NCBI GenBank assembly: GCA_026414975.1
Contig: JAOAHZ010000004.1
Span: 62,001 to 126,000 of the forward strand
Length of the DNA stretch: 64,000 nucleotides
From: Bacteroidia bacterium
Lineage (GTDB): Bacteria > Bacteroidota > Bacteroidia > SpSt-205
Reading direction: 5' to 3'
The number at the start of each line of letters is the position of its first letter. Within the stretch, counting starts at the first letter, position 1. The notes under the pieces are model-generated. The model worked only from the letters and a program-made list of their open reading frames with translations, ran no database searches and was not told the DNA's origin. This document shows positions 1 through 64,000 of the stretch, in pieces. The position numbers and the translations under genes are program-made.

Positions 1-1810
1 CCCTGAGTTTGGCTGCACGGTTACCTATTTTCCAATAGATGAACAGACGCTAGCCTACTTGCGTCTCACCGGACGTGATAAAGCGAAAGTAGAGCGAATC
101 CGTCAGTATGCCCAGAAAAATCACCTATGGCGTGAAGCGCATGACAATCCCGTCTATACTCAGGTTATCACACTGGACCTGAGGACGGTAGAACCTTCCG
201 TAGCTGGACCGCGCCGTCCGCAGGACCGCCTACCCCTCTCGCAAGTGAAATCTGCCGTCCAGCGGAATATAGAAACGACCTATCAGAGGCAGCTTCATTC
301 TGTGGCGCCTCAGCCCTTGACCTTAGTTCGGGAGCATTTACCCTCCAACGGCTATGCCCATTTGTCAGCGGGAGATGCAGAGTACTTGCTTTCGGATGGG
401 GCTGTAGTCATCGCAGCTATAACCAGCTGCACCAACACCTCTAATCCCTCGGTGATGCTGGCAGCGGGACTCGTCGCTAAAAAAGCCGTCGCAGCGGGAC
501 TACGGCCTAAGCCTTGGGTTAAGACGACCTTAGCTCCGGGTTCACAGGTTGTGACAAAGTACCTGGAAAAAGCGGGACTCTTGCCCTACTTAGAAGCCCT
601 TCGCTTCCATGTAGCGGGCTATGGTTGTACAACCTGCATCGGTAATAGCGGTGCATTACCTTCTGCTGTATCCGAGGCTATCCAAGAAAAGAACTTAGTC
701 GTTGCAGCCGTTCTCTCAGGCAATCGCAACTTTGAGGCTCGTGTTCATCCGCAGGTGCGTATGAACTTCTTGGCTTCGCCTCCTCTGGTCGTCGCTTATG
801 CCTTAGCAGGTCGGATGGATATTGATTTTGAAACGGAGCCGCTGGGCTACGACCCCGATGGGTATCCCGTCTATCTCCGTGATGTGTGGTTCACTCCCGA
901 TGAAGTGAATCACCTCATGGAGCGAGTCGTAGAAGAAGCTGACTTCAAGCGTGTCTACGCTCGTATTTTTGAAGGGGAGGCTGCTTGGCAGGCCTTGGAA
1001 GCTCCCCGAGGAGAACGCTACGCTTGGGACGACCTTTCCACTTACATTCGTCGGGCGCCATTTTTTGATGGACTGACGGTGGATGTCCCCCCTCTGCAGA
1101 ATATAAAAGGAGCGCGGGTCCTTCTGGTCTTAGGTGACTCCGTTACAACGGACCACATCTCGCCCGCTGGCTCTATCTCTTCTCAATCTCCAGCCGGTAA
1201 ATATCTGATTGAACACGGCGTAGAACCTAAAGACTTCAACTCCTACGGAGCTCGGCGAGGAAATCATGAAGTCATGATGAGAGGCACCTTCGCTAATGTA
1301 CGCCTTCGGAATAAACTTGTAGACCGGGAGGGCGGATGGACCCTTTACCATCCCACTGGAGAGATAATGACGGTGTATGAGGCTTCAGTTCGGTACAAGA
1401 AAGAAGGCACGCCGCTGCTGGTTTTGGCTGGTAAAGAGTATGGAAGCGGCTCTTCACGCGATTGGGCTGCCAAGGGTCCCAACTTACTGGGTGTCAAGGC
1501 CGTGATAGCAGAAAGTTACGAGCGCATTCACCGTAGTAACCTTGTGGGGATGGGTATCCTTCCCCTTCAGTTTCTACCCGGTGAGAATGTAGAAACCTTA
1601 GGTCTTACGGGCAAAGAGGTCTTCACCATAGAAGGCATTGCAGACCACCTTCACCCGCTGAAGCAGCTTAGCGTTCATGCTCATGACCCTTCTACGGGTA
1701 CGGAGAAGCGCTTCTCGGTCATAGCTCTCTTGCGGTCTGAGATAGAGATGGCATATTATCGGCATGGAGGCGTGCTGAATTATGTCCTTCGCACGCAGTT
1801 CCTTCACTGA
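1..1810 (+). CDS. acnA: Aconitate hydratase A, 5'-truncated by window edge
   Basis: Cytosolic [4Fe-4S] aconitase of the TCA cycle (citrate to isocitrate). The frame is already open at base 2 and begins PEFGCTVTYFPIDEQT, which fits the conserved AcnA/IRP1 block around PEYGxT..FPxD, so roughly 300 N-terminal residues lie outside the window. Cluster-ligand motifs SCTNTSNP (about base 424) and YGCTTCIGNSG (about base 622) are intact. The swivel-domain motif GSGSSRDWAAKG follows near base 1441, then RIHRSNLVGMG. The C-terminus MAYYRHGGVLNYVLR is the usual AcnA ending. The last 29 bases overlap rsmG, so the two are probably cotranscribed. Family assignment is secure; only the start is missing. Confidence 0.95.
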   Translation, partial: PEFGCTVTYFPIDEQTLAYLRLTGRDKAKVERIRQYAQKNHLWREAHDNPVYTQVITLDLRTVEPSVAGPRRPQDRLPLSQVKSAVQRNIETTYQRQLHSVAPQPLTLVREHLPSNGYAHLSAGDAEYLLSDGAVVIAAITSCTNTSNPSVMLAAGLVAKKAVAAGLRPKPWVKTTLAPGSQVVTKYLEKAGLLPYLEALRFHVAGYGCTTCIGNSGALPSAVSEAIQEKNLVVAAVLSGNRNFEARVHPQVRMNFLASPPLVVAYALAGRMDIDFETEPLGYDPDGYPVYLRDVWFTPDEVNHLMERVVEEADFKRVYARIFEGEAAWQALEAPRGERYAWDDLSTYIRRAPFFDGLTVDVPPLQNIKGARVLLVLGDSVTTDHISPAGSISSQSPAGKYLIEHGVEPKDFNSYGARRGNHEVMMRGTFANVRLRNKLVDREGGWTLYHPTGEIMTVYEASVRYKKEGTPLLVLAGKEYGSGSSRDWAAKGPNLLGVKAVIAESYERIHRSNLVGMGILPLQFLPGENVETLGLTGKEVFTIEGIADHLHPLKQLSVHAHDPSTGTEKRFSVIALLRSEIEMAYYRHGGVLNYVLRTQFLH

Positions 1811-2408
1811 GCTACCAGCGGTTCTCCTCAGTCAGCTCAATCCTTTTCAGCTTGAGCAGCTCAAGAGATATGCAGAGCTCCTAAAAGAAGCTAATGCCCT
1901 GGTCAATCTGATTTCTCGGAAGGATATTCAACACGTGTGGGAGCACCACATTCTCCCCAGCCTTCTCTTTCTGGGGTGGTGGCGTTTTCCTAGGGGGGAG
2001 GTCGTGTTGGATATTGGTACCGGTGGGGGTCTGCCGGGCATCCCTCTGGCTGTAGCCCATCCAGACACCTTTTTCCTCCTCATAGATGGCACGCGGAAGA
2101 AGGTAGAAGTAGTCCAGAAGATAGTCAGAGAGTTAGGTCTTTCTGAACGAGTAGAGGTTCGGTGGAAGCGAGCTGAGGAGCTGAACGAAAAGTTTCGGTT
2201 CATCGTGGGGCGTGCCGTCGCCCCCCTTCCTCGCTTCCTGTCGTGGGCAGTGCGTACCTACCTATCTGGGGGCGTCGTGTATTACTATACGGGATCAGAC
2301 TATGGTTCTTTGCCTCAAGGATGGCAGGGCAACTTTTATGCTTTTGCTGACCTTGTGCCTGATGATTCATACCTGACAGGGAAGGGCATTTTACGCTTGA
2401 CTCGCTGA
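1782..2408 (+). CDS. rsmG: 16S rRNA (guanine527-N7)-methyltransferase RsmG
   Basis: Methylates G527 of 16S rRNA with S-adenosylmethionine. The 208-residue protein has the normal RsmG length. The RsmG start region NALVNLISRKDIQHVWEHH is followed by the SAM-binding loop VLDIGTGGGLPGIPLA and the downstream FIVGRAVAPL segment. The ATG at 1782 lies inside the end of acnA (29-base overlap, different frame); it is the first Met upstream of the conserved N-terminus and gives the expected length. No -7 box is seen in front, so it probably depends on the acnA transcript. A 7-bp hairpin follows about 28 bases after the stop. Confidence 0.95.
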   Translation: MSFARSSFTELPAVLLSQLNPFQLEQLKRYAELLKEANALVNLISRKDIQHVWEHHILPSLLFLGWWRFPRGEVVLDIGTGGGLPGIPLAVAHPDTFFLLIDGTRKKVEVVQKIVRELGLSERVEVRWKRAEELNEKFRFIVGRAVAPLPRFLSWAVRTYLSGGVVYYYTGSDYGSLPQGWQGNFYAFADLVPDDSYLTGKGILRLTR

Positions 2409-2435
2409 GAGGTGGGGTAGGCCTTCAAACGAAGA

Positions 2436-2452
2436 GCTCAGCTACGCTGAGC
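2436..2452 (+). terminator. Small hairpin after rsmG
   Basis: GCTCAGC-TAC-GCTGAGC is a perfect 7-bp stem with a 3-base loop, followed only by AGTTTCCC. It could be a weak terminator of the acnA-rsmG transcript. The T-run is poor. Confidence 0.3.
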
Positions 2453-2521
2453 AGTTTCCCTATGGAAGCGGGAGAGCCGAGCGGAATGTTAGAGAGGCTC
2501 AATATTCGTGGATGCAGACTG

Positions 2522-2566
2522 AGTAAAAAAATAAAGGGCAGCCGCCCTTGACGAGGCTGCTGCCCT
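2522..2566 (-). terminator. Intrinsic terminator of the Mn-catalase gene
   Basis: On the minus strand an 8-bp stem AGGGCAGC / GCTGCCCT (2535-2542 with 2559-2566, 16-base loop) is followed by TTTATTTTTTT. It lies about 120 bases after the catalase stop codon, a textbook rho-independent terminator. Confidence 0.75.
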
Positions 2567-2686
2567 ATCGGGGATATGTACGAGCCTATGGGCTGATCCC
2601 CTTAACCAACTTTACTTGAGTGATTAGAGTGGTTTTCTCTTCTCAGGAATATGCTCTTCCAGAAAGGGGCAGTTGGGAGAATGATA

Positions 2687-3586
2687 TTAGCGGCTCTTTT
2701 TGAGGAGCCATTGAGCCATCTCACGCAGCTCATCAATGTTATAGCCTGGGGCAAAGACTGCTGGCTCTTCGGGAGGGTTAGCCGGACCGCCTGCATGTTC
2801 GGGGAGGCCATCTAACACCTCCAAGGGCTTGCCATCCGCTGGGTGCTCGCCTGTCCAAATAGCTGTGATGTCTTTGAAATCCTCTACACTGAAGCGATAA
2901 AGCCTTCGGTGGAAGCCACGTTCAATGAAAGGTTTAGACTCCTTGAACTCTATGTCTGGAATGCGGGGAATGGGAAGCATCTTCTTGACGTCCACGCCGG
3001 TAAGAGCCTCCAAGGCCTTAGCGTAAGCAAGGGCATGCACACCGCCGCGGACAAAAAGGTAGCCCAGCATTTGGCGAGCAATGGGATGGTCTGTCATCTC
3101 ATACACGCGAATCTTGGCCATGCGAGCGCCATTCTCTAAGAAGAAATTGTGGAGTAAGTCCAGAACCAGGTCACCCGAATTGAAGACATATTCCCCATTC
3201 CATCCTTGTCCAAGCGAGTTGACAGGTAATGCCCCCAACCCGCTATGGATGAAGTGGTGGCGGAGGCCGGCGGTATCTTTGAGATTCTTCATGGGGGTCT
3301 CACGCGGGTCGTCCTTCTCGGGCGCTCCAGTTAGGAGTCCATTGATGACAGCCGATACCAGTTCAATGTGGCCGTACTCCTCTGCGGCTATGTTGGCGAT
3401 AAGGTCGTAAAAGGGTTTGACCTTATCTCGGCCCCGAAGGTTGAAGGATTGGTAAGTGTAGTTCATGAGGGTACTCATTTCGCCGAATCGGCCGCCAAGC
3501 AGCTCTTGAACGGCTGCAGCTGCGGCTACATCGGGTTCGCTCGGCATCGGCAGTTCGATTTGCAGTCGGTCTATGCGCAGTATCAT
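2687..3586 (-). CDS. Manganese (non-heme) catalase
   Basis: Dimanganese catalase, 2 H2O2 to 2 H2O + O2. The 299-residue length is normal for the family. Ligand-bearing segments are visible: FGEMSTL (Glu36), the AAEEYGH pair (Glu69/His72), the ENGARMAKIRVYEMTDHP helix, and VRGGVHALAYAKAL carrying the last His. An upstream in-frame Met exists 69 codons earlier, but that extension runs through the divergent promoter and does not look like catalase. The ATG at 3586 sits six bases after a TACCTTTG box and starts MILRIDRLQIELP, the usual catalase N-terminus. The gene is monocistronic with its own terminator. A perfect palindrome just upstream suggests redox or metal regulation (inference). Confidence 0.93.
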   Translation of the reverse strand: MILRIDRLQIELPMPSEPDVAAAAAVQELLGGRFGEMSTLMNYTYQSFNLRGRDKVKPFYDLIANIAAEEYGHIELVSAVINGLLTGAPEKDDPRETPMKNLKDTAGLRHHFIHSGLGALPVNSLGQGWNGEYVFNSGDLVLDLLHNFFLENGARMAKIRVYEMTDHPIARQMLGYLFVRGGVHALAYAKALEALTGVDVKKMLPIPRIPDIEFKESKPFIERGFHRRLYRFSVEDFKDITAIWTGEHPADGKPLEVLDGLPEHAGGPANPPEEPAVFAPGYNIDELREMAQWLLKKSR

Positions 3587-3592
3587 ATGAGG

Positions 3593-3600
3593 CAAAGGTA
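3593..3600 (-). promoter_or_regulatory. -7 box TACCTTTG of the Mn-catalase gene
   Basis: Exact match to the Bacteroidetes -7 consensus TAnnTTTG, six bases before the ATG at 3586. Confidence 0.75.
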
Positions 3601-3609
3601 TAGAAATTC

Positions 3610-3625
3610 TACCGAATGTTCGGTA
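3610..3625. promoter_or_regulatory. Palindromic operator candidate
   Basis: TACCGAA-TG-TTCGGTA is a perfect 7+2+7 inverted repeat. It lies 9 to 24 bases upstream of the catalase -7 box, about where the -33 element should be, and in the short gap between two divergent promoters. A dimeric regulator could bind here; which family is not known. Confidence 0.5.
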
Positions 3626-3659
3626 AGGTCCATCTACCCAACAGCAGGGATTGGCATTA

Positions 3660-3667
3660 TACCTTTG
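3660..3667 (+). promoter_or_regulatory. -7 box TACCTTTG of the outer-membrane protein gene
   Basis: Exact TAnnTTTG match, four bases (CTGC) before the ATG at 3672; it fixes that start. Confidence 0.75.
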
Positions 3668-3671
3668 CTGC

Positions 3672-4358
3672 ATGTGGCGTTTAACCCTTCTCAGCGGTGC
3701 CATATGGGCCCAATTCAGCAGTCCTAACAGCTTTGCAGCGCTCAGTGTCGCTGCCGTAGCTCCCTCTGGCTCCACTATGGCCAAAGGCCTCACTTATCCT
3801 ACCAGCGGACATGCCCTGACGGGAGCTGGAATCGGCTTTCAGGTTCATGCCTTCATCGCTTCTTATGTAAGCCTCAATCTCCGTTTTTCCCAGAGCTTCT
3901 TCCCTCTGGATGCCAGGTCTCTCGGGAGGGATGGGGCCTTGTTTCCTGATCGCGTGAGGATAAGCCAAAATCCCACTATTTCTCATACGCAAGGGGGATT
4001 GGGCGTGGGGACTGGCTTGAAGTTGGATTGGGTGTCATTTTATGTGCCTCTTCAGCTCGCCTTTGGGATTTACTCAGCACCTGAAATAGAAGGCGAACGC
4101 GATGCAGCTCGGGCGTGGATTAGTCCTAAGTTCTCCACATTTCAGTTGGGGCTCAGTACGGGCCTCATCACCAACTTCACCATCTCCAATAACTTCTTCT
4201 TAGGAGTTTCCCTGCTCTTTACCAGCCTTCGTTCTGGTGAGAAAGAGTTTGAGCGTAATCGTTATACGTTTGGCGTGATGGATAGGCAATTCATCTATCG
4301 CTCTACTGTTCCTACCGACTTAGTAGAGTTAGGTGCCTTGGTTGGGATAACCTTTTGA
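3672..4358 (+). CDS. Small outer-membrane beta-barrel protein
   Basis: A 228-residue protein with a short signal peptide (MWRLTLLSGAIWAQ, cut probably before Gln or after) and alternating hydrophobic and polar stretches typical of an 8- to 10-stranded porin-like barrel. It ends LGALVGITF, the terminal aromatic expected of a BAM substrate. Seven extra codons upstream are open, but the TACCTTTG box four bases before 3672 and the signal peptide favour this start. It is divergent from Mn-catalase with 85 bases between start codons, so they may share the palindrome at 3610. No specific substrate can be inferred; it belongs to the broad outer-membrane beta-barrel class of Bacteroidota. Confidence 0.8.
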   Translation: MWRLTLLSGAIWAQFSSPNSFAALSVAAVAPSGSTMAKGLTYPTSGHALTGAGIGFQVHAFIASYVSLNLRFSQSFFPLDARSLGRDGALFPDRVRISQNPTISHTQGGLGVGTGLKLDWVSFYVPLQLAFGIYSAPEIEGERDAARAWISPKFSTFQLGLSTGLITNFTISNNFFLGVSLLFTSLRSGEKEFERNRYTFGVMDRQFIYRSTVPTDLVELGALVGITF

Positions 4359-4361
4359 AGC

Positions 4362-4853
4362 TCATAGGTAAGGCTTAGGAGGGTCCTTGGGGGGTAGAGG
4401 GAGGGTTCCTGGTATACCCAAGAGGGGGAATTCTTTTCGGAGGGGGTGATACTCAAAGTCTTCGGGCAGGTACATGCGCCGAAGGTCTGGATGCCCTCGG
4501 AAACGAATGCCCATCATGTCATACGCCTCCCTTTCATGCCAAGCAGCCGCAGGCCACAAATCTGACACGCTCTCTACTTCCGGATGGGTCTCGGGCAATC
4601 GAGCCTTCACCCGAACCCGAAGGCGGCGGGTGAGGCTTACTAGGTTATACACTACTTCAAAACGGAGCCCTTCTACAAAGTGGTCGGTCGCTCCAATATC
4701 TACCAAGTAGTCAAACCCATGATTCTCTTTCAGTGTCCTGAGAAAAGGTTTGAGTTTTTCGCGTTCAACGATAAAGGTCAGCTCACCTGCCTGTTCTTTG
4801 ACCTCTAAGGCTTCGGAAGCCAGCGCTTCCCGCAAAGCTACCAGAGTACTCAC
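4362..4853 (-). CDS. nuoC: NADH-quinone oxidoreductase subunit C (first copy)
   Basis: 30-kDa-type subunit of complex I, in the hydrophilic arm at the cytoplasmic side of the membrane. The 163-residue protein has the central DYLVDIGATDHF region and the NuoC signature: WPAAAWHEREAYDMMGIRFRG, then HPDLRRMYLPEDFEYHPLRKEFP. The open frame extends far upstream into lptD, but that part is only the lptD shadow. GTG at 4853 is the first normal start after the lptD stop (25 bases away) and leaves the expected N-terminus. No other nuo genes are nearby, and a second nuoC lies at 36485. It ends three bases from the convergent outer-membrane gene. The start is inferred; the family is clear. Confidence 0.88.
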   Translation of the reverse strand: MSTLVALREALASEALEVKEQAGELTFIVEREKLKPFLRTLKENHGFDYLVDIGATDHFVEGLRFEVVYNLVSLTRRLRVRVKARLPETHPEVESVSDLWPAAAWHEREAYDMMGIRFRGHPDLRRMYLPEDFEYHPLRKEFPLLGIPGTLPLPPKDPPKPYL

Positions 4854-4878
4854 CGATGCAAGTCTAACAAAAATGCGC

Positions 4879-7356
4879 CTATAGTCCCCGAACGAAGCGG
4901 TCTTGCCAATCGCGTCGTTTCGTGATGCGCAGGTCTTGAAGCTTAGGCGAACGGGCTGAAATGGTGAGAAAATAACTCTGCCGCACCCCAAAAGGTATCC
5001 AGTTAAAGCTGAGCTCCCAGCAGTGGAGGTCCCGATAGATGTTGACGCTGGTGAAAGAAAGCCGCCTCTGAATAAAGTCAAACCCTGTGCTAAGCTGAAC
5101 CCGCCAGAATGGCGTGATATTTACCTCGCCGGAAAGGCCTAAGGTTTGCACCCATCGGTACTTGGCTGAGTCGGGGAAAAACTGACGAGTTCCAACAAGG
5201 TTATAGCTCAAGTCAATCCGCCAAGGTAAGGTGAAGAAGATGAGAGATTCTTCGTTTTCGCCTGGGAGAGTAGAGATGCGATTTGGAGCGATGGAGGTAA
5301 CGAAAGCCCAGGTCATCTGGGTGATTGTACCGAGGCGTCGGTCTTGGTGCCATCGGTACTGCGGTCGGCGTCTCCCCGTAGAGTCATATTGATAGGGGTC
5401 TAATGTGGCATTATAGTTGAGGTTGAGGCGGGTACCGAGGAGATTCGTCCGGGCTGAAAGCAGAATGGGCGCTAAATGAAAGCTATCCGCAGCAAAGTTA
5501 TAGCTGGTGGAAGCGCCTACATTGTCCAGAAGCGTGATGTACTTATACTTTCGTCCAGACGAGTCCCGAGGGTCTTTATATCGCATTTCCCAGAGGTTAT
5601 TGAGGCTAAGTTGGAGAGCTTGCTGGCGCCCGCTCGGCGGGCTGCCATAAAAGCCCCAACCGATGGGGTTGAAACGCTGTTCTCTCCCTTGTCGCTCTAA
5701 GCGTTGATAAAGGCCCCATTGGGGGGTTGAGAAGTCGGGACGCCAACTGAAAGCTGCGCTGGGAATAATCGTATGCCGGAAAGCCACCCCCCGCTTTCCC
5801 CTAAATGTCCGAACCCCATATAGCCGAGTTGTAAGTGATAAGCTGAAGGAAAAGTCACGAGCCGCTATCAGCTGGCGCTGTCGCTCTGGAAGAAGTTGTC
5901 CTGCTGTATCTATCGCATATTTCATCCGCTCGCTGTACAGGTATTCATTGTAGCTAAAGGTAGGGGTAAGCTGAAAGTATCGGAAAAGTGTATAGCCTCC
6001 TGCGACTTGTATATTGTGTCGAGCTCCCCATCGAAGCGTATCCCACATCGTTGGCGTAAAGAGAAGGCTTTCTGGCACTGTGATGACGCCTTGGGCGTCT
6101 AACCGGTAGGTGTAGCCGATGCGCTCATACCAACGAGGAGAACCTACTCGGCGCTTCCGCTCAAAAGGAAAAATCCGATTTTGATACAAGGCCAAAACAG
6201 GTACTTGGAAAGCCCACGTTTTCTGGATCACATTCTGGTTGTGATTAGCGCCGAGGGTTAGCTGCCAAGGTGATGCAGAAAACGACTTCTGGAACGCTAT
6301 GCTGGACTGAAGGTTCGTAGAGAGAAAGTCGGTCGCATTGTAGCTTTGTCGTCCGAGAAAGGTAGAGCTGCCGGCTTGCACATTAGCTGATAACGAAGCA
6401 GTAGGAGATAAGGTCTGTCGGTGCTGCCATCGTAAGAAGGCCATACGAGTCGCTTGATAGTCTGGATCGCCCGGCTCATTGAAGGTTTGATAAGCATACT
6501 GGATGGAAAGTCTACCATCGTACCAATATCGCTTTCGGTAAGTCCACAGAAGCTCACTACGAAATCCGCCCCGCGTGAAAATATCACCTTCCAGCCGAGC
6601 ATCCATGTAGCGGTTTATGGCCCAGTAATAGCCTAAACCTCTCAAGAAAAATCCCCGATCTGCAGCTTGGCCGATAAGAGGCAGGATAAACCCGGAACTC
6701 CGACTATCCATGAGCGGGAAGTAGCCGAAGGGGAGAAAAATGGGAATAGGCACTTCCCCAGCGACAGCGTACAGGGGACCACTGATGATCCGCTGCCCGG
6801 GATATAGCTTGATACGACTGGCAGCAATGTAGAAGTGGGGGGGACGAGCCGTGCAAGTCGTATAATAAGCCCCTGCTGCGTAAAAAGTATTGTCGGGGTT
6901 CATTTGCACCGCTCTTCCCGCTAAAACTTCATCGGCAAGCTGCTGACGCAGTCCTAAGATTTGTCCTCGGTCTCTTCGCAGATCATAGCGTATGCTGTCC
7001 ATCTCGTATTTCTGCCCATCCATGAGGAATATAGGCTTCTCTGCGATTGAATCCCCTTGCGGACGCCCTGAACCGTATAAAATACCTTGGTCCCATTCTA
7101 TCCGGGCCTGTCCTGTCTGAAGCTGCATGCCACCGCTGCGCAGGGTTACTCCTCTGTAAAGATATGCGCTACGCTGGGGGATATAGAAGGTTATGGAATC
7201 CTCCGCTGCATATTCTATCGTATCACCCCTATAAGACCTCTGTAGGAGCGAATCTCTCAGCGAGATGGGGAGGCTATCTGAGCGCGGACGCTGCTCTATT
7301 TGTGCTATCGCACTTCCCCAAAGAACCAGTATCAAAAGGATTTGGCATCTTTGCAT
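4879..7356 (-). CDS. lptD: LPS-assembly protein LptD family
   Basis: Outer-membrane translocon that inserts lipopolysaccharide at the cell surface. The 825-residue precursor has a signal peptide ending in SAIAQ, an N-terminal OstA/LptD beta-jellyroll region (SAYLYRGVTLRSGGMQL onward, about residues 60-160) and a long C-terminal barrel rich in aromatic strands. The segment PIPIFLPFGYFPLMDSRSSG is the conserved entry to the LptD barrel in this phylum. The start ATG at 7356 faces the amidase ATG at 7363, and its -7 box TACATTTG lies inside the amidase coding sequence. It is followed by nuoC after 25 bases, perhaps as one transcript. Assignment to LptD rather than another large barrel rests on the jellyroll region. 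Confidence 0.85.
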   Translation of the reverse strand: MQRCQILLILVLWGSAIAQIEQRPRSDSLPISLRDSLLQRSYRGDTIEYAAEDSITFYIPQRSAYLYRGVTLRSGGMQLQTGQARIEWDQGILYGSGRPQGDSIAEKPIFLMDGQKYEMDSIRYDLRRDRGQILGLRQQLADEVLAGRAVQMNPDNTFYAAGAYYTTCTARPPHFYIAASRIKLYPGQRIISGPLYAVAGEVPIPIFLPFGYFPLMDSRSSGFILPLIGQAADRGFFLRGLGYYWAINRYMDARLEGDIFTRGGFRSELLWTYRKRYWYDGRLSIQYAYQTFNEPGDPDYQATRMAFLRWQHRQTLSPTASLSANVQAGSSTFLGRQSYNATDFLSTNLQSSIAFQKSFSASPWQLTLGANHNQNVIQKTWAFQVPVLALYQNRIFPFERKRRVGSPRWYERIGYTYRLDAQGVITVPESLLFTPTMWDTLRWGARHNIQVAGGYTLFRYFQLTPTFSYNEYLYSERMKYAIDTAGQLLPERQRQLIAARDFSFSLSLTTRLYGVRTFRGKRGVAFRHTIIPSAAFSWRPDFSTPQWGLYQRLERQGREQRFNPIGWGFYGSPPSGRQQALQLSLNNLWEMRYKDPRDSSGRKYKYITLLDNVGASTSYNFAADSFHLAPILLSARTNLLGTRLNLNYNATLDPYQYDSTGRRRPQYRWHQDRRLGTITQMTWAFVTSIAPNRISTLPGENEESLIFFTLPWRIDLSYNLVGTRQFFPDSAKYRWVQTLGLSGEVNITPFWRVQLSTGFDFIQRRLSFTSVNIYRDLHCWELSFNWIPFGVRQSYFLTISARSPKLQDLRITKRRDWQDRFVRGL
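7346..7353 (+). promoter_or_regulatory. Variant -7 box CATCTTTG of the amidase gene
   Basis: One mismatch (C for T at the first base) to TAnnTTTG, nine bases before ATG 7363. It lies within the start of lptD. Confidence 0.4.
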
Positions 7357-7362
7357 GAAGGT

Positions 7363-8124
7363 ATGAGCAAATGTACGGGGCTTCTATTACTGGTAGCAGC
7401 CTGTTTTAGTACGACCTCTTTTCGCTGGATGAAGCCTATTCTTGTCGTCATAGACCCTGGTCACGGCGGGAAAGACCCCGGTGCCTCCGGTAAAGTCTTC
7501 AAAGAGAAGGATATTGTCCTTTCCGTATCACTCAAGCTTGCGGAACTACTCAAAAAGGACCCGCTGTTCCGTCCTGTCCTTACGAGGGACACGGATACTT
7601 TCGTAGAACTCATTCGCCGGGCAGATACGGCTAATAAGCTACATGCCGACTTCTTCCTCAGCATTCACTGCAATGCTAATCCCAAACGAGAAGTAGCTGG
7701 CTCTGAAACTTACGCTCTCGGAGAACATAAGACGAAAGACAACCTCGCGGTGGTTATGAGAGAAAACTCAGCCATACTCCTGGAAGAGGGATATCAGCGA
7801 ACTTATGAGGGTTTTGATCCAAACTCCGAAGAAGCCTACATCATCTTCTCTTTGATGCAGCATGCATACTTGAAGCAGAGTTTAAGGCTAGCCCGAAAGA
7901 TAGAAGATGCCCTCGTTGATAAGACTAAGCGGCAAAGTCGGGGGGTCAGACAAGCGGGATTCCTTGTCTTGTGGCGTACCAGCATGCCTGCTGTCTTGTG
8001 CGAGATTGGATTCATAACGAATCCCGAGGAAGAGAAATACTTGGGTTCGGAGTCTGGCCAGGAGCATATCGCGCAAGCTCTCTATCAAGCTCTGCGACAG
8101 TATGTAGCAGCTGGGCAGGATTGA
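7363..8124 (+). CDS. N-acetylmuramoyl-L-alanine amidase (Amidase_3)
   Basis: Zinc amidase that cuts the MurNAc to L-Ala bond of peptidoglycan, exported to the periplasm. The 253 residues start with a lipoprotein- or Sec-like signal (MSKCTGLLLLVAACFST). Catalytic features in order: VIDPGHGGKDPG (His ligand), FKEKDIVLSVSLKL (Glu ligand), DFFLSIHCNAN (second His ligand), and AVLCEIGFITNPEEE (catalytic Glu). A longer open frame upstream is only the antisense of lptD. The start codon is six bases from the divergent lptD ATG. The neighbouring LPS-assembly gene and this one both concern the envelope. Confidence 0.92.
   Translation: MSKCTGLLLLVAACFSTTSFRWMKPILVVIDPGHGGKDPGASGKVFKEKDIVLSVSLKLAELLKKDPLFRPVLTRDTDTFVELIRRADTANKLHADFFLSIHCNANPKREVAGSETYALGEHKTKDNLAVVMRENSAILLEEGYQRTYEGFDPNSEEAYIIFSLMQHAYLKQSLRLARKIEDALVDKTKRQSRGVRQAGFLVLWRTSMPAVLCEIGFITNPEEEKYLGSESGQEHIAQALYQALRQYVAAGQD
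7368..7375 (-). promoter_or_regulatory. -7 box TACATTTG of lptD
   Basis: TAnnTTTG match 11 bases before the lptD ATG, located inside the first codons of the divergent amidase gene. Confidence 0.6.
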
Positions 8125-8190
8125 GAAAAATCTATTTGAAAAAAAGCCCTGCTGAATCCCAAACGACTCTGTCTTATGTTCAGTTCAGCT

Positions 8191-8198
8191 TACCTTTG
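8191..8198 (+). promoter_or_regulatory. -7 box TACCTTTG of metE
   Basis: Exact TAnnTTTG, four bases (AGGC) before ATG 8203. No riboswitch-like structure fits in the 78-base gap. Confidence 0.75.
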
Positions 8199-8202
8199 AG
8201 GC

Positions 8203-10443
8203 ATGCAGACACTTGCGTATGGGCTACCGCGCTTAGGAGAAAAACGGCAGTATAAGTCTTTATTAGAACGATTTTGGAGTGGGAAGCTATCAAAGTCGGA
8301 CCTCCTTGCGGGTATGGAAGACTTAGAGAAAGAGCGCCTTTCTACTTATGCTACCTATGTAGACATCTATCCAGCTGCTGAGCTCTCGCTGTATGATCCA
8401 ATGTTGGATTTGGCGGTGGCTGTTGGGCTTATTCCTGAGCGATTTCAGCCTTATCAAGGTCTTGAGTCTTACTTCCGCATGGCACGCGGTGCCCAAGCGT
8501 TAGAAATGACTAAATGGTTCAATACCAACTACCACTACCTCGTACCCGAATGGGAGGAGCCTCTCCATCTCCAAGCTCAGCCTGAGTTCTATCTGTCCCA
8601 AAGCAGTTTTGCTAAGAGATTGGGTTACGATGGAGCTATGCCTACGCTCATAGGCCCTTATACTTTCCTCGCCCTCTCCAAGAAGCAAGGCCACCTTCTC
8701 ACACCAGATGAGATAGAACGCTACGCCGATGCCCTCTTGCCAGTGTACGAAAGGCTGTTAGCTGACCTCCAGGCAGCCGGGGCTTCGGGTTTTCTGATAC
8801 AAGAGCCAGCTTTCGTTTTAGATGACCCTCTTGTGCCGCTCATAGGCTATCTGTATCATAAACTGGCGCGATTCCCTCTGTATCTACTGACCTATTATGA
8901 ATCGGTGGATTTTTACTCTCGTCTTGTAGAGCTGCCTGTGAGAGGGATAGGCTTAGACCTCGTAGCAGGTCGGACCAACAAAGAGGCCATCATGCAGTAT
9001 GGATTTCCCGAGGATAAGGTCTTGATAGCGGGTATCATAGATGGGCGCAGCGTTTGGCGAGCCAATCTTATTGAAAAAGCGAAGGAAGTGGAGGGGCTCT
9101 CCAAGCGTGCTAAAGATATCTGGCTGGCACCCAGCGCTCCTCTATCTTTTCTACCTCTAACAAAAGCTCCTGAAAAGAAAATACCTCTCCTTGTTTGGGA
9201 TCGACTCAGCTTTGCTAAGGAGAAACTACAGGAGCTTCGTTTGCTCAAGGCTTACATAGAGGGGGATGCCTCGGTTCAAGGTGAAGTGGAGGCTACAGCG
9301 GCTCTTTGGCAAGGTGAGTCTCTGGGGTATCACCCACCTACGCGCGAGCGAGTGCGTTCTCTTGTGGAGAAAGACTTTCATCGGGAGATGCCTTATACTG
9401 AACGGGTTCGCCTGCAAAGCCAACATCTCAACCTACCTTCTTTTCCGACGACTACGATAGGTTCTTTCCCTCAGACCGAGGACCTTAGAGCGCTTCGGAA
9501 GGCCTATCGGGAGGGCAAGCTATCGGAACCCGAATATAAAGAGCGAATCCGTCAGAAAATCGCCGAAGTCATTCGTTATCAAGAGGCGCTTGGCTTGGAT
9601 GTACTGGTCCATGGGGAGTTTGAACGGAGCGACATGGTAGAATTTTTTGCTGAGCGATTAGAAGGCTTTGCTATCACGGAGCAGGGGTGGGTTCTATCGT
9701 ATGGGTCTCGGGTTTATCGCGCACCGATCATTTACGGAGATGTGTGGCGCCCTAAGCCTATGACGGTGGAGGAGATAGCTTATGCTCAGTCCCTCACCCA
9801 AAAACCCGTCAAAGGCATGCTGACAGGTCCCGTAACGATTCTAAACTGGAGCTACGCCCCTCCCCATAAGTCTAAAGAAGAGGTGGCCTACGAAATAGCC
9901 TTAGCCATTCAAGACGAAGTGCGCGATTTAGAAACGGCCGGGATTCGCGTGATCCAGATAGATGAGCCCGCTTTTCGCGAGGGAGCGCCCCTCAAACGGA
10001 AAGATTGGAGTGAGTATTTCCGATGGGCTGTACGAGCATTTCGCTTGGCTTCCCGAGCCCTACCTCAGACGCAAATCCATTCCCATATGTGCTATTCAGA
10101 GTTTGAGGACATCCTCCCGTACATTTGGGAAATGGATTTTGATGTGGTGTCCATAGAAGCCTCGCGCAGCAAAGGTACTTTGGTGGAGGAGTTTAGACGC
10201 TTTCCTCAGTGGGATAGGCAGATTGGGTTAGGGGTGTATGATATCCATTCGCCAGCTATTCCTACAGCGGAAGCGATGGCTTCGGTCATAGAAGCAGCTC
10301 GTCGCGCCTTGCCAGACGAGCTTATTTGGGTCAATCCTGATTGTGGACTCAAGACGCGCCGATGGGAGGAGGTAACGCCTGCTCTACAAAACATGGTCCA
10401 GGCAGCCCGAGCTGCCCGAGAGCAGGTACGAGCTGGCTCCTGA
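8203..10443 (+). CDS. metE: Cobalamin-independent methionine synthase
   Basis: Transfers a methyl group from 5-methyltetrahydropteroyl-triglutamate to homocysteine; last step of methionine synthesis, cytosolic. The 746 residues cover both MetE barrels. The N-terminal half begins MQTLAYGLPRLGEKRQYKSLLE; the C-terminal half begins near LPSFPTTTIGSFPQT. The catalytic zinc ligands are present: QIHSHMCYSEF (His and Cys, about residues 628-632), SIEASRSKG (Glu) and NPDCGLKTRRWEE (Cys, about residue 713). It is monocistronic behind a TACCTTTG box. A trans-sulfuration enzyme gene at 50343 would supply homocysteine. Confidence 0.97.
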   Translation: MQTLAYGLPRLGEKRQYKSLLERFWSGKLSKSDLLAGMEDLEKERLSTYATYVDIYPAAELSLYDPMLDLAVAVGLIPERFQPYQGLESYFRMARGAQALEMTKWFNTNYHYLVPEWEEPLHLQAQPEFYLSQSSFAKRLGYDGAMPTLIGPYTFLALSKKQGHLLTPDEIERYADALLPVYERLLADLQAAGASGFLIQEPAFVLDDPLVPLIGYLYHKLARFPLYLLTYYESVDFYSRLVELPVRGIGLDLVAGRTNKEAIMQYGFPEDKVLIAGIIDGRSVWRANLIEKAKEVEGLSKRAKDIWLAPSAPLSFLPLTKAPEKKIPLLVWDRLSFAKEKLQELRLLKAYIEGDASVQGEVEATAALWQGESLGYHPPTRERVRSLVEKDFHREMPYTERVRLQSQHLNLPSFPTTTIGSFPQTEDLRALRKAYREGKLSEPEYKERIRQKIAEVIRYQEALGLDVLVHGEFERSDMVEFFAERLEGFAITEQGWVLSYGSRVYRAPIIYGDVWRPKPMTVEEIAYAQSLTQKPVKGMLTGPVTILNWSYAPPHKSKEEVAYEIALAIQDEVRDLETAGIRVIQIDEPAFREGAPLKRKDWSEYFRWAVRAFRLASRALPQTQIHSHMCYSEFEDILPYIWEMDFDVVSIEASRSKGTLVEEFRRFPQWDRQIGLGVYDIHSPAIPTAEAMASVIEAARRALPDELIWVNPDCGLKTRRWEEVTPALQNMVQAARAAREQVRAGS

Positions 10444-10571
10444 GAGAAAGACTTAGGTTTTGCCCGAAAGGCTGAATCAGCTCTCCCTACATAACCAAGC
10501 TGCACGAAGCGAGTGAAACAATGGTGTTTTCGTCGCCTTCTTCCATGAACCTTATCCGAGGCGAATAGGGG

Positions 10572-11402
10572 ATGCCCTCTTTCCCTGATACTTCACTTCC
10601 TGCGCTGTATCCCCCTGACCGTCCGCCAGGCAAATCCATTTTCTTTGCAAGCGACCTCCATGCTGGCGCGCCCTCTCGCAGGGAGAGCATGAGCCGAGAG
10701 AAGCGCTTCATTTTGTGGTTAAGACATCACGCCCCTGAGGCGGCTGCATTTTACCTTCTGGGCGACATATGGGATTTTTGGTTTGAGTACTACCATGCTG
10801 TACCAAAGGGGCATGTTCGCCTTTTAGCAGCGCTGGCTGAAATCACCGATGCAGGCATACCAGTGTTTTTTCAGACGGGTAATCATGATTTATGGCTTAC
10901 AGGGTATCTCACGGAAGAAATAGGGCTGCAGCGCTTACCCGATCCGCTGATTGCCCAATGGCAAGGTATGACGCTTTTTCTTTCCCACGGACATAAAGTA
11001 GGCCCCGTCCCTTGGATAGATAGGCTTCTTTATGCCAGCATGGAAAACCGTTTGCTTCACATCCTTTATCGCTGGATACATCCCGATATCGGGCTATGGC
11101 TGGGGCGCTTAGCCTCGGGGCGAAGTCGGGTGGCCCATATGCCAATGGATGATGTGGATTTAGGGGACAGAGAGTATGTGCGTCGCTTCGTTTTAGCAGA
11201 GCAGAACAAGCGACCTGCGGACTGGTACATTTTGGCTCATCGACACTTAGCTCTCGCTGAGCAGATCGGGCGCAGCCGCTTGGTGCTTTTAGGGGATTGG
11301 ATTAGGCGCTACACTTTCCTACGCTTCGGGGTAGAGGGATGGGGACTATTTACATTCTCTGAGGAAGGTGCCATCACACCCTTAGCCCAGGGTGATTATT
11401 AG
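10572..11402 (+). CDS. lpxH: UDP-2,3-diacylglucosamine diphosphatase, LpxH-like
   Basis: Metallophosphoesterase that hydrolyses UDP-2,3-diacylglucosamine to lipid X in lipid A synthesis, a peripheral membrane enzyme. The 276 residues show the family motifs in order: FFASDLHAGAP (DxH), LLGDIWDFWFEYYHAVP (GDxxD, with the LpxH-type WDFW), FFQTGNHDLWL (GNHD) and LFLSHGHKVGP (HGH), with a further AHRHLALAE histidine pair. An in-frame stop two codons upstream makes ATG 10572 the first possible Met start. No TAnnTTTG box is seen. Bacteroidota LpxH proteins have this form; another UDP-sugar pyrophosphohydrolase is less likely. Confidence 0.82.
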   Translation: MPSFPDTSLPALYPPDRPPGKSIFFASDLHAGAPSRRESMSREKRFILWLRHHAPEAAAFYLLGDIWDFWFEYYHAVPKGHVRLLAALAEITDAGIPVFFQTGNHDLWLTGYLTEEIGLQRLPDPLIAQWQGMTLFLSHGHKVGPVPWIDRLLYASMENRLLHILYRWIHPDIGLWLGRLASGRSRVAHMPMDDVDLGDREYVRRFVLAEQNKRPADWYILAHRHLALAEQIGRSRLVLLGDWIRRYTFLRFGVEGWGLFTFSEEGAITPLAQGDY

Positions 11403-11540
11403 AAAGAGCTTGGGTGGTGGGCTGAGTGCTTAGCTTTTAGAGATTCTCACAAAGGATGTGAACCTCTCTCAAATAGAGAGTTGGGGAGGGTCTGTCTTGC
11501 AAATGTTGAGGTCCTCTGCAGACCCCTGTGTTTGTCAGGG

Positions 11541-11972
11541 TTAGGGCTGCGTCTTCCTACTGCAGGAAGGTGTGGAATGAACTACGCCTGCGCAGGGAAA
11601 CTTATAAGGCTTTTCCCCGGCAGTTTGCTGAACAGGGATGGACGCATCGGAGTGTTCCTTCTCATGCTTATCCTTACAAGCTGGGTATTCTTGGTTAGAG
11701 ACGAGCTCGTACTGCACGCCTGCTTCCTTGAGGGCGGAGTGAATTCGGCTGCAGCATCCGAGAGTGGGCTTGTCGTACAAGATGATGAGCTGTCCCTTCC
11801 TGGCGTCGTATTTCACTGATTTCACACCCTTGACGGAAGCAAGAGCTTTTTCAGCGGCTGCGACTTGGTCCTTCTCCATTTGAAGTACCATCTTGGAGGC
11901 TTTATCGTCACTTGCCCATCCGAGAGTTGTCCATGACAGGCTTAGCACCAAAAGTTGGGCTATCGTTCGCAT
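11541..11972 (-). CDS. Exported HMA-like metal-binding protein
   Basis: A 143-residue exported protein with signal peptide MRTIAQLLVLSLSWTTLGWA. Residues about 27-95 have the beta-alpha-beta pattern of a heavy-metal-associated domain (KMVLQMEKDQVAAAEKALAS, then VKSVKYDARKGQLIILYD). The usual CxxC at the first loop is absent; instead a GCC pair precedes the second helix (TLGCCSRIHSALKEAG). The tail is rich in Cys and His (PACKDKHEKEH, FPCAGVVHS, SCS). It probably binds copper or another soft metal in the periplasm; this is inference. A TATCTTTG box stands four bases before the ATG. It is divergent from the sensor kinase gene and might be linked to it. Confidence 0.65.
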   Translation of the reverse strand: MRTIAQLLVLSLSWTTLGWASDDKASKMVLQMEKDQVAAAEKALASVKGVKSVKYDARKGQLIILYDKPTLGCCSRIHSALKEAGVQYELVSNQEYPACKDKHEKEHSDASIPVQQTAGEKPYKFPCAGVVHSTPSCSRKTQP

Positions 11973-11976
11973 AACG

Positions 11977-11984
11977 CAAAGATA
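11977..11984 (-). promoter_or_regulatory. -7 box TATCTTTG of the HMA-like gene
   Basis: Exact TAnnTTTG, four bases before the ATG at 11972. Confidence 0.7.
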
Positions 11985-12016
11985 GGGTATTTATCGCAAA
12001 GTCAACGATGCAGCGA

Positions 12017-12024
12017 TATATTTG
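12017..12024 (+). promoter_or_regulatory. -7 box TATATTTG of the sensor kinase gene
   Basis: Exact TAnnTTTG; it overlaps the TTG at 12022, which therefore cannot be the start of this transcript, and points to GTG 12034. Confidence 0.6.
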
Positions 12025-12033
12025 GTAGCGGTT

Positions 12034-14835
12034 GTGCTTAGCGCTTTGTTTCTCTTCCTACCTGTTTGGGAAGGTTGGGCAGCACCCCAAGGACGTTGGG
12101 GAGCGTTTGCTTTTCCGATAGTGGGGGAGAACGGGGAAGTATACGTAGTGGACGGGCGGCGCATTTGGCGGTTCAACACTGGACGATGGGAGGAGCTATA
12201 CAGGCTGCCTGAAGAAGTTAGAGCTGGGGTTGTCTTAGGCGAAGATACCTTGGTATTAGGCGGGTTAGGCATAGTATTTTGGGTTACTCCTCATCAAGTT
12301 CAAAGCCTTCGAGTCCAGAATACGGGCTGGATATACCGGATGTGGCGAATAGGAGGGCAGGTGGCTTTGAAGGGGGTTCAGGCATCGCTCATCGGACGAA
12401 TGCAAAAAGAAGCCTTTCACATTGCCAGGGTTCAAGGTGAATGGATGGGTGTCACTCGTCAAGGCTTCGTACTTCGCCGAGGAGATACTCTACTGAGCGT
12501 GCCTGACGATAAAGTCCTACTTTGCGGTCCTTTAGCCTCACTGGCGGAAGTTACAGAAGTAGCTCAGCGTCTCTGGTTACTCAGTGTAAAAGGCAAGGCT
12601 ACACCTGTACCTACACAAGGTCAAATACCCAACCTGTGTGGCGGACGACAGTGGGTCGGGCCTTATCTTCTCTCAGAGAAGGCTTTGTTCGTTCCTGGTT
12701 CGTCGAAGCCCCTCTGGGAGAGTTACGAGCCTATTTACGCTGGGGCTTACGGAAGCCAACTCATAGCTCTACTTACCTCATCTGAATGCATTTTCCTATA
12801 CCCTGAGGCTCCTATAAGCTGGCTGTACAGGTGGCCCATTCCGGTCGCTCAAGCGTACAATCAAGGCTTAGAGTGGGTCGTCTGGCAAGGGGAGACAGCG
12901 GTTTATCCAAATGGTTACTGCCGTTATCCGGCAACCCTCATAGAGCCCGCCTTTTATCAGGGAGAGTGGCTCTGGGCGACTCCGAGAGGCATACTCCGTC
13001 AGAATGGCCAGACTTTTGCCCTAGCGGGACGGTATGTCGGGGCTATTGCAGCCGCATACGATAGACTAGCCTGGGCCTCTGGTGTAGAAGTGTTCATTCG
13101 CCGAGGGCGTGAGGAGCGCCAATATCGGTTTCCCGAACCCATCCGGCGCTTAGGTTGGACGGGAGATACGCTCTGGGCATGGCGAGCTCGAACGCTTTAT
13201 TGGTGGACCGGAGAAAGCTGGAGGAGTCGGAAGTTACCTTTTCAGCCTGAAGATGCTTTGTGTTGGAGGGGAGCGTGGTACTTCAAGGTGGGGGTCCGCT
13301 GGCTTTACGCAAAGGGAATTGGATGGGATACCCTCTACCAAACACCGTGGCTACCCACTCTGCCTTTATCCCATGGCTGGGGGCGCCCCCTATGGAGCTT
13401 CTATCGCAGCGATACCTTATGGGTGATCACATCGCTGGGTCTTTTGTCTATAAGACCTTCTCGAACAGGACTTCCACCGCTGCAAGTCTCTGCTGTGCTA
13501 CAAGGACCGGCGCTACAGCAGAAACGTCAGCAGCTTATCTTACCAGCCGAGCGCCCTTTCGTAGAACTAAGTTGGAGAGCTAAGGCTCCCTTCCTACCCA
13601 TAGGGCTGCGAGCTTTCTATCAAATAGGGGAGGACCCACCGATCCGTCTAACCGAATCTAAGCTCATATTTTCCCTCAGTCGTCCGGGCAAAGTCAGATT
13701 ACGCCTCTGGGTCGAACACCCTTGGTATACCTATCGCCGAGAACTAACATGGGAGGTAGAGGTCATGCCACCTTGGTATGAAAGCTGGTGGTTTCGAAGC
13801 ATAGCGGTGATCGTATTCGTGATTTTGATGGGGGGGATTCTTTACCTGAGAGAATGGAATCTTCGTCGGATTCAAGCCCGCCTTGCTCAGGAGCGAGAAT
13901 ACCTTCTCACTCAAACTCAGCTTCAACAGACTCAACTTCTCCAATCGGAGAGAATGGCCAACTTAGGGATCATGGCTGCTCATATTGCGCATGAGATTAA
14001 CACGCCTTTGGGAATCATTCGCAGTGCTTTGAGCGAGATAGAAGAAAACTTAGATCGGAACGAAGATAGTCTGATCCTACCCGCTGAGGCGCGCCCCTCT
14101 CCCACACGCATTCGGGAGCTTCGTCAAGCGTGGCAGACTCAGTATCCGACTTTAACGCTGGCCCAGGTGCAGGAGTTATCCACCCTGGGTTATACTCCTG
14201 AGCAAATGCAAGCCTTAGCCCGTTGGTTAGAAGACCCTGAGAAATGGTCGGCTATGCTTCGTTTTCTTCGCCTTCGGCGGGCTCTCAATCGCGCCGCTGA
14301 AGCAGCGGAAAAGCTGCAAGCTCGGGTCCAAGCTATTCGCACATATGTGCGGGGCATAGAAGAGGGACCTACTCAACCTGTCTCTTTGTCTCAGTCCCTA
14401 CAAGCCACCTTAGAGTTCTACCGCCCTATGATGCGGCGTACAGAGGTGGAAACCTACTTTCCGGACAAAGCCTTGTATGTGTGTGCTGGGGCAGCTCGCC
14501 TGGAGCAAGTTTGGGCTAACCTCATTCAGAACGCCCTCCAAGCTATGCCAGAGGGAGGCAAATTAACTATTCGCATAGAACAAAGAGAGAATCAAGCGTG
14601 GATATACATCCAAGATACGGGGAAAGGAATACCACCTCATCTTCGAGAGGCCATATTTGAGCCGCTTTTCACAACTAAGGCTCCCGGAGAGGGTACAGGC
14701 TTAGGCTTGCCTTTATGCAAGCAGATTGTGGAAAGCTATGGGGGCACGCTAAAGCTCCTTCATAGCGAACCTGGTTATACCTTGTTTGGCGTAGTCTTGC
14801 CGCTCTGTGAGGCGTCTGAGGGGGCTCCTTCGTGA
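12034..14835 (+). CDS. Sensor histidine kinase with periplasmic beta-propeller
   Basis: Membrane-bound two-component sensor, 933 residues from GTG 12034. A signal peptide (MLSALFLFLPVWEGWA) is followed by about 560 periplasmic residues with repeated W-rich propeller blades and a Y_Y_Y-like Ig domain. One membrane helix (SIAVIVFVILMGGILYL, about residues 588-605) leads to a coiled coil. The phosphoacceptor is in AAHIAHEINTP (His653). The ATPase domain has NLIQNALQAMP, DTGKGIPPH and GEGTGLGLPL. The stretch between the H-box and the second helix (AEAAEKLQARVQAIRTYVRG) is unusually long. TTG 12022 would add four residues, but it lies inside the promoter box. No cognate regulator is adjacent. It ends one base from the convergent DUF4349 gene. 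Confidence 0.88.
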   Translation: MLSALFLFLPVWEGWAAPQGRWGAFAFPIVGENGEVYVVDGRRIWRFNTGRWEELYRLPEEVRAGVVLGEDTLVLGGLGIVFWVTPHQVQSLRVQNTGWIYRMWRIGGQVALKGVQASLIGRMQKEAFHIARVQGEWMGVTRQGFVLRRGDTLLSVPDDKVLLCGPLASLAEVTEVAQRLWLLSVKGKATPVPTQGQIPNLCGGRQWVGPYLLSEKALFVPGSSKPLWESYEPIYAGAYGSQLIALLTSSECIFLYPEAPISWLYRWPIPVAQAYNQGLEWVVWQGETAVYPNGYCRYPATLIEPAFYQGEWLWATPRGILRQNGQTFALAGRYVGAIAAAYDRLAWASGVEVFIRRGREERQYRFPEPIRRLGWTGDTLWAWRARTLYWWTGESWRSRKLPFQPEDALCWRGAWYFKVGVRWLYAKGIGWDTLYQTPWLPTLPLSHGWGRPLWSFYRSDTLWVITSLGLLSIRPSRTGLPPLQVSAVLQGPALQQKRQQLILPAERPFVELSWRAKAPFLPIGLRAFYQIGEDPPIRLTESKLIFSLSRPGKVRLRLWVEHPWYTYRRELTWEVEVMPPWYESWWFRSIAVIVFVILMGGILYLREWNLRRIQARLAQEREYLLTQTQLQQTQLLQSERMANLGIMAAHIAHEINTPLGIIRSALSEIEENLDRNEDSLILPAEARPSPTRIRELRQAWQTQYPTLTLAQVQELSTLGYTPEQMQALARWLEDPEKWSAMLRFLRLRRALNRAAEAAEKLQARVQAIRTYVRGIEEGPTQPVSLSQSLQATLEFYRPMMRRTEVETYFPDKALYVCAGAARLEQVWANLIQNALQAMPEGGKLTIRIEQRENQAWIYIQDTGKGIPPHLREAIFEPLFTTKAPGEGTGLGLPLCKQIVESYGGTLKLLHSEPGYTLFGVVLPLCEASEGAPS

Positions 14836-14836
14836 T

Positions 14837-15565
14837 TTATGCGGCCTTATTGAACCTTCGCTGGCGTCTCCATAAGACAAAAATCAAGATAGCTATAAGC
14901 AGCCACAGCCACCAGAGATATGCCAAAGCAAAAGTGAAATATACGAATCCGTCCCACCCACTTTCTACACTGCGCCAGAGCTGAAGCCAATAAGAGCCTC
15001 CTTGGCTGTACTCTACATAGCGGAGATTGCGTAACACCAGGTCAAGTCGGATGTATTCAGCCAGCAGACGACGATTCTCGTATTGAGAGCGCAGCTCGTC
15101 TCGCTCACTCAGGGCGGTTTGAAGCGCTTTCTCCGCTTCTAAGATTTCCGAAGGGGTGCGAGCCTGCCGAAGGAGGTTTTGGAGACGCTCCACGGCTTCT
15201 TCCTTGATTTTCAAGCGAGACTCAATGTCCATCGCTTCTTTGGTGATATCAACGAGGTTAGTCCGCTCGCTAAGGACAATGCCGAGACGACGCACCTTAG
15301 CTAAGAAGGCTTCGGTTTTAGGGGTGGGAATGCGAAGCGTATAAGAGTAAGCTCGGTCTTCTTCTTTTTCTCGGCTCAGGAGTCGCCCTCCATATTCTGC
15401 TACCCAGGCTTCTACCGAGTCGGGGGCTCCCTTCCAGCGATAGGGAGCTAACTCCATACGGGCAGAGACGGTTTGGACAGTCTCGGATGAAGAATTATAC
15501 GAGCCACCGTTTCCGCCTCCTCCGCAAGCTGTCAAGATAGCCCCAAGTATGATAGCTCTCCACAT
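14837..15565 (-). CDS. DUF4349 lipoprotein with C-terminal membrane helix
   Basis: A 242-residue envelope protein. The signal peptide ends in the lipobox LTAC (Cys14), followed by Gly/Ser/Asn-rich spacer. The middle is the DUF4349 domain: ARMELAPYRWKGAPDSVEAW, a conserved LRIPTPKTEAFLAKVR strand-helix, then a coiled coil (DIESRLKIKEEAVERLQNLL through ALQTALSERDELRSQYENRR). A membrane helix (FVYFTFALAYLWWLWLLIAILIF, split here for length by its WW pair) and a basic tail end the protein. Function of the family is unknown. A TATCTTTG box is four bases before the ATG. It is convergent with the sensor kinase. Confidence 0.8.
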   Translation of the reverse strand: MWRAIILGAILTACGGGGNGGSYNSSSETVQTVSARMELAPYRWKGAPDSVEAWVAEYGGRLLSREKEEDRAYSYTLRIPTPKTEAFLAKVRRLGIVLSERTNLVDITKEAMDIESRLKIKEEAVERLQNLLRQARTPSEILEAEKALQTALSERDELRSQYENRRLLAEYIRLDLVLRNLRYVEYSQGGSYWLQLWRSVESGWDGFVYFTFALAYLWWLWLLIAILIFVLWRRQRRFNKAA

Positions 15566-15569
15566 GAGA

Positions 15570-15577
15570 CAAAGATA
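15570..15577 (-). promoter_or_regulatory. -7 box TATCTTTG of the DUF4349 gene
   Basis: Exact TAnnTTTG, four bases (TCTC) before ATG 15565. Confidence 0.7.
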
Positions 15578-15663
15578 TAAACTTCTGAAGCCAGGGTACC
15601 TTCACTTTTTGATAATCTAAGGCTCATTTTCCCTTAGCAAAGGACGAACTTCTTTGCGGCGAT

Positions 15664-17079
15664 ATGAGTATCGTAAGACTTCACATGGGAGTTTTAGCGC
15701 TGCTTGCTGGCGCTACCTTCGTTGCATGTAAGAAGAAAAAGGATGATGAACCGCAGCCTCAGCCAACGGGAGAGCGGTTAGATACCCTCCGAGGGGAGCT
15801 AAGGTCTGAGCTTACTTTAGACCCTAACAAGAAGTATCTTCTCGTGGGCAACTTTTTTGTCCGTTCGGGCGGTGTATTGAGGATTCCAGCTGGTACGATT
15901 ATCTTTGGGGATCGGCGCACGAAGGGTACGCTCATCATAGATCGGGGCGGGAAAATTTTTGCTGAAGGCACGGCTGAAAAGCCTATTATTTTCACTTCTC
16001 GCTTTGGGCCAGGTGAGCGTGACCGAGGTGATTGGGGTGGGGTTGTCATACTGGGTAATGCACCCATCAATCAGGACCCGAACAGCGTGGGCATTGAAGG
16101 TATATCACCTCCTGTTCCCTATGGTGGCACCAATCCAGATGACAACTCTGGCGTCTTCCGCTACGTGCGAATTGAATATGCAGGGGTGGCTCTTACACCC
16201 AATAACGAGCTCAATAGCCTCACAATGGGTGGGGTCGGACGCGGCACTCAAATAGATCACGTACAAGTGTCCTACGGGGGAGATGACGGATACGAGTGGT
16301 TTGGAGGGACCGTAGATGGGAAGTATCTCGTTTCGTATGCTACATGGGATGATGACTTTGATGTGGATTTTGGATGGTCTGGTCGAGTGCAGTTTGCGGT
16401 AGCTATTCGCGATCCTTTTGGAGCGGATCAATCGGGCTCAAATGGATTTGAATGCGATAATGATGCGGCTGGCTCGTCTGCTACCCCCCTTACCTCGGGT
16501 GTGTTTTCCAATGTGACCATATGGGGGCCTATAGATCGCCGAGGAGCGTCCCGTAGTGCAAACTATCAAAATGCCATACATCTGCGTCGCAATGCCGCTG
16601 TGTCCATATTCAACTCTGTCATCGGAGGCTTCCCCACGGGCTTGAGGATAGATGGAGGTGCAAGCAGTACTTTGGGACATTATCAGAATGACCGTGCTTT
16701 CCTCCAGCACAATGTACTCTACATAGACTCGGGCAATGTAGGTTCGCGCTTCCGAGGAGGCCAAGGGGCTACGGATAGTCTAGTTCAAACCCTATGGATT
16801 GCACCAATCCATAACAATCAGACTAATGTCGAGGTCGACCTCTCTGTTCTTTTCGGTTATTCTCAGTCCAACCGAGCGCCGTTTTTCACGATCATTCAGA
16901 ATCAGTCAGACCCTAACTTGCGCTTACCAGCGGGGTCTCCTTTATCTTCTGGCGCTAACTTTGATAACCCTAAGCTGGATAACTTCTTCCAGCGGGTGAG
17001 CTTCAAGGGAGCCTTCTCTACGGATACGGATTGGACGGATGGCTGGACTCACTTCAATCCTCAGAATGTTCAATACTAA
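15664..17079 (+). CDS. Surface lipoprotein with beta-helix-like fold
   Basis: A 471-residue lipoprotein with lipobox FVAC (Cys22) followed directly by KKKKDDEP. Acidic-lysine motifs right after the lipid-modified Cys act as lipoprotein export signals to the cell surface in some Bacteroidota, so surface exposure is possible. The body has repeated short strands (VRSGGVLRIPAGTIIFGD, GGKIFAEGTAEKPIIFTSRF, GDWGGVVILGNAPIN) typical of right-handed beta-helix proteins. Acidic patches (DDDFDVDFGWSG, SNGFECDNDA) may bind Ca. This is the widespread Bacteroidota family often annotated as a hypothetical T9SS- or TonB-associated lipoprotein; its substrate is unknown. A weak CTTCTTTG box lies seven bases before the ATG. 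Confidence 0.8.
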   Translation: MSIVRLHMGVLALLAGATFVACKKKKDDEPQPQPTGERLDTLRGELRSELTLDPNKKYLLVGNFFVRSGGVLRIPAGTIIFGDRRTKGTLIIDRGGKIFAEGTAEKPIIFTSRFGPGERDRGDWGGVVILGNAPINQDPNSVGIEGISPPVPYGGTNPDDNSGVFRYVRIEYAGVALTPNNELNSLTMGGVGRGTQIDHVQVSYGGDDGYEWFGGTVDGKYLVSYATWDDDFDVDFGWSGRVQFAVAIRDPFGADQSGSNGFECDNDAAGSSATPLTSGVFSNVTIWGPIDRRGASRSANYQNAIHLRRNAAVSIFNSVIGGFPTGLRIDGGASSTLGHYQNDRAFLQHNVLYIDSGNVGSRFRGGQGATDSLVQTLWIAPIHNNQTNVEVDLSVLFGYSQSNRAPFFTIIQNQSDPNLRLPAGSPLSSGANFDNPKLDNFFQRVSFKGAFSTDTDWTDGWTHFNPQNVQY

Positions 17080-17644
17080 GGGAGCTCATGGTTCAAGGGG
17101 GGGCAGGGTACTTTTCCTGCCCCTTTTTCTATTTTTAGGGGGCTGTATGTCAGAAGCTGACCCATCATTCTCTCCCCCCGAAAACATACCCGAGACGATA
17201 AGGGACTCTGTGATGAGACGGTTGTATCCTCTCATCGCTGGAGCCCATTCAGCTAAAGACTCCATAGAATCATACCGATGGGAGTTATGGAAGCAGGAGA
17301 GAGAGACGCTGTATTTCGGGATCAGCCGTCCGGCTCGCAGTATCTACCCAGGTCGCCGAGAAGCTGTCGTTGGACGATGTATGCTGCGGGATACAGGATT
17401 CTCCTACTACGAAGAACTGTTTTGGACCTACCGTTTTCCGAAGGATACCGTAAGGGCCGTCGTGAAGGGCGTTTTCTCTGCTTGGCGGAAAGGCGTACCT
17501 CTGGATAGCTTTCAGGAAAAGTACGTCTCGTTTCCTGACCCTTACACCTTTTATGACGTCAGCCAGCGGCAATGGAGGCGCATCATGGGGAAGGATACAT
17601 TAGGGAGTATTCGGGACCTACTGGGAAAAGAGCATCTAAACTGA
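17066..17644 (+). CDS. Hypothetical lipoprotein
   Basis: A 192-residue protein from ATG 17066, which overlaps the preceding stop by 14 bases. The N-terminus MFNTKGAHGSRGGRVLFLP leads to a lipobox LGGC. The mature part has no family I recognise; it contains a helix-rich N-terminal third (ENIPETIRDSVMRRLYP) and a later aromatic region (YYEELFWTYRFPKDTVRAV). The signal peptide core is encoded by a terminator-like hairpin plus T-run (17100-17136), so expression may be limited by termination after the upstream lipoprotein gene. A start further downstream would lose the signal peptide. Confidence 0.65.
   Translation: MFNTKGAHGSRGGRVLFLPLFLFLGGCMSEADPSFSPPENIPETIRDSVMRRLYPLIAGAHSAKDSIESYRWELWKQERETLYFGISRPARSIYPGRREAVVGRCMLRDTGFSYYEELFWTYRFPKDTVRAVVKGVFSAWRKGVPLDSFQEKYVSFPDPYTFYDVSQRQWRRIMGKDTLGSIRDLLGKEHLN
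17100..17136 (+). terminator. Terminator-like hairpin inside a coding start
   Basis: GGGGCAGG / CCTGCCCC (17100-17107 with 17116-17123, 8-base loop) is followed by TTTTTCTATTTTT. It lies 20 bases after the stop of the beta-helix lipoprotein gene, but also within the signal-peptide codons of the next lipoprotein. Confidence 0.6.
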
Positions 17645-17750
17645 GTCAATAGGCTGGAAAAGAGGATAAGAGATAAGTCCTCCTACACTCTCTCACCTTA
17701 CCACCATACCTTTTGGTAGAGGGCCACCTTGGGGAAATCCGACAAGTTCT

Positions 17751-17758
17751 TATATTTG
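17751..17758 (+). promoter_or_regulatory. -7 box TATATTTG of the M1 peptidase gene
   Basis: Exact TAnnTTTG, four bases (ATGT) before ATG 17763. Confidence 0.7.
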
Positions 17759-17762
17759 ATGT

Positions 17763-19520
17763 ATGGGGGGCCTTCTCCTTCTCCTACTGGGCGCGCAGCA
17801 GGCCGACTTCTTTTATGGCAAACTGCTATTCAAAGTAAATCCACCAGACTCTACTTTAGAAGCTGAAGTTGAGTGGCATTTTCAGGGCTTTCATGGGGAC
17901 ACTCTTGCGTGGGACCTGAGCGATAACATGAGCCTCCTCCACTTAAGCGCTTCGTTTCCGATACAGTATGTGTGGCGAGACCCCGGCCGACGCCGACTCT
18001 ACATGCGTTCAGCTCAGGCGATAAATGGCGGGCGGGAATGGGTACGAGTAAGCTATAGGGGCATTCCTTCTGGCTCTGGGTTTGGGTCGTATGCGGTGCG
18101 TTCTCATGCCACAGGTTGGGCTGTTTGGACTTTATCTCAACCCTATGGAGCGCCGGATTGGCTTTTTTGTCAGGATGGCTTGGGGGACAAGGTGGATTCG
18201 TTGGATATGTGTGTCATCACACCGAGCTCTTTGATAGGGGTTGGAAATGGAAAGCTCGTCGCTGATAGCATTGACGCTCAAGGGAGGCGCTGGAGGCACT
18301 TTCAACATCGCTATCCGATAGCCATCTATCTGATTGCCTTTGCCGCCTCTAACTACGTCATCCAGGAATACCTCATCCAGACTCCCTTTCATCGCTTCAC
18401 CTTGAGAAACTATGTCTACCCTCAAGACACAGCAGTGGCCCGCCGCCTCTCAGAGCAGTTCATTCCATACATTGTCTGGCTAGAGGAGCGACTGGGACCT
18501 TATCCTTTTGCGAGGGAGGACTATAATCAGGTACAAATCGGCTGGCGAGGGGGTATGGAACACCAGACTATTACCTTTTTCGGGAGCTACTCGTTGGAGT
18601 TGTGGGCCCACGAGCTGGCACATCAGTGGTTTGGGGATTGGGTTACGTGCGGTAGTTGGCGGGATATATGGCTCAATGAAGCCTTTGGTACCTACTTAGG
18701 AGGCACTGTGTTTGAAGCAGTGGCGCCTCAATCGTGGAAGCCTTGGCTCAAGGCTATGATCAATGTCGCATGGCGGGATACCCAGCGAACGATTTATGTA
18801 GAGGATACCACGGATGTATGGCGGATTTTTCATTACCCTACCACTTATGCTAAGGGGGCTCTCGCTCTTCATACTCTAAGGACCTATGTCGGTGATACGG
18901 TATTTTGGGAGGGGCTTCGGGCGTATCTAAATCGGCATGCTAAGGGTTTTGCCCGGACAGACGACTTTCGGGAGGCCGTTCGCTCTAACTTCGGTGAAGA
19001 AGTAACCAATGCTTTTTTGCAGAGTTGGATTTACAGCCCGCACTACCCTCAAGCTCGTTTGCAGTGGACCGATGAAGGGGCTGTTTTGCTAATCAGCGAG
19101 CGTGCTTACCCGATGCGACTGCCTCTGCGGGTTCTTACAGCGTCAGGAAGTCAGGTAGAAAGCATGGTAGATTTCATGAATAATCCAGCCCGCGTGCGTT
19201 TTTCTGAAGAGGTTTTGCGATGGGAGATAGACCCGGATACGCTTTCACCTTATTGGCGGGTGCGCAAAGGGGCAGCACCTCCCCTTAGTGCACGCATTTT
19301 TCCTAATCCCTTTTCGGATCACCTCGTCCTTCATATGAAAGGGCTGAGACGAGCGACCCTATACGATCTGAGCGGGCGCCTACTTGCTTCCTATGAAGGG
19401 GAGCCGCAGGATGAACCTGTGCGTTGGGATGTATCTCTCCCAGCAGCAGGCCTGTTTCTTCTTCAGATGGAAGGTGAAAAAGGTCTTATGACCCAAGCGG
19501 TGCTGAGACTTTCCCCCTGA
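17763..19520 (+). CDS. M1-family metallopeptidase exported by T9SS
   Basis: Zinc aminopeptidase of the M1 (gluzincin) family, 585 residues. A very short signal peptide (MGGLLLLLLGAQQA) has no basic residue. The exopeptidase motif is RGGMEHQT (in place of GAMEN). The zinc site HELAHQWFGDW (about residues 282-292) and the second ligand helix WLNEAFGTYLG are intact. Residues about 510-585 form a T9SS type A sorting domain: RIFPNPFSDHLVLHMKG, LYDLSGRLLASYEGE and a final FLLQMEGEKGLMTQAVLRLSP-type strand. The protein is therefore expected to be secreted or attached to the surface. It is short for M1 because the usual C-terminal helical domain is missing. Confidence 0.93.
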   Translation: MGGLLLLLLGAQQADFFYGKLLFKVNPPDSTLEAEVEWHFQGFHGDTLAWDLSDNMSLLHLSASFPIQYVWRDPGRRRLYMRSAQAINGGREWVRVSYRGIPSGSGFGSYAVRSHATGWAVWTLSQPYGAPDWLFCQDGLGDKVDSLDMCVITPSSLIGVGNGKLVADSIDAQGRRWRHFQHRYPIAIYLIAFAASNYVIQEYLIQTPFHRFTLRNYVYPQDTAVARRLSEQFIPYIVWLEERLGPYPFAREDYNQVQIGWRGGMEHQTITFFGSYSLELWAHELAHQWFGDWVTCGSWRDIWLNEAFGTYLGGTVFEAVAPQSWKPWLKAMINVAWRDTQRTIYVEDTTDVWRIFHYPTTYAKGALALHTLRTYVGDTVFWEGLRAYLNRHAKGFARTDDFREAVRSNFGEEVTNAFLQSWIYSPHYPQARLQWTDEGAVLLISERAYPMRLPLRVLTASGSQVESMVDFMNNPARVRFSEEVLRWEIDPDTLSPYWRVRKGAAPPLSARIFPNPFSDHLVLHMKGLRRATLYDLSGRLLASYEGEPQDEPVRWDVSLPAAGLFLLQMEGEKGLMTQAVLRLSP

Positions 19521-19527
19521 GGTAGCG

Positions 19528-19534
19528 TACTTTG
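19528..19534 (+). promoter_or_regulatory. -7 box variant TACTTTG of polA
   Basis: TAnTTTG, one base shorter than the consensus, with the same four-base gap (CAGG) to ATG 19539. Confidence 0.5.
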
Positions 19535-19538
19535 CAGG

Positions 19539-22265
19539 ATGCGGGTCGTGCTCATAGATGGGATGGGGTTAGTGTATCGCGCCTACTTTGCTTTTGGAGA
19601 TAAGCCGCTACGAAACAGCGCTGGTCTCAACACAGCCGCTCCCTTTGGATTTATAGCGACCCTATTGGATTTGATAGAGCAACTCCAACCGACTCACTGG
19701 GCTGTAGCGTGGGACAGTGCTGAGCCAGGGTTTCGCCAGGAAAGGCTTACTGCATACAAAGCTCAACGCAGTGCACCTCCCGAAGAGATGACACAAAGTC
19801 TGCCCTATATTCATCGGCTTATTCAGGCTCTCCGGATTTATGAAGCTGAGGTAGCCGGCTATGAAGCTGATGACCTTTTAGCCCAATGGGCCTTACAAGC
19901 TGCGAACCTTTCCTCTACTGAAGTCGTCTGGATTGTATCGGCTGATAAGGACTTAGCACAGCTGGTAAGTGATAAAATCCACCTGTATCGTCCATCTCGA
20001 GGAAAAACTCCTGCCCAGAGATTGGATGCCCAAGGTGTATATGAGCGCTTTGGTGTGCAACCCCATCAGATACCTGACTATTTAGCGCTCGTTGGCGACG
20101 AAAGCGATAATCTCCCAGGTGTGCGGGGCATCGGGGAGAAGACCGCCCGAGAGCTTCTTGCGAAGTATCATTCACTGGAGAAAATTTACCGGCATCTCCC
20201 TGAGCTTCCTAAGGGAATAGCTCAAAAGTTAGAAGCGGGCCGAGAAGGAGCTTTTGCTACATATGCGTTGGCTTGCTTAGCTATGGCGGACCTTCCGCCT
20301 CTACCAGAGTCGGTCGCTTTCACGCCTTCTCTTATGCGCCTACGAGAGCCAAACTGGTCCGAGCTGCTTCCCCTTTTAGAAGAGCTGGAATTTCGTCGGC
20401 ACAAGGAGCGCCTCTTATCGCTTTGGAAAAAGAGTCCCGATACAATGGCCCCTTCTACATCGGTGCTGGGCGCTAATTATCATCTCCTGAGTACTCCAGA
20501 AGAGTTAGAGCGATTTCTCCTAAACCTTCCGCCCGAAGCTCCTATTGCCATAGATACCGAAACCACCCACCTACATCCGATGCATGCGGAGCTGGTAGGG
20601 CTCTCTCTTTGCGCTCAACCTGGGGAAGCTGTATTTATCCCCATACGGTCTGATACTTGGGAGGCTTGGCGGGCCGCACTCATACCGCTGGCTACCAGTA
20701 CTCGCCTCAAAATCGCTCATAACTTGAAGTACGACTGGGTAACGCTTGCTCAGCACGGTCTGAGACTGAGTCCTCCTTTTTTTGACACCCTCTTGGCGGA
20801 TTACATACTGGACCCTGAACGTCCGCATGGATTGGATGATGTGGCCCGTCGAGAGTTAGGTTTGCAAAAAGCCTACGCTTACACGGACCTCTTTGCAGGG
20901 CTGAAGACTAAAGACCTTCGTCAAGTGCCCTTGGACCGCCTTGTTATGTATGCGTGTCAAGACGCTGATTTAGCCTTACGCTTGTACAAGCCGCTGAGCC
21001 AAGCCCTGCGCGAGCGTAACTTGAATGGCTTGTACGAGGAGATAGAGCTTCCTCTTTTGTCTGTTCTGGCCGAGATGGAGCTGCGGGGCATAAAAATAGA
21101 TGAGGCTTACCTTCATACCCTCAATCAGGAATACGACCAGCAGCTCAAAGCTCTGGAGGAGCAGGCCCACCGCTTAGCTGGCGAGCCTTTCAATCTCAAC
21201 TCGCCTAAGCAGCTCGGAGACCTTCTTTTTAGTAAGCTGAACTTACCTGTTCATCGGAAGACGCCGACGGGGCAGCCCGCCACAGATGAGGAATCTCTAC
21301 ATGCCATCGCTCATCTCCATCCTCTGATTGAAACGTTGCTCCAGTATCGGGAACTCTACAAGCTACGCTACACTTACGGGGAAGGGCTTCTTCGGAGTAT
21401 CCACCCAAGAACAGGGCGGGTTCACACGACTTTTCAGCAAGCGGTAGCTGCCACAGGGCGGCTCAGTTCTCAAAATCCCAACCTTCAAAACATCCCCATT
21501 CGCACGGAGGCTGGTAAGCGATTTCGGAGAGCGTTTGTAGCGGGGCGACCGGGATGGGTGCTTCTCTCGGCGGATTATTCCCAGATAGAGTTGAGGATAG
21601 CTGCGGCTCTCAGCGGAGATAAGCAGATGATAGAAGATTTTCAAGCTGGGCGCGATATACACGCTGCGACCGCCCAGAGACTTTTCGGTACCGCTGAGAT
21701 TACTTCAGAAATGCGCCGTATCGCTAAAACGGTTAATTTCGGCATCATATACGGCATCACTGCACATGGTTTGGTGCAGCGATTAGGGGGAGGGCTTTCC
21801 CGAAGTGAAGCTCAAAGCCTCATTCATCAATACTTTGAGCGATATCCCGGCATACGCACCTACATTCAGACACAGATAGATAAGGTGGAAAAGTTAGGCT
21901 ATGCTGAAACATTATTGGGGCGCCGTCGCTACATCCCTCATATTCAATCTCGTAACAAAGCGCAGAGAGCCGAGGCTGAGCGTCTCGCCATCAACACGCC
22001 GATTCAAGGTACGGCCGCCGACATGATGAAAGTAGCGATGCTTCGGCTTCATCGGCGGCTCCCAGACCTTCCGATGCTGTTGCAGATTCACGATGAGCTG
22101 TTGTGGGAGCTACCCCCTGAACAGGTGGAAGCTGTCGCTTCCATCATCCAAACCGAAATGCAGCAAGCCCTTCCTTTGCCTAACGGGGTTCCAGTTGAAG
22201 TGGAGGTGAAAGTCGGGACAAACTGGTTAGACATGAAGCCTGTCGCCCTTTTTGTCCAGGAATGA
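19539..22265 (+). CDS. polA: DNA polymerase I
   Basis: Repair and Okazaki-fragment polymerase, 908 residues with all three domains. Residues 1 to about 290 are the 5'-3' exonuclease (GMGLVYRAYFAF, AGYEADDLLA, GDESDNLPGVRGIGEKTA). The 3'-5' proofreading domain (about 320-500) keeps its acidic set: AIDTETTH, AHNLKYDW and ACQDADLAL. The polymerase domain has motif A LLSADYSQIELRIAAALSGD, motif B RRIAKTVNFGIIYG and motif C QIHDELLWE. Ends at the normal C-terminus. The start follows a TACTTTG box by four bases. Confidence 0.98.
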   Translation: MRVVLIDGMGLVYRAYFAFGDKPLRNSAGLNTAAPFGFIATLLDLIEQLQPTHWAVAWDSAEPGFRQERLTAYKAQRSAPPEEMTQSLPYIHRLIQALRIYEAEVAGYEADDLLAQWALQAANLSSTEVVWIVSADKDLAQLVSDKIHLYRPSRGKTPAQRLDAQGVYERFGVQPHQIPDYLALVGDESDNLPGVRGIGEKTARELLAKYHSLEKIYRHLPELPKGIAQKLEAGREGAFATYALACLAMADLPPLPESVAFTPSLMRLREPNWSELLPLLEELEFRRHKERLLSLWKKSPDTMAPSTSVLGANYHLLSTPEELERFLLNLPPEAPIAIDTETTHLHPMHAELVGLSLCAQPGEAVFIPIRSDTWEAWRAALIPLATSTRLKIAHNLKYDWVTLAQHGLRLSPPFFDTLLADYILDPERPHGLDDVARRELGLQKAYAYTDLFAGLKTKDLRQVPLDRLVMYACQDADLALRLYKPLSQALRERNLNGLYEEIELPLLSVLAEMELRGIKIDEAYLHTLNQEYDQQLKALEEQAHRLAGEPFNLNSPKQLGDLLFSKLNLPVHRKTPTGQPATDEESLHAIAHLHPLIETLLQYRELYKLRYTYGEGLLRSIHPRTGRVHTTFQQAVAATGRLSSQNPNLQNIPIRTEAGKRFRRAFVAGRPGWVLLSADYSQIELRIAAALSGDKQMIEDFQAGRDIHAATAQRLFGTAEITSEMRRIAKTVNFGIIYGITAHGLVQRLGGGLSRSEAQSLIHQYFERYPGIRTYIQTQIDKVEKLGYAETLLGRRRYIPHIQSRNKAQRAEAERLAINTPIQGTAADMMKVAMLRLHRRLPDLPMLLQIHDELLWELPPEQVEAVASIIQTEMQQALPLPNGVPVEVEVKVGTNWLDMKPVALFVQE

Positions 22266-22682
22266 TGGGGGGCCTTTAGGCTTAGATATCCCACGATAAT
22301 CAGGAGGAACAGCGTGTAGAGTTGATGCCAAGGATATGCCCTCTCAGGAGAAATACCGCCCGAGGGCTGGTTGAGTTTAGGGCTGACAGGACTTGGAAGA
22401 CCAGTTTTTATGATGCAGGCTGGATTAAGAGCTGCTTACCCTGGTTCGGGGTTGCGTGAGTTTTCTCTGCTGGGTTACTGGCGACTTTAGCAGCCCGTGA
22501 TGGATACGGCTCGGTTTTAGCCATGATTTCCCTTTTCCTATTCCTTAGAGGTCTCCTTGCCTTTTTATTGGCCAATCAAGGCATAGGGGGCTTATCACTG
22601 ATTTTCCCTGCAGGTGCATTTTGACCTGGGAAAGTGGCATGCTGATTCCTTAGGCTTCCCTTAGCATAAAGGCTGACTCATC
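22266..22682. other. Gap after polA with unresolved short open frames
   Basis: No complete gene fits this stretch. On the plus strand two overlapping open frames (22326-22490 and 22460-22624) read LSLGLTGLGRPVFMMQAGLR and then SVLAMISLFLFLRGLLAFLL, as a frameshifted membrane protein would. On the minus strand the complement also reads protein-like: a 38-residue frame starting MAKTEPYPSRAAKVASNPAE, and then another frame with ERAYPWHQLYTLFLLIIVGY running to the end of polA. One strand probably holds a decayed gene for a small membrane protein; which one I cannot tell by eye. Confidence 0.35.
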
Positions 22683-22690
22683 TACCTTTG
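22683..22690 (+). promoter_or_regulatory. -7 box TACCTTTG of the ceramidase-family gene
   Basis: Exact TAnnTTTG, three bases before ATG 22694; a TTG start at 22688 would lie inside the box. Confidence 0.7.
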
Positions 22691-22693
22691 TAC

Positions 22694-24304
22694 ATGTGGC
22701 GAGTCGGCGCCGCTAAAGCCAACATCACCTACTTTGAGCCTGGAATCGGCTTGCTCGGTTGGGGTAACTCCCGTCATGTAGCCCACACAGTGGAGTCCCA
22801 GCTATATGCGAGAGCCTTCTGCTTTCAAGTGGGGGAAGAGCCTCCGCATTTCTGGATAGAAGCAGACATCTGCTTTATTTCGGTGGCGCTTAGACAGGAA
22901 GTTTTTTTACGACTCAAGGCTCACTTGCCGGATCTGTTAGAATCGCACCTCATGATTACAGCAAATCACACGCACGCTGCGCCAGGCGGTTTTTCTCATC
23001 ATCTCCTCTACCACATCAATACACCTGGATTTCATGCTGGGGTATTTGAACGATACGCCCATGGAATGGTGGAAGCCGCTCTGAGTGCTTATGCTCGTCG
23101 CAGCCCTGCTGAAGTTCGCTTCGCTCAGAAGGCGTTTCCCCCAGAAGTTCCGGTGGCCTTCAATCGGGCCATGGAGGCTTTCAAGAAAAATCCTATGGCA
23201 TGGACGGACCGACCCGAGCTGGCGGTTGATCGCCGGGCTTACCAACTTTCCATCAGACCCACTGGGCATTTGATAAACTGGTTTGGCACGCATACTACGA
23301 CTATTCAAGAGGAGAATCGCTGCGTTTCGTCGGACCATAAAGGATACGCCTCGGAGCTTTGTGAGGAGGGAGGGATCGTTGCGGCTTTTGCTCAGACTAC
23401 GGCGGGTGATGTAACGCCCAATCACTTCAAGTTCCCTGGGGTGAAGCCTCATCGAGGACCCACGCCGAACCCATTTGAGAATAGACGGATCGTGGGTCGG
23501 TATCAGGCTCAGATGGCTCGTGACCTTTTTCAGGAAGAAGGGGAAGAGATGCCTCCGATTTTGCGTTCTTGGTGGGCTTGGGTAGACTTCTCAGCCATAG
23601 AGGTGGATGAGCGCTATACTCGTGGGATGGGACGAGGTCGGACGGGTTCGGGGGCTTTGGGACCTGCATTCATTGGAGGTACGCTAGAAGGAGGGGGCAT
23701 TCCACCTGAGTGGGTAAGAGTCATTTCGGTGTTAGCGCGCTTGCGCGGACTGATAGATTCGGAGGTGCATGGAACTAAACCTCTCCTAATAGAGAGTGTC
23801 TCTAAGCGTATATTCGGTACGACGCGTTGGGATACCCTGCCCTTGCCGGCTACCGACCCGGCGGTGAAGTACCTCCAGTGGATAGCTCGCCAGAGAGGCA
23901 AGTACCTTCCGCTTCCTCTTACGCCTCAAGTACTCCCTGTTCAGGTCTGGCAGTTGGGTCGTTTAGGTATCGTAGCCCTTCCGATGGAGCCGACGACCGT
24001 AGCTGGCAAACTTCTACAAGAGCGCCTCTTGCCTCTTTTGGCGCCGTTAGGCGTGAATCACCTCCTCGTCCAAGGTTATAGCAACGGTTACGCAGGCTAC
24101 CTGACAACCTACTGGGAATATCAATACCAGCGCTACGAGGGGGGGCATACGCATTTTGGTAAGTACACCTTGGCCGCAGTAGAGCGGGTTCTTGCAGAGC
24201 TTGTACAAAACCAGTGGAAGTCAGTTCAATCTCCGCCCTATATTCGTATAGATCAGGCGCGAAAGATACTTTTTACTTATGAGCTGGCTCGCGCTGTGGG
24301 TTAG
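22694..24304 (+). CDS. Neutral/alkaline ceramidase-family hydrolase, Ser to Thr variant
   Basis: Member of the neutral ceramidase family (amide hydrolysis of ceramide or similar lipids), 536 residues. It starts directly with MWRVGAAKANITYFEPGIG, matching the mature N-terminus of the family, so there is no signal peptide. Zinc ligands are conserved in ANHTHAAPGG, NWFGTHTTT, LPMEPTTVAG and the YAGYLTT region. The motif that carries the catalytic Ser in characterised ceramidases, GDVSPN, reads GDVTPN here (Thr241). The C-terminal Ig-like domain seems largely absent, which explains the short length. It overlaps the next gene by 26 bases. The substrate may not be ceramide; Bacteroidota make sphingolipids, so it is plausible. 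Confidence 0.82.
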   Translation: MWRVGAAKANITYFEPGIGLLGWGNSRHVAHTVESQLYARAFCFQVGEEPPHFWIEADICFISVALRQEVFLRLKAHLPDLLESHLMITANHTHAAPGGFSHHLLYHINTPGFHAGVFERYAHGMVEAALSAYARRSPAEVRFAQKAFPPEVPVAFNRAMEAFKKNPMAWTDRPELAVDRRAYQLSIRPTGHLINWFGTHTTTIQEENRCVSSDHKGYASELCEEGGIVAAFAQTTAGDVTPNHFKFPGVKPHRGPTPNPFENRRIVGRYQAQMARDLFQEEGEEMPPILRSWWAWVDFSAIEVDERYTRGMGRGRTGSGALGPAFIGGTLEGGGIPPEWVRVISVLARLRGLIDSEVHGTKPLLIESVSKRIFGTTRWDTLPLPATDPAVKYLQWIARQRGKYLPLPLTPQVLPVQVWQLGRLGIVALPMEPTTVAGKLLQERLLPLLAPLGVNHLLVQGYSNGYAGYLTTYWEYQYQRYEGGHTHFGKYTLAAVERVLAELVQNQWKSVQSPPYIRIDQARKILFTYELARAVG

Positions 24305-26159
24305 TTTCGTCTGGGGACAAACTATTGTACGGCAGCAAGTCTATGGGGGTGGGGCAGCCGATGTGATGGTAAAGGCCTATCAAGATGCAGGGGGCTACTG
24401 GCTATTTGGACACACCCGTTCAAGAGATGGTCTCCTTAAGCGTTCAGGCTATGATGCTGATTTCTGGGTGGTACGCACCGATCGGAATGGAGAGTTGGTA
24501 TGGCATGCCGCCTATGGCGCTGAGGGCGATGAAGAACTCACCGACGCATGGCGCTTGCCCGACGGAGGCTGGCTACTTGTAGGCTGGACGGATTCTAAGT
24601 CTATCTCCAATGGAAAAAAAGATGCCTTTATCGTGTGCATAGATCCCCTTGGCAAAGTGCGCTGGCAGAAAGCCATAGGTGGAACTGGTAACGATATAGC
24701 TTTCGGAGGTGGTCTACACGTAGATGGAAACCTGTGGATCGTCGGACAGATAGGTTCTCGAGACTCGCTTTACAATCCGTCTCCTAAGGGAGGGGTAGAT
24801 GGGTGGCTTATTCGCTTATCGGCGACGGGTGAGCTGATTGGAAGCGCTACCTACGGTGGACGGGAGAATGACTATTTGCGCTTGGTTATTCCTTTTTCGG
24901 CTGATACGGTATGGTTGATAGGGGGGTCTGATTCGCCCGACGGAGATATCCAAAACCCCTTAGGACGCACGGATGTTTGGCTGGTGGAAGTGGATATAAG
25001 GGGCGTCCTGAGGCGCAGTTGGAACTTTGGAGGTACAGACTTTGAGGAGCCCTATAGTTGGACACGCAGTCCAGAGGGTGAAATCTGGGTCGCTGGAACG
25101 AGCTTTTCCGCCGGAGCAGCCAGCTATGGACGTGCTGATGGGGTCATTTGGCGGATAGACCCTGCTGGTTTAGCTGAAGTGGCTTGGAGTGGAGGAGGAA
25201 GCGGCGACGAAGGACTCAACTTTCTCTCCCTTACCCCTCAAGGAGACTGGCTCATTGCAGGAATGACCAGCTCTCGCGACGGGCTTATTCCCCACCTCAC
25301 TGGGCTCTATGACGCTTGGGCCCTATTGTGGCATCGCCAGACGGACTCATTGATTTTCTCCTATACGTTTGGCGGCAAAGACGTAGAAAGCTGGGTGGCT
25401 CTCTTTTCGGCCGAAGGTGGCCTCTTTGTCGGCTGTGGGACGACCGCTTCACCCGGAGATCAACTCCATATCCGCCGATACGGGAACGCCGACTTCTGGT
25501 TGGTGTGGTGGTATCCCGACAACCGCATTATCCAGCGCTTTCCGCCCACAGAGGCCCCAACGGTTATCTTGGGATACCTCCTCACAGAGATGAGAGGCAC
25601 CCAAGGCACCCTCTTATTTAGGGACGAGAAGGGTAGGGTTATAGATAGCCTAATCGTAGATACCACGGGGCTCTTCCGCTGGGAGCTTCCCGATTCAGTG
25701 AGGGGGGAAATACAACTCAGTGTTTATGCGCCCGGACATTTGTGGAAAGAATTCTCTATCAAGCCTCGGATTGGGCGAGAAAACCGAATAGACATCTACT
25801 TAGAGAAGCTGCGCTTTGGGCTTCGTGTGCCTCTTTTCTATGTTACTTTTGATAAGGGGAGCTCTAAACTCCTACCTGAATCTAAACCGCAGTTGGAAGC
25901 TCTTTATCGTTTTCTTCGGGATAACACGGGTTTTCGGATAGAAATAGAGGGTCACACCGATGGGACGAGTTTAGCCGAGTCTGAACTTCAGCTTTCTCGG
26001 GCTCGGGCTCAAGCCGTTCGAGATTACATGGTGATGCGGGGTATTCCGAAGGATAGGTTTTCTATCGTGGGATATGGAAAAAGCCGCCCTATCGCCGATA
26101 ATGCCACTCCGGAGGGGCAGCGTCGCAATCGTCGAGTGGAGATACGGATCATTCGCTGA
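24279..26159 (+). CDS. Exported propeller protein with C-terminal OmpA domain
   Basis: A 626-residue envelope protein. Signal peptide MSWLALWVSFVWG is followed by about 400 residues of WD/SBBP-type propeller repeats with recurring YGG-x-DxD and WLVxxDxxG units (for example DADFWVVRTDRNGELVWHAA, DGWLIRLSATGELIG, TDVWLVEVDIRGVL). A carboxypeptidase-regulatory-like domain comes next (IVDTTGLFRWELPDSVRGEI). The C-terminal OmpA/MotB peptidoglycan-binding domain has FDKGSSKLLPES, IEIEGHTDG, LSRARAQAVRDYM and NRRVEIRI. It probably anchors an extracytoplasmic propeller to peptidoglycan. The ATG lies within the end of the ceramidase-family gene, so the two are cotranscribed. Confidence 0.85.
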   Translation: MSWLALWVSFVWGQTIVRQQVYGGGAADVMVKAYQDAGGYWLFGHTRSRDGLLKRSGYDADFWVVRTDRNGELVWHAAYGAEGDEELTDAWRLPDGGWLLVGWTDSKSISNGKKDAFIVCIDPLGKVRWQKAIGGTGNDIAFGGGLHVDGNLWIVGQIGSRDSLYNPSPKGGVDGWLIRLSATGELIGSATYGGRENDYLRLVIPFSADTVWLIGGSDSPDGDIQNPLGRTDVWLVEVDIRGVLRRSWNFGGTDFEEPYSWTRSPEGEIWVAGTSFSAGAASYGRADGVIWRIDPAGLAEVAWSGGGSGDEGLNFLSLTPQGDWLIAGMTSSRDGLIPHLTGLYDAWALLWHRQTDSLIFSYTFGGKDVESWVALFSAEGGLFVGCGTTASPGDQLHIRRYGNADFWLVWWYPDNRIIQRFPPTEAPTVILGYLLTEMRGTQGTLLFRDEKGRVIDSLIVDTTGLFRWELPDSVRGEIQLSVYAPGHLWKEFSIKPRIGRENRIDIYLEKLRFGLRVPLFYVTFDKGSSKLLPESKPQLEALYRFLRDNTGFRIEIEGHTDGTSLAESELQLSRARAQAVRDYMVMRGIPKDRFSIVGYGKSRPIADNATPEGQRRNRRVEIRIIR

Positions 26160-26247
26160 GAGAGGCTGCTTAGAGGGGATTACTTTGACGGTGCGCTATT
26201 GAAGGTGATGGAACTTGGGCGAAGCTGCCGGGGTAAGCTGATGGACA

Positions 26248-26284
26248 GGTGGGGCGCCAGCGCCGACGGCGCTGGCGCCCCACC
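26248..26284. repeat. Perfect 17-bp GC-rich hairpin with 3-base loop
   Basis: GGTGGGGCGCCAGCGCC and its exact reverse complement flank GAC. There is no T-run on either side, so it is not a standard intrinsic terminator; it could still stop or stabilise the upstream transcript, or be a dispersed palindromic element. Confidence 0.7.
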
Positions 26285-26488
26285 CAACTCCCACTCTCTG
26301 GTCAATCCCTTCATCGTAGAAAAAAAAGTATCGCATGAGTGTGTCTCGCCCTAATCCTCCGCTCCCCGAATCATCAGCGGTATAGCGTTGAGGACCGAGA
26401 AGGCACTGAGCCCCGTCCTGCCTCCGTATCGGTTTCTACGAGTGCCAGGGGTTCCCACAAGGTAAGCGAAGAGTTCTAACCAGACAAA

Positions 26489-26800
26489 TCAATGCTTTCC
26501 TGAGCTCTTTATGTGATATTTTGCGATCGCGGCCTGAAGACTTTCTCTGAAGTACCTTCCAATCCCGTTGATTGAAATTGCTTTATCTTGGCTTAGGTTC
26601 AAATCTACCAGTAGCCCCACCTGGCCCCCGAGAGCATGTCCATACATAGGCATATAGACCCAAGCGGTGGTTGACAGATAAAACCGGCTCTAAATGCATA
26701 GATTGCTCTTGACCGTCAAGGATAGAGGCAAAATTTGAGAAGGTGGAAATGAAGTCGTCCCTGTGGGAAATCCTTCCTATTTCGGTCGTATGCCAAAGCA
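26489..26800 (-). pseudogene. Decayed outer-membrane barrel gene
   Basis: A stop-to-stop frame at 26489-26689 reads SRFYLSTTAWVYMPMYGHAL, then GQVGLLVDLNLSQDKAISIN, a clear beta-strand pattern. It has no start, and directly upstream in another frame the sequence continues protein-like (EIGRISHRDDFISTFSNFAS), as expected after a frameshift. Downstream of the TGA the same frame stays open for a further 45 codons. No -7 box is seen. It is most likely a remnant of an outer-membrane protein; family unknown. Confidence 0.45.
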
Positions 26801-27002
26801 GACTTGAAGAATAGCTTCTTGAAGATCGGGAAGGTAATCTGGGTTGATAACCCGATTCTACCTGGCGGTGTTTTGGCTCTACGATCTTGGTGTTTATCGC
26901 TTGAGGAGGGCGATTAGGGCTGATAGGGAAGGATTAGAGTCATACCAGTCCTACGGAAAGGAATACTTCAAAGGCAGGGGCCAAGCTACCAGATTGAAGG
27001 CG

Positions 27003-27075
27003 AGCGGGAGACGGGATTCGAACCCGCGACCCTCAGCTTGGAAGGCTGATGCTCTACCGGCTGAGCTACTCCCGC
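27003..27075 (-). tRNA. tRNA-Gly (TCC)
   Basis: Reverse complement folds as a cloverleaf: acceptor GCGGGAG / CTCCCGC, D-arm AGCTCAGCCGGTAGAGC, anticodon loop CTTCCAA with anticodon TCC, and T-arm GGGTTCGAATCCC. CCA is not encoded. It lies five bases after tRNA-Tyr and is probably cotranscribed with it. Confidence 0.95.
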
Positions 27076-27080
27076 ATAAA

Positions 27081-27163
27081 TGGGGAGTGGAGGATTCGAA
27101 CCTCCGTAGGCAGATGCCACCTGATTTACAGTCAGGCCCGTTTGACCGCTCCGGCAACTCCCC
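27081..27163 (-). tRNA. tRNA-Tyr (GTA)
   Basis: Reverse complement folds with acceptor GGGGAGT / ACTCCCC, anticodon stem-loop CTGACTGTAAATCAG (anticodon GTA), a class II variable arm, and T-arm GGAGGTTCGAATCCTCC. CCA is not encoded. Confidence 0.95.
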
Positions 27164-27171
27164 ATCTGGGA

Positions 27172-27179
27172 CAAATATA
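27172..27179 (-). promoter_or_regulatory. -7 box TATATTTG of the tRNA-Tyr/Gly operon
   Basis: Exact TAnnTTTG, eight bases before the mature 5' end of tRNA-Tyr. This distance places transcription a few bases before the tRNA and supports the element as a real promoter. Confidence 0.75.
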
Positions 27180-27365
27180 CGGCGTCTCTCTCATTCCAAA
27201 CTCTTCTTGGTTAGGGTTCATCGAGAAGTGAGCCGAGCCCGTCTAATCCCTCCATACTTTTTCCCCGACTTGTTGCGGGTCCGTGAAAGGTGAGGATAGG
27301 CTGGCAAGCGGCTTGGCTACCAACTAAGCTAATGGACGCTATTGAGACTTTAGGATGTTCCTTTC

Positions 27366-27373
27366 CAACTTTG
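27366..27373 (+). promoter_or_regulatory. Variant -7 box CAACTTTG of hddA
   Basis: One mismatch to TAnnTTTG, five bases before ATG 27379. Confidence 0.45.
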
Positions 27374-27378
27374 CTCGC

Positions 27379-28422
27379 ATGGGTTCAATCCTTTACCGAA
27401 GCCGAGCCCCGCTTCGGATCGGATTAGCTGGGGGTGGTACCGATGTTAGTCCTTACGCCGAGCTCTATGGCGGGGCGGTCCTCAACGCGACCATTTCTTT
27501 GTACGCTCATGCTTCTCTAGAACTGATAGAAGAACCGCTCGTTATTCTAAGGGCGGCCGATAAGCAGGAGGAGGCTCGCCTGCCAGCGCTGGTAGAACTG
27601 CCTTTAGAAGAGCCTCTTCTTCTCCTGAGAGGCGTGTATAATCGCATCATTCGTGATTATGTCAAAGCTCCTCTCTCTCTGAGGCTTACTACCGCTGTGG
27701 ATGTCCCGCCGGGCTCTGGCTTAGGTACTTCTTCAACGCTCGTAGTGGCGGTAATTGGGGCTTTTGTAGAGGCTCTTGGCCTTCCTCTGGGTGAGTATGA
27801 GATTGCCCGTTTAGCATATGAGATTGAGCGCATAGAGCTAGCTCAAAAAGGTGGGCGGCAAGACCAATACGCCGCTACCTTCGGTGGGGTGAATTTTATG
27901 GAGTTTTATGCAGAAGATCGAGTCATTGTCAATCCTCTCCGGGTCAAGTCCGAATACCTGTATGAGTTAGAACACAACCTCTTGCTCTATTACACCGCCA
28001 CTAGTCGATCATCCTCAGCCATCATAGAGATTCAGCAGCAGCGGGTGAGTCAAGGCGCCATAGAGTCCATAGAGGCTTCCCATCGGCTCAAAGAAGAAGC
28101 CTTTCGCATGAAAGAAGCCTTATTGAAAGGGCGGATAGATGAAATCGGGCATATCTTAGATGTTGGCTTTCAACATAAGCGTAAGCTAGCTGAGGGGGTC
28201 AGTACCCCGCTCGTAGAGGAAATCTACGAAGCCGCACGACGGGCAGGCGCAACGGGCGGCAAAATATCGGGGGCGGGAGGGGGCGGTTTCATGGTATTTT
28301 ATTGTCCGGGAACGACTCGCTACGCTGTGTCCGCTGCTCTTGCCTCCTTCGAAGGACGATTTTTCCCCTACCACTTTGTATCGGAGGGACTGACGACATG
28401 GACCGTGAAGCTATCGTCTTAG
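27379..28422 (+). CDS. hddA: D-glycero-alpha-D-manno-heptose 7-phosphate kinase
   Basis: GHMP kinase that phosphorylates heptose 7-phosphate at C1 in GDP-D-alpha-D-heptose synthesis. The 347 residues begin MGSILYRSRAPLRIGLAGGG, the standard HddA start; a Met eight codons upstream gives a non-conserved extension. ATP-binding loop PPGSGLGTSSTLVVAVI is the GHMP motif, and GATGGKISGAGGGGFMVFY is the C-terminal glycine-rich motif. It is first of three heptose genes: hddC overlaps by 25 bases and gmhB follows with a 14-base overlap. The fourth gene of the pathway, gmhA, is not in the window. Confidence 0.9.
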   Translation: MGSILYRSRAPLRIGLAGGGTDVSPYAELYGGAVLNATISLYAHASLELIEEPLVILRAADKQEEARLPALVELPLEEPLLLLRGVYNRIIRDYVKAPLSLRLTTAVDVPPGSGLGTSSTLVVAVIGAFVEALGLPLGEYEIARLAYEIERIELAQKGGRQDQYAATFGGVNFMEFYAEDRVIVNPLRVKSEYLYELEHNLLLYYTATSRSSSAIIEIQQQRVSQGAIESIEASHRLKEEAFRMKEALLKGRIDEIGHILDVGFQHKRKLAEGVSTPLVEEIYEAARRAGATGGKISGAGGGGFMVFYCPGTTRYAVSAALASFEGRFFPYHFVSEGLTTWTVKLSS

Positions 28423-29102
28423 CTGGTGGACTGGGAACCCGCCTCCGATCGGTGCTGCCCGACCTCCCAAAGGTGCTAGCCCCTATTTGCGATAAACCTT
28501 TTCTGACGCATCTACTTCAGTACTTGGCTCGAGAGGGGGTGGGACGAGTAATACTATCCTTGGGGTATAAGGCCGATCAGGTCTTGAGAGAAATAGAGCA
28601 CATGCCAAGCAGCATACAGATTGTACCCATGGTAGAACCTCAGCCACTGGGTACAGGAGGGGCGTTAGCTTACGCTTGGCGGGCTAAGCGAAACGACCGA
28701 GTATTTTTGCTAAATGGGGATACTTTTTTCCCTATTTCTCTGGCTGATTTTGAGGCTTTTCATGTGAAGGAGCAGGTACCGGTCTCGGTGGCGTTGGCTT
28801 ATGTTGAGCCAGCCGACCGTTACGGACTGGTGCAAGTGCTCCATAATCGCGTCTGGGCTTTTCAAGAAAAGGCGCCGGCTTCGGCGGGCTGGATATATGG
28901 AGGAATAGCGCTTATAGAGGCGGGCTGGTGGGACTCTCAAAAATGGGCCGAGCAGTTCTCATGGGAGGCTTACCTTATGCAGTCAGTACCGAATCTACCC
29001 GTTGCCGCTTATCAACCCCAGGGCGTTCCATTCATAGATATTGGAGTACCGGCTGACTACGAACGCGCTCAAACCCTCATCCCACGATATGCCTCGTTTT
29101 GA
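28398..29102 (+). CDS. hddC: D-glycero-alpha-D-manno-heptose 1-phosphate guanylyltransferase
   Basis: Nucleotidyltransferase that activates heptose 1-phosphate with GTP. The 234 residues start MDREAIVLAGGLGTRLRSVL, the signature of sugar-nucleotide transferases, with LPKVLAPICDKPFL next and the metal-binding LLNGDTFFPI. The end FIDIGVPADYERAQTLI is typical of HddC. Assignment to heptose rather than mannose or glucose rests on the adjacent hddA and gmhB. The ATG at 28398 lies inside the end of hddA; an earlier Met gives a non-conserved shadow extension. Confidence 0.87.
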   Translation: MDREAIVLAGGLGTRLRSVLPDLPKVLAPICDKPFLTHLLQYLAREGVGRVILSLGYKADQVLREIEHMPSSIQIVPMVEPQPLGTGGALAYAWRAKRNDRVFLLNGDTFFPISLADFEAFHVKEQVPVSVALAYVEPADRYGLVQVLHNRVWAFQEKAPASAGWIYGGIALIEAGWWDSQKWAEQFSWEAYLMQSVPNLPVAAYQPQGVPFIDIGVPADYERAQTLIPRYASF

Positions 29103-29640
29103 CCAGAGCTGGGCTTTGTTCTTAGACCGAGACGGCGTGTTGAATGTAGAGAAGGTCGGTGATTATGTGCGATCGTGGGAGGAGTTTGAGTTTTTGCCTA
29201 ATGTTATAGAGGCGCTTGGGTTGTTGTCAAGCAGGTTTGGTCGGATTATTGTCGTTACGAATCAGCGGGGGGTAGGACGCGGCCTTGTAAAGCCCGAAGA
29301 TTTAGAAGACATTCACCGACGAATGAAAGCAGAAGTGGAGGCTGGGGGAGGGCGCTTGGATGCGATCTACGCTTGCACCGCTGTAGAAGAGGACGATCCT
29401 TGCCGAAAGCCTAACATAGGCATGGCCCTTCAAGCTCAGCGCGACTTTCCCGATTTAGACTTCAAGCGATGTGTCATGGTTGGCAATAGCGATAGGGATA
29501 TGATTTTCGGGCGGACTCTGGGCATGCATACAATATGGCTCTCTACAAAAAAGCCTCACCCCCATCCACCGGATTTAGCGGATGAGATATACGACTCTTT
29601 ATGGGCTTGGGCGCTCACGCTGGGACAGAGGCAGTCCTAA
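29089..29640 (+). CDS. gmhB: D-glycero-D-manno-heptose 1,7-bisphosphate phosphatase
   Basis: HAD-family phosphatase that removes the C7 phosphate of heptose bisphosphate. The 183 residues carry FLDRDGVLN (nucleophile DxD), VVTNQRGVGRG (second motif), CRKPNIGM and VMVGNSDRDM (last acidic motif). The zinc loop found in the E. coli enzyme (Cys-x-His ... Cys-x-Cys) is reduced to CTAVEEDDPCRKP, with one Cys and no His, so the metal may be lost. It could also be the HisB-N type, but context favours heptose. The start at 29089 overlaps hddC by 14 bases. The 3' end overlaps the convergent glycosyltransferase by 42 bases. Confidence 0.86.
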   Translation: MPRFDQSWALFLDRDGVLNVEKVGDYVRSWEEFEFLPNVIEALGLLSSRFGRIIVVTNQRGVGRGLVKPEDLEDIHRRMKAEVEAGGGRLDAIYACTAVEEDDPCRKPNIGMALQAQRDFPDLDFKRCVMVGNSDRDMIFGRTLGMHTIWLSTKKPHPHPPDLADEIYDSLWAWALTLGQRQS

Positions 29641-30531
29641 CTTTCTCTTCCAAAATCCGCGAGCAACCGCATACAAAACGAGATAACGCATGCCCCACCG
29701 CCGAAGAGAAGCTGGCCAGCGGTGAAGCCACCGAAAGATGCGCTGAGCTATCCACGGCCTCAAAATCATCCGCAGAATGAATCGCCGAGTGGGGTGGTAC
29801 AGCCACTCCCCTCCAAATAACTCGGCCTTGCTCAGGGGGTGCTTTTGATGGAGGTAAGCCAAGTTATGCTGTGCCATATCGTAAAGTCGCTTGACGGCAA
29901 CGGCAGGTGTCTGTTGGACATGACTCCAAACCCGAGCTTCCGCAACATACCGAAAGCGCAGACCCGCCTGCATAAGTCGGTAGCCTAACTCTACGTCCCC
30001 CAAGCCATGTCGTCGTATTTTTTCGTCCATGCCCCCCACTTGGAGGAAAGCACGGGCTGGAATGAGAAGGTTAATGGTGATGAAATGAGGGCTTCTCGGC
30101 TCTCGCTGGGCGCGCACCTTCTCCCGCCAACGCAGATACTCGGCCCAAGGATTGGGATTATCCTCAGCATAGTAGATAATTTGTCCCAGCAAGGCTTCAT
30201 TCGGGGTGGGATTGGCTCGTATAAAGCTCTCCAGCCAATCGGGTAATGGAAGGCTGTCCGAATCTAAAAAGACCAGCCATTCGTGATTGGAAAGATAGGG
30301 CAAGATGAGGTTTCGTGCGGCGTTGCGTCCTCGGTTACGTCCATCTGGATGCGTCAAAGCCCGCAGAAAAGGTAGCTGAACCTGCTGGAGGTATTCCCAT
30401 GTGCCATCCGTTGAGCCATCGACGCATACATAGGCTGTGAAGTCGGTATAAGTCTGCTGTTTCAGAGCGGCTAAGCATAGTCGCAGTTCAGGGAGGTTAT
30501 TGTAAGTGGGAATGACAATACCGATCCGCAT
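29599..30531 (-). CDS. Family 2 glycosyltransferase
   Basis: Inverting GT-A glycosyltransferase, 310 residues. It begins MRIGIVIPTYNNLPELRLCL, with the GT2 motifs VCVDGSTDGTWEYL (nucleotide binding), NRGRNAARNL, and VFLDSDSLPLP (DxD). A middle motif GLGDVELGYRLMQAG is the ED-like catalytic region. No membrane segment is evident apart from a basic C-terminal part. Next to the GDP-heptose genes it may transfer heptose or another sugar to LPS or a glycoprotein; this is inference. Its 3' end overlaps gmhB by 42 bases tail to tail. A TACTTTG box lies seven bases before the ATG. Confidence 0.88.
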   Translation of the reverse strand: MRIGIVIPTYNNLPELRLCLAALKQQTYTDFTAYVCVDGSTDGTWEYLQQVQLPFLRALTHPDGRNRGRNAARNLILPYLSNHEWLVFLDSDSLPLPDWLESFIRANPTPNEALLGQIIYYAEDNPNPWAEYLRWREKVRAQREPRSPHFITINLLIPARAFLQVGGMDEKIRRHGLGDVELGYRLMQAGLRFRYVAEARVWSHVQQTPAVAVKRLYDMAQHNLAYLHQKHPLSKAELFGGEWLYHPTRRFILRMILRPWIAQRIFRWLHRWPASLRRWGMRYLVLYAVARGFWKRKLGLPLSQRERPSP

Positions 30532-30538
30532 CTCTGTG

Positions 30539-30545
30539 CAAAGTA
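30539..30545 (-). promoter_or_regulatory. -7 box variant TACTTTG of the GT2 gene
   Basis: TAnTTTG seven bases before ATG 30531, back-to-back with the box at 30551. Confidence 0.45.
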
Positions 30546-30550
30546 GGGCT

Positions 30551-30558
30551 TACTTTTG
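30551..30558 (+). promoter_or_regulatory. -7 box TACTTTTG of the TolB-like lipoprotein gene
   Basis: Exact TAnnTTTG, eight bases before the first ATG at 30567. Confidence 0.65.
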
Positions 30559-30566
30559 TAAGTTCG

Positions 30567-31637
30567 ATGATGAAACGCTTTGTAGCCCTTAGTGGGCTTT
30601 TTCTCTTAGCTTGTGCCCAGAAGCCCACTTCGGACCCCTCTTCGTCGTCTAAACCCCTGCTTTACAACGAAGAAAAGCACCTTCGCCAGGTCCGTCAGCT
30701 CACATTTGGCGGGAATAATGCTGAGGGATACTTTGATCCGACCGGAACGCGCATCGTGTTTCAAAGCGATTGGGCAGACATCAACCCCCAGGGCTGTGAT
30801 CAAATATTCCTGTTAGAGCTGGCTGACGACCCGCCCCGTTATCGTCGTATTTCTACCGGTCGTGGGCGCACTACTTGCAGCTTTTTTCTGCCCGATGGGC
30901 GCATTATCTACGCTTCTACTCACGCTATCAGTGATAGCTGTCCTACCTTGAAGCGCAAGCCTAATAAGTATGTGTGGCCTCTGTATGAATACGATCTCTA
31001 CATCTACGACCCTAAGACCGATTCACTGCAGGCCTTTCTCCCTGCGAAGGGATATGACGCCGAGGCCGTCGTCTCTCCCAACGGACGCTATATCCTCTTC
31101 ACTTCTCAGCGCAGCGGAGACTTAGACCTGTGGCTCTATGACCTGGAGACACAGACATTACGCCAACTCACTCAAGAGCTGGGATACGATGGGGGGGGCT
31201 TCTTTGGACCTGATTCTAAAACCATAGTCTGGCGCGCTAGCCGTCCCAAAGGAGCTCAAGCTGAATCCTACAAAGCTCTCTTAGCTGAAGGATTTGTAGA
31301 ACCCTCCGAACTGCAAATATTCACCATGAACATAGATTCCATGGTGCCGCGCCAGGTTACGAACTTGCCTGGCGCTAACTGGGCGCCCTATTTTCACCCC
31401 AGTGGAAAAAAGATCATCTTTTCCTCCAATCATCACAGCTTAGCGCAGGGAGGACGCCGATTTAACCTCTTCTTAATCAATCTGGACGGAACAGGGCTGC
31501 AGCAAATCACCTTTGATCCCGAGTTTGATGCATTTCCGATGTTTTCTCCTGACGGAAAGAAGCTCATCTGGGCCAGTAACCGAGCTGGTCGCCGCCCTCG
31601 CGAAACCAATCTTTTCATCGCAGACTGGGTAGAATGA
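30567..31637 (+). CDS. TolB-like WD40/PD40 propeller lipoprotein
   Basis: A 356-residue lipoprotein with lipobox LLAC (Cys16) and a Ser-rich linker (SDPSSSSKP). The body has six repeats of the TolB/PD40 type, for example EGYFDPTGTRIVFQSDWAD, AVVSPNGRYILFTSQRSGDL, APYFHPSGKKIIFSSNHHSL and PMFSPDGKKLIWASNRAG. It is a beta-propeller in the periplasm, probably anchored in a membrane, and could be a binding protein or a peptidase-associated scaffold; no catalytic domain is seen. A second Met follows directly (30570). It overlaps the next gene by ATGA (four bases) and heads an operon that runs towards dnaA. Confidence 0.82.
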   Translation: MMKRFVALSGLFLLACAQKPTSDPSSSSKPLLYNEEKHLRQVRQLTFGGNNAEGYFDPTGTRIVFQSDWADINPQGCDQIFLLELADDPPRYRRISTGRGRTTCSFFLPDGRIIYASTHAISDSCPTLKRKPNKYVWPLYEYDLYIYDPKTDSLQAFLPAKGYDAEAVVSPNGRYILFTSQRSGDLDLWLYDLETQTLRQLTQELGYDGGGFFGPDSKTIVWRASRPKGAQAESYKALLAEGFVEPSELQIFTMNIDSMVPRQVTNLPGANWAPYFHPSGKKIIFSSNHHSLAQGGRRFNLFLINLDGTGLQQITFDPEFDAFPMFSPDGKKLIWASNRAGRRPRETNLFIADWVE

Positions 31638-32524
31638 AACGAGAGGTAGGGGTCTTAGGGCTCGCTGGACTGATACTGGGCTTAAGAGGCGAGAAAAGTC
31701 TCTCCTGCTGTATAGTTTCATCCCTTCCACAAGTGTCCGCAGATACCCCTTCTGTTTCTTCAGCTCAACTTCCCCCGCTGAGGATCATAGGTACTACCTC
31801 TGAACGCATCATGGAAGCGCTACAGCTCCACGAAGGGCAAGCCTACGCTGATTGGGTACGACAGCTCTCCAAGCGCTGGCAAGGCATTCCTTATGGTAGC
31901 GGGGGTAATGGACTCGGTCCCGATGAGCTTTTGCTAAACCTAAACCAAGTGGACTGCATGACGGCCATTGAGAACCTCCTCGCCCTGCATCAAGCTTATA
32001 TCGTAGGTACGAAAAACATACAGGGTTTCGCCAAGGCCTTAGTTGCTGTTCGCTATCAGGCGGCCCCTCCTTGCCGATGGGAGGATCGCTATCACTATCT
32101 TACACACGCCTTCACTAAATGGGAGCGGATGGGCTGGGGGGTGTGGTTGCCTTTAGGGCTACCTGATAATCGCCCTATTCATTACATCTCCCAAAACCCT
32201 CAGAAATACCGAGGTTTCAAAGATTGGGTCTATATCCGGTCTGTAGAGCGCGAACTCACGACCCGCACTCGCTATTACATTCCTTCCGCCCTTGTACGGG
32301 AGTGGCTCCCAATGTTGCGAGATGGAGACTTCGTTGCCTTTATCCCCTCCCAAGAGGGGTTGGACGTGTCTCATGTAGGTGTTTTCTTATGGGAAGGAGA
32401 GAGAGCTACCTTTTCGCATGCCTCGCTTAGTGCAAGGAAGTGGGTCCATGGAGAGGATTTATGCGCCTACTTAGATAGGCGACGCGATAAAATAAAAGGC
32501 ATCACCGTATTTAGGCCATTTTGA
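31634..32524 (+). CDS. DUF1460 NlpC/P60-like amidase
   Basis: A 296-residue protein of the DUF1460 family (papain-like N-acetylmuramoyl-L-alanine amidase fold). The catalytic Cys is in NQVDCMTAIENLLAL, and the His in EGLDVSHVGVFLWEG, followed by ATFSHASLSARKW. The N-terminus has a hydrophobic stretch (VLGLAGLILGLRG), so export is likely, perhaps as a lipoprotein (LSCC). Characterised DUF1460 members cut peptidoglycan. ATG overlaps the previous stop (ATGA), indicating translational coupling. Confidence 0.85.
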   Translation: MKREVGVLGLAGLILGLRGEKSLSCCIVSSLPQVSADTPSVSSAQLPPLRIIGTTSERIMEALQLHEGQAYADWVRQLSKRWQGIPYGSGGNGLGPDELLLNLNQVDCMTAIENLLALHQAYIVGTKNIQGFAKALVAVRYQAAPPCRWEDRYHYLTHAFTKWERMGWGVWLPLGLPDNRPIHYISQNPQKYRGFKDWVYIRSVERELTTRTRYYIPSALVREWLPMLRDGDFVAFIPSQEGLDVSHVGVFLWEGERATFSHASLSARKWVHGEDLCAYLDRRRDKIKGITVFRPF

Positions 32525-33387
32525 TGAGAAAGTATGTGCTCAAGATTGCTTATGATGGAACTAAGTATGCTGGCTGGCAGCGCCAGTCTAATGCCTTAGC
32601 TGTCGCTCAAGTGGTAGAGGAGGCTATTGAAGTTCTAACTCGGTCGCCGGTCAAGCTGATCGGAGCCGGTCGCACCGATGCAGGCGTCCATGCACGCGCT
32701 CAGATAGCTCACTGGGAGACTCAAACAATCGTCCCTACCCCCTTTTTGAAGCGGTTGAATGGCACTCTACCCGGAGACATCCAAGCTATAAGTTTGTATG
32801 AGGGAAGTCCCTCCTTTCATGCTCGGCATTCAGCGATACAGCGTACCTATAGGTATTTCATTCGCTGGGTTCCGGATCCTTTCCGTCGAGCCTATAGCCT
32901 TCCTCTTTCATACCCTCCTCATCTTGATGTCTTGAATGAAGCCGCCCGCATGCTAATAGGAACGCATGACTTTACAGCTTTTACGAAAGAGCTTCGGGAT
33001 CAACCTAATCGTTTATGTAGCATTTTTGAAGCTTACTGGCGGATGGAGATGGAGGGGTATGCATTTTTTGAGATTACGGCAAATCGGTTTTTGCGAGCCA
33101 TGGTGCGAGCTTTGGTAGCGGCTCAGCTCCGGTTGATGCAGGGTCGTCTCAGCTGGGAGGCCTTTCGAGCGGCTCTTTTTGAGCAGGATCGCCGCTGGGG
33201 TGTGCAGCTTGCTCCTCCGCAGGGGCTCTTTTTATGGTCTGTCGCCTATCCACCGAAATCCCTATTTTTGTTGGAAAGCTATGCCCTCTTCCCGATTGAG
33301 CCAGGTTCAGCGTCAGGTTTTACGCCAGAGTCAGAGACAGATTCAGCTTGCCCGTTTGCTGGAGGTTCCAGCGGAGGAGTTGGATAA
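32524..33387 (+). CDS. truA: tRNA pseudouridine(38-40) synthase
   Basis: Makes pseudouridine at positions 38-40 of tRNA anticodon stems. The 287 residues start MRKYVLKIAYDGTKYAGWQR with catalytic Asp in GAGRTDAGVHARAQ. The segments GTHDFTAFTKE and ITANRFLRAMVRALV are standard. The usual C-terminus is at APPQGLFLWSVAYPP (about residue 245); about 38 further residues are read in the 107 bases shared with rpoN, so the tail may be non-functional. ATG overlaps the previous TGA (TGATG). Confidence 0.95.
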   Translation: MRKYVLKIAYDGTKYAGWQRQSNALAVAQVVEEAIEVLTRSPVKLIGAGRTDAGVHARAQIAHWETQTIVPTPFLKRLNGTLPGDIQAISLYEGSPSFHARHSAIQRTYRYFIRWVPDPFRRAYSLPLSYPPHLDVLNEAARMLIGTHDFTAFTKELRDQPNRLCSIFEAYWRMEMEGYAFFEITANRFLRAMVRALVAAQLRLMQGRLSWEAFRAALFEQDRRWGVQLAPPQGLFLWSVAYPPKSLFLLESYALFPIEPGSASGFTPESETDSACPFAGGSSGGVG

Positions 33388-34714
33388 GTACATTAGCCAA
33401 GAGCTTGAGCGAAACGATGGTCTGGAAGCCGAAGAAGATGAATCTATCTCCCTGCCCGAAGGCCCTTTGATTCGGTCTAATGTCTTTCCCGGAAATGAAG
33501 AGGATTCCTCCTCAAGCGAAACTATCTACTCGTCATCCAAGGAGGAGAACGAGGATTACTATGGTCCATACAACTTTAGCGCTGCTCAAACCCTTTATGA
33601 GTCTCTCTTAGAACAGCTTACGGCTTTGGAACTGACACCTCGTGAGCGAGCCATAGCTGAGTACCTGATTGGAAATCTCAATGAACGGGGCTACCTCAAC
33701 GAATCAATAGGACGACTGGCTCGGCTTTTCTCTATGGACACAGAACGAGGTTTTCCCATCACGGAAGCCGAAATGGAAGCTGTCTTACAAAAACTACAAA
33801 CCCTGGAACCCCCTGGGGTAGCTGCTCGCTCCACTGAAGAAGCGCTCTACCTGCAAGCACGAGCTCTTCCAGATGATGACCCCTATAAGCCTTACTTGCT
33901 TCGGCTCTTACGTGATGACTTCAGCCTTTTTGCCCAGCGGCGGTTTGACAAGCTCAAGGCTATGTATGGACTCTCTGAGGCAGATTGGAGTCAGCTTATA
34001 GAGCGGCTACGGCGATTCTCTCTATCGCCGGGGGCAGCTCTCTCTGAGGAGACAGCCCCCCAAGTTCAACCTGATTTCGTTCTGCATGTTGATTCAGATG
34101 GGTCTTTTCGGGTGGAACTGACTCGATGGTATGCTCCACGCTTGCGGGTCAGCAGGGCTTACAAGCGACTCTTGGAACAATATAGCCGCAAGAAGGTAGA
34201 CGGCGAGCTGTCCGAAGTATTGCGGCATGTAAAGGCTCGTGTAGAGCGAGCCGAACAGTTCATTGAGCTTTTGAAGCAGCGAGAACATACCCTTCTTCGC
34301 ACAGCGGAAGAAATCGTGCGCCAGCAGCGAGCGTTCTTTCTCAGTGGCTGCGATGAGCGCCAACTGCGTCCTCTGGTCTTGCGAGAAGTGGCTGAAGCTG
34401 TAAAGGTGGATATCTCTACCGTAAGCCGTGTCGTAAGTAGCAAGTACATAGAGACACCTTGTGGAATTTTTCCGCTGAAATACTTTTTCTCTGAAGGCGT
34501 TCGGGCATGTGATGGCAAAAAGATATCTAATAAGGCTGTGAAACGGGTTCTACGGGACATGATTGAACAAGAGCCTCCCGATAAGCCCTTTTCGGACGAG
34601 AAACTAGTGGAACTCCTCCAAGCCAGAGGGATTCAAATCAAGCGACGCACGGTTGCCAAGTATCGAGAGCAGCTTGGCATTCCCCCTGCGCGTGAGCGGA
34701 AGCGTATCGCATAA
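33281..34714 (+). CDS. rpoN: RNA polymerase sigma-54 factor
   Basis: Alternative sigma factor for promoters opened by AAA+ activators. The 477 residues start with the Gln-rich region I (LSQVQRQVLRQSQRQIQLAR), an acidic region II, the core-binding domain (ERAIAEYLIGNLNERGYLNE), the HTH near EVAEAVKVDISTVSRVVSSK and the RpoN box KRRTVAKYREQLGIP. An upstream extension inside truA is open, but region I begins right after ATG 33281. The first 107 bases are also the end of truA in another frame. No cognate enhancer-binding protein is in the window. Confidence 0.95.
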   Translation: MPSSRLSQVQRQVLRQSQRQIQLARLLEVPAEELDKYISQELERNDGLEAEEDESISLPEGPLIRSNVFPGNEEDSSSSETIYSSSKEENEDYYGPYNFSAAQTLYESLLEQLTALELTPRERAIAEYLIGNLNERGYLNESIGRLARLFSMDTERGFPITEAEMEAVLQKLQTLEPPGVAARSTEEALYLQARALPDDDPYKPYLLRLLRDDFSLFAQRRFDKLKAMYGLSEADWSQLIERLRRFSLSPGAALSEETAPQVQPDFVLHVDSDGSFRVELTRWYAPRLRVSRAYKRLLEQYSRKKVDGELSEVLRHVKARVERAEQFIELLKQREHTLLRTAEEIVRQQRAFFLSGCDERQLRPLVLREVAEAVKVDISTVSRVVSSKYIETPCGIFPLKYFFSEGVRACDGKKISNKAVKRVLRDMIEQEPPDKPFSDEKLVELLQARGIQIKRRTVAKYREQLGIPPARERKRIA

Positions 34715-34719
34715 CTTTG
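34712..34719 (+). promoter_or_regulatory. -7 box TAACTTTG of the FHA gene, containing the rpoN stop
   Basis: Exact TAnnTTTG four bases (CTGT) before ATG 34724. Its first three bases are the TAA stop of rpoN. Confidence 0.65.
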
Positions 34720-34723
34720 CTGT

Positions 34724-35149
34724 ATGGCAGTTCCTCACCCCCCCAAACGAACCATTCTCATAGGACGCTCGTCAGAATGTGATGTCGTGATCAATCATCC
34801 CGAGGTCTCGGGCCGTCATGCCCTCATATCTCTCTTGCCCGATGGTACGGTAGAGATAAAAGATGTAGGCTCTAAGAACGGAACTTTTGTCAATGGCATG
34901 AAGGTCTTGACGGCTATTCTCAAAACGGGGGACAAGCTAAGTCTTGGCTCTCACTCGGTAGACTGGGAAGAGATTTTGAGAAATCCCCCTCCACCCACTG
35001 GAGGAAGCGGCAGCCCAACTCGTGTCACCCGAACCCCCTTTAATACCAAGCGTTCTGCCAATACGCTTCTTTGGGTTGCTGTAGCAGTCTTGGTCGTAGG
35101 AGCTATTCTCTGGTTTTTCGTCCGTCCATGGGTATTCCAGGCGAAGTGA
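34724..35149 (+). CDS. FHA-domain membrane protein
   Basis: A 141-residue protein with a cytoplasmic forkhead-associated domain that binds phosphothreonine peptides. FHA motifs: LIGRSSECDVVI, VSGRHALISL, VGSKNGTFVNG and LKTGDKLSLG, in residues about 10-85. A Pro/Gly linker leads to one C-terminal membrane helix (NTLLWVAVAVLVVGAILWFF). It is a tail-anchored sensor of Ser/Thr phosphorylation; the partner kinase is not visible here. It has its own -7 box and overlaps dnaA by 22 bases (or by four if dnaA starts at GTG 35146). Confidence 0.88.
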   Translation: MAVPHPPKRTILIGRSSECDVVINHPEVSGRHALISLLPDGTVEIKDVGSKNGTFVNGMKVLTAILKTGDKLSLGSHSVDWEEILRNPPPPTGGSGSPTRVTRTPFNTKRSANTLLWVAVAVLVVGAILWFFVRPWVFQAK

Positions 35150-36525
35150 ATGCACCTTCATTATCTGCTCAGGCGGTGTGGCGGCGGTGCTTGGAGGTGA
35201 TCCAGCGAAATCTTGGCTCCAATCCCGCTCCCATCCGAACCTTTCTCGGCGCAGTGCAACCCATCTCCCTTCAAGAGGGGGTACTCACTCTGCGCGTGCC
35301 CAGTCAGTTTTTTTACGAGTACATAGAAGAGCACTTTTCGGTCCTCATTGTCCGCACCCTGCGTCGCCTTTTAGGTCCTAAGGCTCGTCTGGAATACCAA
35401 GTCATGACAGCAGCCGAGGCAACTCCTATGCGCCTCCCTTCTCAAGAGTTGCCGCCCCCTACTGTTTTTCCAGGTATTCGAACTGTCCAGACCTTTCCTA
35501 CCAACCTAAATCCCAAGTACAGCTTTGAGAACTTCATTGAAGGTGACTGTAATCGCATCGCCCGCAGCGCTGGTATGACCGTAGCCCAGCGTCCCGGCCA
35601 AACCGCTTTCAACCCTCTGTTTATCTACGGAGAGGTAGGTCAAGGTAAAACCCATTTGGCTCATGCTATTGGCAACTACGCCCGCCTCCTACACCCCGAC
35701 AAAGTCATCTTGTATCTCACTTCAGAACGCTTCACTCAGGAATATACCGAAGCGGTTCGCAACAAGAAAATCAGCGGGTTTCTCCAGCGACTCCAATCTG
35801 TAGACCTGCTGATTGTAGATGACATTCAGTTTTTAGTTGGCAAGCCCAGCACACAAGACATGTTTTTCCATGTCTTCAATGATCTTCATCAGAAAGGGCG
35901 CCAGATCGTTATTACGGCTGACGCTTATCCCTCAGAGCTAAGGGGCATGGAAGAGCGGATTATCTCCCGCTTCTCGTGGGGTCTCGCAGCCCCACTTCAC
36001 CCTCCTGATTATGAGACTCGGCTCGCTATTCTGCGCTTCAAACTTCGACAGGAGGGCATTGAGATTCCAGAGGAGATTCTTTCTTACATCGCTGAGCATG
36101 TGCAAAGTCATGTGCGAGATTTAGAGGGGGTGGTTATCCAGCTCTTAGCGGAGACCTCTATTCGGCGGCGTGAGTTATCTTTGAGTTTGGCTCAGGATAT
36201 CGTGAGCCGCTTCAAGCCTCTGCGCACTCGGGCTATCACCTTAGAAGCGATCCTAAAAGCGGTATCCAACTACTTCAAAATCCATATAGATGAGCTGACT
36301 GGCAAATCCCGCCGCAAAGAAGTAGCATATGCCCGTCATATTGCGGTGTTCCTCGCCCGTAAGCACACTCGCAGCGCTCTCAAAGCTCTAGGTGAGTATT
36401 TTGGGGGGCGCGACCATTCTACCATTTTACACAGTTGTCAATGGGTCTCCGAAATGCTGCCCGTCAATCAAGAGCTCAGTCGCCATGTTCAAGACTTGGA
36501 GCGCATCCTTCTTAGAACAGCTTAG
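35128..36525 (+). CDS. dnaA: Chromosomal replication initiator protein
   Basis: AAA+ ATPase that binds DnaA boxes at oriC and opens DNA. The 465 residues contain domain I ([20 protein letters not shown]), a short linker, the AAA+ core with Walker [18 protein letters not shown] and Walker [11 protein letters not shown], sensor II area LEGVVIQLL, and domain IV with the signature [21 protein letters not shown] 35128 is inside the FHA gene; GTG 35146 is an equally good start because GTGA overlaps the FHA stop. No cluster of DnaA boxes is seen around the gene, so oriC is probably elsewhere, as is common in this phylum. Confidence 0.97.
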
Positions 36526-36967
36526 ACAGTACGGTTCGCTGGAAGGAGATTACCCTGTTTATCACCTCTGGTTAGCAGACCCTCGACGCTGGCGCGAACT
36601 GGCTCTACTTTTACACCAAATGGGGGGGGTGGAATATTTCATCGCTCTTACCGCTACGCACCAGCCGCCTCGCATCCTTCTCCGATATGATTTACGGAGC
36701 CTCATAAACCTCACGGATATAGCGGTTTCGTTTAGTGTCAGCGAGGCGGACTCTGTTCCTTCTGTGGCAGGTATCTGGCCAGCAGCGGACTGGCAAGAAC
36801 GAGAAGCATACGATTTGGTCGGCGTGCGATTTGAGGGTCATCCGAACCTGCAGCGACTTCTTCTGCCTTCTGATTGGGTAGGGCATCCCCTTCGGCAGGA
36901 TTACATCCCGCCGGATAACTACGCCGGCATTCCGCTGACTTATCAGCCCCCGGATGCCTCGGTATGA
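36485..36967 (+). CDS. NADH-quinone oxidoreductase subunit C (second copy)
   Basis: A second NuoC-family protein, 160 residues. The N-terminal half ([20 protein letters not shown]) resembles the NuoC ferredoxin-like domain, and the signature region reads [20 protein letters not shown], then [20 protein letters not shown]. It differs from the copy at 4362 in the N-terminal half and the tail. The ATG lies 41 bases inside the end of dnaA; the 3' end overlaps rsmA by 14 bases. No nuo gene is next to it. It may serve a different complex I-like enzyme or replace the first copy under some condition (inference). Confidence 0.83.
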
Positions 36968-37709
36968 TCAACATTTTCTCCGATCGGAGGGGTATATTCG
37001 GAAGATCATAGCGGCTGTCCTTCCTCAAGAGGGTGAGACCCTATTAGAGATCGGGCCCGGACGCGGTGCCCTGACTCAGTTTCTCTTAGAGCTACCTTTT
37101 CCCTACATCGGGGTGGAAATAGACCCACGATGTCTGTCTTACCTTCACCGTCTCTCTAAAGCCGATAAAGCCCGCTGGATTCAAGGCGACTTTCTCAAAA
37201 CCCCCTTGCCAACGGACCCTCTCTACATCGTGAGTAATCTCCCTTATAGTATCACAGGGCCTGCCCTATTTAGGATTTTAGGGCATCGGTTCTGGATTCG
37301 TGAGGGAGTCCTCATGCTTCAAGCTGAGGTGGCTCAGCGTTTGTACGCTCGGGTTGGAGAACGGACCTATGGCCGAATCAGCGTGCTATTTCAGAGTATC
37401 TATCGGGTCAAACGGCTGTTTCGTGTACCTCCCGGAGCCTTTCTGCCTCCACCCAAAATCTGGAGTGAAGTGGTAGTCTTTAGCCGAGCACCTCACCTCC
37501 CACTGGAATCATGGGATTCGTTTGCTGATTTCGTGAAACAGGCCTTTCGACAGCCTCGCCAGACGCTCGGTCGTAACCTGCGAGATTACGGTATGCCGCC
37601 CTCATGGCGACATCGCCGTCCGCACGAGCTATCCATTGGAGAGCTGGTAGATTTGTGGCGGTCTGTACAGTCCAATCAAGAGACTTCTCGAACCGCAAAC
37701 CCAGACTGA
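36954..37709 (+). CDS. rsmA: 16S rRNA dimethyladenosine transferase KsgA/RsmA
   Basis: Dimethylates A1518 and A1519 of 16S rRNA. The 251 residues start [19 protein letters not shown] (GQ/QHFL motif), then [16 protein letters not shown] (SAM binding), [13 protein letters not shown], and the catalytic [12 protein letters not shown]. The C-terminal domain contains [17 protein letters not shown] and [12 protein letters not shown]. It overlaps the second nuoC by 14 bases, so it is the last gene of the 30.6-37.7 kb run. Confidence 0.96.
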
Positions 37710-37839
37710 GTGAAATCGCCGCTTTCGGGCGCGTCTTAGAGTAAAACGAAGCGCTCTACGCAGAACAGATGCGCTACAAGCCCTCCGTTGGGGAGTCCCT
37801 CCGTTTCCTTATACAAGCCAAATCGAGAGCATAGGAATA

Positions 37840-38769
37840 CTATGCCGCTCTCCTTTGCCCGCTCCCCCATAGGACGCCTACGAAGCCTAAAACCAGAACT
37901 AAGAGGGTCTGCAACGCATGAGCCGCAAAAACCGTGATTTTAGCAGGGGATTCGTCCCACCCCAAAGAGAGCAATAGTACCATGCCGATAGCATGAAAAG
38001 TACCAATGCCCCCCGGAACAGGTATAGCCATGGCTAACCCCGATCCAGTCAATAGCACCCACGAGGGCCATACAAGATCGTCCCAACTTGAGTCCGAACA
38101 AAGAACCATCACGCCTAAGATAGCTCCTCCATATCCTACCCATATGCTGACCGACAGTACCAGCATGAGCCAGCGGGGCCGAGTATTCCACAGGCTTTCA
38201 AAGCCATGGAGAACCGACCTAAGCCATGGGACGGCATGTTTATCTAAAACATAGCGCAAGACAATAATGCCTATGACCCCCATCAAAATACTCCCACCCA
38301 CTATATACAAAGTGTAGCTTTCCCATCCCAGTACATGAAGCCAGCCGGGACCTTCTACTCCCACGACGACAGTGGCCAAAAGGAGCAGTATAATCACATC
38401 GGTCAATCGCTCCGCTATTACTGTGCCGATTGCTGTCGGAAAAGGAACCTTTCGCCATCGCCATATGAGGGTACATCGAGCGACCTCGCCGACACGGGGG
38501 AGGGCGGTATTCACAAGGTAGCCTACCATGAGCCCCCACCACAAGGGAGCAAAGTCTACAGCGATTTGACTTGAGCGCAGCATCAACTGCCATCGCCAAG
38601 CACGCAGGAGGTGAGCCGCCGTCATAGAGAGGCCCGCAAGGAGCAGACTTGAGCTACTGCGTTGTAAAGCTGCGCTCAAAGCCCCCCAATCCAATCCTCT
38701 AAGCACCCAAGCCATCAATAGCCCTCCTATGCCCAGTCCTACTCCCGCTTCTATCAAGCGGCGTTTCAC
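37840..38769 (-). CDS. Flippase-like (LPG synthase TM / UPF0104) membrane protein
   Basis: A 309-residue integral membrane protein with about eight helices. The family motif region LLAGLSMTAAHLLRAWRWQL, then LVNTALPRVGEVARCTLIWR (GE/R motif) and IPVPGGIGTFHAIGMVLLLS (the conserved PGGIG) mark the lysylphosphatidylglycerol synthetase membrane-domain family, also called AglD or UPF0104. It lacks the aminoacyl-transferase domain, so lipid flipping or a related role is more likely than lipid modification. It overlaps panD by ATGA (four bases). Confidence 0.82.
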   Translation of the reverse strand: MKRRLIEAGVGLGIGGLLMAWVLRGLDWGALSAALQRSSSSLLLAGLSMTAAHLLRAWRWQLMLRSSQIAVDFAPLWWGLMVGYLVNTALPRVGEVARCTLIWRWRKVPFPTAIGTVIAERLTDVIILLLLATVVVGVEGPGWLHVLGWESYTLYIVGGSILMGVIGIIVLRYVLDKHAVPWLRSVLHGFESLWNTRPRWLMLVLSVSIWVGYGGAILGVMVLCSDSSWDDLVWPSWVLLTGSGLAMAIPVPGGIGTFHAIGMVLLLSLGWDESPAKITVFAAHALQTLLVLVLGFVGVLWGSGQRRAA

Positions 38770-39110
38770 AGGCGATTACCTTCTCTCGGAAAAATAACTC
38801 GCGGCTGATGGTGATGAGCTTCCTCCTCACTCATCCAAGCGTAAGCTAAGATAATGACAATGTCGCCGACTAACCCTGTGCGCGCAGCAGGTCCATTCAG
38901 TCCGACTATACCGCTGCCGCGTTCACCCTCTATGACATAAGTCTCTATGCGAGCTCCCGTATTTACATTTAGCACATGAACCTTTTCATGGGGCAATAAC
39001 CCCGCCGCATCCATCAGCTCCCTGTCCAAGGTTAGGCTCCCGACATAATTCAAATCCACTTGGGTGATCCGAACGCGGTGAATCTTAGACTTGAGTAAGC
39101 AGACCCACAC
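38766..39110 (-). CDS. panD: Aspartate 1-decarboxylase
   Basis: Pyruvoyl enzyme that makes beta-alanine for pantothenate. The 114 residues include LLKSKIHRVRITQVDLNYVG and the self-cleavage site NYVG-SLTLD (Gly-Ser) that forms the pyruvoyl group, then INGPAAR-like GLNGPAARTGLVGDIVII. The start is GTG 39110, set by a TAACTTTG box four bases upstream and by the usual PanD N-terminus. It is translationally coupled to a flippase-like protein, an uncommon partner. Confidence 0.95.
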   Translation of the reverse strand: MWVCLLKSKIHRVRITQVDLNYVGSLTLDRELMDAAGLLPHEKVHVLNVNTGARIETYVIEGERGSGIVGLNGPAARTGLVGDIVIILAYAWMSEEEAHHHQPRVIFPREGNRL

Positions 39111-39114
39111 TAAA

Positions 39115-39122
39115 CAAAGTTA
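39115..39122 (-). promoter_or_regulatory. -7 box TAACTTTG of panD
   Basis: Exact TAnnTTTG, four bases (TTTA) before GTG 39110; it supports the GTG start. Confidence 0.7.
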
Positions 39123-39263
39123 CGGAGGTGAGAGGAACCACTTGTTGGACTTGAGAACGAGACCAGTGAGCGCACTAATCGGTCAGCCAATCTACTCGCC
39201 TTCACCTCCAAAAAGACCTTCTCAGCCTCTCTTTCTGAGGAGGTTATGTAGGGTAGTTTAAAG

Positions 39264-39271
39264 TACTTTTG
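39264..39271 (+). promoter_or_regulatory. -7 box TACTTTTG of the enoyl-CoA hydratase gene
   Basis: Exact TAnnTTTG, four bases (CCCC) before ATG 39276. Confidence 0.75.
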
Positions 39272-39275
39272 CCCC

Positions 39276-40049
39276 ATGAGCCACCTTATATTGGAGAAGC
39301 CCATACGACCGGGGGTAGCTCTCGTTCGTCTGAATCGTCCGGAAAGTCTGAATGCTTTGAACCGAGCCCTTGTTGCTGAGCTCACAGACACTTTAGTATC
39401 GTTAGATGCGGACCCAGAGATTCGGGCTATCGTCATCACAGGAAATGAACGAGCTTTCGCTGCTGGAGCTGACATTAAGGAGATGGCAGGAGATTCAGCT
39501 ATAGACATGCTCATCTTAGACCAGTTTCAGCGGTGGGACCAAATCAAGCGGCTAAAAAAGCCTCTCATTGCCGCTGTGAGTGGATACGCTTTGGGTGGAG
39601 GATGCGAACTGGCCATGCTATGCGATATCATTATCGCCAGCGAGACCGCTCAGTTTGGACAACCTGAGATCAAAATAGGAGTCATTCCAGGGGCGGGAGG
39701 CACGCAGCGCCTCACACGAGCTATTGGAAAGTCCCGAGCTATGGAATACATCCTCACGGGCCGCTTTTTCTCTGCAAAGCAAGCTGAAGCCTGGGGCCTT
39801 GTCAGCCGCGTGGTGCCTCCCGAACTTTACCTGGAAGAAGCCCTTAACTTGGCCGCCGAAATAGCCTCTATGCCCCCTCTCGCCGTTCAACTCGCCAAGC
39901 AATCCGTGAATAAGGTGTATGAGTTGTCTTTAGAGGAAGGGCTCCATTTTGAGCGGAAAAACTTTTACCTACTCTTTGCCTCAGAAGATCAGAAAGAAGG
40001 TATGCGAGCTTTCATGGAGAAGCGCACACCCCAGTGGAAAGGAAAATAA
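39276..40049 (+). CDS. Enoyl-CoA hydratase (crotonase family)
   Basis: Hydrates trans-2-enoyl-CoA in fatty-acid beta-oxidation, cytosolic. The 257 residues show the crotonase motifs: LNRPESLNALNRALV, oxyanion region AFAAGADIKEM, GYALGGGCELAMLCD with the first catalytic Glu, and FGQPEIKIGVIPGAGGTQRL with the second. The tail FMEKRTPQWKGK is standard. Other crotonase activities cannot be excluded, but both Glu residues are kept. It is followed by an aminotransferase gene overlapping by 16 bases. Confidence 0.92.
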   Translation: MSHLILEKPIRPGVALVRLNRPESLNALNRALVAELTDTLVSLDADPEIRAIVITGNERAFAAGADIKEMAGDSAIDMLILDQFQRWDQIKRLKKPLIAAVSGYALGGGCELAMLCDIIIASETAQFGQPEIKIGVIPGAGGTQRLTRAIGKSRAMEYILTGRFFSAKQAEAWGLVSRVVPPELYLEEALNLAAEIASMPPLAVQLAKQSVNKVYELSLEEGLHFERKNFYLLFASEDQKEGMRAFMEKRTPQWKGK

Positions 40050-41098
40050 TCTACTCCTTTCAGCCAGGACCCGCTCAGCTTTTTCCAGAGGTAGAACACT
40101 GGATACAGGTCGCCTTAAGAGACGGCCTTCTCTCCCGATACCACCGAGACCCTGTATGGAAACGCCTATTTGCCGAAGCCCAAACGGCTTTGGCTGACTA
40201 CCTGGGTTTGCCTAATGACTGGACAGTAGCTTTTGCCAGCAGCGCTACCGAAATCTGGCAGATTTTAGCCGATGCTGCAGCAGATTTATCCAGCTTGCAT
40301 TTTATTCAAGGAGAGTTTGGTAGGCGATGGCTGTACTTCCAAAAATCCCTATCCCCTTTTGCCAAGGCTATAGAGGTAGAGCCCCACGTGCCCTGGGAAG
40401 AACAGGTAGATAAGGCTTCGGAGAAATACAGGACTGTACGCTATATTGGGGTTGTTCATGTAGAAACCTCAATAGGGGCATGGATACCCACCCTTGATCG
40501 GCTGCGTCAGGCCTTTCCAGAAGCGTTTATAGCCATAGACGCTACCAGTAGTCTTGGAGGCCTTCGCCTTCCTTGGGAAGCTATAGATTTAGCCTTTGCT
40601 TCCGTGCAAAAATGCCTGGGACTTCCGCCGGGCATGGGGGTTCTTCTGATCTCTCCTAAGGTCTCGGAGTACTTCAAGGCTATGCCTCGGTCGCGCTACA
40701 ATGCTTTGGGACACCTCGTCCAGATGGCTCAATCCCATGAGCCAGTCCATACACCCAATCTGCTTTTGATCTATTTGCTTGCTCGGGTTTTGCCTCAGCG
40801 TTTACCACTCCTACAGGTGGAAAAAGAACTGCTTATGCGAGCTGAGCGGCTCTACGATGAGGTAAAACAACGCGGCTTTGAAGTTTCAATGCCTCCTCTG
40901 TACCGAGCACCGACTGTATTGGCGCTCAAGTGGAAAAATCCCGAGGAAGCTCTGACCATAAGACAGCGAGCCGAATCAGCTGGCTTATACTTGGGATGGG
41001 GTCATGGAGAACATCGGGATACCTGGTTTCGCATAGCAAACTTCCCCGCCATACCAGATGCAGCTTATGATAAGTTGTTGGAAGTGCTATGCTCTTGA
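40034..41098 (+). CDS. Class V PLP-dependent aminotransferase
   Basis: Fold-type I aminotransferase of class V, 354 residues from GTG 40034 (inside the end of the hydratase gene). The start YSFQPGPAQLFPEV resembles the GPA block of phosphoserine and serine-glyoxylate aminotransferases. FIAIDATSSLGGL includes the PLP-pyridine Asp, and FASVQKCLGLPPGMG the Schiff-base Lys. It may be a phosphoserine aminotransferase-like enzyme, but identity is not fixed. No -7 box; translationally coupled to the hydratase gene. Confidence 0.8.
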   Translation: MERKIIYSFQPGPAQLFPEVEHWIQVALRDGLLSRYHRDPVWKRLFAEAQTALADYLGLPNDWTVAFASSATEIWQILADAAADLSSLHFIQGEFGRRWLYFQKSLSPFAKAIEVEPHVPWEEQVDKASEKYRTVRYIGVVHVETSIGAWIPTLDRLRQAFPEAFIAIDATSSLGGLRLPWEAIDLAFASVQKCLGLPPGMGVLLISPKVSEYFKAMPRSRYNALGHLVQMAQSHEPVHTPNLLLIYLLARVLPQRLPLLQVEKELLMRAERLYDEVKQRGFEVSMPPLYRAPTVLALKWKNPEEALTIRQRAESAGLYLGWGHGEHRDTWFRIANFPAIPDAAYDKLLEVLCS

Positions 41099-41640
41099 AG
41101 AGGTGGTATCAGATAGGTTGGATAAGGAGTGATGACTATGCCGCTCCTCACTCTGGGATGTAGGTCCCTCAAAAGATGGGTCAAAAGAGGCGCTCCTGGA
41201 AATAATAGGTCAAAGACTCTGCTGTTCCTGACACCAAAAAAAGAGTCTAATCAACCTTTTGGCTCGTTTGCGAGCGAGCTAAATACCATAGGAGACAAAC
41301 CGTTGCCCCATCCTCGAGAATCTATCTTACTCCTCTACACACGGCTTTAGCTTCTCCTTGCGTGAGATGGAGAAGATTCACACCACTGGGCCAGCCCATC
41401 GTAGAAATTGAGAGTGATTCGTCTCCTGCCATAGGGGTCTCACTTCGGAAGTAAATCGGCTTACCTGCGATATCGGTCTGGCGAGTTAGCCCGGCTCTGC
41501 CGCCCTGACGGCTCTATGGAAAAGTCAGACCCACACCAACCCCTGCAAGAAAGGTGTGTATGGCAAGGTTGCTGGTTATCATAGTAGGTTGCGAACATTC
41601 TCACTTGGGGATAGATTTTGCTTTTTTGCACGTTTGTACC
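41099..41640. other. Gap with possible barrel remnant
   Basis: No intact gene. On the minus strand, 41514-41600 reads MITSNLAIHTFLAGVGVGLT and ends FP-stop, like the C-terminal strand of an outer-membrane barrel; the bases above it, in another frame, read KSKIYPQVRMFATYYDN. It could be a decayed fragment running into the CDGSH gene start. The plus-strand open frame at 41129-41350 shows no recognisable protein. Confidence 0.25.
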
Positions 41641-41877
41641 ATGGATCCCTCCGTACCTCAAAAAAGCCCATATGGATTAGACCTTGGGGCGGGTACTTAT
41701 TACTGGTGTGCCTGTGGGCGCAGCACCAAACAGCCTTTCTGTGATGGAAGTCATAGGGGTACAGGCTTTATGCCTCACAAGCTCGTTTTAGAGACCCCAA
41801 AACGGGTGTGGCTATGCGGATGTAAGCACACGAAGACTCCTCCATATTGCGATGGCACCCATCGGTCCTTGCCTTAA
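41641..41877 (+). CDS. CDGSH iron-sulfur protein with two motifs
   Basis: A 78-residue protein with two complete CDGSH motifs, CACGRSTKQPFCDGSH and CGCKHTKTPPYCDGTH, each expected to hold a [2Fe-2S] cluster with three Cys and one His. This is the tandem (Miner2-like) form. Its role is probably redox or iron-sulfur handling. ATG 41641 starts MDPSVPQKSPYGLDL; earlier in-frame codons are not conserved-looking. A near-match CACGTTTG lies four bases upstream. The 3' end overlaps the convergent TolC gene by four bases. Confidence 0.88.
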   Translation: MDPSVPQKSPYGLDLGAGTYYWCACGRSTKQPFCDGSHRGTGFMPHKLVLETPKRVWLCGCKHTKTPPYCDGTHRSLP

Positions 41878-43220
41878 TTTTCTGGTTCTACCCACGCTAA
41901 AATAGCCTGTAACTCGGCTACCGCCATGCCGTACCGAGCATAGAGTTCGTACAAGTTGATGAGTACTGAGAAGGCTTCCCGCTCGCGCCGATTGACTATG
42001 AATAGGTCGCTTTCTCCATTCCGCAAGCGAATCATCTCCAACTCCACCAGTTCAAAAAGACCTCTGATCAGAGCTTGCTGCAAGCTAACCTGCCTCCATA
42101 GAGAGTCCACGAGACCTATCTGACCTAAGGCTTTGTTGTACAGGGAGCGAGCCTCAAACTCTTGTTCTAAGAGAATCTGCTTCAGTTCTATGCGGGCTGA
42201 GGTAAGGCTACCCCGAGCTTCACGGAGATAGAGAGGCATGGCAAAAGTCAAGCCGAACTTGAAGTTAGTCCGGAAGGGCTGGTTCCACCCCGTCTGCCAC
42301 TGCTCTAAGTCGCGTAAGAATAGGTATTCGGCTTGAAAGCGGGGGCGCAATCGCTCCGTCGCCCAGCGGCGCTCTACCTCTATGATGCGCCGCTTGAGGT
42401 CTAAAAGCCGTAGCTTCGGATGTTGGCTGATGAGATAGTCCCACTGATCCCGCGGAACATAGGGTACAAGGGAATCGGGCCGATAGGTTTCGTGAAATTG
42501 GCTTGGATCCAAAAGCGTCTCACCCCATAAGTGCCGCTGAACCATCAAAGCTTTCTTGAAGAGGTCGGCTTTTGACTGTATCAGAAGCTGTTGGCGCAGT
42601 TGAAGTTCTACATAAGCTTCTAGTGTGTCAGCGCGGGTGGCTTCTCCCTGCTCCAGAGACTCTCTCAAGAAGCTAAGGCGGGCCAAGGCTACTTCTACTT
42701 GTCGGGTATAAACTTGAACCTTATAGTAAGCCGTAAACCACTCCCAGTAGTCCTGAGCCACTTCCAAAAGCAAATCGGCCAAGAGAAGGGCTTTCTCTTG
42801 GGGTGCCATAAGCGCATACAAGCGTGCTTTCTGAATGGCGGCGCGTCGGTAGTCTATAAGCAGCCCCTGGCCCAGCGGGATGCTCAATCCAGCTCCTATC
42901 AGCCCGGTTGGAGGCGTTACATCCTCAGGATTGAGAGAGAATCCTCCAGTGTTCTCATATATTGCCTTGAAGTCCAATCCATTCCAAACTGGGACTTTGA
43001 GGTCGGCGGAGAATAGGGTGAAGTAGAGCTGATTTTTGAAATTTTTCTCTGTGAGACTCCCAGACAGGATGGGATCCCATATACCTCGGTTGGCTTGAGC
43101 TTGAGCCTCAGCCAGTTCAGGACGAAGCCCTATAGCCCGAGCTAAAGGATGCGATTCAAGTACCCTTTGGTACAACTGCGAAAGGGTAAGGGGTATCTGC
43201 AACCATAGGATCGCTAACAT
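41874..43220 (-). CDS. TolC-family outer-membrane channel
   Basis: Outer-membrane efflux channel, 448 residues. A short signal peptide (MLAILWLQIPLTLSQ) is followed by two internally similar halves of long coiled-coil helices and barrel strands. HPLARAIGLRPELAEAQAQA is the usual TolC start, and GLSIPLGQGLLIDYRRAAIQ and GLTFAMPLYLREARGSLTSA are the strand-helix joints. No pump or adaptor genes are next to it. A 39-codon frame ends seven bases within its start, and a TATCTTTG box lies 130 bases upstream. Confidence 0.88.
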   Translation of the reverse strand: MLAILWLQIPLTLSQLYQRVLESHPLARAIGLRPELAEAQAQANRGIWDPILSGSLTEKNFKNQLYFTLFSADLKVPVWNGLDFKAIYENTGGFSLNPEDVTPPTGLIGAGLSIPLGQGLLIDYRRAAIQKARLYALMAPQEKALLLADLLLEVAQDYWEWFTAYYKVQVYTRQVEVALARLSFLRESLEQGEATRADTLEAYVELQLRQQLLIQSKADLFKKALMVQRHLWGETLLDPSQFHETYRPDSLVPYVPRDQWDYLISQHPKLRLLDLKRRIIEVERRWATERLRPRFQAEYLFLRDLEQWQTGWNQPFRTNFKFGLTFAMPLYLREARGSLTSARIELKQILLEQEFEARSLYNKALGQIGLVDSLWRQVSLQQALIRGLFELVELEMIRLRNGESDLFIVNRREREAFSVLINLYELYARYGMAVAELQAILAWVEPEN

Positions 43221-43333
43221 AAACTTGCCCCCAATGCCCCTTGGATGTGCTGATATACCTTCCCCAAGTCTGAAAGGAATTCAGCCAGCCATCTCAGGTT
43301 TGTCATATAACTTCTGCGGCTCCAAGCCTTCAC
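43214..43333 (-). CDS. Possible 39-residue protein upstream of TolC
   Basis: GTG 43333 opens a frame reading MKAWSRRSYMTNLRWLAEFL, then SDLGKVYQHIQGALGA, an amphipathic helix-like peptide. Its stop overlaps the TolC start (ATGTTAG), which suggests translational coupling. A TATCTTTG box ends 17 bases before it. I do not recognise the peptide. It may be a small gene or only leader sequence. Confidence 0.35.
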   Translation of the reverse strand: MKAWSRRSYMTNLRWLAEFLSDLGKVYQHIQGALGASLC

Positions 43334-43350
43334 CGCTAAGACACACGCAG

Positions 43351-43358
43351 CAAAGATA
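43351..43358 (-). promoter_or_regulatory. -7 box TATCTTTG upstream of small ORF and TolC
   Basis: Exact TAnnTTTG. The nearest start for a real-looking frame is GTG 43333, 17 bases away; TolC itself is 130 bases away, so this transcript would have a leader or a small coding sequence. Confidence 0.5.
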
Positions 43359-43624
43359 AGGGAATAAGTTACAGGTAGAGCCCACTTTTATGAGGCCATC
43401 AGCTCTGCCACCTCGAGATGGGCAAGATGAAGCTGGATTTCCACTTTCAACGCATTCACGCTCTTTGATCTTAGAGAGCTCTTCTCCGTTCTGCGATGAG
43501 AGAGGTATTGCATTCCGCTGGTCTGGGAGTTTGGACTCCTTTAGCCTTCGACTGGTGGTCTGCGCCAGTCCATTCCTCTACTTCTTCCCCTCGTGAGGAC
43601 CGCAGTCTGTGAATGGATGAGTTC

Positions 43625-43632
43625 TACCTTTG
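43625..43632 (+). promoter_or_regulatory. -7 box TACCTTTG of the CapA gene
   Basis: Exact TAnnTTTG, five bases before ATG 43638. Confidence 0.75.
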
Positions 43633-43637
43633 CCAAT

Positions 43638-44654
43638 ATGCGTTGTGTGAGGGCAGTTCTCCTTCTCACTAAGCTCGTGGCTCAGGAGACGGTTCTGCGT
43701 GTGCATCTCTCGGGAGATAATATGCTTGGCACGTTTATCTTGCCGCCTGAGCTTCGGTCTCGAATTGTAGCCCTTCGTCCTTACTTCAGTGGTGGGGACA
43801 TTCGCTTCACAAACTTGGAAGGTAACTTTATCAGCGGCTCTGAAAAGCCTTCAAAGTGTTCAGAAGCATCCCGACAACGAGGGATTTGCTATGAGTTTGG
43901 CATGCCGATTCAAAATGCGGACCTTTTGCGTGAGGTCGGATTCAATCTCGCCCACTTAGATAATAACCACACCGAAGATTATGGCATCGCTGGATACGAG
44001 GCCACGAAGAAGGTCATAGAAGGTATGGGGATTACTACGCTGGGAAAACGGGAATCTAAAGTTCTGGTTATCAAAGGGCTGCGCGTCGGACTCATTGCGT
44101 TTGGATTTTCAGGGCGTTCTTATCATGTAGCCCACATCCCTCAGGCGGTCTCGTTGGTGCGGGAGCTATCTAAAAAAGCTGATGTGGTGATAGTGTCCTT
44201 CCATGGAGGCGCAGAAGGACCTACACGGATCCACACGCCGGATACGGTAGAGATGTTTTATGGAGAAAACCGAGGTCACGTGAGAGCTTTTGCTCGGGCT
44301 GTGATTGATGCGGGAGCTGACTTAGTCGTAGGGCACGGCCCTCATGTTCTTCGAGGCTTGGAGCTTTACAATCAGCGCCTCATCCTGTACTCGCTCGGAA
44401 ACTTCATCGTCGTGAATGGCATCAACATCCAAGGTCCGAATGGACTCACGGGCGTATTTGAGGTGGAGCTGGATCAGGAAGGGCGTTTTATTCGGGGTAA
44501 GTTCCATTCTATGCGAATTCTTCAAGGCATCCCCACGCCTGACGAAAAGCAGGAAGCACTTAAGCTAATTCAGCGCCTTACAAAGGAGGATTTCAAAGGA
44601 GGGAATCTTCTTATTCAAGAAGATGGAACATTCCTCCCAGCATCTAAGCCATAG
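43638..44654 (+). CDS. CapA-family (poly-gamma-glutamate type) metallophosphatase
   Basis: A 338-residue CapA/PGA_cap protein, calcineurin-like fold. Motifs: HLSGDNMLGTF (start of the domain), DIRFTNLEGNFIS (NLE motif), LAHLDNNHTEDYG (DNNH), VVIVSFHGGAE and LVVGHGPHVLRG (GHxPH), then ILYSLGNFIV. A hydrophobic N-terminus (MRCVRAVLLLTKLVAQE) suggests export. Members act on capsule or peptidoglycan polymers; its substrate is not known. A 15-codon upstream extension overlaps the promoter box and is rejected. Confidence 0.86.
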   Translation: MRCVRAVLLLTKLVAQETVLRVHLSGDNMLGTFILPPELRSRIVALRPYFSGGDIRFTNLEGNFISGSEKPSKCSEASRQRGICYEFGMPIQNADLLREVGFNLAHLDNNHTEDYGIAGYEATKKVIEGMGITTLGKRESKVLVIKGLRVGLIAFGFSGRSYHVAHIPQAVSLVRELSKKADVVIVSFHGGAEGPTRIHTPDTVEMFYGENRGHVRAFARAVIDAGADLVVGHGPHVLRGLELYNQRLILYSLGNFIVVNGINIQGPNGLTGVFEVELDQEGRFIRGKFHSMRILQGIPTPDEKQEALKLIQRLTKEDFKGGNLLIQEDGTFLPASKP

Positions 44655-44684
44655 CAGAGTTTTCTGGGGCTCTGTTCTAATGCA

Positions 44685-44718
44685 GTCTCCAAGGAGGGAC
44701 AGCTTCTAACTTGGAGAC
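44685..44718. repeat. Inverted repeat between CapA and RNase H genes
   Basis: GTCTCCAA / TTGGAGAC, eight perfect base pairs with an 18-base loop, in the 78-base gap between convergent genes. No clear T-run; it might stop transcription from either side. Confidence 0.3.
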
Positions 44719-44732
44719 CTCCCGTAGTGAGG

Positions 44733-45161
44733 TTATAGAGGGCTTTCCCTCTGATTGGCCAGCTGGTGTGCTACTTCATTCCAGGATAGACCCGAGTGGG
44801 CCGCTACCTTCACCCAGCGAATGCGAACTGGAGCTTGGCGTATAAAGTCTGCGTAGCGCTTGGTTAGAGGTTTTTGGGCTCGCCACTTCCCAGTTGCCCA
44901 GTGAGCCAACCCTTCGTAGTCGTGATAAATGGTGCATTCTTGCACTTGGTGTTGGAGACACCATCGTACTGCTTGCACGACAGCATAAATCTCTCCGCCG
45001 ATCTGTCTGTGGGAGTTGAGATCAGGGTCAGTTGAAGGGACCGTTCCCCCTTCTCGATACAGTTCCACTCCGTCCCGACGAATCACTAAGCCGTACCCTA
45101 TGCGTCCATCCGCTTGCCACGAACCATCTACATCTATTTCAATCCCCTGATTTTGATACAT
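44733..45161 (-). CDS. Ribonuclease HI-like protein
   Basis: RNase H fold, 142 residues, expected to cut RNA in RNA-DNA hybrids. Catalytic residues: EIDVDGSW (Asp), QIGGEIYAVV (Glu), TIYHDYEGLAHWA (Asp). The fourth carboxylate, normally Asp in NExAD, is His here (WNEVAHQLA), after the conserved AAHSGLSW. In the E. coli enzyme this Asp is the least strictly required of the four, so activity is plausible. Not in an obvious operon; 87 bases after comEC. Confidence 0.82.
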   Translation of the reverse strand: MYQNQGIEIDVDGSWQADGRIGYGLVIRRDGVELYREGGTVPSTDPDLNSHRQIGGEIYAVVQAVRWCLQHQVQECTIYHDYEGLAHWATGKWRAQKPLTKRYADFIRQAPVRIRWVKVAAHSGLSWNEVAHQLANQRESPL

Positions 45162-45248
45162 GCTGCGAATAAATGAGTTTGAGCTTTATGACTGAAGGCC
45201 TTTCCTCCATCGGTATTTAGGCGGGGAGGGTGGAGAAAAGCCAACCCC

Positions 45249-46757
45249 TCACACAATCCACATCGTTTTCTGAGCTTGGAGATGCCGGTGGAGCCAACTG
45301 CCACCGATACCTATCCCAAATAGCGTAAAAGGCATGGCCATGTAAGACGGTAGGGGAGGTAAGGTAAGAGTCCCTCCCGGTAGAGCGGAGAGAAAGCTAA
45401 CCGCCTCCACTAATAACCATGCTAATGCATACACGGGATATGCGGCTAACTTTCCTAAGATCGGTATGTACATCAAAATAAGCCAACCCACAGCTGTAAA
45501 GGCCAGAGCCGTAGCTAAGGGAATAGCGATGAGATTAGCTAAGAGGAAGTAAAGAGGAAAGCGTCCGAAATACGCCCAGTTCAGGAAAAAGGTTCCCATT
45601 TGAGCGGCCATGGAGATGGCTATGAGGTCTTTGAAATAAGCTAAGAGGGTGTTTTCCCGCTGAGGATAGCGAAGTAAATACAGACGAATGGGGAGGTAAA
45701 AGGCCATGATACCCCCTACCGCCGCATACGAGAACTGAAATCCCCAATGATAAATCACGGTAGGGTCTGCAGCAACTTGAAGAAAAGCAGCGAATCCCAG
45801 TGCATTGAGAGATAGGTAAGGTTGCCGCTGCATGCGAGCTAAAATAGCCACACTTCCCATCAGCACAGCCCGCATAGCAGAAGGAGAGCCACCCGTAAGA
45901 AATCCATAGAAAACCAGCAGAACCAATAAAAAGCCCTGACTAAGCCAGTGATAGCTCCAAGCGGGTGGCAGCTTCCGCAACAGAAATAACCATAGAGATA
46001 GCACAAGCCCTACATGCATGCCCGATACAGCTAGGATATGAGCGGTCCCTGACAACTGGAAAGCTTCGCGCACTTCAGAATCTATTCCCCGCTTGTACCC
46101 CAGTAGGAGAGCTTTAGTAACCGCCAAAGGCGCATGGGTTGCCGGAGCAGTAGAGTCCATCTTGTTGATTAGAAGCTGACGCAGACGCTGAATGTAACCT
46201 TGCCAATACCCTGTGTTTATCTCGGTCTTTTCTATTTGCTCCGCATAGCCGCTAAGGAAGACTTTTTGACGCGCCCAGTAAGCCTGCCCGAAACGAATAC
46301 TATCCAGCCGACAAACTGCCCGTATCCCATATCCCGCCGGCAGATGTATAACGCTGCTATCTCGTGTGTAGAGAAGAATGCATCCCGTTGCGGGTAAGGC
46401 ACGGTGTAAGCGGTATGAATAAACTGAGTCTGCCTCAATAAGGAGCCTGTATGCCCTGGATGTGCGAGCAGGCTCCTCAATCAAATAACCTGCTACGCCA
46501 ACAAGCTGTCCCATAAGGGGTCGAAGGTTAGGGGAGGAGGCTTTATTCTCTATCCAAGCTCGCCCCCATCCTAATCCGGCAAAAAGGGGTACGCTCCATA
46601 CCAAACGGCCCCAGCCCAGCTTAAACCATGCATAAACCGCTCCCCCTGTTAACCCCACCATCACCCCCAGCGCTAAATACCAAGGTAGTTCTGCTAAGGC
46701 GACCCCGATGACTATGCCTGCCGCTCCCCATAGAAATGGATACCGCCATGCAGGCAT
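45249..46757 (-). CDS. comEC: ComEC/Rec2-family DNA uptake membrane protein
   Basis: Inner-membrane channel protein for single-stranded DNA uptake, 502 residues. The ComEC core is clear: TKALLLGYKRGIDSEVREAF, QLSGTAHILAVSGMHVGLVL and GGSPSAMRAVLMGSVAILAR, with about ten membrane helices. The N-terminal OB-like soluble domain (YLIEEPARTSRAYRLLIEAD) is present, but the C-terminal beta-lactamase-like domain is not, as in many Bacteroidota. It follows glmS by 15 bases and is probably cotranscribed. No other competence gene is in the window. Confidence 0.9.
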   Translation of the reverse strand: MPAWRYPFLWGAAGIVIGVALAELPWYLALGVMVGLTGGAVYAWFKLGWGRLVWSVPLFAGLGWGRAWIENKASSPNLRPLMGQLVGVAGYLIEEPARTSRAYRLLIEADSVYSYRLHRALPATGCILLYTRDSSVIHLPAGYGIRAVCRLDSIRFGQAYWARQKVFLSGYAEQIEKTEINTGYWQGYIQRLRQLLINKMDSTAPATHAPLAVTKALLLGYKRGIDSEVREAFQLSGTAHILAVSGMHVGLVLSLWLFLLRKLPPAWSYHWLSQGFLLVLLVFYGFLTGGSPSAMRAVLMGSVAILARMQRQPYLSLNALGFAAFLQVAADPTVIYHWGFQFSYAAVGGIMAFYLPIRLYLLRYPQRENTLLAYFKDLIAISMAAQMGTFFLNWAYFGRFPLYFLLANLIAIPLATALAFTAVGWLILMYIPILGKLAAYPVYALAWLLVEAVSFLSALPGGTLTLPPLPSYMAMPFTLFGIGIGGSWLHRHLQAQKTMWIV

Positions 46758-46772
46758 AGAGGGTTTGTAGGT

Positions 46773-48623
46773 CTATTCTACAGTAACGGACTTGGCGAGG
46801 TTTCGGGGTTGATCTACGTCGCAGCCTCTGAGCACCGCTGTGTGATAAGCTAAAAGCTGCAGAGGCAGGACGGTGAGAATGGGTGAGAGCGGTTCAGGTA
46901 TGTCGGGTATGTACAATACCTCGTCGGCATAGGTTTGAATATCTTCGTCGCCTTCGGTAGCGATAGCGATCACGCGTCCACCGCGGGCCCGCACTTCCTG
47001 AATGTTACTCAGAACCTTTTCATATAAGCTGTCTCGGAGAGCTATGACAATCACGGGCATTCCCTGATCTATGAGGGCAATGGGTCCATGCTTCATCTCA
47101 GCGGCTGGATAGCCCTCAGCATGGATGTAGGATATTTCTTTCAGTTTTAGAGCTCCTTCTAAAGCAACGGGAAAGTTGTAGCCCCGCCCGAGATAAAGGA
47201 CATTCGTTACAGAGACAAACTGCTTAGCTATTTCGTAAACAGGTTGATGAAGCTTTTCCAAGGTTTGGGCGACGAGGTCAGGAAGTGTCAGCAGTTTCTC
47301 TATAAGTAAATCATGCAGATTGCGGTCTATGGTATAGCGGACAGCGCCAAGATGGAGAGCTAAAAGGGTAAGAGCAGTGAGTTGAGCTGTGAAGGCCTTA
47401 GTGGAAGCTACCCCTATCTCGGGGCCAGCATGAATGTAGATGCCGGCTTGTGTCTCGCGAGGAATGCTGGAACCAACGACATTCGTAATGCCGAGAATGA
47501 GAGCTCCCCGCTGTTTAGCCAGTCGTAAAGCAGCGAGGGTGTCAGCCGTTTCACCACTTTGGCTGATCCCGATGACTACATCTCCGGCCGATATAACGGG
47601 ATTTCTGTAGCGAAACTCTGAAGCATATTCCACCTCTACCGGTACACGAACCAGCTGCTCTATTAGGTATTCTCCCACAAGTGCAGCATGCCAGCTCGTG
47701 CCACATCCGACAAGAGTGAGGCGAGGAGCTGCTAAGATTCGATCCATTACACTACTGATTCCTCCCAGTCGCACTTCCAGAGGCTCCTGGCGAATCCGCC
47801 CCCGCATACAATCGCGAATAGCCTGAGGCTGCTCAAATATTTCCTTGAGCATGAAATGGGGATAACCGCCGCGCTCTATGGAGGCCACGTCCCAGTGAAT
47901 GTATTCCCTCTGGGGGGTACGAGACTGTTCGCGTAAGCCGAATACTTCCGGCTCAGCCATGTCAGGGTGGAGGAGGGCGGCCTCGTCCTCTTCCAGGTGG
48001 ATCACCTCTCGGGTATGAGGTACTACGGCGGCTGCGTCGGATGCTGCGATGTATTCTCTATCCCCCAAACCAATCAAAAGAGGACTAAACCGCCTCACGA
48101 GAATCACAAGCCCAGGGTCATCCCGTACCAACATTGCCACACCGAAAGTGCCTTCTACCCCGGCAAAGGCTCGTTTAATGATTTCCATCCAGGACGCTGT
48201 GGACGCCTGCTGCCTCACCCAAGCTATCCAATGCGCCAAAATCTCCGTGTCTGTCTCGCTTATCGAGTGAATGCCCTCTCTTTCCAGACGAGACTTCAAA
48301 AAGGAGTAGTTTTCTATGATGCCATTATGCACCAAAGCAATAGCCCCGTCGTAGCTGAGGTGAGGATGGGCGTTGATATCTGTAGGAGAGCCATGGGTTG
48401 CCCACCGGGTGTGGGCTACGCCGGCTTTTCCAGCGACAACCTTACCATCTATGGAATGAGCCAGAGCTGAGACTTTTCCTGCTTGTTTGTAAATCCAGAA
48501 TCGCCCTTCCGAGAGTGTAGCTAAGCCAGCTGAATCGTATCCACGGTACTCTAGCCGCTTCAAGCCCTCTATCAAGAGAGGAGCCGCTTCTCGGTAACCT
48601 GTATAAGCAACGATTCCGCACAT
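46773..48623 (-). CDS. glmS: Glutamine-fructose-6-phosphate aminotransferase
   Basis: Makes glucosamine 6-phosphate for peptidoglycan and LPS. The 616 residues start MCGIVAYTGYREAAPLLIEG with the N-terminal nucleophile Cys. The glutaminase domain has RWATHGSPTDINAHPH; two SIS domains follow (GCGTSWHAALVGEYLIEQ; GISQSGETADTLAALRLAKQ; GRGYNFPVALEGALKLKEIS). The C-terminus DQPRNLAKSVTVE is the standard ending. The promoter box is a near match (TAATATTG) six bases upstream. No glmS ribozyme is seen in the short 5' gap. Confidence 0.97.
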   Translation of the reverse strand: MCGIVAYTGYREAAPLLIEGLKRLEYRGYDSAGLATLSEGRFWIYKQAGKVSALAHSIDGKVVAGKAGVAHTRWATHGSPTDINAHPHLSYDGAIALVHNGIIENYSFLKSRLEREGIHSISETDTEILAHWIAWVRQQASTASWMEIIKRAFAGVEGTFGVAMLVRDDPGLVILVRRFSPLLIGLGDREYIAASDAAAVVPHTREVIHLEEDEAALLHPDMAEPEVFGLREQSRTPQREYIHWDVASIERGGYPHFMLKEIFEQPQAIRDCMRGRIRQEPLEVRLGGISSVMDRILAAPRLTLVGCGTSWHAALVGEYLIEQLVRVPVEVEYASEFRYRNPVISAGDVVIGISQSGETADTLAALRLAKQRGALILGITNVVGSSIPRETQAGIYIHAGPEIGVASTKAFTAQLTALTLLALHLGAVRYTIDRNLHDLLIEKLLTLPDLVAQTLEKLHQPVYEIAKQFVSVTNVLYLGRGYNFPVALEGALKLKEISYIHAEGYPAAEMKHGPIALIDQGMPVIVIALRDSLYEKVLSNIQEVRARGGRVIAIATEGDEDIQTYADEVLYIPDIPEPLSPILTVLPLQLLAYHTAVLRGCDVDQPRNLAKSVTVE

Positions 48624-48629
48624 TCAGTA

Positions 48630-48637
48630 CAATATTA
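48630..48637 (-). promoter_or_regulatory. Variant -7 box TAATATTG of glmS
   Basis: One mismatch to TAnnTTTG, six bases before ATG 48623. Confidence 0.4.
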
Positions 48638-48662
48638 CGCACTTCCTCAGAGAAAAAGGATG

Positions 48663-48670
48663 TAAGTTTG
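48663..48670 (+). promoter_or_regulatory. -7 box TAAGTTTG of the lipoprotein gene at 48675
   Basis: Exact TAnnTTTG, four bases (TCCC) before ATG 48675. Confidence 0.7.
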
Positions 48671-48674
48671 TCCC

Positions 48675-49256
48675 ATGTATCTCTGGGTTGGGGGTTTATG
48701 CATCCTAAGTGTAGCTCTGTTTGTCTCTTGCAGTTCTTCAGGCACCTACCGTAATCCCTCTAATAACGAGCCTTCCATTCCCAAACTTACAAGCCTACCT
48801 CCCTGTGAAGAGGCCAGGAAGCAGCTTCCGCCCTTAGTTCCACCGGTTCAGATACCTTCAGGAGGCCCCAAATCCCCTTTCACTCCCGAGGTGCAGGAGT
48901 GGCTGAAAAAGCACATTTTGCCTACGGGGGTATATGCTCCAGTCGGCTGTTGGAAAGGACCCGAAGCAAGGGAAATATGGTTCTTAGAGCTAATATCTTC
49001 TGAAGGTACGCTATTCTATGCTGTACTGCTTGACACCGCTTGTCGCATGCTAGATACACTTCTGTGTGCCTATCAGAAAGTATCCTTGGACCGGATAGAG
49101 CAAGCTCAGATGGTCCTTGAACGCGATGGCCGTTATCAAATCCAATACGAGATCCGTCAGACTGAGTTTTCTGGAGAGCAGCCTCAAACCAGCACGACCA
49201 CTCGTGAGGAGCGCTATCAGGTGGATTGGGCTGCTGGGCGATTGCGTCATTTATAG
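48675..49256 (+). CDS. Hypothetical lipoprotein
   Basis: A 193-residue protein with lipobox FVSC (Cys19) and a Ser/Pro-rich linker. The mature part has a region WLKKHILPTGVYAPVGCWKG and a later SLDRIEQAQMVLERDGRYQI, which suggests a small mixed fold; no family recognised. It begins after a TAAGTTTG box. The last 131 bases overlap a second open frame on the same strand. Confidence 0.7.
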   Translation: MYLWVGGLCILSVALFVSCSSSGTYRNPSNNEPSIPKLTSLPPCEEARKQLPPLVPPVQIPSGGPKSPFTPEVQEWLKKHILPTGVYAPVGCWKGPEAREIWFLELISSEGTLFYAVLLDTACRMLDTLLCAYQKVSLDRIEQAQMVLERDGRYQIQYEIRQTEFSGEQPQTSTTTREERYQVDWAAGRLRHL

Positions 49257-49725
49257 CCAATCCTTAGATGCACCGAAACCCTTCTACTGGGGGGGTAGTT
49301 GGGGACTGGGAGGGGTTCACCTCTGGGCACGCCCTGCTCTTGTACTACGGTACAATCACACTTTTTTTCATTGCTCACCTGTACCAGCTTACTTTTCGTT
49401 TGGCGTCTCTCAGCCAGTAGGCTTCTTTCTGAGTCGAGAGAGACTGGATCGACCCGTTTATTTGGGACTCCATATCCACCAGCGGTACTGGCCTGGGCGG
49501 GAACTACGTGTAGATACTCGGTTCATAAGCGTTTTTGGCGTGAGAGTCTGGTTAGAGCCATATCTCCAGCGATTCTATATTCAAGCGGGGCTGGGCACTC
49601 AAGTCCATCGGCTCAACCGAGGCACTTGGCGAGCTCTCCCCACTGGCGAGATTCAGCTAGGTGGTTTCCACCGACCCCACAAATACACACCCAAACGTTT
49701 GCATCGCAAGAGCATGGGGGAATAA
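49126..49725 (+). CDS. Probable small beta-barrel protein, start uncertain
   Basis: The open frame to 49725 is clearly protein-like from about base 49250: YWGGSWGLGGVHLWARPALV, then VYLGLHIHQRYW and VWLEPYLQRFYIQAGLGTQ, alternating residues as in outer-membrane strands. The part before 49256 overlaps the lipoprotein gene in another frame and is probably not translated in this frame, so the real start is unclear (ATG 49126 is the first ATG; no standard start lies nearer). Possibly expressed by coupling to the lipoprotein. Family unknown. Confidence 0.45.
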   Translation: MAVIKSNTRSVRLSFLESSLKPARPLVRSAIRWIGLLGDCVIYSQSLDAPKPFYWGGSWGLGGVHLWARPALVLRYNHTFFHCSPVPAYFSFGVSQPVGFFLSRERLDRPVYLGLHIHQRYWPGRELRVDTRFISVFGVRVWLEPYLQRFYIQAGLGTQVHRLNRGTWRALPTGEIQLGGFHRPHKYTPKRLHRKSMGE

Positions 49726-49775
49726 CTGAGACTTTTCCCCAACCGTCAGATAGACTGCCGGAGAGTGTGGATGTT

Positions 49776-50249
49776 TCAGTTTAGGCGAGACTCACCTGAG
49801 AGTCGCTGCAAAAGCTGCTTGAGTATTGCCTCTTCGGTTCCCGTAATCTGCAGAGCAAACTGAAGGCTAGCACCGAGAAAGTGCTTGAAGTTAAGCTCCA
49901 GAAGAGCCTGAGGTATATCGGTTTCAGCGTCTATATGGAAATCACCATAAAAGTATCCATTTCTCCAAAATATGCGAGGCCAGCGACGCAGAGCATTCCA
50001 TTGGTTAGCTATGTAGAGGGCTTCAGCTTCAGAATAAAGGGGAAGGTCTCCTTCGAAGCGTACAATAAATGCCAGAACCTCTTGCATCAGACCATCTCGA
50101 AGGATGAGCAGACGAAGTCGCACTTGTAGTTCTTCCCCACTTAGGATGAGTTGGAAGTCTCCATCCTCGTCTATGGTGTATCGGAGCTCTAACTTTTGGA
50201 GAAGTCGCTTTATGCGACGCTGTAAGCGGGTGCCAATGGGAGTCTTCAT
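49776..50249 (-). CDS. YbjN-domain protein
   Basis: A 157-residue protein that fits the YbjN / type III secretion chaperone-like fold: LQKLELRYTIDEDGDFQLIL, then RLLILRDGLMQEVLAFIVRF, and ANQWNALRRWPRIFWRNGYF with the N-W pair typical of the family. Role unknown. No -7 box. It has no partner genes, being 93 bases from the trans-sulfuration enzyme gene. Confidence 0.6.
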   Translation of the reverse strand: MKTPIGTRLQRRIKRLLQKLELRYTIDEDGDFQLILSGEELQVRLRLLILRDGLMQEVLAFIVRFEGDLPLYSEAEALYIANQWNALRRWPRIFWRNGYFYGDFHIDAETDIPQALLELNFKHFLGASLQFALQITGTEEAILKQLLQRLSGESRLN

Positions 50250-50342
50250 AAGCCAAGGAATGTTGAAGGAGGACAGAACCAGACCTTTTCCAACCGTGTC
50301 GGATGTACCTGCATACCCAAATATACGAAAGTTTGTCGGTAT

Positions 50343-51488
50343 TTAGATGCGCTGGAGGGCACCCTTGAGATCGGCAATCAGGTCGTCTACATCTTCAATA
50401 CCCACGGAAAGACGAAGTAGCCCAGGAGTGATGCCCAAAGCTAGGCGTTCGGCCTCAGGGATAGAGGCATGAGTCATCGTAGCAGGATGGTTGATTAGAG
50501 ACTCTACCCCCCCTAAGCTCTCCGCCAGTAAGAATACCTTCAGAGCGCTCCAGAAGTTTTGCAGCTCCTCTACTCGGCTCACCTTGACTTCAAATGCGAT
50601 CATACCCCCTGAGAGTCGCATTTGCTGTTTGGCTAAGAGGTATTGAGGATGGGTAACGAGTCCCGGGTAATAAACCTTGCTCACCTTTGGATGAGTGGCG
50701 AGAAATTCAGCAATTTTTTGAGCATTCTCACTATGTTTTTGTAAGCGCAGGGGAAGCGTCTTTATCCCCCGTAAAACAAGGAAACAGTCCATTGGGCCAG
50801 GTACAGCTCCTACAGCATTTTGGAAAAATCGTAAGCGTTGGGCTTCTTCATCTTTGTTTAGCATGATAGCTCCCATTACCGCGTCAGAGTGTCCCCCGAG
50901 GTACTTAGTGGCGGAGTGCATGACAATATCTGCCCCCATCTCCAAGGGAGCTTGGAGATACGGTGTAGCGAATGTATTATCCACGACCAGGTAGGCGTTG
51001 GACTGATGAGCGATGTCCGCCAAAACCGCTATGGGGGAGATTCGAAGAAGAGGGTTGCTGGGAGTCTCTATCCAGATCATTTTAGTTTGAGGGCGAAGGG
51101 CTTCTTCTACTTGAGCTGGGTCAGTAGTATCCACGAAGTCAAAGCTCAAGCCCCATGGCTCAAAAACCTTTCGCATGAGGCGATAAGTGCCCCCGTAAAG
51201 GTCACGGCTGACGAGTACATGGTCGCCCGGTCTAAGGAGTCGAAGAATGGCATCAGTTGCCGCTAAGCCCGAAGCAAAGGCAAGACCATGTTTTGCTCCC
51301 TCTAGCTGAGCCAGAGCCGCCTCCAATGCGCTTCGAGTGGGGTTGTGGGTGCGGCTGTACTCGTAGCCTTTATGAACGCCCGGCGCCTCCTGAGCATAAG
51401 TGGAGGTAAAATAAACCGGAGTCATTACAGCCCCTGTGAGGGGGTCAGACTCCGTTCCTGCATGGACAGCCAGGGTGTGCCATTTCAT
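50343..51488 (-). CDS. Cystathionine gamma-synthase/beta-lyase family enzyme
   Basis: PLP enzyme of the Cys/Met metabolism family, 381 residues. Features: TPVYFTSTYAQEAPG, GYEYSRTHNPTRSALEAALA, LAFASGLAATDAILRLL, DLYGGTYRLM, NPLLRISPI (substrate), VVDNTFATPYLQAP, and HSATKYLGGHSDAVMG with the PLP-binding Lys. The C-terminal ESLGGVESLINHPATMTHAS matches cystathionine gamma-synthase, but beta-lyase or methionine gamma-lyase are possible. It would provide homocysteine for MetE. A TACCTTTG box lies four bases before the ATG. Confidence 0.92.
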   Translation of the reverse strand: MKWHTLAVHAGTESDPLTGAVMTPVYFTSTYAQEAPGVHKGYEYSRTHNPTRSALEAALAQLEGAKHGLAFASGLAATDAILRLLRPGDHVLVSRDLYGGTYRLMRKVFEPWGLSFDFVDTTDPAQVEEALRPQTKMIWIETPSNPLLRISPIAVLADIAHQSNAYLVVDNTFATPYLQAPLEMGADIVMHSATKYLGGHSDAVMGAIMLNKDEEAQRLRFFQNAVGAVPGPMDCFLVLRGIKTLPLRLQKHSENAQKIAEFLATHPKVSKVYYPGLVTHPQYLLAKQQMRLSGGMIAFEVKVSRVEELQNFWSALKVFLLAESLGGVESLINHPATMTHASIPEAERLALGITPGLLRLSVGIEDVDDLIADLKGALQRI

Positions 51489-51492
51489 CGTG

Positions 51493-51500
51493 CAAAGGTA
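51493..51500 (-). promoter_or_regulatory. -7 box TACCTTTG of the trans-sulfuration enzyme gene
   Basis: Exact TAnnTTTG, four bases before ATG 51488. Confidence 0.75.
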
Positions 51501-51542
51501 CGCAGGGCTTAGGCATCAGACCGAGGGGAGCGGTTAGGTGCT

Positions 51543-51550
51543 TTATTTTG
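51543..51550 (+). promoter_or_regulatory. Variant -7 box TTATTTTG of the alpha/beta hydrolase gene
   Basis: One mismatch to TAnnTTTG, four bases (TCTT) before ATG 51555. Confidence 0.4.
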
Positions 51551-51554
51551 TCTT

Positions 51555-52925
51555 ATGCGATGGTCTGAGGCGATTCTACTTGCTGTTACTTTCCTGTACG
51601 CTCAGATTGGGCACCGAACTCTCACCTTTAACGATCCCACTAGGACGGGGGGATTTGGCTCAGGCGGGGGACCCGGGCGGCAAATCCAAACTGAAATCTA
51701 CTATCCTGCCACTACCTCCGGGACTAATGCTCCGATCCGCTCAGGCATCTACCCAGTTGTCGTGATAGGACATGGATTCTTGATGCCGTGGTCCGAGTAT
51801 CAGAATCTCTGGGAAGCGCTCGTACCGTATGGATATGTTGTTGCCCTTCCCCGCACGGAGGGCAGCTTTTCGCCCAGTCATCAGGACTTCGCTCTGGACT
51901 TGCGAGTCGTGGCTCAGCGCATGGTAGCAGAGGGGCAGAGGTCTAATAGTCCCTTTTATCAGCGTATTCACCCAAAAGTCGCTTTGATGGGGCATTCCAT
52001 GGGAGGTGGATGCGCTGTTCTCGCCGCTCAGAACTTCTCCGATGCACACTGTGTAGTGGGATTAGCAGCAGCTAATACTAATCCGTCAGCTATTACTGCC
52101 GCGTCCCAAGTATCACTACCGGTTCTAATGTTAGCTGGGTCGGGTGATAGCGTCACGCCACCTCACCAGCATCAACTGCCCATTTATAATGCCCTCGCTT
52201 CTCCTTGTAAGTGGTATGTGAGCCTAATAGGGGGCGGACACTGCTATTTTGCCAATAACAGTCCTACCTGCTCATTTGGTGAGAATTCCGCCGGTTCCAC
52301 CATCACTCTGACTCGGAATGAGCAGCAAGCTCTCACGAATACCCTTATCCGACCCTTTTTAGATGCCTATCTAAAGGATAGCTGTCTGGGTAGATTTTTA
52401 GACACCCTCTCTGCTCTCGGTGGAATCACCTTTCAGCAGCGTTGTACTTACCAGCGTCTCAGTCTCTCTGGACAGGTCACTCATCCCACTACCGCTAATC
52501 TTTCGGGTGGTTCTATCGTTCTCAGCGTATCGGGAGGTACGCCTCCTTATACCTTTGTCTGGAGCCATGGATATACAGGCCCTAATCCTACGGGGCTCTC
52601 TGCCGGCACTTACACCGTCCAAGTGCGGGATAGATCGGGATGCATAGCTGAAACCACTTTCGTCCTTAGTCTCGTTACAGCTTTTTTAGAAGTCCCCTCG
52701 CCTCAAGTTTATGTGCGCTGGGATGCTTCTCAGCGGAGTATTCAAGTAGAGGCTCCGGCGTGGTATCAAGGTCTGCATTGGCAGCTTATATCTACCCTGG
52801 GTGGAGAAGTAGCCGCTGGGTGCTTAGAGACCATCCCCTTTCAGATTAGCTTAGCCTCTTTGCCGTCAGGCATATATCAGCTTCTCATAGGCAACCAGCG
52901 ATTCAAAATAGCGCACCTGCCCTGA
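51555..52925 (+). CDS. T9SS-exported alpha/beta hydrolase with SprB repeat
   Basis: Secreted serine hydrolase, 456 residues. Signal peptide MRWSEAILLAVTFLYAQ. The alpha/beta hydrolase domain (about 20-280) has VVVIGHGFLMPWSEYQ (oxyanion region), the nucleophile elbow GHSMGGGCAVLAAQ, GSGDSVTPPHQHQLP (acid region) and GGGHCYFANN (His). It resembles dienelactone hydrolase and the cutinase/PETase-like group, which share the GHSMGGG elbow. A SprB-type repeat follows (GGTPPYTFVWSHGYTGPNPT, GLSAGTYTVQVRDRSGC) and then a T9SS sorting domain (LASLPSGIYQLLIGNQRFKI). An extracellular esterase on a polymer or lipid is likely; the substrate is unknown. Confidence 0.83.
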   Translation: MRWSEAILLAVTFLYAQIGHRTLTFNDPTRTGGFGSGGGPGRQIQTEIYYPATTSGTNAPIRSGIYPVVVIGHGFLMPWSEYQNLWEALVPYGYVVALPRTEGSFSPSHQDFALDLRVVAQRMVAEGQRSNSPFYQRIHPKVALMGHSMGGGCAVLAAQNFSDAHCVVGLAAANTNPSAITAASQVSLPVLMLAGSGDSVTPPHQHQLPIYNALASPCKWYVSLIGGGHCYFANNSPTCSFGENSAGSTITLTRNEQQALTNTLIRPFLDAYLKDSCLGRFLDTLSALGGITFQQRCTYQRLSLSGQVTHPTTANLSGGSIVLSVSGGTPPYTFVWSHGYTGPNPTGLSAGTYTVQVRDRSGCIAETTFVLSLVTAFLEVPSPQVYVRWDASQRSIQVEAPAWYQGLHWQLISTLGGEVAAGCLETIPFQISLASLPSGIYQLLIGNQRFKIAHLP

Positions 52926-52936
52926 GGAGCATGCCC

Positions 52937-52944
52937 TACTTTTG
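52937..52944 (+). promoter_or_regulatory. -7 box TACTTTTG of the DUF5686 gene
   Basis: Exact TAnnTTTG, four bases (CTGA) before GTG 52949; it supports the GTG start. Confidence 0.7.
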
Positions 52945-52948
52945 CTGA

Positions 52949-55234
52949 GTGAAATGGTTGGGTGGGTTATGGGTGAGTGGCATGCTATGGGGACAACTAT
53001 GGATAGAGGGCACGGTTATTGACTCAACGGGGGACCCGATTCCCTTCGTCAGTGTGCGCAACTGCCGCACACACCAAGGTACTTATACCGATCTACAAGG
53101 CCGATTTCGGATAGAAGCAGTCGGAACCGACACCATAGAACTACACTGCATAGGCTACGAACGATTACGATTACCGGCTGATTCCCTCAGGTCCCTGATT
53201 CGGCTATCTGCTCAGCCTATAGAGGTAATGCCAGTGATCATCTACCCAGGAGAAAATCCAGCTCACGATCTGATTCGGCGGTTGCATGCTAACGCTCCTC
53301 GCTGGGACCCTTTGCGCCACCCTCACAAGTTTATCAGCTACAATAAACTGACCTTGAGCTTGCCCGACAGCTCTCCCAGAAGTCCGCTACCGCCTTACCT
53401 TTTCCTTTGGGAAACAGAGACTGAGAAACGCTACTTCAGTCCTGTGCGTCAGACGGAGACCTTAAAGTCCCAGCGTGTCGTGGGCAACCTACCCGTTCAA
53501 AGTGTGCTGTCTCCGACCAGCTTTTTACCCATGAGTCTGTATACCGATCGGCTCATTCTCTTAGAAAGCGAATGGGTAAGCCCCGTGGGCCGAGATGCAC
53601 TGAGGTACTATGAGTACGCCATACAGGATACAATTCTTTCGGGCCAAGATACCCTGATTCGGATACAGTTTTTTCCTCGGCGAGGGCGGGAAGCATGGGG
53701 TTTGCAGGGTTGGCTTACGATTGTTTTACCCGATGCAGCTCTTTATGACTTTCAAGGCGAAAGTAGAGGAGTACCCAGTCGGGGAGGCATTTTTCAAGTA
53801 ACTTTCTATCGCATTTGGCATCGCTACGATAAGCTAGGCGATACCCTATGGTTTCCTACCCAACTTCATTCCGAAGTGGGAATGCGCCTACGCACCAGTC
53901 AGGGTCAGCTAAGTGAGTTTATTTTGCGTAGCCGGAGCTTCCTAAACCAAGTAGAACGATTACCTAAAGAAGAGCGTCCTCTGCATCCTGAGGTAGTCTT
54001 GCCTTCTCAGAATCTAAACCCATCTCCCATACAAGCTCGTGCCGAGCCCCTCACACCCGAAGAGGAGTACTCGTATCAAGTGTTAGACAGTGTTCTGAGT
54101 AGGGTAGAGGTTCGTAAAATTCGTTGGCTACTGGATCTACCGACTCTGCTGACAGGGCGAGTTTCAATGGGCTATGCGAACCTCATCTTGCGTCCCCTTT
54201 TACTCTACCATGAGGGCGAGGGCTTGCGTCCTCAGATAGGCGTCGAAACAAACGATAAAATCTCCGAGTCCTTTCGGGTACGCTTTTGGGTGGGTTATGG
54301 TACCCACCCTTCAGCTGGTGCCCAGGGCACACCTTGGCGGTATGGGGGAGAAATAGAAATAGGACGGCTTGTCTTAGCACGGCTATTTTACCGCGACGAT
54401 GTAAGAGAGCGGACTTTGCCCCGACTTTTGGATGAAAGGCCGACTTTTTTGCCGGGCGAGCAGCGGCCTTACGAGGTCGCCGTGCGGGGCTATGCTTTCC
54501 GCTGGGAAGAAATGATCCGAGAGCGAGCCGGCGGTCTTTATCTAAGAGCAAGTCTGCGAGGGCATCTTTTGGGGTACATGCAATACGCTGCCATAGAGCG
54601 CCATCGATTCACGGAAAGATGGCGTGGCCTCTCTACAGTCTTAGGACTTGAATACATTTACGCCCAAACCCTCCTTCGACGGGGCAGTACGCTTTGGCGT
54701 GCAGAATATAGTCTTCCCCGCTTGCATCTGCAAGCGGGCTTTCTCTGGATGCCAGGAAGCGCTGTCGTACCTTTCTGGATACAAGGCGACCTTCTCCATC
54801 GTTGGAAATGGGGACGCTGGGCTATAGTGCGTCTCCGCCTAAGCGGTATTTATTCGCAGGCTCTCCCCTTCTTATGGATGCCTCAGTTACGAACCCTGCC
54901 CGATATCTACCTGGGTTCTCCTGATATGCTGGCCGCCCATCCCTTGAAGCGGGGAACTCACCGTGTCCTTTATGCTTTCTATGAATGGAGCCTACCGAAC
55001 ACTCGCTTCCCCTCCTCCAGATGGTCGCCTGTCTTAACCTTTCACCTGCAAGGAGCTTATGCAGACGATTTTCTTTACCCTGAAGCCGGCATTTCTATTC
55101 AAAATTGGGTGCCCTCTGCTTTGGCTCGTCTACTTGCAGGGCTGGCTGCAACGCGCATAGGTGTTTTCGTACCTATACAGGATAGTTTTCCGAGAGTACG
55201 AGCGTATCTAAGGCTCAGTACGGAGCTATTCTGA
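52949..55234 (+). CDS. DUF5686 outer-membrane protein with carboxypeptidase-like domain
   Basis: A 761-residue envelope protein. GTG 52949 gives signal peptide MKWLGGLWVSGMLWGQ. Residues about 17-95 are a carboxypeptidase-regulatory-like (CarboxypepD_reg) domain: WIEGTVIDSTGDPIPFVSVR, YTDLQGRFRIEAVGTD. The rest is the DUF5686 family, DLIRRLHANAPRWDPLRHPH, RVVGNLPVQSVLSPTSFLP, with a C-terminal barrel (ISIQNWVPSALARLLAGLAA, then the ending RAYLRLSTELF). Such proteins are common outer-membrane components in Bacteroidota; the role is unknown. Confidence 0.85.
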   Translation: MKWLGGLWVSGMLWGQLWIEGTVIDSTGDPIPFVSVRNCRTHQGTYTDLQGRFRIEAVGTDTIELHCIGYERLRLPADSLRSLIRLSAQPIEVMPVIIYPGENPAHDLIRRLHANAPRWDPLRHPHKFISYNKLTLSLPDSSPRSPLPPYLFLWETETEKRYFSPVRQTETLKSQRVVGNLPVQSVLSPTSFLPMSLYTDRLILLESEWVSPVGRDALRYYEYAIQDTILSGQDTLIRIQFFPRRGREAWGLQGWLTIVLPDAALYDFQGESRGVPSRGGIFQVTFYRIWHRYDKLGDTLWFPTQLHSEVGMRLRTSQGQLSEFILRSRSFLNQVERLPKEERPLHPEVVLPSQNLNPSPIQARAEPLTPEEEYSYQVLDSVLSRVEVRKIRWLLDLPTLLTGRVSMGYANLILRPLLLYHEGEGLRPQIGVETNDKISESFRVRFWVGYGTHPSAGAQGTPWRYGGEIEIGRLVLARLFYRDDVRERTLPRLLDERPTFLPGEQRPYEVAVRGYAFRWEEMIRERAGGLYLRASLRGHLLGYMQYAAIERHRFTERWRGLSTVLGLEYIYAQTLLRRGSTLWRAEYSLPRLHLQAGFLWMPGSAVVPFWIQGDLLHRWKWGRWAIVRLRLSGIYSQALPFLWMPQLRTLPDIYLGSPDMLAAHPLKRGTHRVLYAFYEWSLPNTRFPSSRWSPVLTFHLQGAYADDFLYPEAGISIQNWVPSALARLLAGLAATRIGVFVPIQDSFPRVRAYLRLSTELF

Positions 55235-55303
55235 AAATCTTTCGTGTTGTTGGGTTCATACTTTCCGATCCTAACAGGCTATTGGTGAGCTTCGCTCAAG
55301 ACT

Positions 55304-56164
55304 TTATCGCTGCCGAACGCTCACATCAAGCCAGCGAAGATTCAGCTCAGGCAGCCGAAGGCGTTCGGAGAGTAGCCACTCTTGAAAGGCATTCATGTCT
55401 ATCCGATGAAAGCCACTCCGTGAATCAAACTCTTCCGGAGGGGCACTTAGAGGGTGGGGCGAGAAGAGCACGTAGACTCGGTGGAGGACTTCCGGCTTGT
55501 CAGCGGTAAGGATGAGTTCGTCTATCCAAAACGACTCAGAACGGCGCTGCGGCGAGAAAAAGACATACCCTGTATCCGCCTCAACATACCATGCATTCTG
55601 ACGCTGATTTTGATAGGGCAGGAGTCTATACACGCCCCCTGAATCTTCCCAGAAAACTTGAAGATAACCCCGTACTGGAGAGCGGAAATACAGATAAAAC
55701 GGATCTCCAGCCAAAAAGTCCAAGGTGGTACAAGTAGCGGTATCGCGACAGCGAAGGGCCCGCACTTCTATGGGCAAAGCGGGCTGGGCGCGGGGACGGG
55801 CTTTTCCTTTGACTTTACAGATGATCCAGACTTGTCCTTTGCGGAGTTCGGTCGTATAGCGAACCTCGGTTGTCTGGAGCCACTCTCCTCCGAGATACTG
55901 ATCTGCCGTAAGGTAAAAGTATGTACGAGTGCGAGCCGTCAGTCCTTCCATGCGGTTGTCTAGGATGTATTTGCTGGTCCGGGCGACCTGGCTCGGGAAA
56001 GCTTGCTCTAAGGCGTTCAAAATAGAAAGTTGAAGGGCATATCGCTGAGCTCGCTCTATGGACCAGCCAGGGAGGAGTTCTACCTCTGCTTCTCCAGATA
56101 CGTTTTTCTCTTGACCCCATAGAAGCCAAAACCCTCCTATAGCTATCCAGAGAAGCCTCGTCAC
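55304..56164 (-). CDS. Exported protein with DUF4384-like domain
   Basis: A 286-residue exported protein, signal peptide MTRLLWIAIGGFWLLWG. The first half (GWSIERAQRYALQLSILNAL, FPSQVARTSKYILDN) looks like an LPP20-like domain also found in the neighbouring upstream gene; the second half (FLAGDPFYLYFRSPVRGYLQ, VYRLLPYQNQ) fits DUF4384, a domain seen near secretion and curli-like genes. GTG 56164 overlaps the upstream stop by GTGA (four bases), so the two genes are an operon. Function unknown. Confidence 0.65.
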   Translation of the reverse strand: MTRLLWIAIGGFWLLWGQEKNVSGEAEVELLPGWSIERAQRYALQLSILNALEQAFPSQVARTSKYILDNRMEGLTARTRTYFYLTADQYLGGEWLQTTEVRYTTELRKGQVWIICKVKGKARPRAQPALPIEVRALRCRDTATCTTLDFLAGDPFYLYFRSPVRGYLQVFWEDSGGVYRLLPYQNQRQNAWYVEADTGYVFFSPQRRSESFWIDELILTADKPEVLHRVYVLFSPHPLSAPPEEFDSRSGFHRIDMNAFQEWLLSERLRLPELNLRWLDVSVRQR

Positions 56165-56796
56165 TGGAGAGGCAAGAGCTTATCAACTTTGTCTTGGAGT
56201 CCTTTGAGACGCTGACGCAGCTCCTCTCGGACCTGCTTTTTGGCTTGTTGGATTACTTCGTTGCGACTTACCAGCAACTTGACATTTACTTCCACATTCT
56301 TATTCGCCAAGTTCCGATAAATCTTGAAGGAGGGCTCGACTTGTCCGATAGACGTTACGATGACATTCTTAGCAGCCGTGAGAAACTCTGTAACAGAGGA
56401 AGCTTCCTCAGTATTGAGCTGAGCGTTAGCTATGTTGGCTTCTATGATAGCCCGAATGAAAGTCTCAAGCTGGCCAGCGAGGTTTAGTTTAGCCGCTTCG
56501 ATGGCTTGCATTTCTGCGGCGGTGCGCGTCTCAGCTACGGCATTTCCATCAGCGCTCAGGTAGGTGGCTTGTCCATCGGGCTCGCGTTGGTAAAGCCGTA
56601 TCCAGGTGTACTCGAGCTGCTTTTCCATCGGCAGCGAACCGGGCGTAACGTCATAGCCCATCTTTTTGAAGCGTTTAGCTTCCTTGCGAGCTTGTTTAAT
56701 AGCTTTTCGCTGGATTTCTTTTCGGGCTTCTTTTTCCGTCGTCTGAGCTGAGCTCAGCGTTATTAGCCCAAAGAGGGCAAGCATGGCGATGCGCAT
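56161..56796 (-). CDS. Exported helical protein, LPP20-like
   Basis: A 211-residue exported protein. Signal peptide MRIAMLALFGLITLSSA, then a charged helix (EARKEIQRKAIKQARKEAKR), a central domain (AAEMQAIEAAKLNLAGQLET, then EPSFKIYRNLANKNVEVNVK) and a C-terminal amphipathic helix. The central part resembles the LPP20/FlgP-type domain. It is cotranscribed with the DUF4384-like gene. The role is unknown; a periplasmic structural or secretion-associated role is a guess. Confidence 0.62.
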   Translation of the reverse strand: MRIAMLALFGLITLSSAQTTEKEARKEIQRKAIKQARKEAKRFKKMGYDVTPGSLPMEKQLEYTWIRLYQREPDGQATYLSADGNAVAETRTAAEMQAIEAAKLNLAGQLETFIRAIIEANIANAQLNTEEASSVTEFLTAAKNVIVTSIGQVEPSFKIYRNLANKNVEVNVKLLVSRNEVIQQAKKQVREELRQRLKGLQDKVDKLLPLQ

Positions 56797-56825
56797 ACTA
56801 ATTCAAGGTACAAAACTCATGCCAT

Positions 56826-57335
56826 TCAGAGCGAAACCCCATGAAACCGTTCAGGTTCATCCAAAAGAGGGCGCAGCGCTTCCTCTCGGAGCCTCTCCTG
56901 ATAGCCCTGCATTCGGAGGAGGAGAGCCCTGTCCGATACCGCTAATATGCGAATGGCAAGAAGAGCAGCATTGACGGCGTTATCTACGGCGACTGTGGCG
57001 ACAGGTACGCCTTTGGGCATTTGTACGATGGATAAAAGTGAATCTAAACCGGCCATGGACTGGCTGGAACGGATCGGAACTCCGATGACGGGCAAGGGGG
57101 TCAATGAAGCCAGCATGCCAGGCAAGTGAGCTGCGCCGCCCGCTGCAGCGATCAACACTTTGAGCCCACGATTCACAGCACTTTTACCATAAGCCCATAA
57201 TCGGTCAGGTGTCCGATGCGCTGACACGATGGTGTATTCATAAGGGACCCCGAACTCGGCTAAAATAGCCTTGGCTGCATCCATGATAGCTGCATCGCTG
57301 GCGCTACCCATGACTATCCCGACGAGGGCCTGCAT
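56826..57335 (-). CDS. purE: N5-carboxyaminoimidazole ribonucleotide mutase
   Basis: Purine biosynthesis: converts N5-CAIR to CAIR. The 169 residues start [20 protein letters not shown], with the class I PurE motifs [18 protein letters not shown] (catalytic His) and [36 protein letters not shown] and [20 protein letters not shown]. The end is normal length. A TACTTTG box is four bases before the ATG. purK is not in the window. Confidence 0.96.
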
Positions 57336-57339
57336 AAAG

Positions 57340-57346
57340 CAAAGTA
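57340..57346 (-). promoter_or_regulatory. -7 box variant TACTTTG of purE
   Basis: TAnTTTG, four bases (CTTT) before ATG 57335, as in polA. Confidence 0.5.
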
Positions 57347-57369
57347 CGCATGATTTTGTTTTCCTCGGG

Positions 57370-57720
57370 GTGGTGGGGCGCTTATATTACGACGGTCTAT
57401 GCCCTTTTTGCTCTAAGCTCGTCAGGTGGGGGCAGCAATTTTTGGCATCGGAGCGGATTCAATGGGTCCCTCTGGATTATTCAGACCGCAGCCAGCTTCC
57501 TGTGCCCGTAGAGAGTGTGATTTATGAAGATGAAGGAGGATATTGGGTAAAAACAGAAGCTATCCGGCGGCTACTGCTTGACAGCGGACATCCCTTTTTA
57601 GCCAAGCTATTGGGTATAATCCCGTTGCGATGGCGAGACTGGATGTATGACCGCATCGCAGAAAGGCGCTACTGCTGGGGAAAGAAATGCTCACAGGGTA
57701 GTGATGCACCATGCCAATAG
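57370..57720 (+). CDS. DCC-family thiol-disulfide oxidoreductase (DUF393)
   Basis: A 116-residue thioredoxin-like protein of the DCC family. Motif [20 protein letters not shown] (DGxCxxC) at the start, [11 protein letters not shown], the middle [15 protein letters not shown], and the C-terminal [20 protein letters not shown] are all typical. GTG 57370 (or the next GTG at 57373) leaves the expected N-terminus; the longer open frame upstream is the antisense of purE. Divergent from purE. Confidence 0.8.
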
Positions 57721-57872
57721 AGATCAAAATCTACCTGAATGCGAGTCATCCCTTCATGGCTTGTTAGCAATTAGATCAGTCTTGTTTAGCTCTCTCTTTA
57801 GGCTGTTCGATGGAAGTTCCTCTGGAAAAGCCAGTAAGAGAGGATTGGTACGCGTGAGTACTATTCCCCCAC
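57721..57872. other. Gap between convergent genes
   Basis: 152 bases between the DCC gene and the glycosyltransferase. I see no gene or clear terminator in it. Confidence 0.5.
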
Positions 57873-58997
57873 TTACAAAATGCGTCTCAGTAGGTGGAGG
57901 AAAAGGGAGGCATTATCCTCAATGTTAGAAAATCGGTCTATCCACTGTTGATTCCGGAGGCGCCAGAAGGGATCACCTTGTAGCAAAGCATCTACCTCAA
58001 AAAGGGCATTGGCCAGGTTTTGAGCCGTGAAGGGCTCTACAAACCATGCATTGTATCCGTGGGTTAGGACTTCCATGTGAGCGGGTATAGCATTCACGAT
58101 AGGAAGCGCTCCGCGAGATCGTCCCTCGGCCACAGCATAGCTGTAACCATCGTATAAGGGCGCTGAGATAAAAGCAGCCGTTCTTTGCCAGAGGGCTTCT
58201 ATCTCTGGTTTTGATAAGAGACGCCTTACTAATACAAATGCTTCCGGATAAAGCTCTTCCAGCCGCTCTGCTTGCTTCAAAATAGCAGGGTGGATAGGAT
58301 AACCAGCCGATAGGAGTACAAGAGAGCGAGTGCCACCGGATCGCAAATACCGTTCGTAGCCTTTCAAAATAACATCCGCTTGATAGAGGAGGGTAGCACC
58401 CCGCGGAGCAAGAAAAATCTCCCCTGTACCTGTCCTACGCTGTGGCTCTATGCCAGCTGGTATTTCAATATAAGGTTTATTTTTTTCAAAAAACTTTTTT
58501 GAAAAACAAACTTCGTAGTTATCACCCAAGCTAAGGATGCTTTCTTGGAGGACCCGCCTGAGCAGGGATGGGAGAATACGTCGGCGCATCCAGGCCGCAG
58601 TGAGTCGCATTAGAGTAGGGGAGCGACTCTGTAGGGTCCAACTGCGCTGAACGGGAGCTGAAGCAGAAGTATACTCTAATACATCTGCCCCCATAGCAAA
58701 TGGGATATAGGGTCGGAAGCCACTATACCATACCCACAGGGCTGAAGGAGTTAGGTGTATCGGATGAGCTACCCGTACTTTCAGGCGCCCGAGAAGTTCT
58801 CGGAGGGCTCGTCCTCGCAGAAAGAAATCCGAGAAACGGGGTTTATCCACAGGCAAGCCCACACAGTAGTAAGCTTCCAAGTCAGGAGGTGCGGGTGTAA
58901 TCCACACGAACACAACCTCTGCCCCTGCCTGCCTCAATGCCTTCCCCCATCGCCTTACATGGATATCGTTAGGTGGGCCGGCGATGGCTATGCGCAT
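57873..58997 (-). CDS. Family 4 glycosyltransferase
   Basis: GT-B retaining glycosyltransferase, 374 residues. It starts MRIAIAGPPNDIHVRRWGKA; the C-terminal half contains YQADVILKGYERYLRSGGTR, YPEAFVLVRRLLSKPEIEAL and the donor-binding FISAPLYDGYSYAVAEGRSR, the E-x7-E region of the family. An AT-rich patch at 58480-58506 encodes CFSKKFFEKNK. Likely acts in LPS or exopolysaccharide synthesis; acceptor unknown. No -7 box match; the 5' gap of 420 bases contains a decayed gene. Confidence 0.85.
   Translation of the reverse strand: MRIAIAGPPNDIHVRRWGKALRQAGAEVVFVWITPAPPDLEAYYCVGLPVDKPRFSDFFLRGRALRELLGRLKVRVAHPIHLTPSALWVWYSGFRPYIPFAMGADVLEYTSASAPVQRSWTLQSRSPTLMRLTAAWMRRRILPSLLRRVLQESILSLGDNYEVCFSKKFFEKNKPYIEIPAGIEPQRRTGTGEIFLAPRGATLLYQADVILKGYERYLRSGGTRSLVLLSAGYPIHPAILKQAERLEELYPEAFVLVRRLLSKPEIEALWQRTAAFISAPLYDGYSYAVAEGRSRGALPIVNAIPAHMEVLTHGYNAWFVEPFTAQNLANALFEVDALLQGDPFWRLRNQQWIDRFSNIEDNASLFLHLLRRIL
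58482..58506. repeat. AT palindrome inside the glycosyltransferase gene
   Basis: TTTTTCAAAAAA and TTTTTTGAAAAA, perfect 12-base arms around one C. The 16-mer TTTCAAAAAACTTTTT recurs at 59117-59132, 633 bases away. Confidence 0.6.
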
Positions 58998-59419
58998 TCA
59001 AGATGAAATGGCAAGATAACTCCTCTCTATGGGGGAAGTATTTGAATCCCCCGATTCACCTGTCTGCCTTATTCGCCAGGTCATGGGCCACTGATCTGCT
59101 TGATGAGATTTTATTATTTCAAAAAACTTTTTACAAAATAATACTTTCATTACTCATGACCAGAATGTAGTCGGGGTGGGGGGGGTAAAAGAGTGGGCTG
59201 GATATCGGTGCATATCTGCTTCATGAGGCGGAAGGGGGTGTCTATTGCAAGACCCGATGTGGGGCCCTCTGTCGCAACTTCTATCATGGGGTGAAAGACG
59301 CCAATTGACAGTTACCGTAACTTCTCTCGTTTTGTAGGACCTTTTGTATTGCTTCACGCAGGTATGTTTCCTGCCAAGAGGAGAGGGGCTCAGAAAGAAG
59401 AAAGTACCATCTTCGCTGC
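58998..59419. other. Gap upstream of the glycosyltransferase, with AT-rich patch
   Basis: About 420 bases. The part 58998-59149 has no gene and includes an AT-rich segment (59108-59155) with the 16-base repeat shared with 58484. The rest holds the frameshifted gene at 59150-59421. Confidence 0.5.
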
Positions 59420-59421
59420 AT
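59150..59421 (-). pseudogene. Frameshifted small gene divergent from the PPTase
   Basis: Frame A (59421-59284) starts with ATG and reads MQRRWYFLLSEPLSSWQETY, LREAIQKVLQNERSYGN, then stops. Frame B (59311-59150) continues protein-like: VFHPMIEVATEGPTSGLAID, then TPFRLMKQICTDIQPTL. Together about 90 residues broken by one frameshift between 59284 and 59311. The ATG shares bases with the PPTase ATG in GCATGC. I do not know the family. It could also be a programmed frameshift or a sequencing slip. Confidence 0.45.
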
Positions 59422-59983
59422 GCCCTTAAGGTACATAGGGAACTGGGCAGGAGTCAACTGGGCTGTATGGGAGATACAAGAGTCGGAGTCGGACTTGTGG
59501 ATAAGAGCTGATCTTTCCACATCTGACCAGTTATATGTTCAATCGATTTCACACCCCCGTCGACGGCTGGAGGCTTTGGCTGCTCGAGTTGCCCGAAAAA
59601 TCCTTCCTCCTGCTGAGTATAGCTGCCTAACGCATAGCTTCCCCTGGGCTGCCGCTGCCACTGCCCCATTTAGGGTCGGAATAGATATAGAACGGCGGCG
59701 GCCATTCCCTGCCCATGTCTGGTCTTACTTCACCCATACATCAGAGAGAGAATGGGATAAGCTATCTGATTTTACAGAATGGCACTTTTGGTGTGCTAAG
59801 GAGCTTAGCTACAAGATACTAAGGTCTAAATATAGCAATATATCATTTCGTAACGACCTAAGGTTTCTGGGAGATAGGGTTGAGTTCTTAAGGGCCGAGC
59901 ATCACCATCGTATAATCGTCCAATTTATTCAAACAGAGGCTTGGATTCTGGGAATAGGTAAGTTGGAAAAAGATATTGTGTAG
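59420..59983 (+). CDS. 4'-phosphopantetheinyl transferase superfamily protein
   Basis: Transfers phosphopantetheine from CoA to carrier proteins, 187 residues. The Sfp-type motifs are present: SFPWAAAATA (in place of HSxxYA), RVGIDIERRRPF (Mg-binding GIDIE) and FWCAKELSYKIL (the WxxKEA region). The N-terminus MPLRYIGNWAGVNWAVWEIQ matches other Bacteroidota PPTases and supports ATG 59420. It is followed by a LytTR regulator after eight bases. Target carrier proteins are not in the window. Confidence 0.85.
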   Translation: MPLRYIGNWAGVNWAVWEIQESESDLWIRADLSTSDQLYVQSISHPRRRLEALAARVARKILPPAEYSCLTHSFPWAAAATAPFRVGIDIERRRPFPAHVWSYFTHTSEREWDKLSDFTEWHFWCAKELSYKILRSKYSNISFRNDLRFLGDRVEFLRAEHHHRIIVQFIQTEAWILGIGKLEKDIV

Positions 59984-59991
59984 TTTAGGGT

Positions 59992-60711
59992 ATGCGAATC
60001 TGGAGGATTTTGGTAGTAGAGGATGAGGAGCCTGCCCGCCGACTCCTACGGCGATACTTGAACCAAATACCCCATGTATCGGTCGATGAGGCCACTGACG
60101 GAACTCAGGCTTTAGAGAAGCTCCAAAATGAAACTTGGGATATCATTCTGCTGGATATAGAGATGCCTGGGATGGATGGTGTATCTCTCATGCACTTTGC
60201 ACGCAGCTTGCCACATCCGCCGGCGATCATTTTTACTACCGCTTATTCGGAGCATGCCGTCAAGGCGTTTGAGGGAGGGGCTGTGGATTATCTTCTGAAA
60301 CCTTTCTCCATAGAGAGGCTTCGTCAGGCCATAGAGCGCGCCCAACATCAGTTAGCCCCTTCATCCCTTGCGATAGACAAGCTGGCTATACCGCGAAAAG
60401 AAGGCCATGTCATTTTGTCATTTTCAGAAATTCTGGGCATCCGAGTTGAGGATAGGGTCCTGTCTATAGAAGCTGCCACGGGTCAAGTGTATGAGACCCG
60501 AGCGTATACCCTACAGCAAATAGAAGAAAAGCTGCCTAGTCCGCCTTTTTTGCGTATCGCGCGAGATGCTATTATCAATGTGGATGCTGTGCGTGAGGTA
60601 TTGCCATGGTTCTCCGGAAGATATAAAGTAATGTTGCGGACCATGAGCATTTATATGTGTAGTAGAGAATACGCTCCAACGCTTTTACGCGCAGTGGGTC
60701 TGCGAGAGTAG
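59992..60711 (+). CDS. LytTR-family response regulator
   Basis: Two-component response regulator, 239 residues. Receiver domain: ILVVEDEEPARRLLRRYL, phosphoacceptor Asp55 in IILLDIEMPGMDGVSL, and FTTAYSEHAVKAF, then YLLKPFSIE with Lys103. The C-terminal LytTR DNA-binding domain has YTLQQIEEKLPSPPFLRIAR and INVDAVREV. Its sensor kinase is not adjacent. The start follows the PPTase gene by eight bases, so they are probably cotranscribed. Confidence 0.9.
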   Translation: MRIWRILVVEDEEPARRLLRRYLNQIPHVSVDEATDGTQALEKLQNETWDIILLDIEMPGMDGVSLMHFARSLPHPPAIIFTTAYSEHAVKAFEGGAVDYLLKPFSIERLRQAIERAQHQLAPSSLAIDKLAIPRKEGHVILSFSEILGIRVEDRVLSIEAATGQVYETRAYTLQQIEEKLPSPPFLRIARDAIINVDAVREVLPWFSGRYKVMLRTMSIYMCSREYAPTLLRAVGLRE

Positions 60712-60713
60712 AG

Positions 60714-60721
60714 TAGCTTTG
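60714..60721 (+). promoter_or_regulatory. -7 box TAGCTTTG of the nuclease gene
   Basis: Exact TAnnTTTG, four bases (CTGC) before ATG 60726, two bases after the regulator stop. Confidence 0.7.
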
Positions 60722-60725
60722 CTGC

Positions 60726-61676
60726 ATGCGCCCTTTTGCTTTAGTATTCGTTTTATTCATCGTTGGCTTGGGTGCATGGCTCCTGTGGGAGAAGTTCTAC
60801 AATCTTTTCCCCAGCAGCCATAAAACATTTCCCACTCAAGTCTCTGATAAGCTAGAAAATCCTTCACCAGATCAACCGATCAAAGATAGCTCTCTGGGTT
60901 CCGCTGGGACGGTCTCCTTCCCATCATCCAACCCATCGGAAGCCCCTTCCTCCCCCTCTCGTCTCATAGATTATATAGCTCTCCCTCTTGCGGAAGCTCG
61001 GAGTCAGACTCCTTGCGAAACCGTTCGCCACACCTACTACACCTTATGCTATGATGAGGAACATGAGCAGCCTCGTTGGACAGTCCACATTTTAGAAGGA
61101 GAAAGACTCAAGTATGGCAAAGTGGGGCGTACGCAAGACTTTCGTCCTGACCCGAAGGTATTCACTCAGTCAGCTCAGTTATCTGACTATCGCGGTTCGG
61201 GGTACGATAGAGGGCATCTCGTGCCAGCTGGAGACTTCAAGTGGGATTCGGTGGCTATGAGCGAGACGTTCTATTTATCCAATATGAGTCCACAGCTTCA
61301 TGAGTTTAATGCAGGGATTTGGGAAGCGGTAGAGAGCATGGTCCGCTCGTGGGCCCGACAAAAGGGACGGCTAGTGGTCTATACGGGTCCAGTCTTGAAT
61401 AGGGTAAAGAAGCGGGTCGGGAAAAGTCGCGTTTCAGTACCGGAGGCCTACTATAAAGTCGTATATCACTTGGATGAAAAGGCTCCGTCAGCTGTTGGGT
61501 TTCTTGTTCCTCATGTTCCCACCACCCATTCCCCTCTCAACTTCCTGGTGTCTGTGGATTCGGTGGAGAAGCACACAGGTATAGATTTCTTTCCTGCCTT
61601 ACCCGACGACGTGGAAGAGAGAATAGAGAGCCGTTTAGAATATTCTCGCTGGAGGACCAATCCTCGCCGCCGCTAA
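60726..61676 (+). CDS. Membrane-anchored NucA-type DNA/RNA endonuclease
   Basis: Non-specific endonuclease with beta-beta-alpha-metal fold, 316 residues. A membrane anchor (MRPFALVFVLFIVGLGAWLL) and a Ser/Pro-rich linker precede the domain. Catalytic motif GYDRGHLVPAGDFKWD (His of DRGH near residue 164) and the metal Asn region ETFYLSNMSPQLHEFNAGIW are intact, followed by VVYTGPVLN. Probably acts outside the cytoplasm for nutrient or defence use. The stop TAA is part of the next gene's -7 box. Confidence 0.92.
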   Translation: MRPFALVFVLFIVGLGAWLLWEKFYNLFPSSHKTFPTQVSDKLENPSPDQPIKDSSLGSAGTVSFPSSNPSEAPSSPSRLIDYIALPLAEARSQTPCETVRHTYYTLCYDEEHEQPRWTVHILEGERLKYGKVGRTQDFRPDPKVFTQSAQLSDYRGSGYDRGHLVPAGDFKWDSVAMSETFYLSNMSPQLHEFNAGIWEAVESMVRSWARQKGRLVVYTGPVLNRVKKRVGKSRVSVPEAYYKVVYHLDEKAPSAVGFLVPHVPTTHSPLNFLVSVDSVEKHTGIDFFPALPDDVEERIESRLEYSRWRTNPRRR

Positions 61677-61681
61677 CTTTG
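61674..61681 (+). promoter_or_regulatory. -7 box TAACTTTG of the GNAT gene, containing the nuclease stop
   Basis: Exact TAnnTTTG, seven bases before ATG 61689; its TAA is the stop codon of the nuclease gene. Confidence 0.65.
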
Positions 61682-61688
61682 CCTTTAC

Positions 61689-62891
61689 ATGCGAGTGATT
61701 CCCGTGCGAACGGCCGCTGAGCAGCAAGCTTTTTTAGATTTTCCCCGTCGGCTTTATGCCGATGACCCTAACTGGGTCGGTCCCTTAGACTTAGAGCTGC
61801 GCGCCTTATTCAATCCAAAACGAAATCCTCACTTTTCTGAAGGAGAAGCGCAGTGGTGGTTGGCTCAAGATAGCCGAAAACAAGTGGTGGGTCGCATTGC
61901 CGCTTTCATTTACTATCCAAAGGCCCGTCGGTATGCCGTACCTACAGGGGGTATCGGGTTCTTTGAAGTAGTAGAGGATTATGCCGTAGCGGAGGCGCTC
62001 CTTGCTACAGCTCAAGCATGGTTAGCTGAGCGTGGGATGCAAGCCGTCGACGCTTGTATCAACTTCGGGGAAAATGATCGCTTCTGGGGCGTGCTTATAG
62101 AGGGGTTTGATTCTCCTCCCTCTTACGGGATGCCGTACAACAAGCCTTACTACGCTGATTATCTCAGCCGGTATGGATTTGAGCTCTATTTTCGTCAGGA
62201 ATCCCGTGAACTGGACCTGCGTCAAATCCCCGAGCGTATTATTCGCATCGCCCAACGAGCCGCCTATAAAGAAGGGGTTTCTTTCAGCTATCCAAACCTA
62301 AGCAACTTGCACCACTATGCTTTAGACTTTATGACCATCTACAACGATGCATGGCGTTTCCATGAACATTTTGTGCCTCTTACAGAGGATCGGCTCCGGC
62401 TTATCGTGGAAAACCTGAAACCTATCCTCATAGAGGAGATGATCTACTTTGCCTATGTGGAAAACGAACCCGCTGGCATCATTTTAGCCATACCAGACCT
62501 AAATCAAATATTTCGGCCGTGGCGAGGTCGCCCTACTTTATGGCAGCTTTTGAGCTTCCTATGGCGCAAGCGGAATAAATACGCTTGGTATCGGCGTAAA
62601 GGGATTCTAACCCGAGCTCGGGTGATGCTAATGGGCGTACGTCCTAAGTTCCAGCGTCGGGGCTTAGAATCGGCCTTAGCCTATTTACCTGTACCGCCTG
62701 TCGTTCAAATGGGCATTACTCATGCTGAACTGAGTTGGGTAGGGGACTTCAATCCGGCTATGTTAGCTGTCTTAGAAGCGATCCAAGCTCGACGCAGTCG
62801 GATCCATGCTACATTTCGGTATTACTTTTCTCCCGAGGTGCGTCAGCGTGTTCTCCGAGAAGCCCGGCCTATCATTAGCCGGGCGTCTTGA
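61689..62891 (+). CDS. GNAT-fold acyltransferase-like protein
   Basis: A 400-residue protein of a family common in Bacteroidota, usually annotated as GNAT-like. The N-terminal part (FPRRLYADDPNWVGPLDLEL, then VGRIAAFIYYPKA, GIGFFEVVEDYAVAEALLAT) looks like one GNAT half, and the second half (FAYVENEPAGIILAIPDLNQ, then MGVRPKFQRRGLESALAYLP) like another, with the acetyl-CoA loop as RRGLESA. Substrate unknown. The 3' end overlaps the convergent methyltransferase by 17 bases. Confidence 0.75.
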   Translation: MRVIPVRTAAEQQAFLDFPRRLYADDPNWVGPLDLELRALFNPKRNPHFSEGEAQWWLAQDSRKQVVGRIAAFIYYPKARRYAVPTGGIGFFEVVEDYAVAEALLATAQAWLAERGMQAVDACINFGENDRFWGVLIEGFDSPPSYGMPYNKPYYADYLSRYGFELYFRQESRELDLRQIPERIIRIAQRAAYKEGVSFSYPNLSNLHHYALDFMTIYNDAWRFHEHFVPLTEDRLRLIVENLKPILIEEMIYFAYVENEPAGIILAIPDLNQIFRPWRGRPTLWQLLSFLWRKRNKYAWYRRKGILTRARVMLMGVRPKFQRRGLESALAYLPVPPVVQMGITHAELSWVGDFNPAMLAVLEAIQARRSRIHATFRYYFSPEVRQRVLREARPIISRAS

Positions 62892-63564
62892 GGGGCTTCT
62901 GAGCGAGGATATAATAAGCGAAGCCTGTTAGGTCCCACCAAAGCACGCCTCTCTTTATGGTCCCTTTGAAGAGGAGATGAAAGATGAAGATAACCGGTAG
63001 GAACAGCAGTCTCCGGTAGTTACGAGCGATACGAATCCGATGGATGCGGGCTCCGAGGCGAAGAAGGTGATTCGCTAACTCAGTAGGCGTATATAATCGG
63101 ATATGGGTAGGGTCGTCAAAGAAGTTCAACGTCCCGGGCATAGATGGTAGGTATAAGCTTCGCTCACTGGGAGTCTCTATATATAGGTATCCACCTGGCT
63201 TGAGCTTTTGCCACAAATGAAAGAGGACCTCCTCTCCATTCGGAATGTGCTCAATCACGTGAATTAGGGTAATTAGGTCGTACTCCCCGTTCGGAAGTCT
63301 TTCCCATTCAGGATGATTTAGGTCCATGAGAATGAAGTGATCCATGCATGCTTTATCCTCAGGGGTGAGATTGTAGTCGGTCTCCCGATCTAATCCGATG
63401 TAGATGCAGTTGGGGAAGTATCGCTTGAAAAGACTTGGGGAACGATTTCCGCATCCTACATCCAGAACGAAGAGATGGTCCATACGAGCTACATACCGCC
63501 TTATCACCTGAAACGATAGACGGGGAACGAATCGGTAATAAAAGTTTTCCAAAAGGTAGAGCAT
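62875..63564 (-). CDS. Class I SAM-dependent methyltransferase
   Basis: A 229-residue methyltransferase. SAM-binding motif I is FVLDVGCGNRSPSLFKRYFP, motif II YIGLDRETDYNL, motif III region YDLITLIHVIEHIPNGEEVL, then LKPGGYLYIETPS. A C-terminal hydrophobic part (LLFLPVIFIFHLLFKG) may touch the membrane. Substrate unknown, perhaps a lipid or glycan. A GGAGGAA lies one base before the ATG, an unusual Shine-Dalgarno-like sequence in this window. Confidence 0.82.
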   Translation of the reverse strand: MLYLLENFYYRFVPRLSFQVIRRYVARMDHLFVLDVGCGNRSPSLFKRYFPNCIYIGLDRETDYNLTPEDKACMDHFILMDLNHPEWERLPNGEYDLITLIHVIEHIPNGEEVLFHLWQKLKPGGYLYIETPSERSLYLPSMPGTLNFFDDPTHIRLYTPTELANHLLRLGARIHRIRIARNYRRLLFLPVIFIFHLLFKGTIKRGVLWWDLTGFAYYILAQKPLKTPG

Positions 63565-63662
63565 TTCCTCCGAAGTTAGAGTCAGCCTCGGATATAACGA
63601 AGGAAAGTTGTTATGTGGAAACAGAGTTTTGGATTTGGAGTCCTTCGTTTGCAGCCTCTACC

Positions 63663-63670
63663 TATATTTG
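63663..63670 (+). promoter_or_regulatory. -7 box TATATTTG of the gene at 63680
   Basis: Exact TAnnTTTG, nine bases before ATG 63680. Confidence 0.6.
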
Positions 63671-63679
63671 CCAAAGATT

Positions 63680-64000
63680 ATGCAGATCGCTCCTTCTGTA
63701 GCTACTCCGAAAGAGGAAACGAGAAGCCTATCTATATGGCTCGGGTGGACAGCGGAGGCGGATCGGACGCGTCGTGAAGTGTTGAGCATCATGCTCCGCA
63801 ATGCAGGATATACGGTAGAATTGGCAGCAGAGTACGATCCCCTCCTGCTAGCTCAAGTCAGCCAGCGATATGATGCCGCCTTTCTCATCGTGGGCACGAC
63901 TAAGGGTCCGCTCCTTCCTGATGGTTCGTTGCTATTGAGACGGCAATATGATGTCCTTTTCCAACAGTTGTCGTCTAAGTTTCGGCTGCTTATCTGGGCT
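63680..64000 (+). CDS. Unknown protein, 3'-truncated by window edge
   Basis: The frame is open from ATG 63680 to the window end, 107 residues. It reads SLSIWLGWTAEADRTRREVL, SIMLRNAGYTVELAAEYD, then RYDAAFLIVGTTKGPLLPDG. The pattern (a loop then EADRTRREV helix, AGYTVE strand, and an AAFLIVG strand) resembles DUF4062/TIR-like N-terminal domains that precede large signalling or defence proteins, but I cannot name the family. The rest of the gene is outside the window. Confidence 0.6.
   Translation, partial: MQIAPSVATPKEETRSLSIWLGWTAEADRTRREVLSIMLRNAGYTVELAAEYDPLLLAQVSQRYDAAFLIVGTTKGPLLPDGSLLLRRQYDVLFQQLSSKFRLLIWA

Follow-up and report, generated by a model that had tools for sequence, protein, structure and literature searches.

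The genes for the LPS-assembly outer-membrane protein LptD and for an N-acetylmuramoyl-L-alanine amidase diverge from start codons six bases apart in the window (the whole stretch of 64,000 nucleotides that was analysed), and each carries a promoter-like -7 box within the first codons of the other, an arrangement that is real, conserved and unique in the sequence examined. The junction most likely consists of interlocked, face-to-face, near-leaderless promoters, which would be read by the housekeeping sigma factor of the Bacteroidota. Promoter and protein sequence thereby coincide: in ten species, the DNA of both promoters also encodes the beginning of both proteins.

Layout of the junction

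The lptD gene occupies positions 4879..7356 of the minus strand (start codon 7356-7354, CAT on the plus strand) and its product matches LptD_2 (PF19838; E = 2.1e-140, 468.9 bits against a curated cut-off of 22.5), while the amidase gene occupies 7363..8124 of the plus strand (start codon 7363-7365) and its product matches Amidase_3 (PF01520; E = 4e-54, 183.7 bits against a curated cut-off of 27). The two start codons are separated by a spacer of 6 bases (7357..7362), which measures 5-9 bases across 10 members of the genus. Direct reading of the DNA confirmed the coordinates 7356 and 7363, at which an earlier sequence-only reading had placed the divergent ATGs. That reading had also placed a box of each gene within the codons of the other, and both words and both positions hold. 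The lptD box TACATTTG (minus strand, 7375 to 7368, 19 nt ahead of the lptD ATG) is a full TAnnTTTG match within amidase codons 2-5; the amidase box CATCTTTG (plus strand, 7346-7353, 17 nt ahead of the amidase ATG), within lptD codons 2-4, has one mismatch to TAnnTTTG and is hence weaker than had been implied.

Both starts are kept in the 10 genomes that carry the two genes, and signal-peptide-like sequence comes next. The assignment of the amidase start to 7363 withstands the alternative of a start further downstream, as 6 of the 10 genomes have Leu in place of Met23, which the next in-frame ATG encodes. Upstream starts (TTG at 7351 or 7300) are in frame here and were likewise rejected, since the variable spacer of the relatives breaks the frame. 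Within 7363-7404, a lipobox-like VAAC ends the signal peptide of the amidase, a motif that was not seen in the other nine genomes. At the other end of lptD, the longest NuoC-like open frame (4362-5081) overlaps the 3' end of the gene on the same strand; the true start of this frame probably lies farther downstream.

Promoter type and probable leaderless habit of the genus

The promoter sample for the genus comprised 280 kb from the contig that contains the window and, from the genus member G005, 400 kb, extended later to 800 kb. TA..TTTG stands 21-11 nt ahead of a candidate ATG in 117 of 416 called genes, with a peak at -12 (46 cases), and 16 other eight-letter words, scored identically over the same genes as a control, gave 0 to 13. 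The box statistics were also made without gene calls, whereby the 484 TA..TTTG sites in 680 kb gave an ATG peak at +12, with 70 cases where positions farther away mostly had 3-12 each, and the 198 sites with an ATG 11-21 nt on gave the consensus TA(C/T)(C)TTTG(C). A -33 element (TTG/TTTG) formed no peak upstream of these 198 near-ATG boxes and was found for neither junction promoter. The lack of this element alone is no reason to reject the Bacteroidota housekeeping-sigma (sigma-ABfr) type, because a -33 element is reported as not identifiable in Flavobacterium johnsoniae either (PMC7366714); a motif corresponding to the -33 element is mentioned elsewhere (PMC6847099).

In F. johnsoniae, the -7 box is described as running from T-12 to G-5 relative to the transcription start (PMC6847099), therefore a box at -12 from the ATG corresponds to a leader of zero length. 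The same spacing predicts transcription starts at 7358 for the amidase (plus strand, leader of 5 nt) and at 7363 for lptD (minus strand, leader of 7 nt), which supports the leaderless transcripts that had been assumed for this junction, in the sense of near-leaderless ones. The boxes of lptD (-19) and of the amidase (-17) sit in the tail of the genus range, which peaks 12 nt before the ATG, and the predicted leaders exceed the leaderless mode.

The box position that suggests leaderless mRNAs is shared by the close relatives. When 40 genomes were searched for TANNTTTG-N4-ATG, the pattern was found 133-223 times per genome in the 11 genus members (2-23 for the reversed control) and 152 times in G011, the sole other member of the family (control 6), while the remaining 28 genomes had 12-134 matches, usually 1-4 times the control count, with G020 standing out at 32 against a control of 3. 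In other Bacteroidota (717 kb, 74 loci from the best 80 of 123), distance 12 was not a peak; up to distance 44, the count was highest at distance 28. The family, comprising the genus (G000-G010) and G011, hence appears from these pattern counts to be dominated by leaderless promoters, which sets it apart from almost all of the other 28 genomes examined in the class, and this is probably the larger story behind the lptD/amidase finding. It points to a leaderless-dominated family within the Bacteroidota, a phylum in which 5'-end maps show few leaderless mRNAs: 87% of leaders exceed 10 nt in F. johnsoniae (PMC6847099), 5.5% are leaderless in F. psychrophilum (PMC9723704) and about 3.7% are shorter than 10 nt in B. 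thetaiotaomicron (PMC7366714). A genome survey that sought Pribnow-like boxes reported leaderless genes for 1 of the 37 Bacteroidetes/Chlorobi genomes that it covered (2.4%; Zheng 2011, PMC3160421), and a 2017 survey calls the Bacteroidetes leaderless-rich (PMC5397173). In the literature searched, no description of a leaderless Bacteroidota lineage or of the lptD/amidase junction was found.

Conservation of both boxes

All 11 genomes of the genus have lptD and 10 have the amidase. The 10 that carry both share one arrangement: the plus-strand box directly abuts the lptD ATG, 5-9 bases separate this ATG from that of the amidase, and the minus-strand box begins two bases beyond the latter. All 10 genomes have an lptD box of the form TAC[A/C/T]TTTGC. 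For the amidase, three genomes carry TAnnTTTG, six CAnnTTTG and one (G010) CATCTTCG, so that the amidase box is off consensus at position 1 (T replaced by C) in seven, with a second change in G010. Boxes with C at position 1 are weakly enriched ahead of ATGs (89 seen versus 65.6 expected), the TA form strongly so (326 versus 97.2), and the fuller C form CA[TC].TTTGC was seen 20 times ahead of starts versus 8.5 expected. The box columns rank among the most conserved eight-column windows in the 10-genome alignment of the junction, in which the aligner misplaced the G006 row. A composite pattern of the junction matched 12 times at 10 places in the 11 genus genomes (the doubled matches are two readings of one place), all of them lptD/amidase junctions, and not at all in G007.

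G007 is the single contrasting case, an 81%-complete genome in which neither protein nor Pfam search found the amidase. In this genome (L181 3753-6889), lptD lies inside a 145-kb contig, downstream of a same-strand gene that, from its His-rich translation, reads like a fatty-acid hydroxylase. The lptD box is kept as TACCTTTG, 15 nt ahead of the lptD ATG, the amidase-type box is gone, and LptD begins with MRIG instead of MQ. Two further genomes, G011 (66% complete) and G012 (77% complete), had no Amidase_3 match, and lptD was found in G012 only.

The codons under the boxes were compared with all residue-invariant degenerate columns of lptD and the amidase in the same ten genomes. Synonymous sites of both genes are saturated among these genomes, as one codon is kept in 5 of 464 such columns. 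Under the amidase box, lptD Gln2 is CAA in 9 of 9, against 0 of 42 Gln columns elsewhere that are all CAA, and Arg3 is AGA in 4 of 4 (matching columns elsewhere, 0 of 99), although AGA accounts for just 6% of the Arg codons on the contig of the window and for 3% in G005. Under the lptD box, amidase Lys3 is AAA in 10 of 10 (2 of 28) and Gly4 is GGT in 7 of 7 (0 of 63). Common descent fails to explain the frozen codons, because the same ten genomes act as their own control, and so does a preference for A-rich translation starts, because ATGCAAA occurs at 4 and ATGNNCAAA at 1 of 241 box-led starts. Judging from these codons, both boxes are held by selection at the DNA level.

Scans for other interlocked pairs

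Relaxed boxes number 404 + 372 in 680 kb, which puts the chance that both boxes fall into an 11-position window at one given gene pair at roughly 1e-5 to 1e-4; conservation makes a chance origin far less likely still. Divergent pairs were scanned for in 1.08 Mb of the window's own genome and G005, from 388 relaxed-box starts with an open frame of at least 80 codons and at gaps of -30 to 60. The 28 close divergent start pairs comprised 26 back-to-back pairs (gaps 28-60), one of them counted twice via two alternative starts, and 2 interlocked pairs, both of which are the lptD/amidase locus, one per genome. A strict-box scan of the same 1.08 Mb returned 23 pairs, all back-to-back, and lacks the interlock because the amidase box is off consensus in both scanned genomes. 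A general interlocking habit of the genus was rejected, given these gene-based results and a number of facing TA..TTTG pairs near chance (7 seen versus 4.6 expected), whereas back-to-back pairs of boxes (26 seen) depart from the chance number. A looser pattern search was too crowded to use alone; from among the matches listed came a glnN interlock in G002 (a facing box at a contig end), which is not common to the four relatives lined up (G000, G010, G004, G005), and the leads G002 C50 and G003 C1, which have no pair of fitting starts.

Proposed mechanism and alternative explanations

In the proposed arrangement, the lptD polymerase would bind over the first amidase codons and transcribe leftward, and the amidase polymerase would bind over the first lptD codons and transcribe rightward. 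With starts at 7363 and 7358, each new transcript would cross the promoter of the partner at once, and the two RNAs would have about 6 complementary 5' bases in common. Both boxes are presumably in use, if conservation is taken as a proxy, and the two polymerase footprints could hardly coexist; the geometry of the sequence thus supports the earlier proposal of one polymerase site common to both genes. The consensus lptD promoter would outcompete the weaker amidase promoter, keeping the wall-cutting enzyme low. lptD is expected to win because its box is consensus, whereas 7 of 10 genomes have an amidase box that opens with C, a form that is only weakly enriched before starts; the amidase would then be the sensitive partner, comparable to repBp under repXp of plasmid RA3 (PMC9455977). 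At basal activity, the competition may be negligible: five bidirectional promoters of Escherichia coli are reported to fire too rarely at that level to compete, and to do so on strong activation in one direction (PMC12825309). It is doubtful that the lock goes so far as to form a regulator-free toggle in coding DNA, where polymerase traffic alone would balance LPS assembly against wall cleavage and the lock would be under selection for anti-correlated or fixed-ratio activities. Polymerase competition between divergent genes becomes testable at this junction by synonymous mutations.

The sequence-only reading went further and held expression of the two genes to be mutually exclusive in time, which lacks support, as no switch is visible in the sequence and the steric exclusion of two polymerases is momentary. 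A true regulatory switch, in which the firing of one promoter silences the partner for long periods so that LPS assembly and wall cleavage alternate, is improbable. The geometry would forbid two bound polymerases, and face-to-face promoters can suppress the weaker partner, as described for repXp over repBp (PMC9455977), but the exclusion would last no longer than one initiation, every growing cell presumably needs both products, and the E. coli promoters show no competition at basal activity. Because those promoters compete only on strong activation (PMC12825309), strict alternation is unlikely without an activator. The inverted repeat TTTGC-N-GCAAA could alternatively be the operator of a dimeric regulator that controls both genes, and it is indeed centred between the starts and free of mismatches in 9 of the 10 genomes, G010 having TTCGC. 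This explanation is very improbable: the inner spacing is 11 (one genome), 12 (five), 13 (two), 14 (one) or 15 (one), which exceeds the tolerance of a fixed dimer site, both arms are the promoter box of the genus, and a search of the 11 genomes gave no match to the composite pattern away from this junction.

A somewhat less remote, still unlikely, explanation is that the junction drives lptD only and that the amidase has its promoter elsewhere; the CAAA-type beginning of lptD would then be kept for translation (A-rich codons after the AUG) or for the signal peptide. The off-consensus first position of the amidase box, in a form that is weakly enriched at best, would fit this. On the other hand, the scarcity of ATGCAAA among box-led starts speaks against a general translation signal, LptD of G007 lacks the CAAA-type start though its own box is kept, and the match extends across Gln2-Arg/Ile3-Tyr/Cys/Trp4 with rare AGA codons. 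Furthermore, 8 of 10 genomes have no alternative plus-strand TA..TTTG in the 400 nt that precede the amidase ATG, and the other two have one each, G002 at -359 and G001 at -137. Two box-like words may also meet at a tight junction by chance, for which the near-chance number of facing pairs could be adduced, but conservation in 10 of 10 genomes, the frozen codons, the uniqueness of the junction and the loss of the amidase box along with the amidase leave this hardly credible, and chance as the full explanation is refuted by the codon test. Interlocked promoters for both genes remain the preferred reading.

Origin of the lock

Beyond the genus, 94 outgroup loci were considered (20 of 30 and 74 of the best 80 of 123; L011-L030, L071-L144). 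Within this sample, 82 loci have amidase and lptD side by side in divergent orientation and 1 has them in another order, and lptD was not found at 11, some of which are cut by a contig end. The start-to-start gap at the 82 loci has a median of 170.5 and a range of 37-798, with start codons estimated. Because the genes are so often divergent outside the genus and so widely spaced, the pair is, as far as these loci tell, old and normally well spaced and the tight lock derived. The adjacency across the Bacteroidota suggests an old functional link. The lock is, to judge from the box positions, made possible by near-leaderless transcription, and an ancient, wide divergent lptD/amidase pair probably collapsed where the mRNAs of the lineage lost their leaders.

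Comparison with known systems

The three-class naming of divergent promoters reportedly goes back to Beck and Warren in 1988. By the geometry of the box positions, the predicted promoters of the lptD/amidase junction face each other and transcription from each would cross the core element of the partner. E. coli bioA/bioB have been termed face-to-face divergent promoters (PMC3494674). As described for bioA/bioB and for repBp/repXp of RA3 (PMC9455977), the two promoters of the junction would face and transcribe through each other, with room for one polymerase. Unlike in those systems as described, the mRNAs are predicted to be nearly leaderless, and the core boxes lie inside the first codons of the partner. 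No operator common to both genes was found at the junction.

The junction also resembles the bidirectional (pseudo-symmetrical) promoters of Warman et al. (2026; PMC12825309) in that divergent mRNAs would arise under steric competition for one site. Those promoters have overlapping -10 elements, with a distance of 10-23 bp between the starts in the five pairs tested, whereas the junction has separate -7 boxes that lie outside both starts and face inward. Finally, leaderless genes have been described with a box about 12 bp before the start, and as common in Actinobacteria and Deinococcus-Thermus (Zheng 2011; PMC3160421). The box of the genus likewise stands about 12 nt ahead of the start codon, and in contrast to the Bacteroidetes/Chlorobi of that survey, position -12 is the commonest across the whole family, with a TAnnTTTG box.
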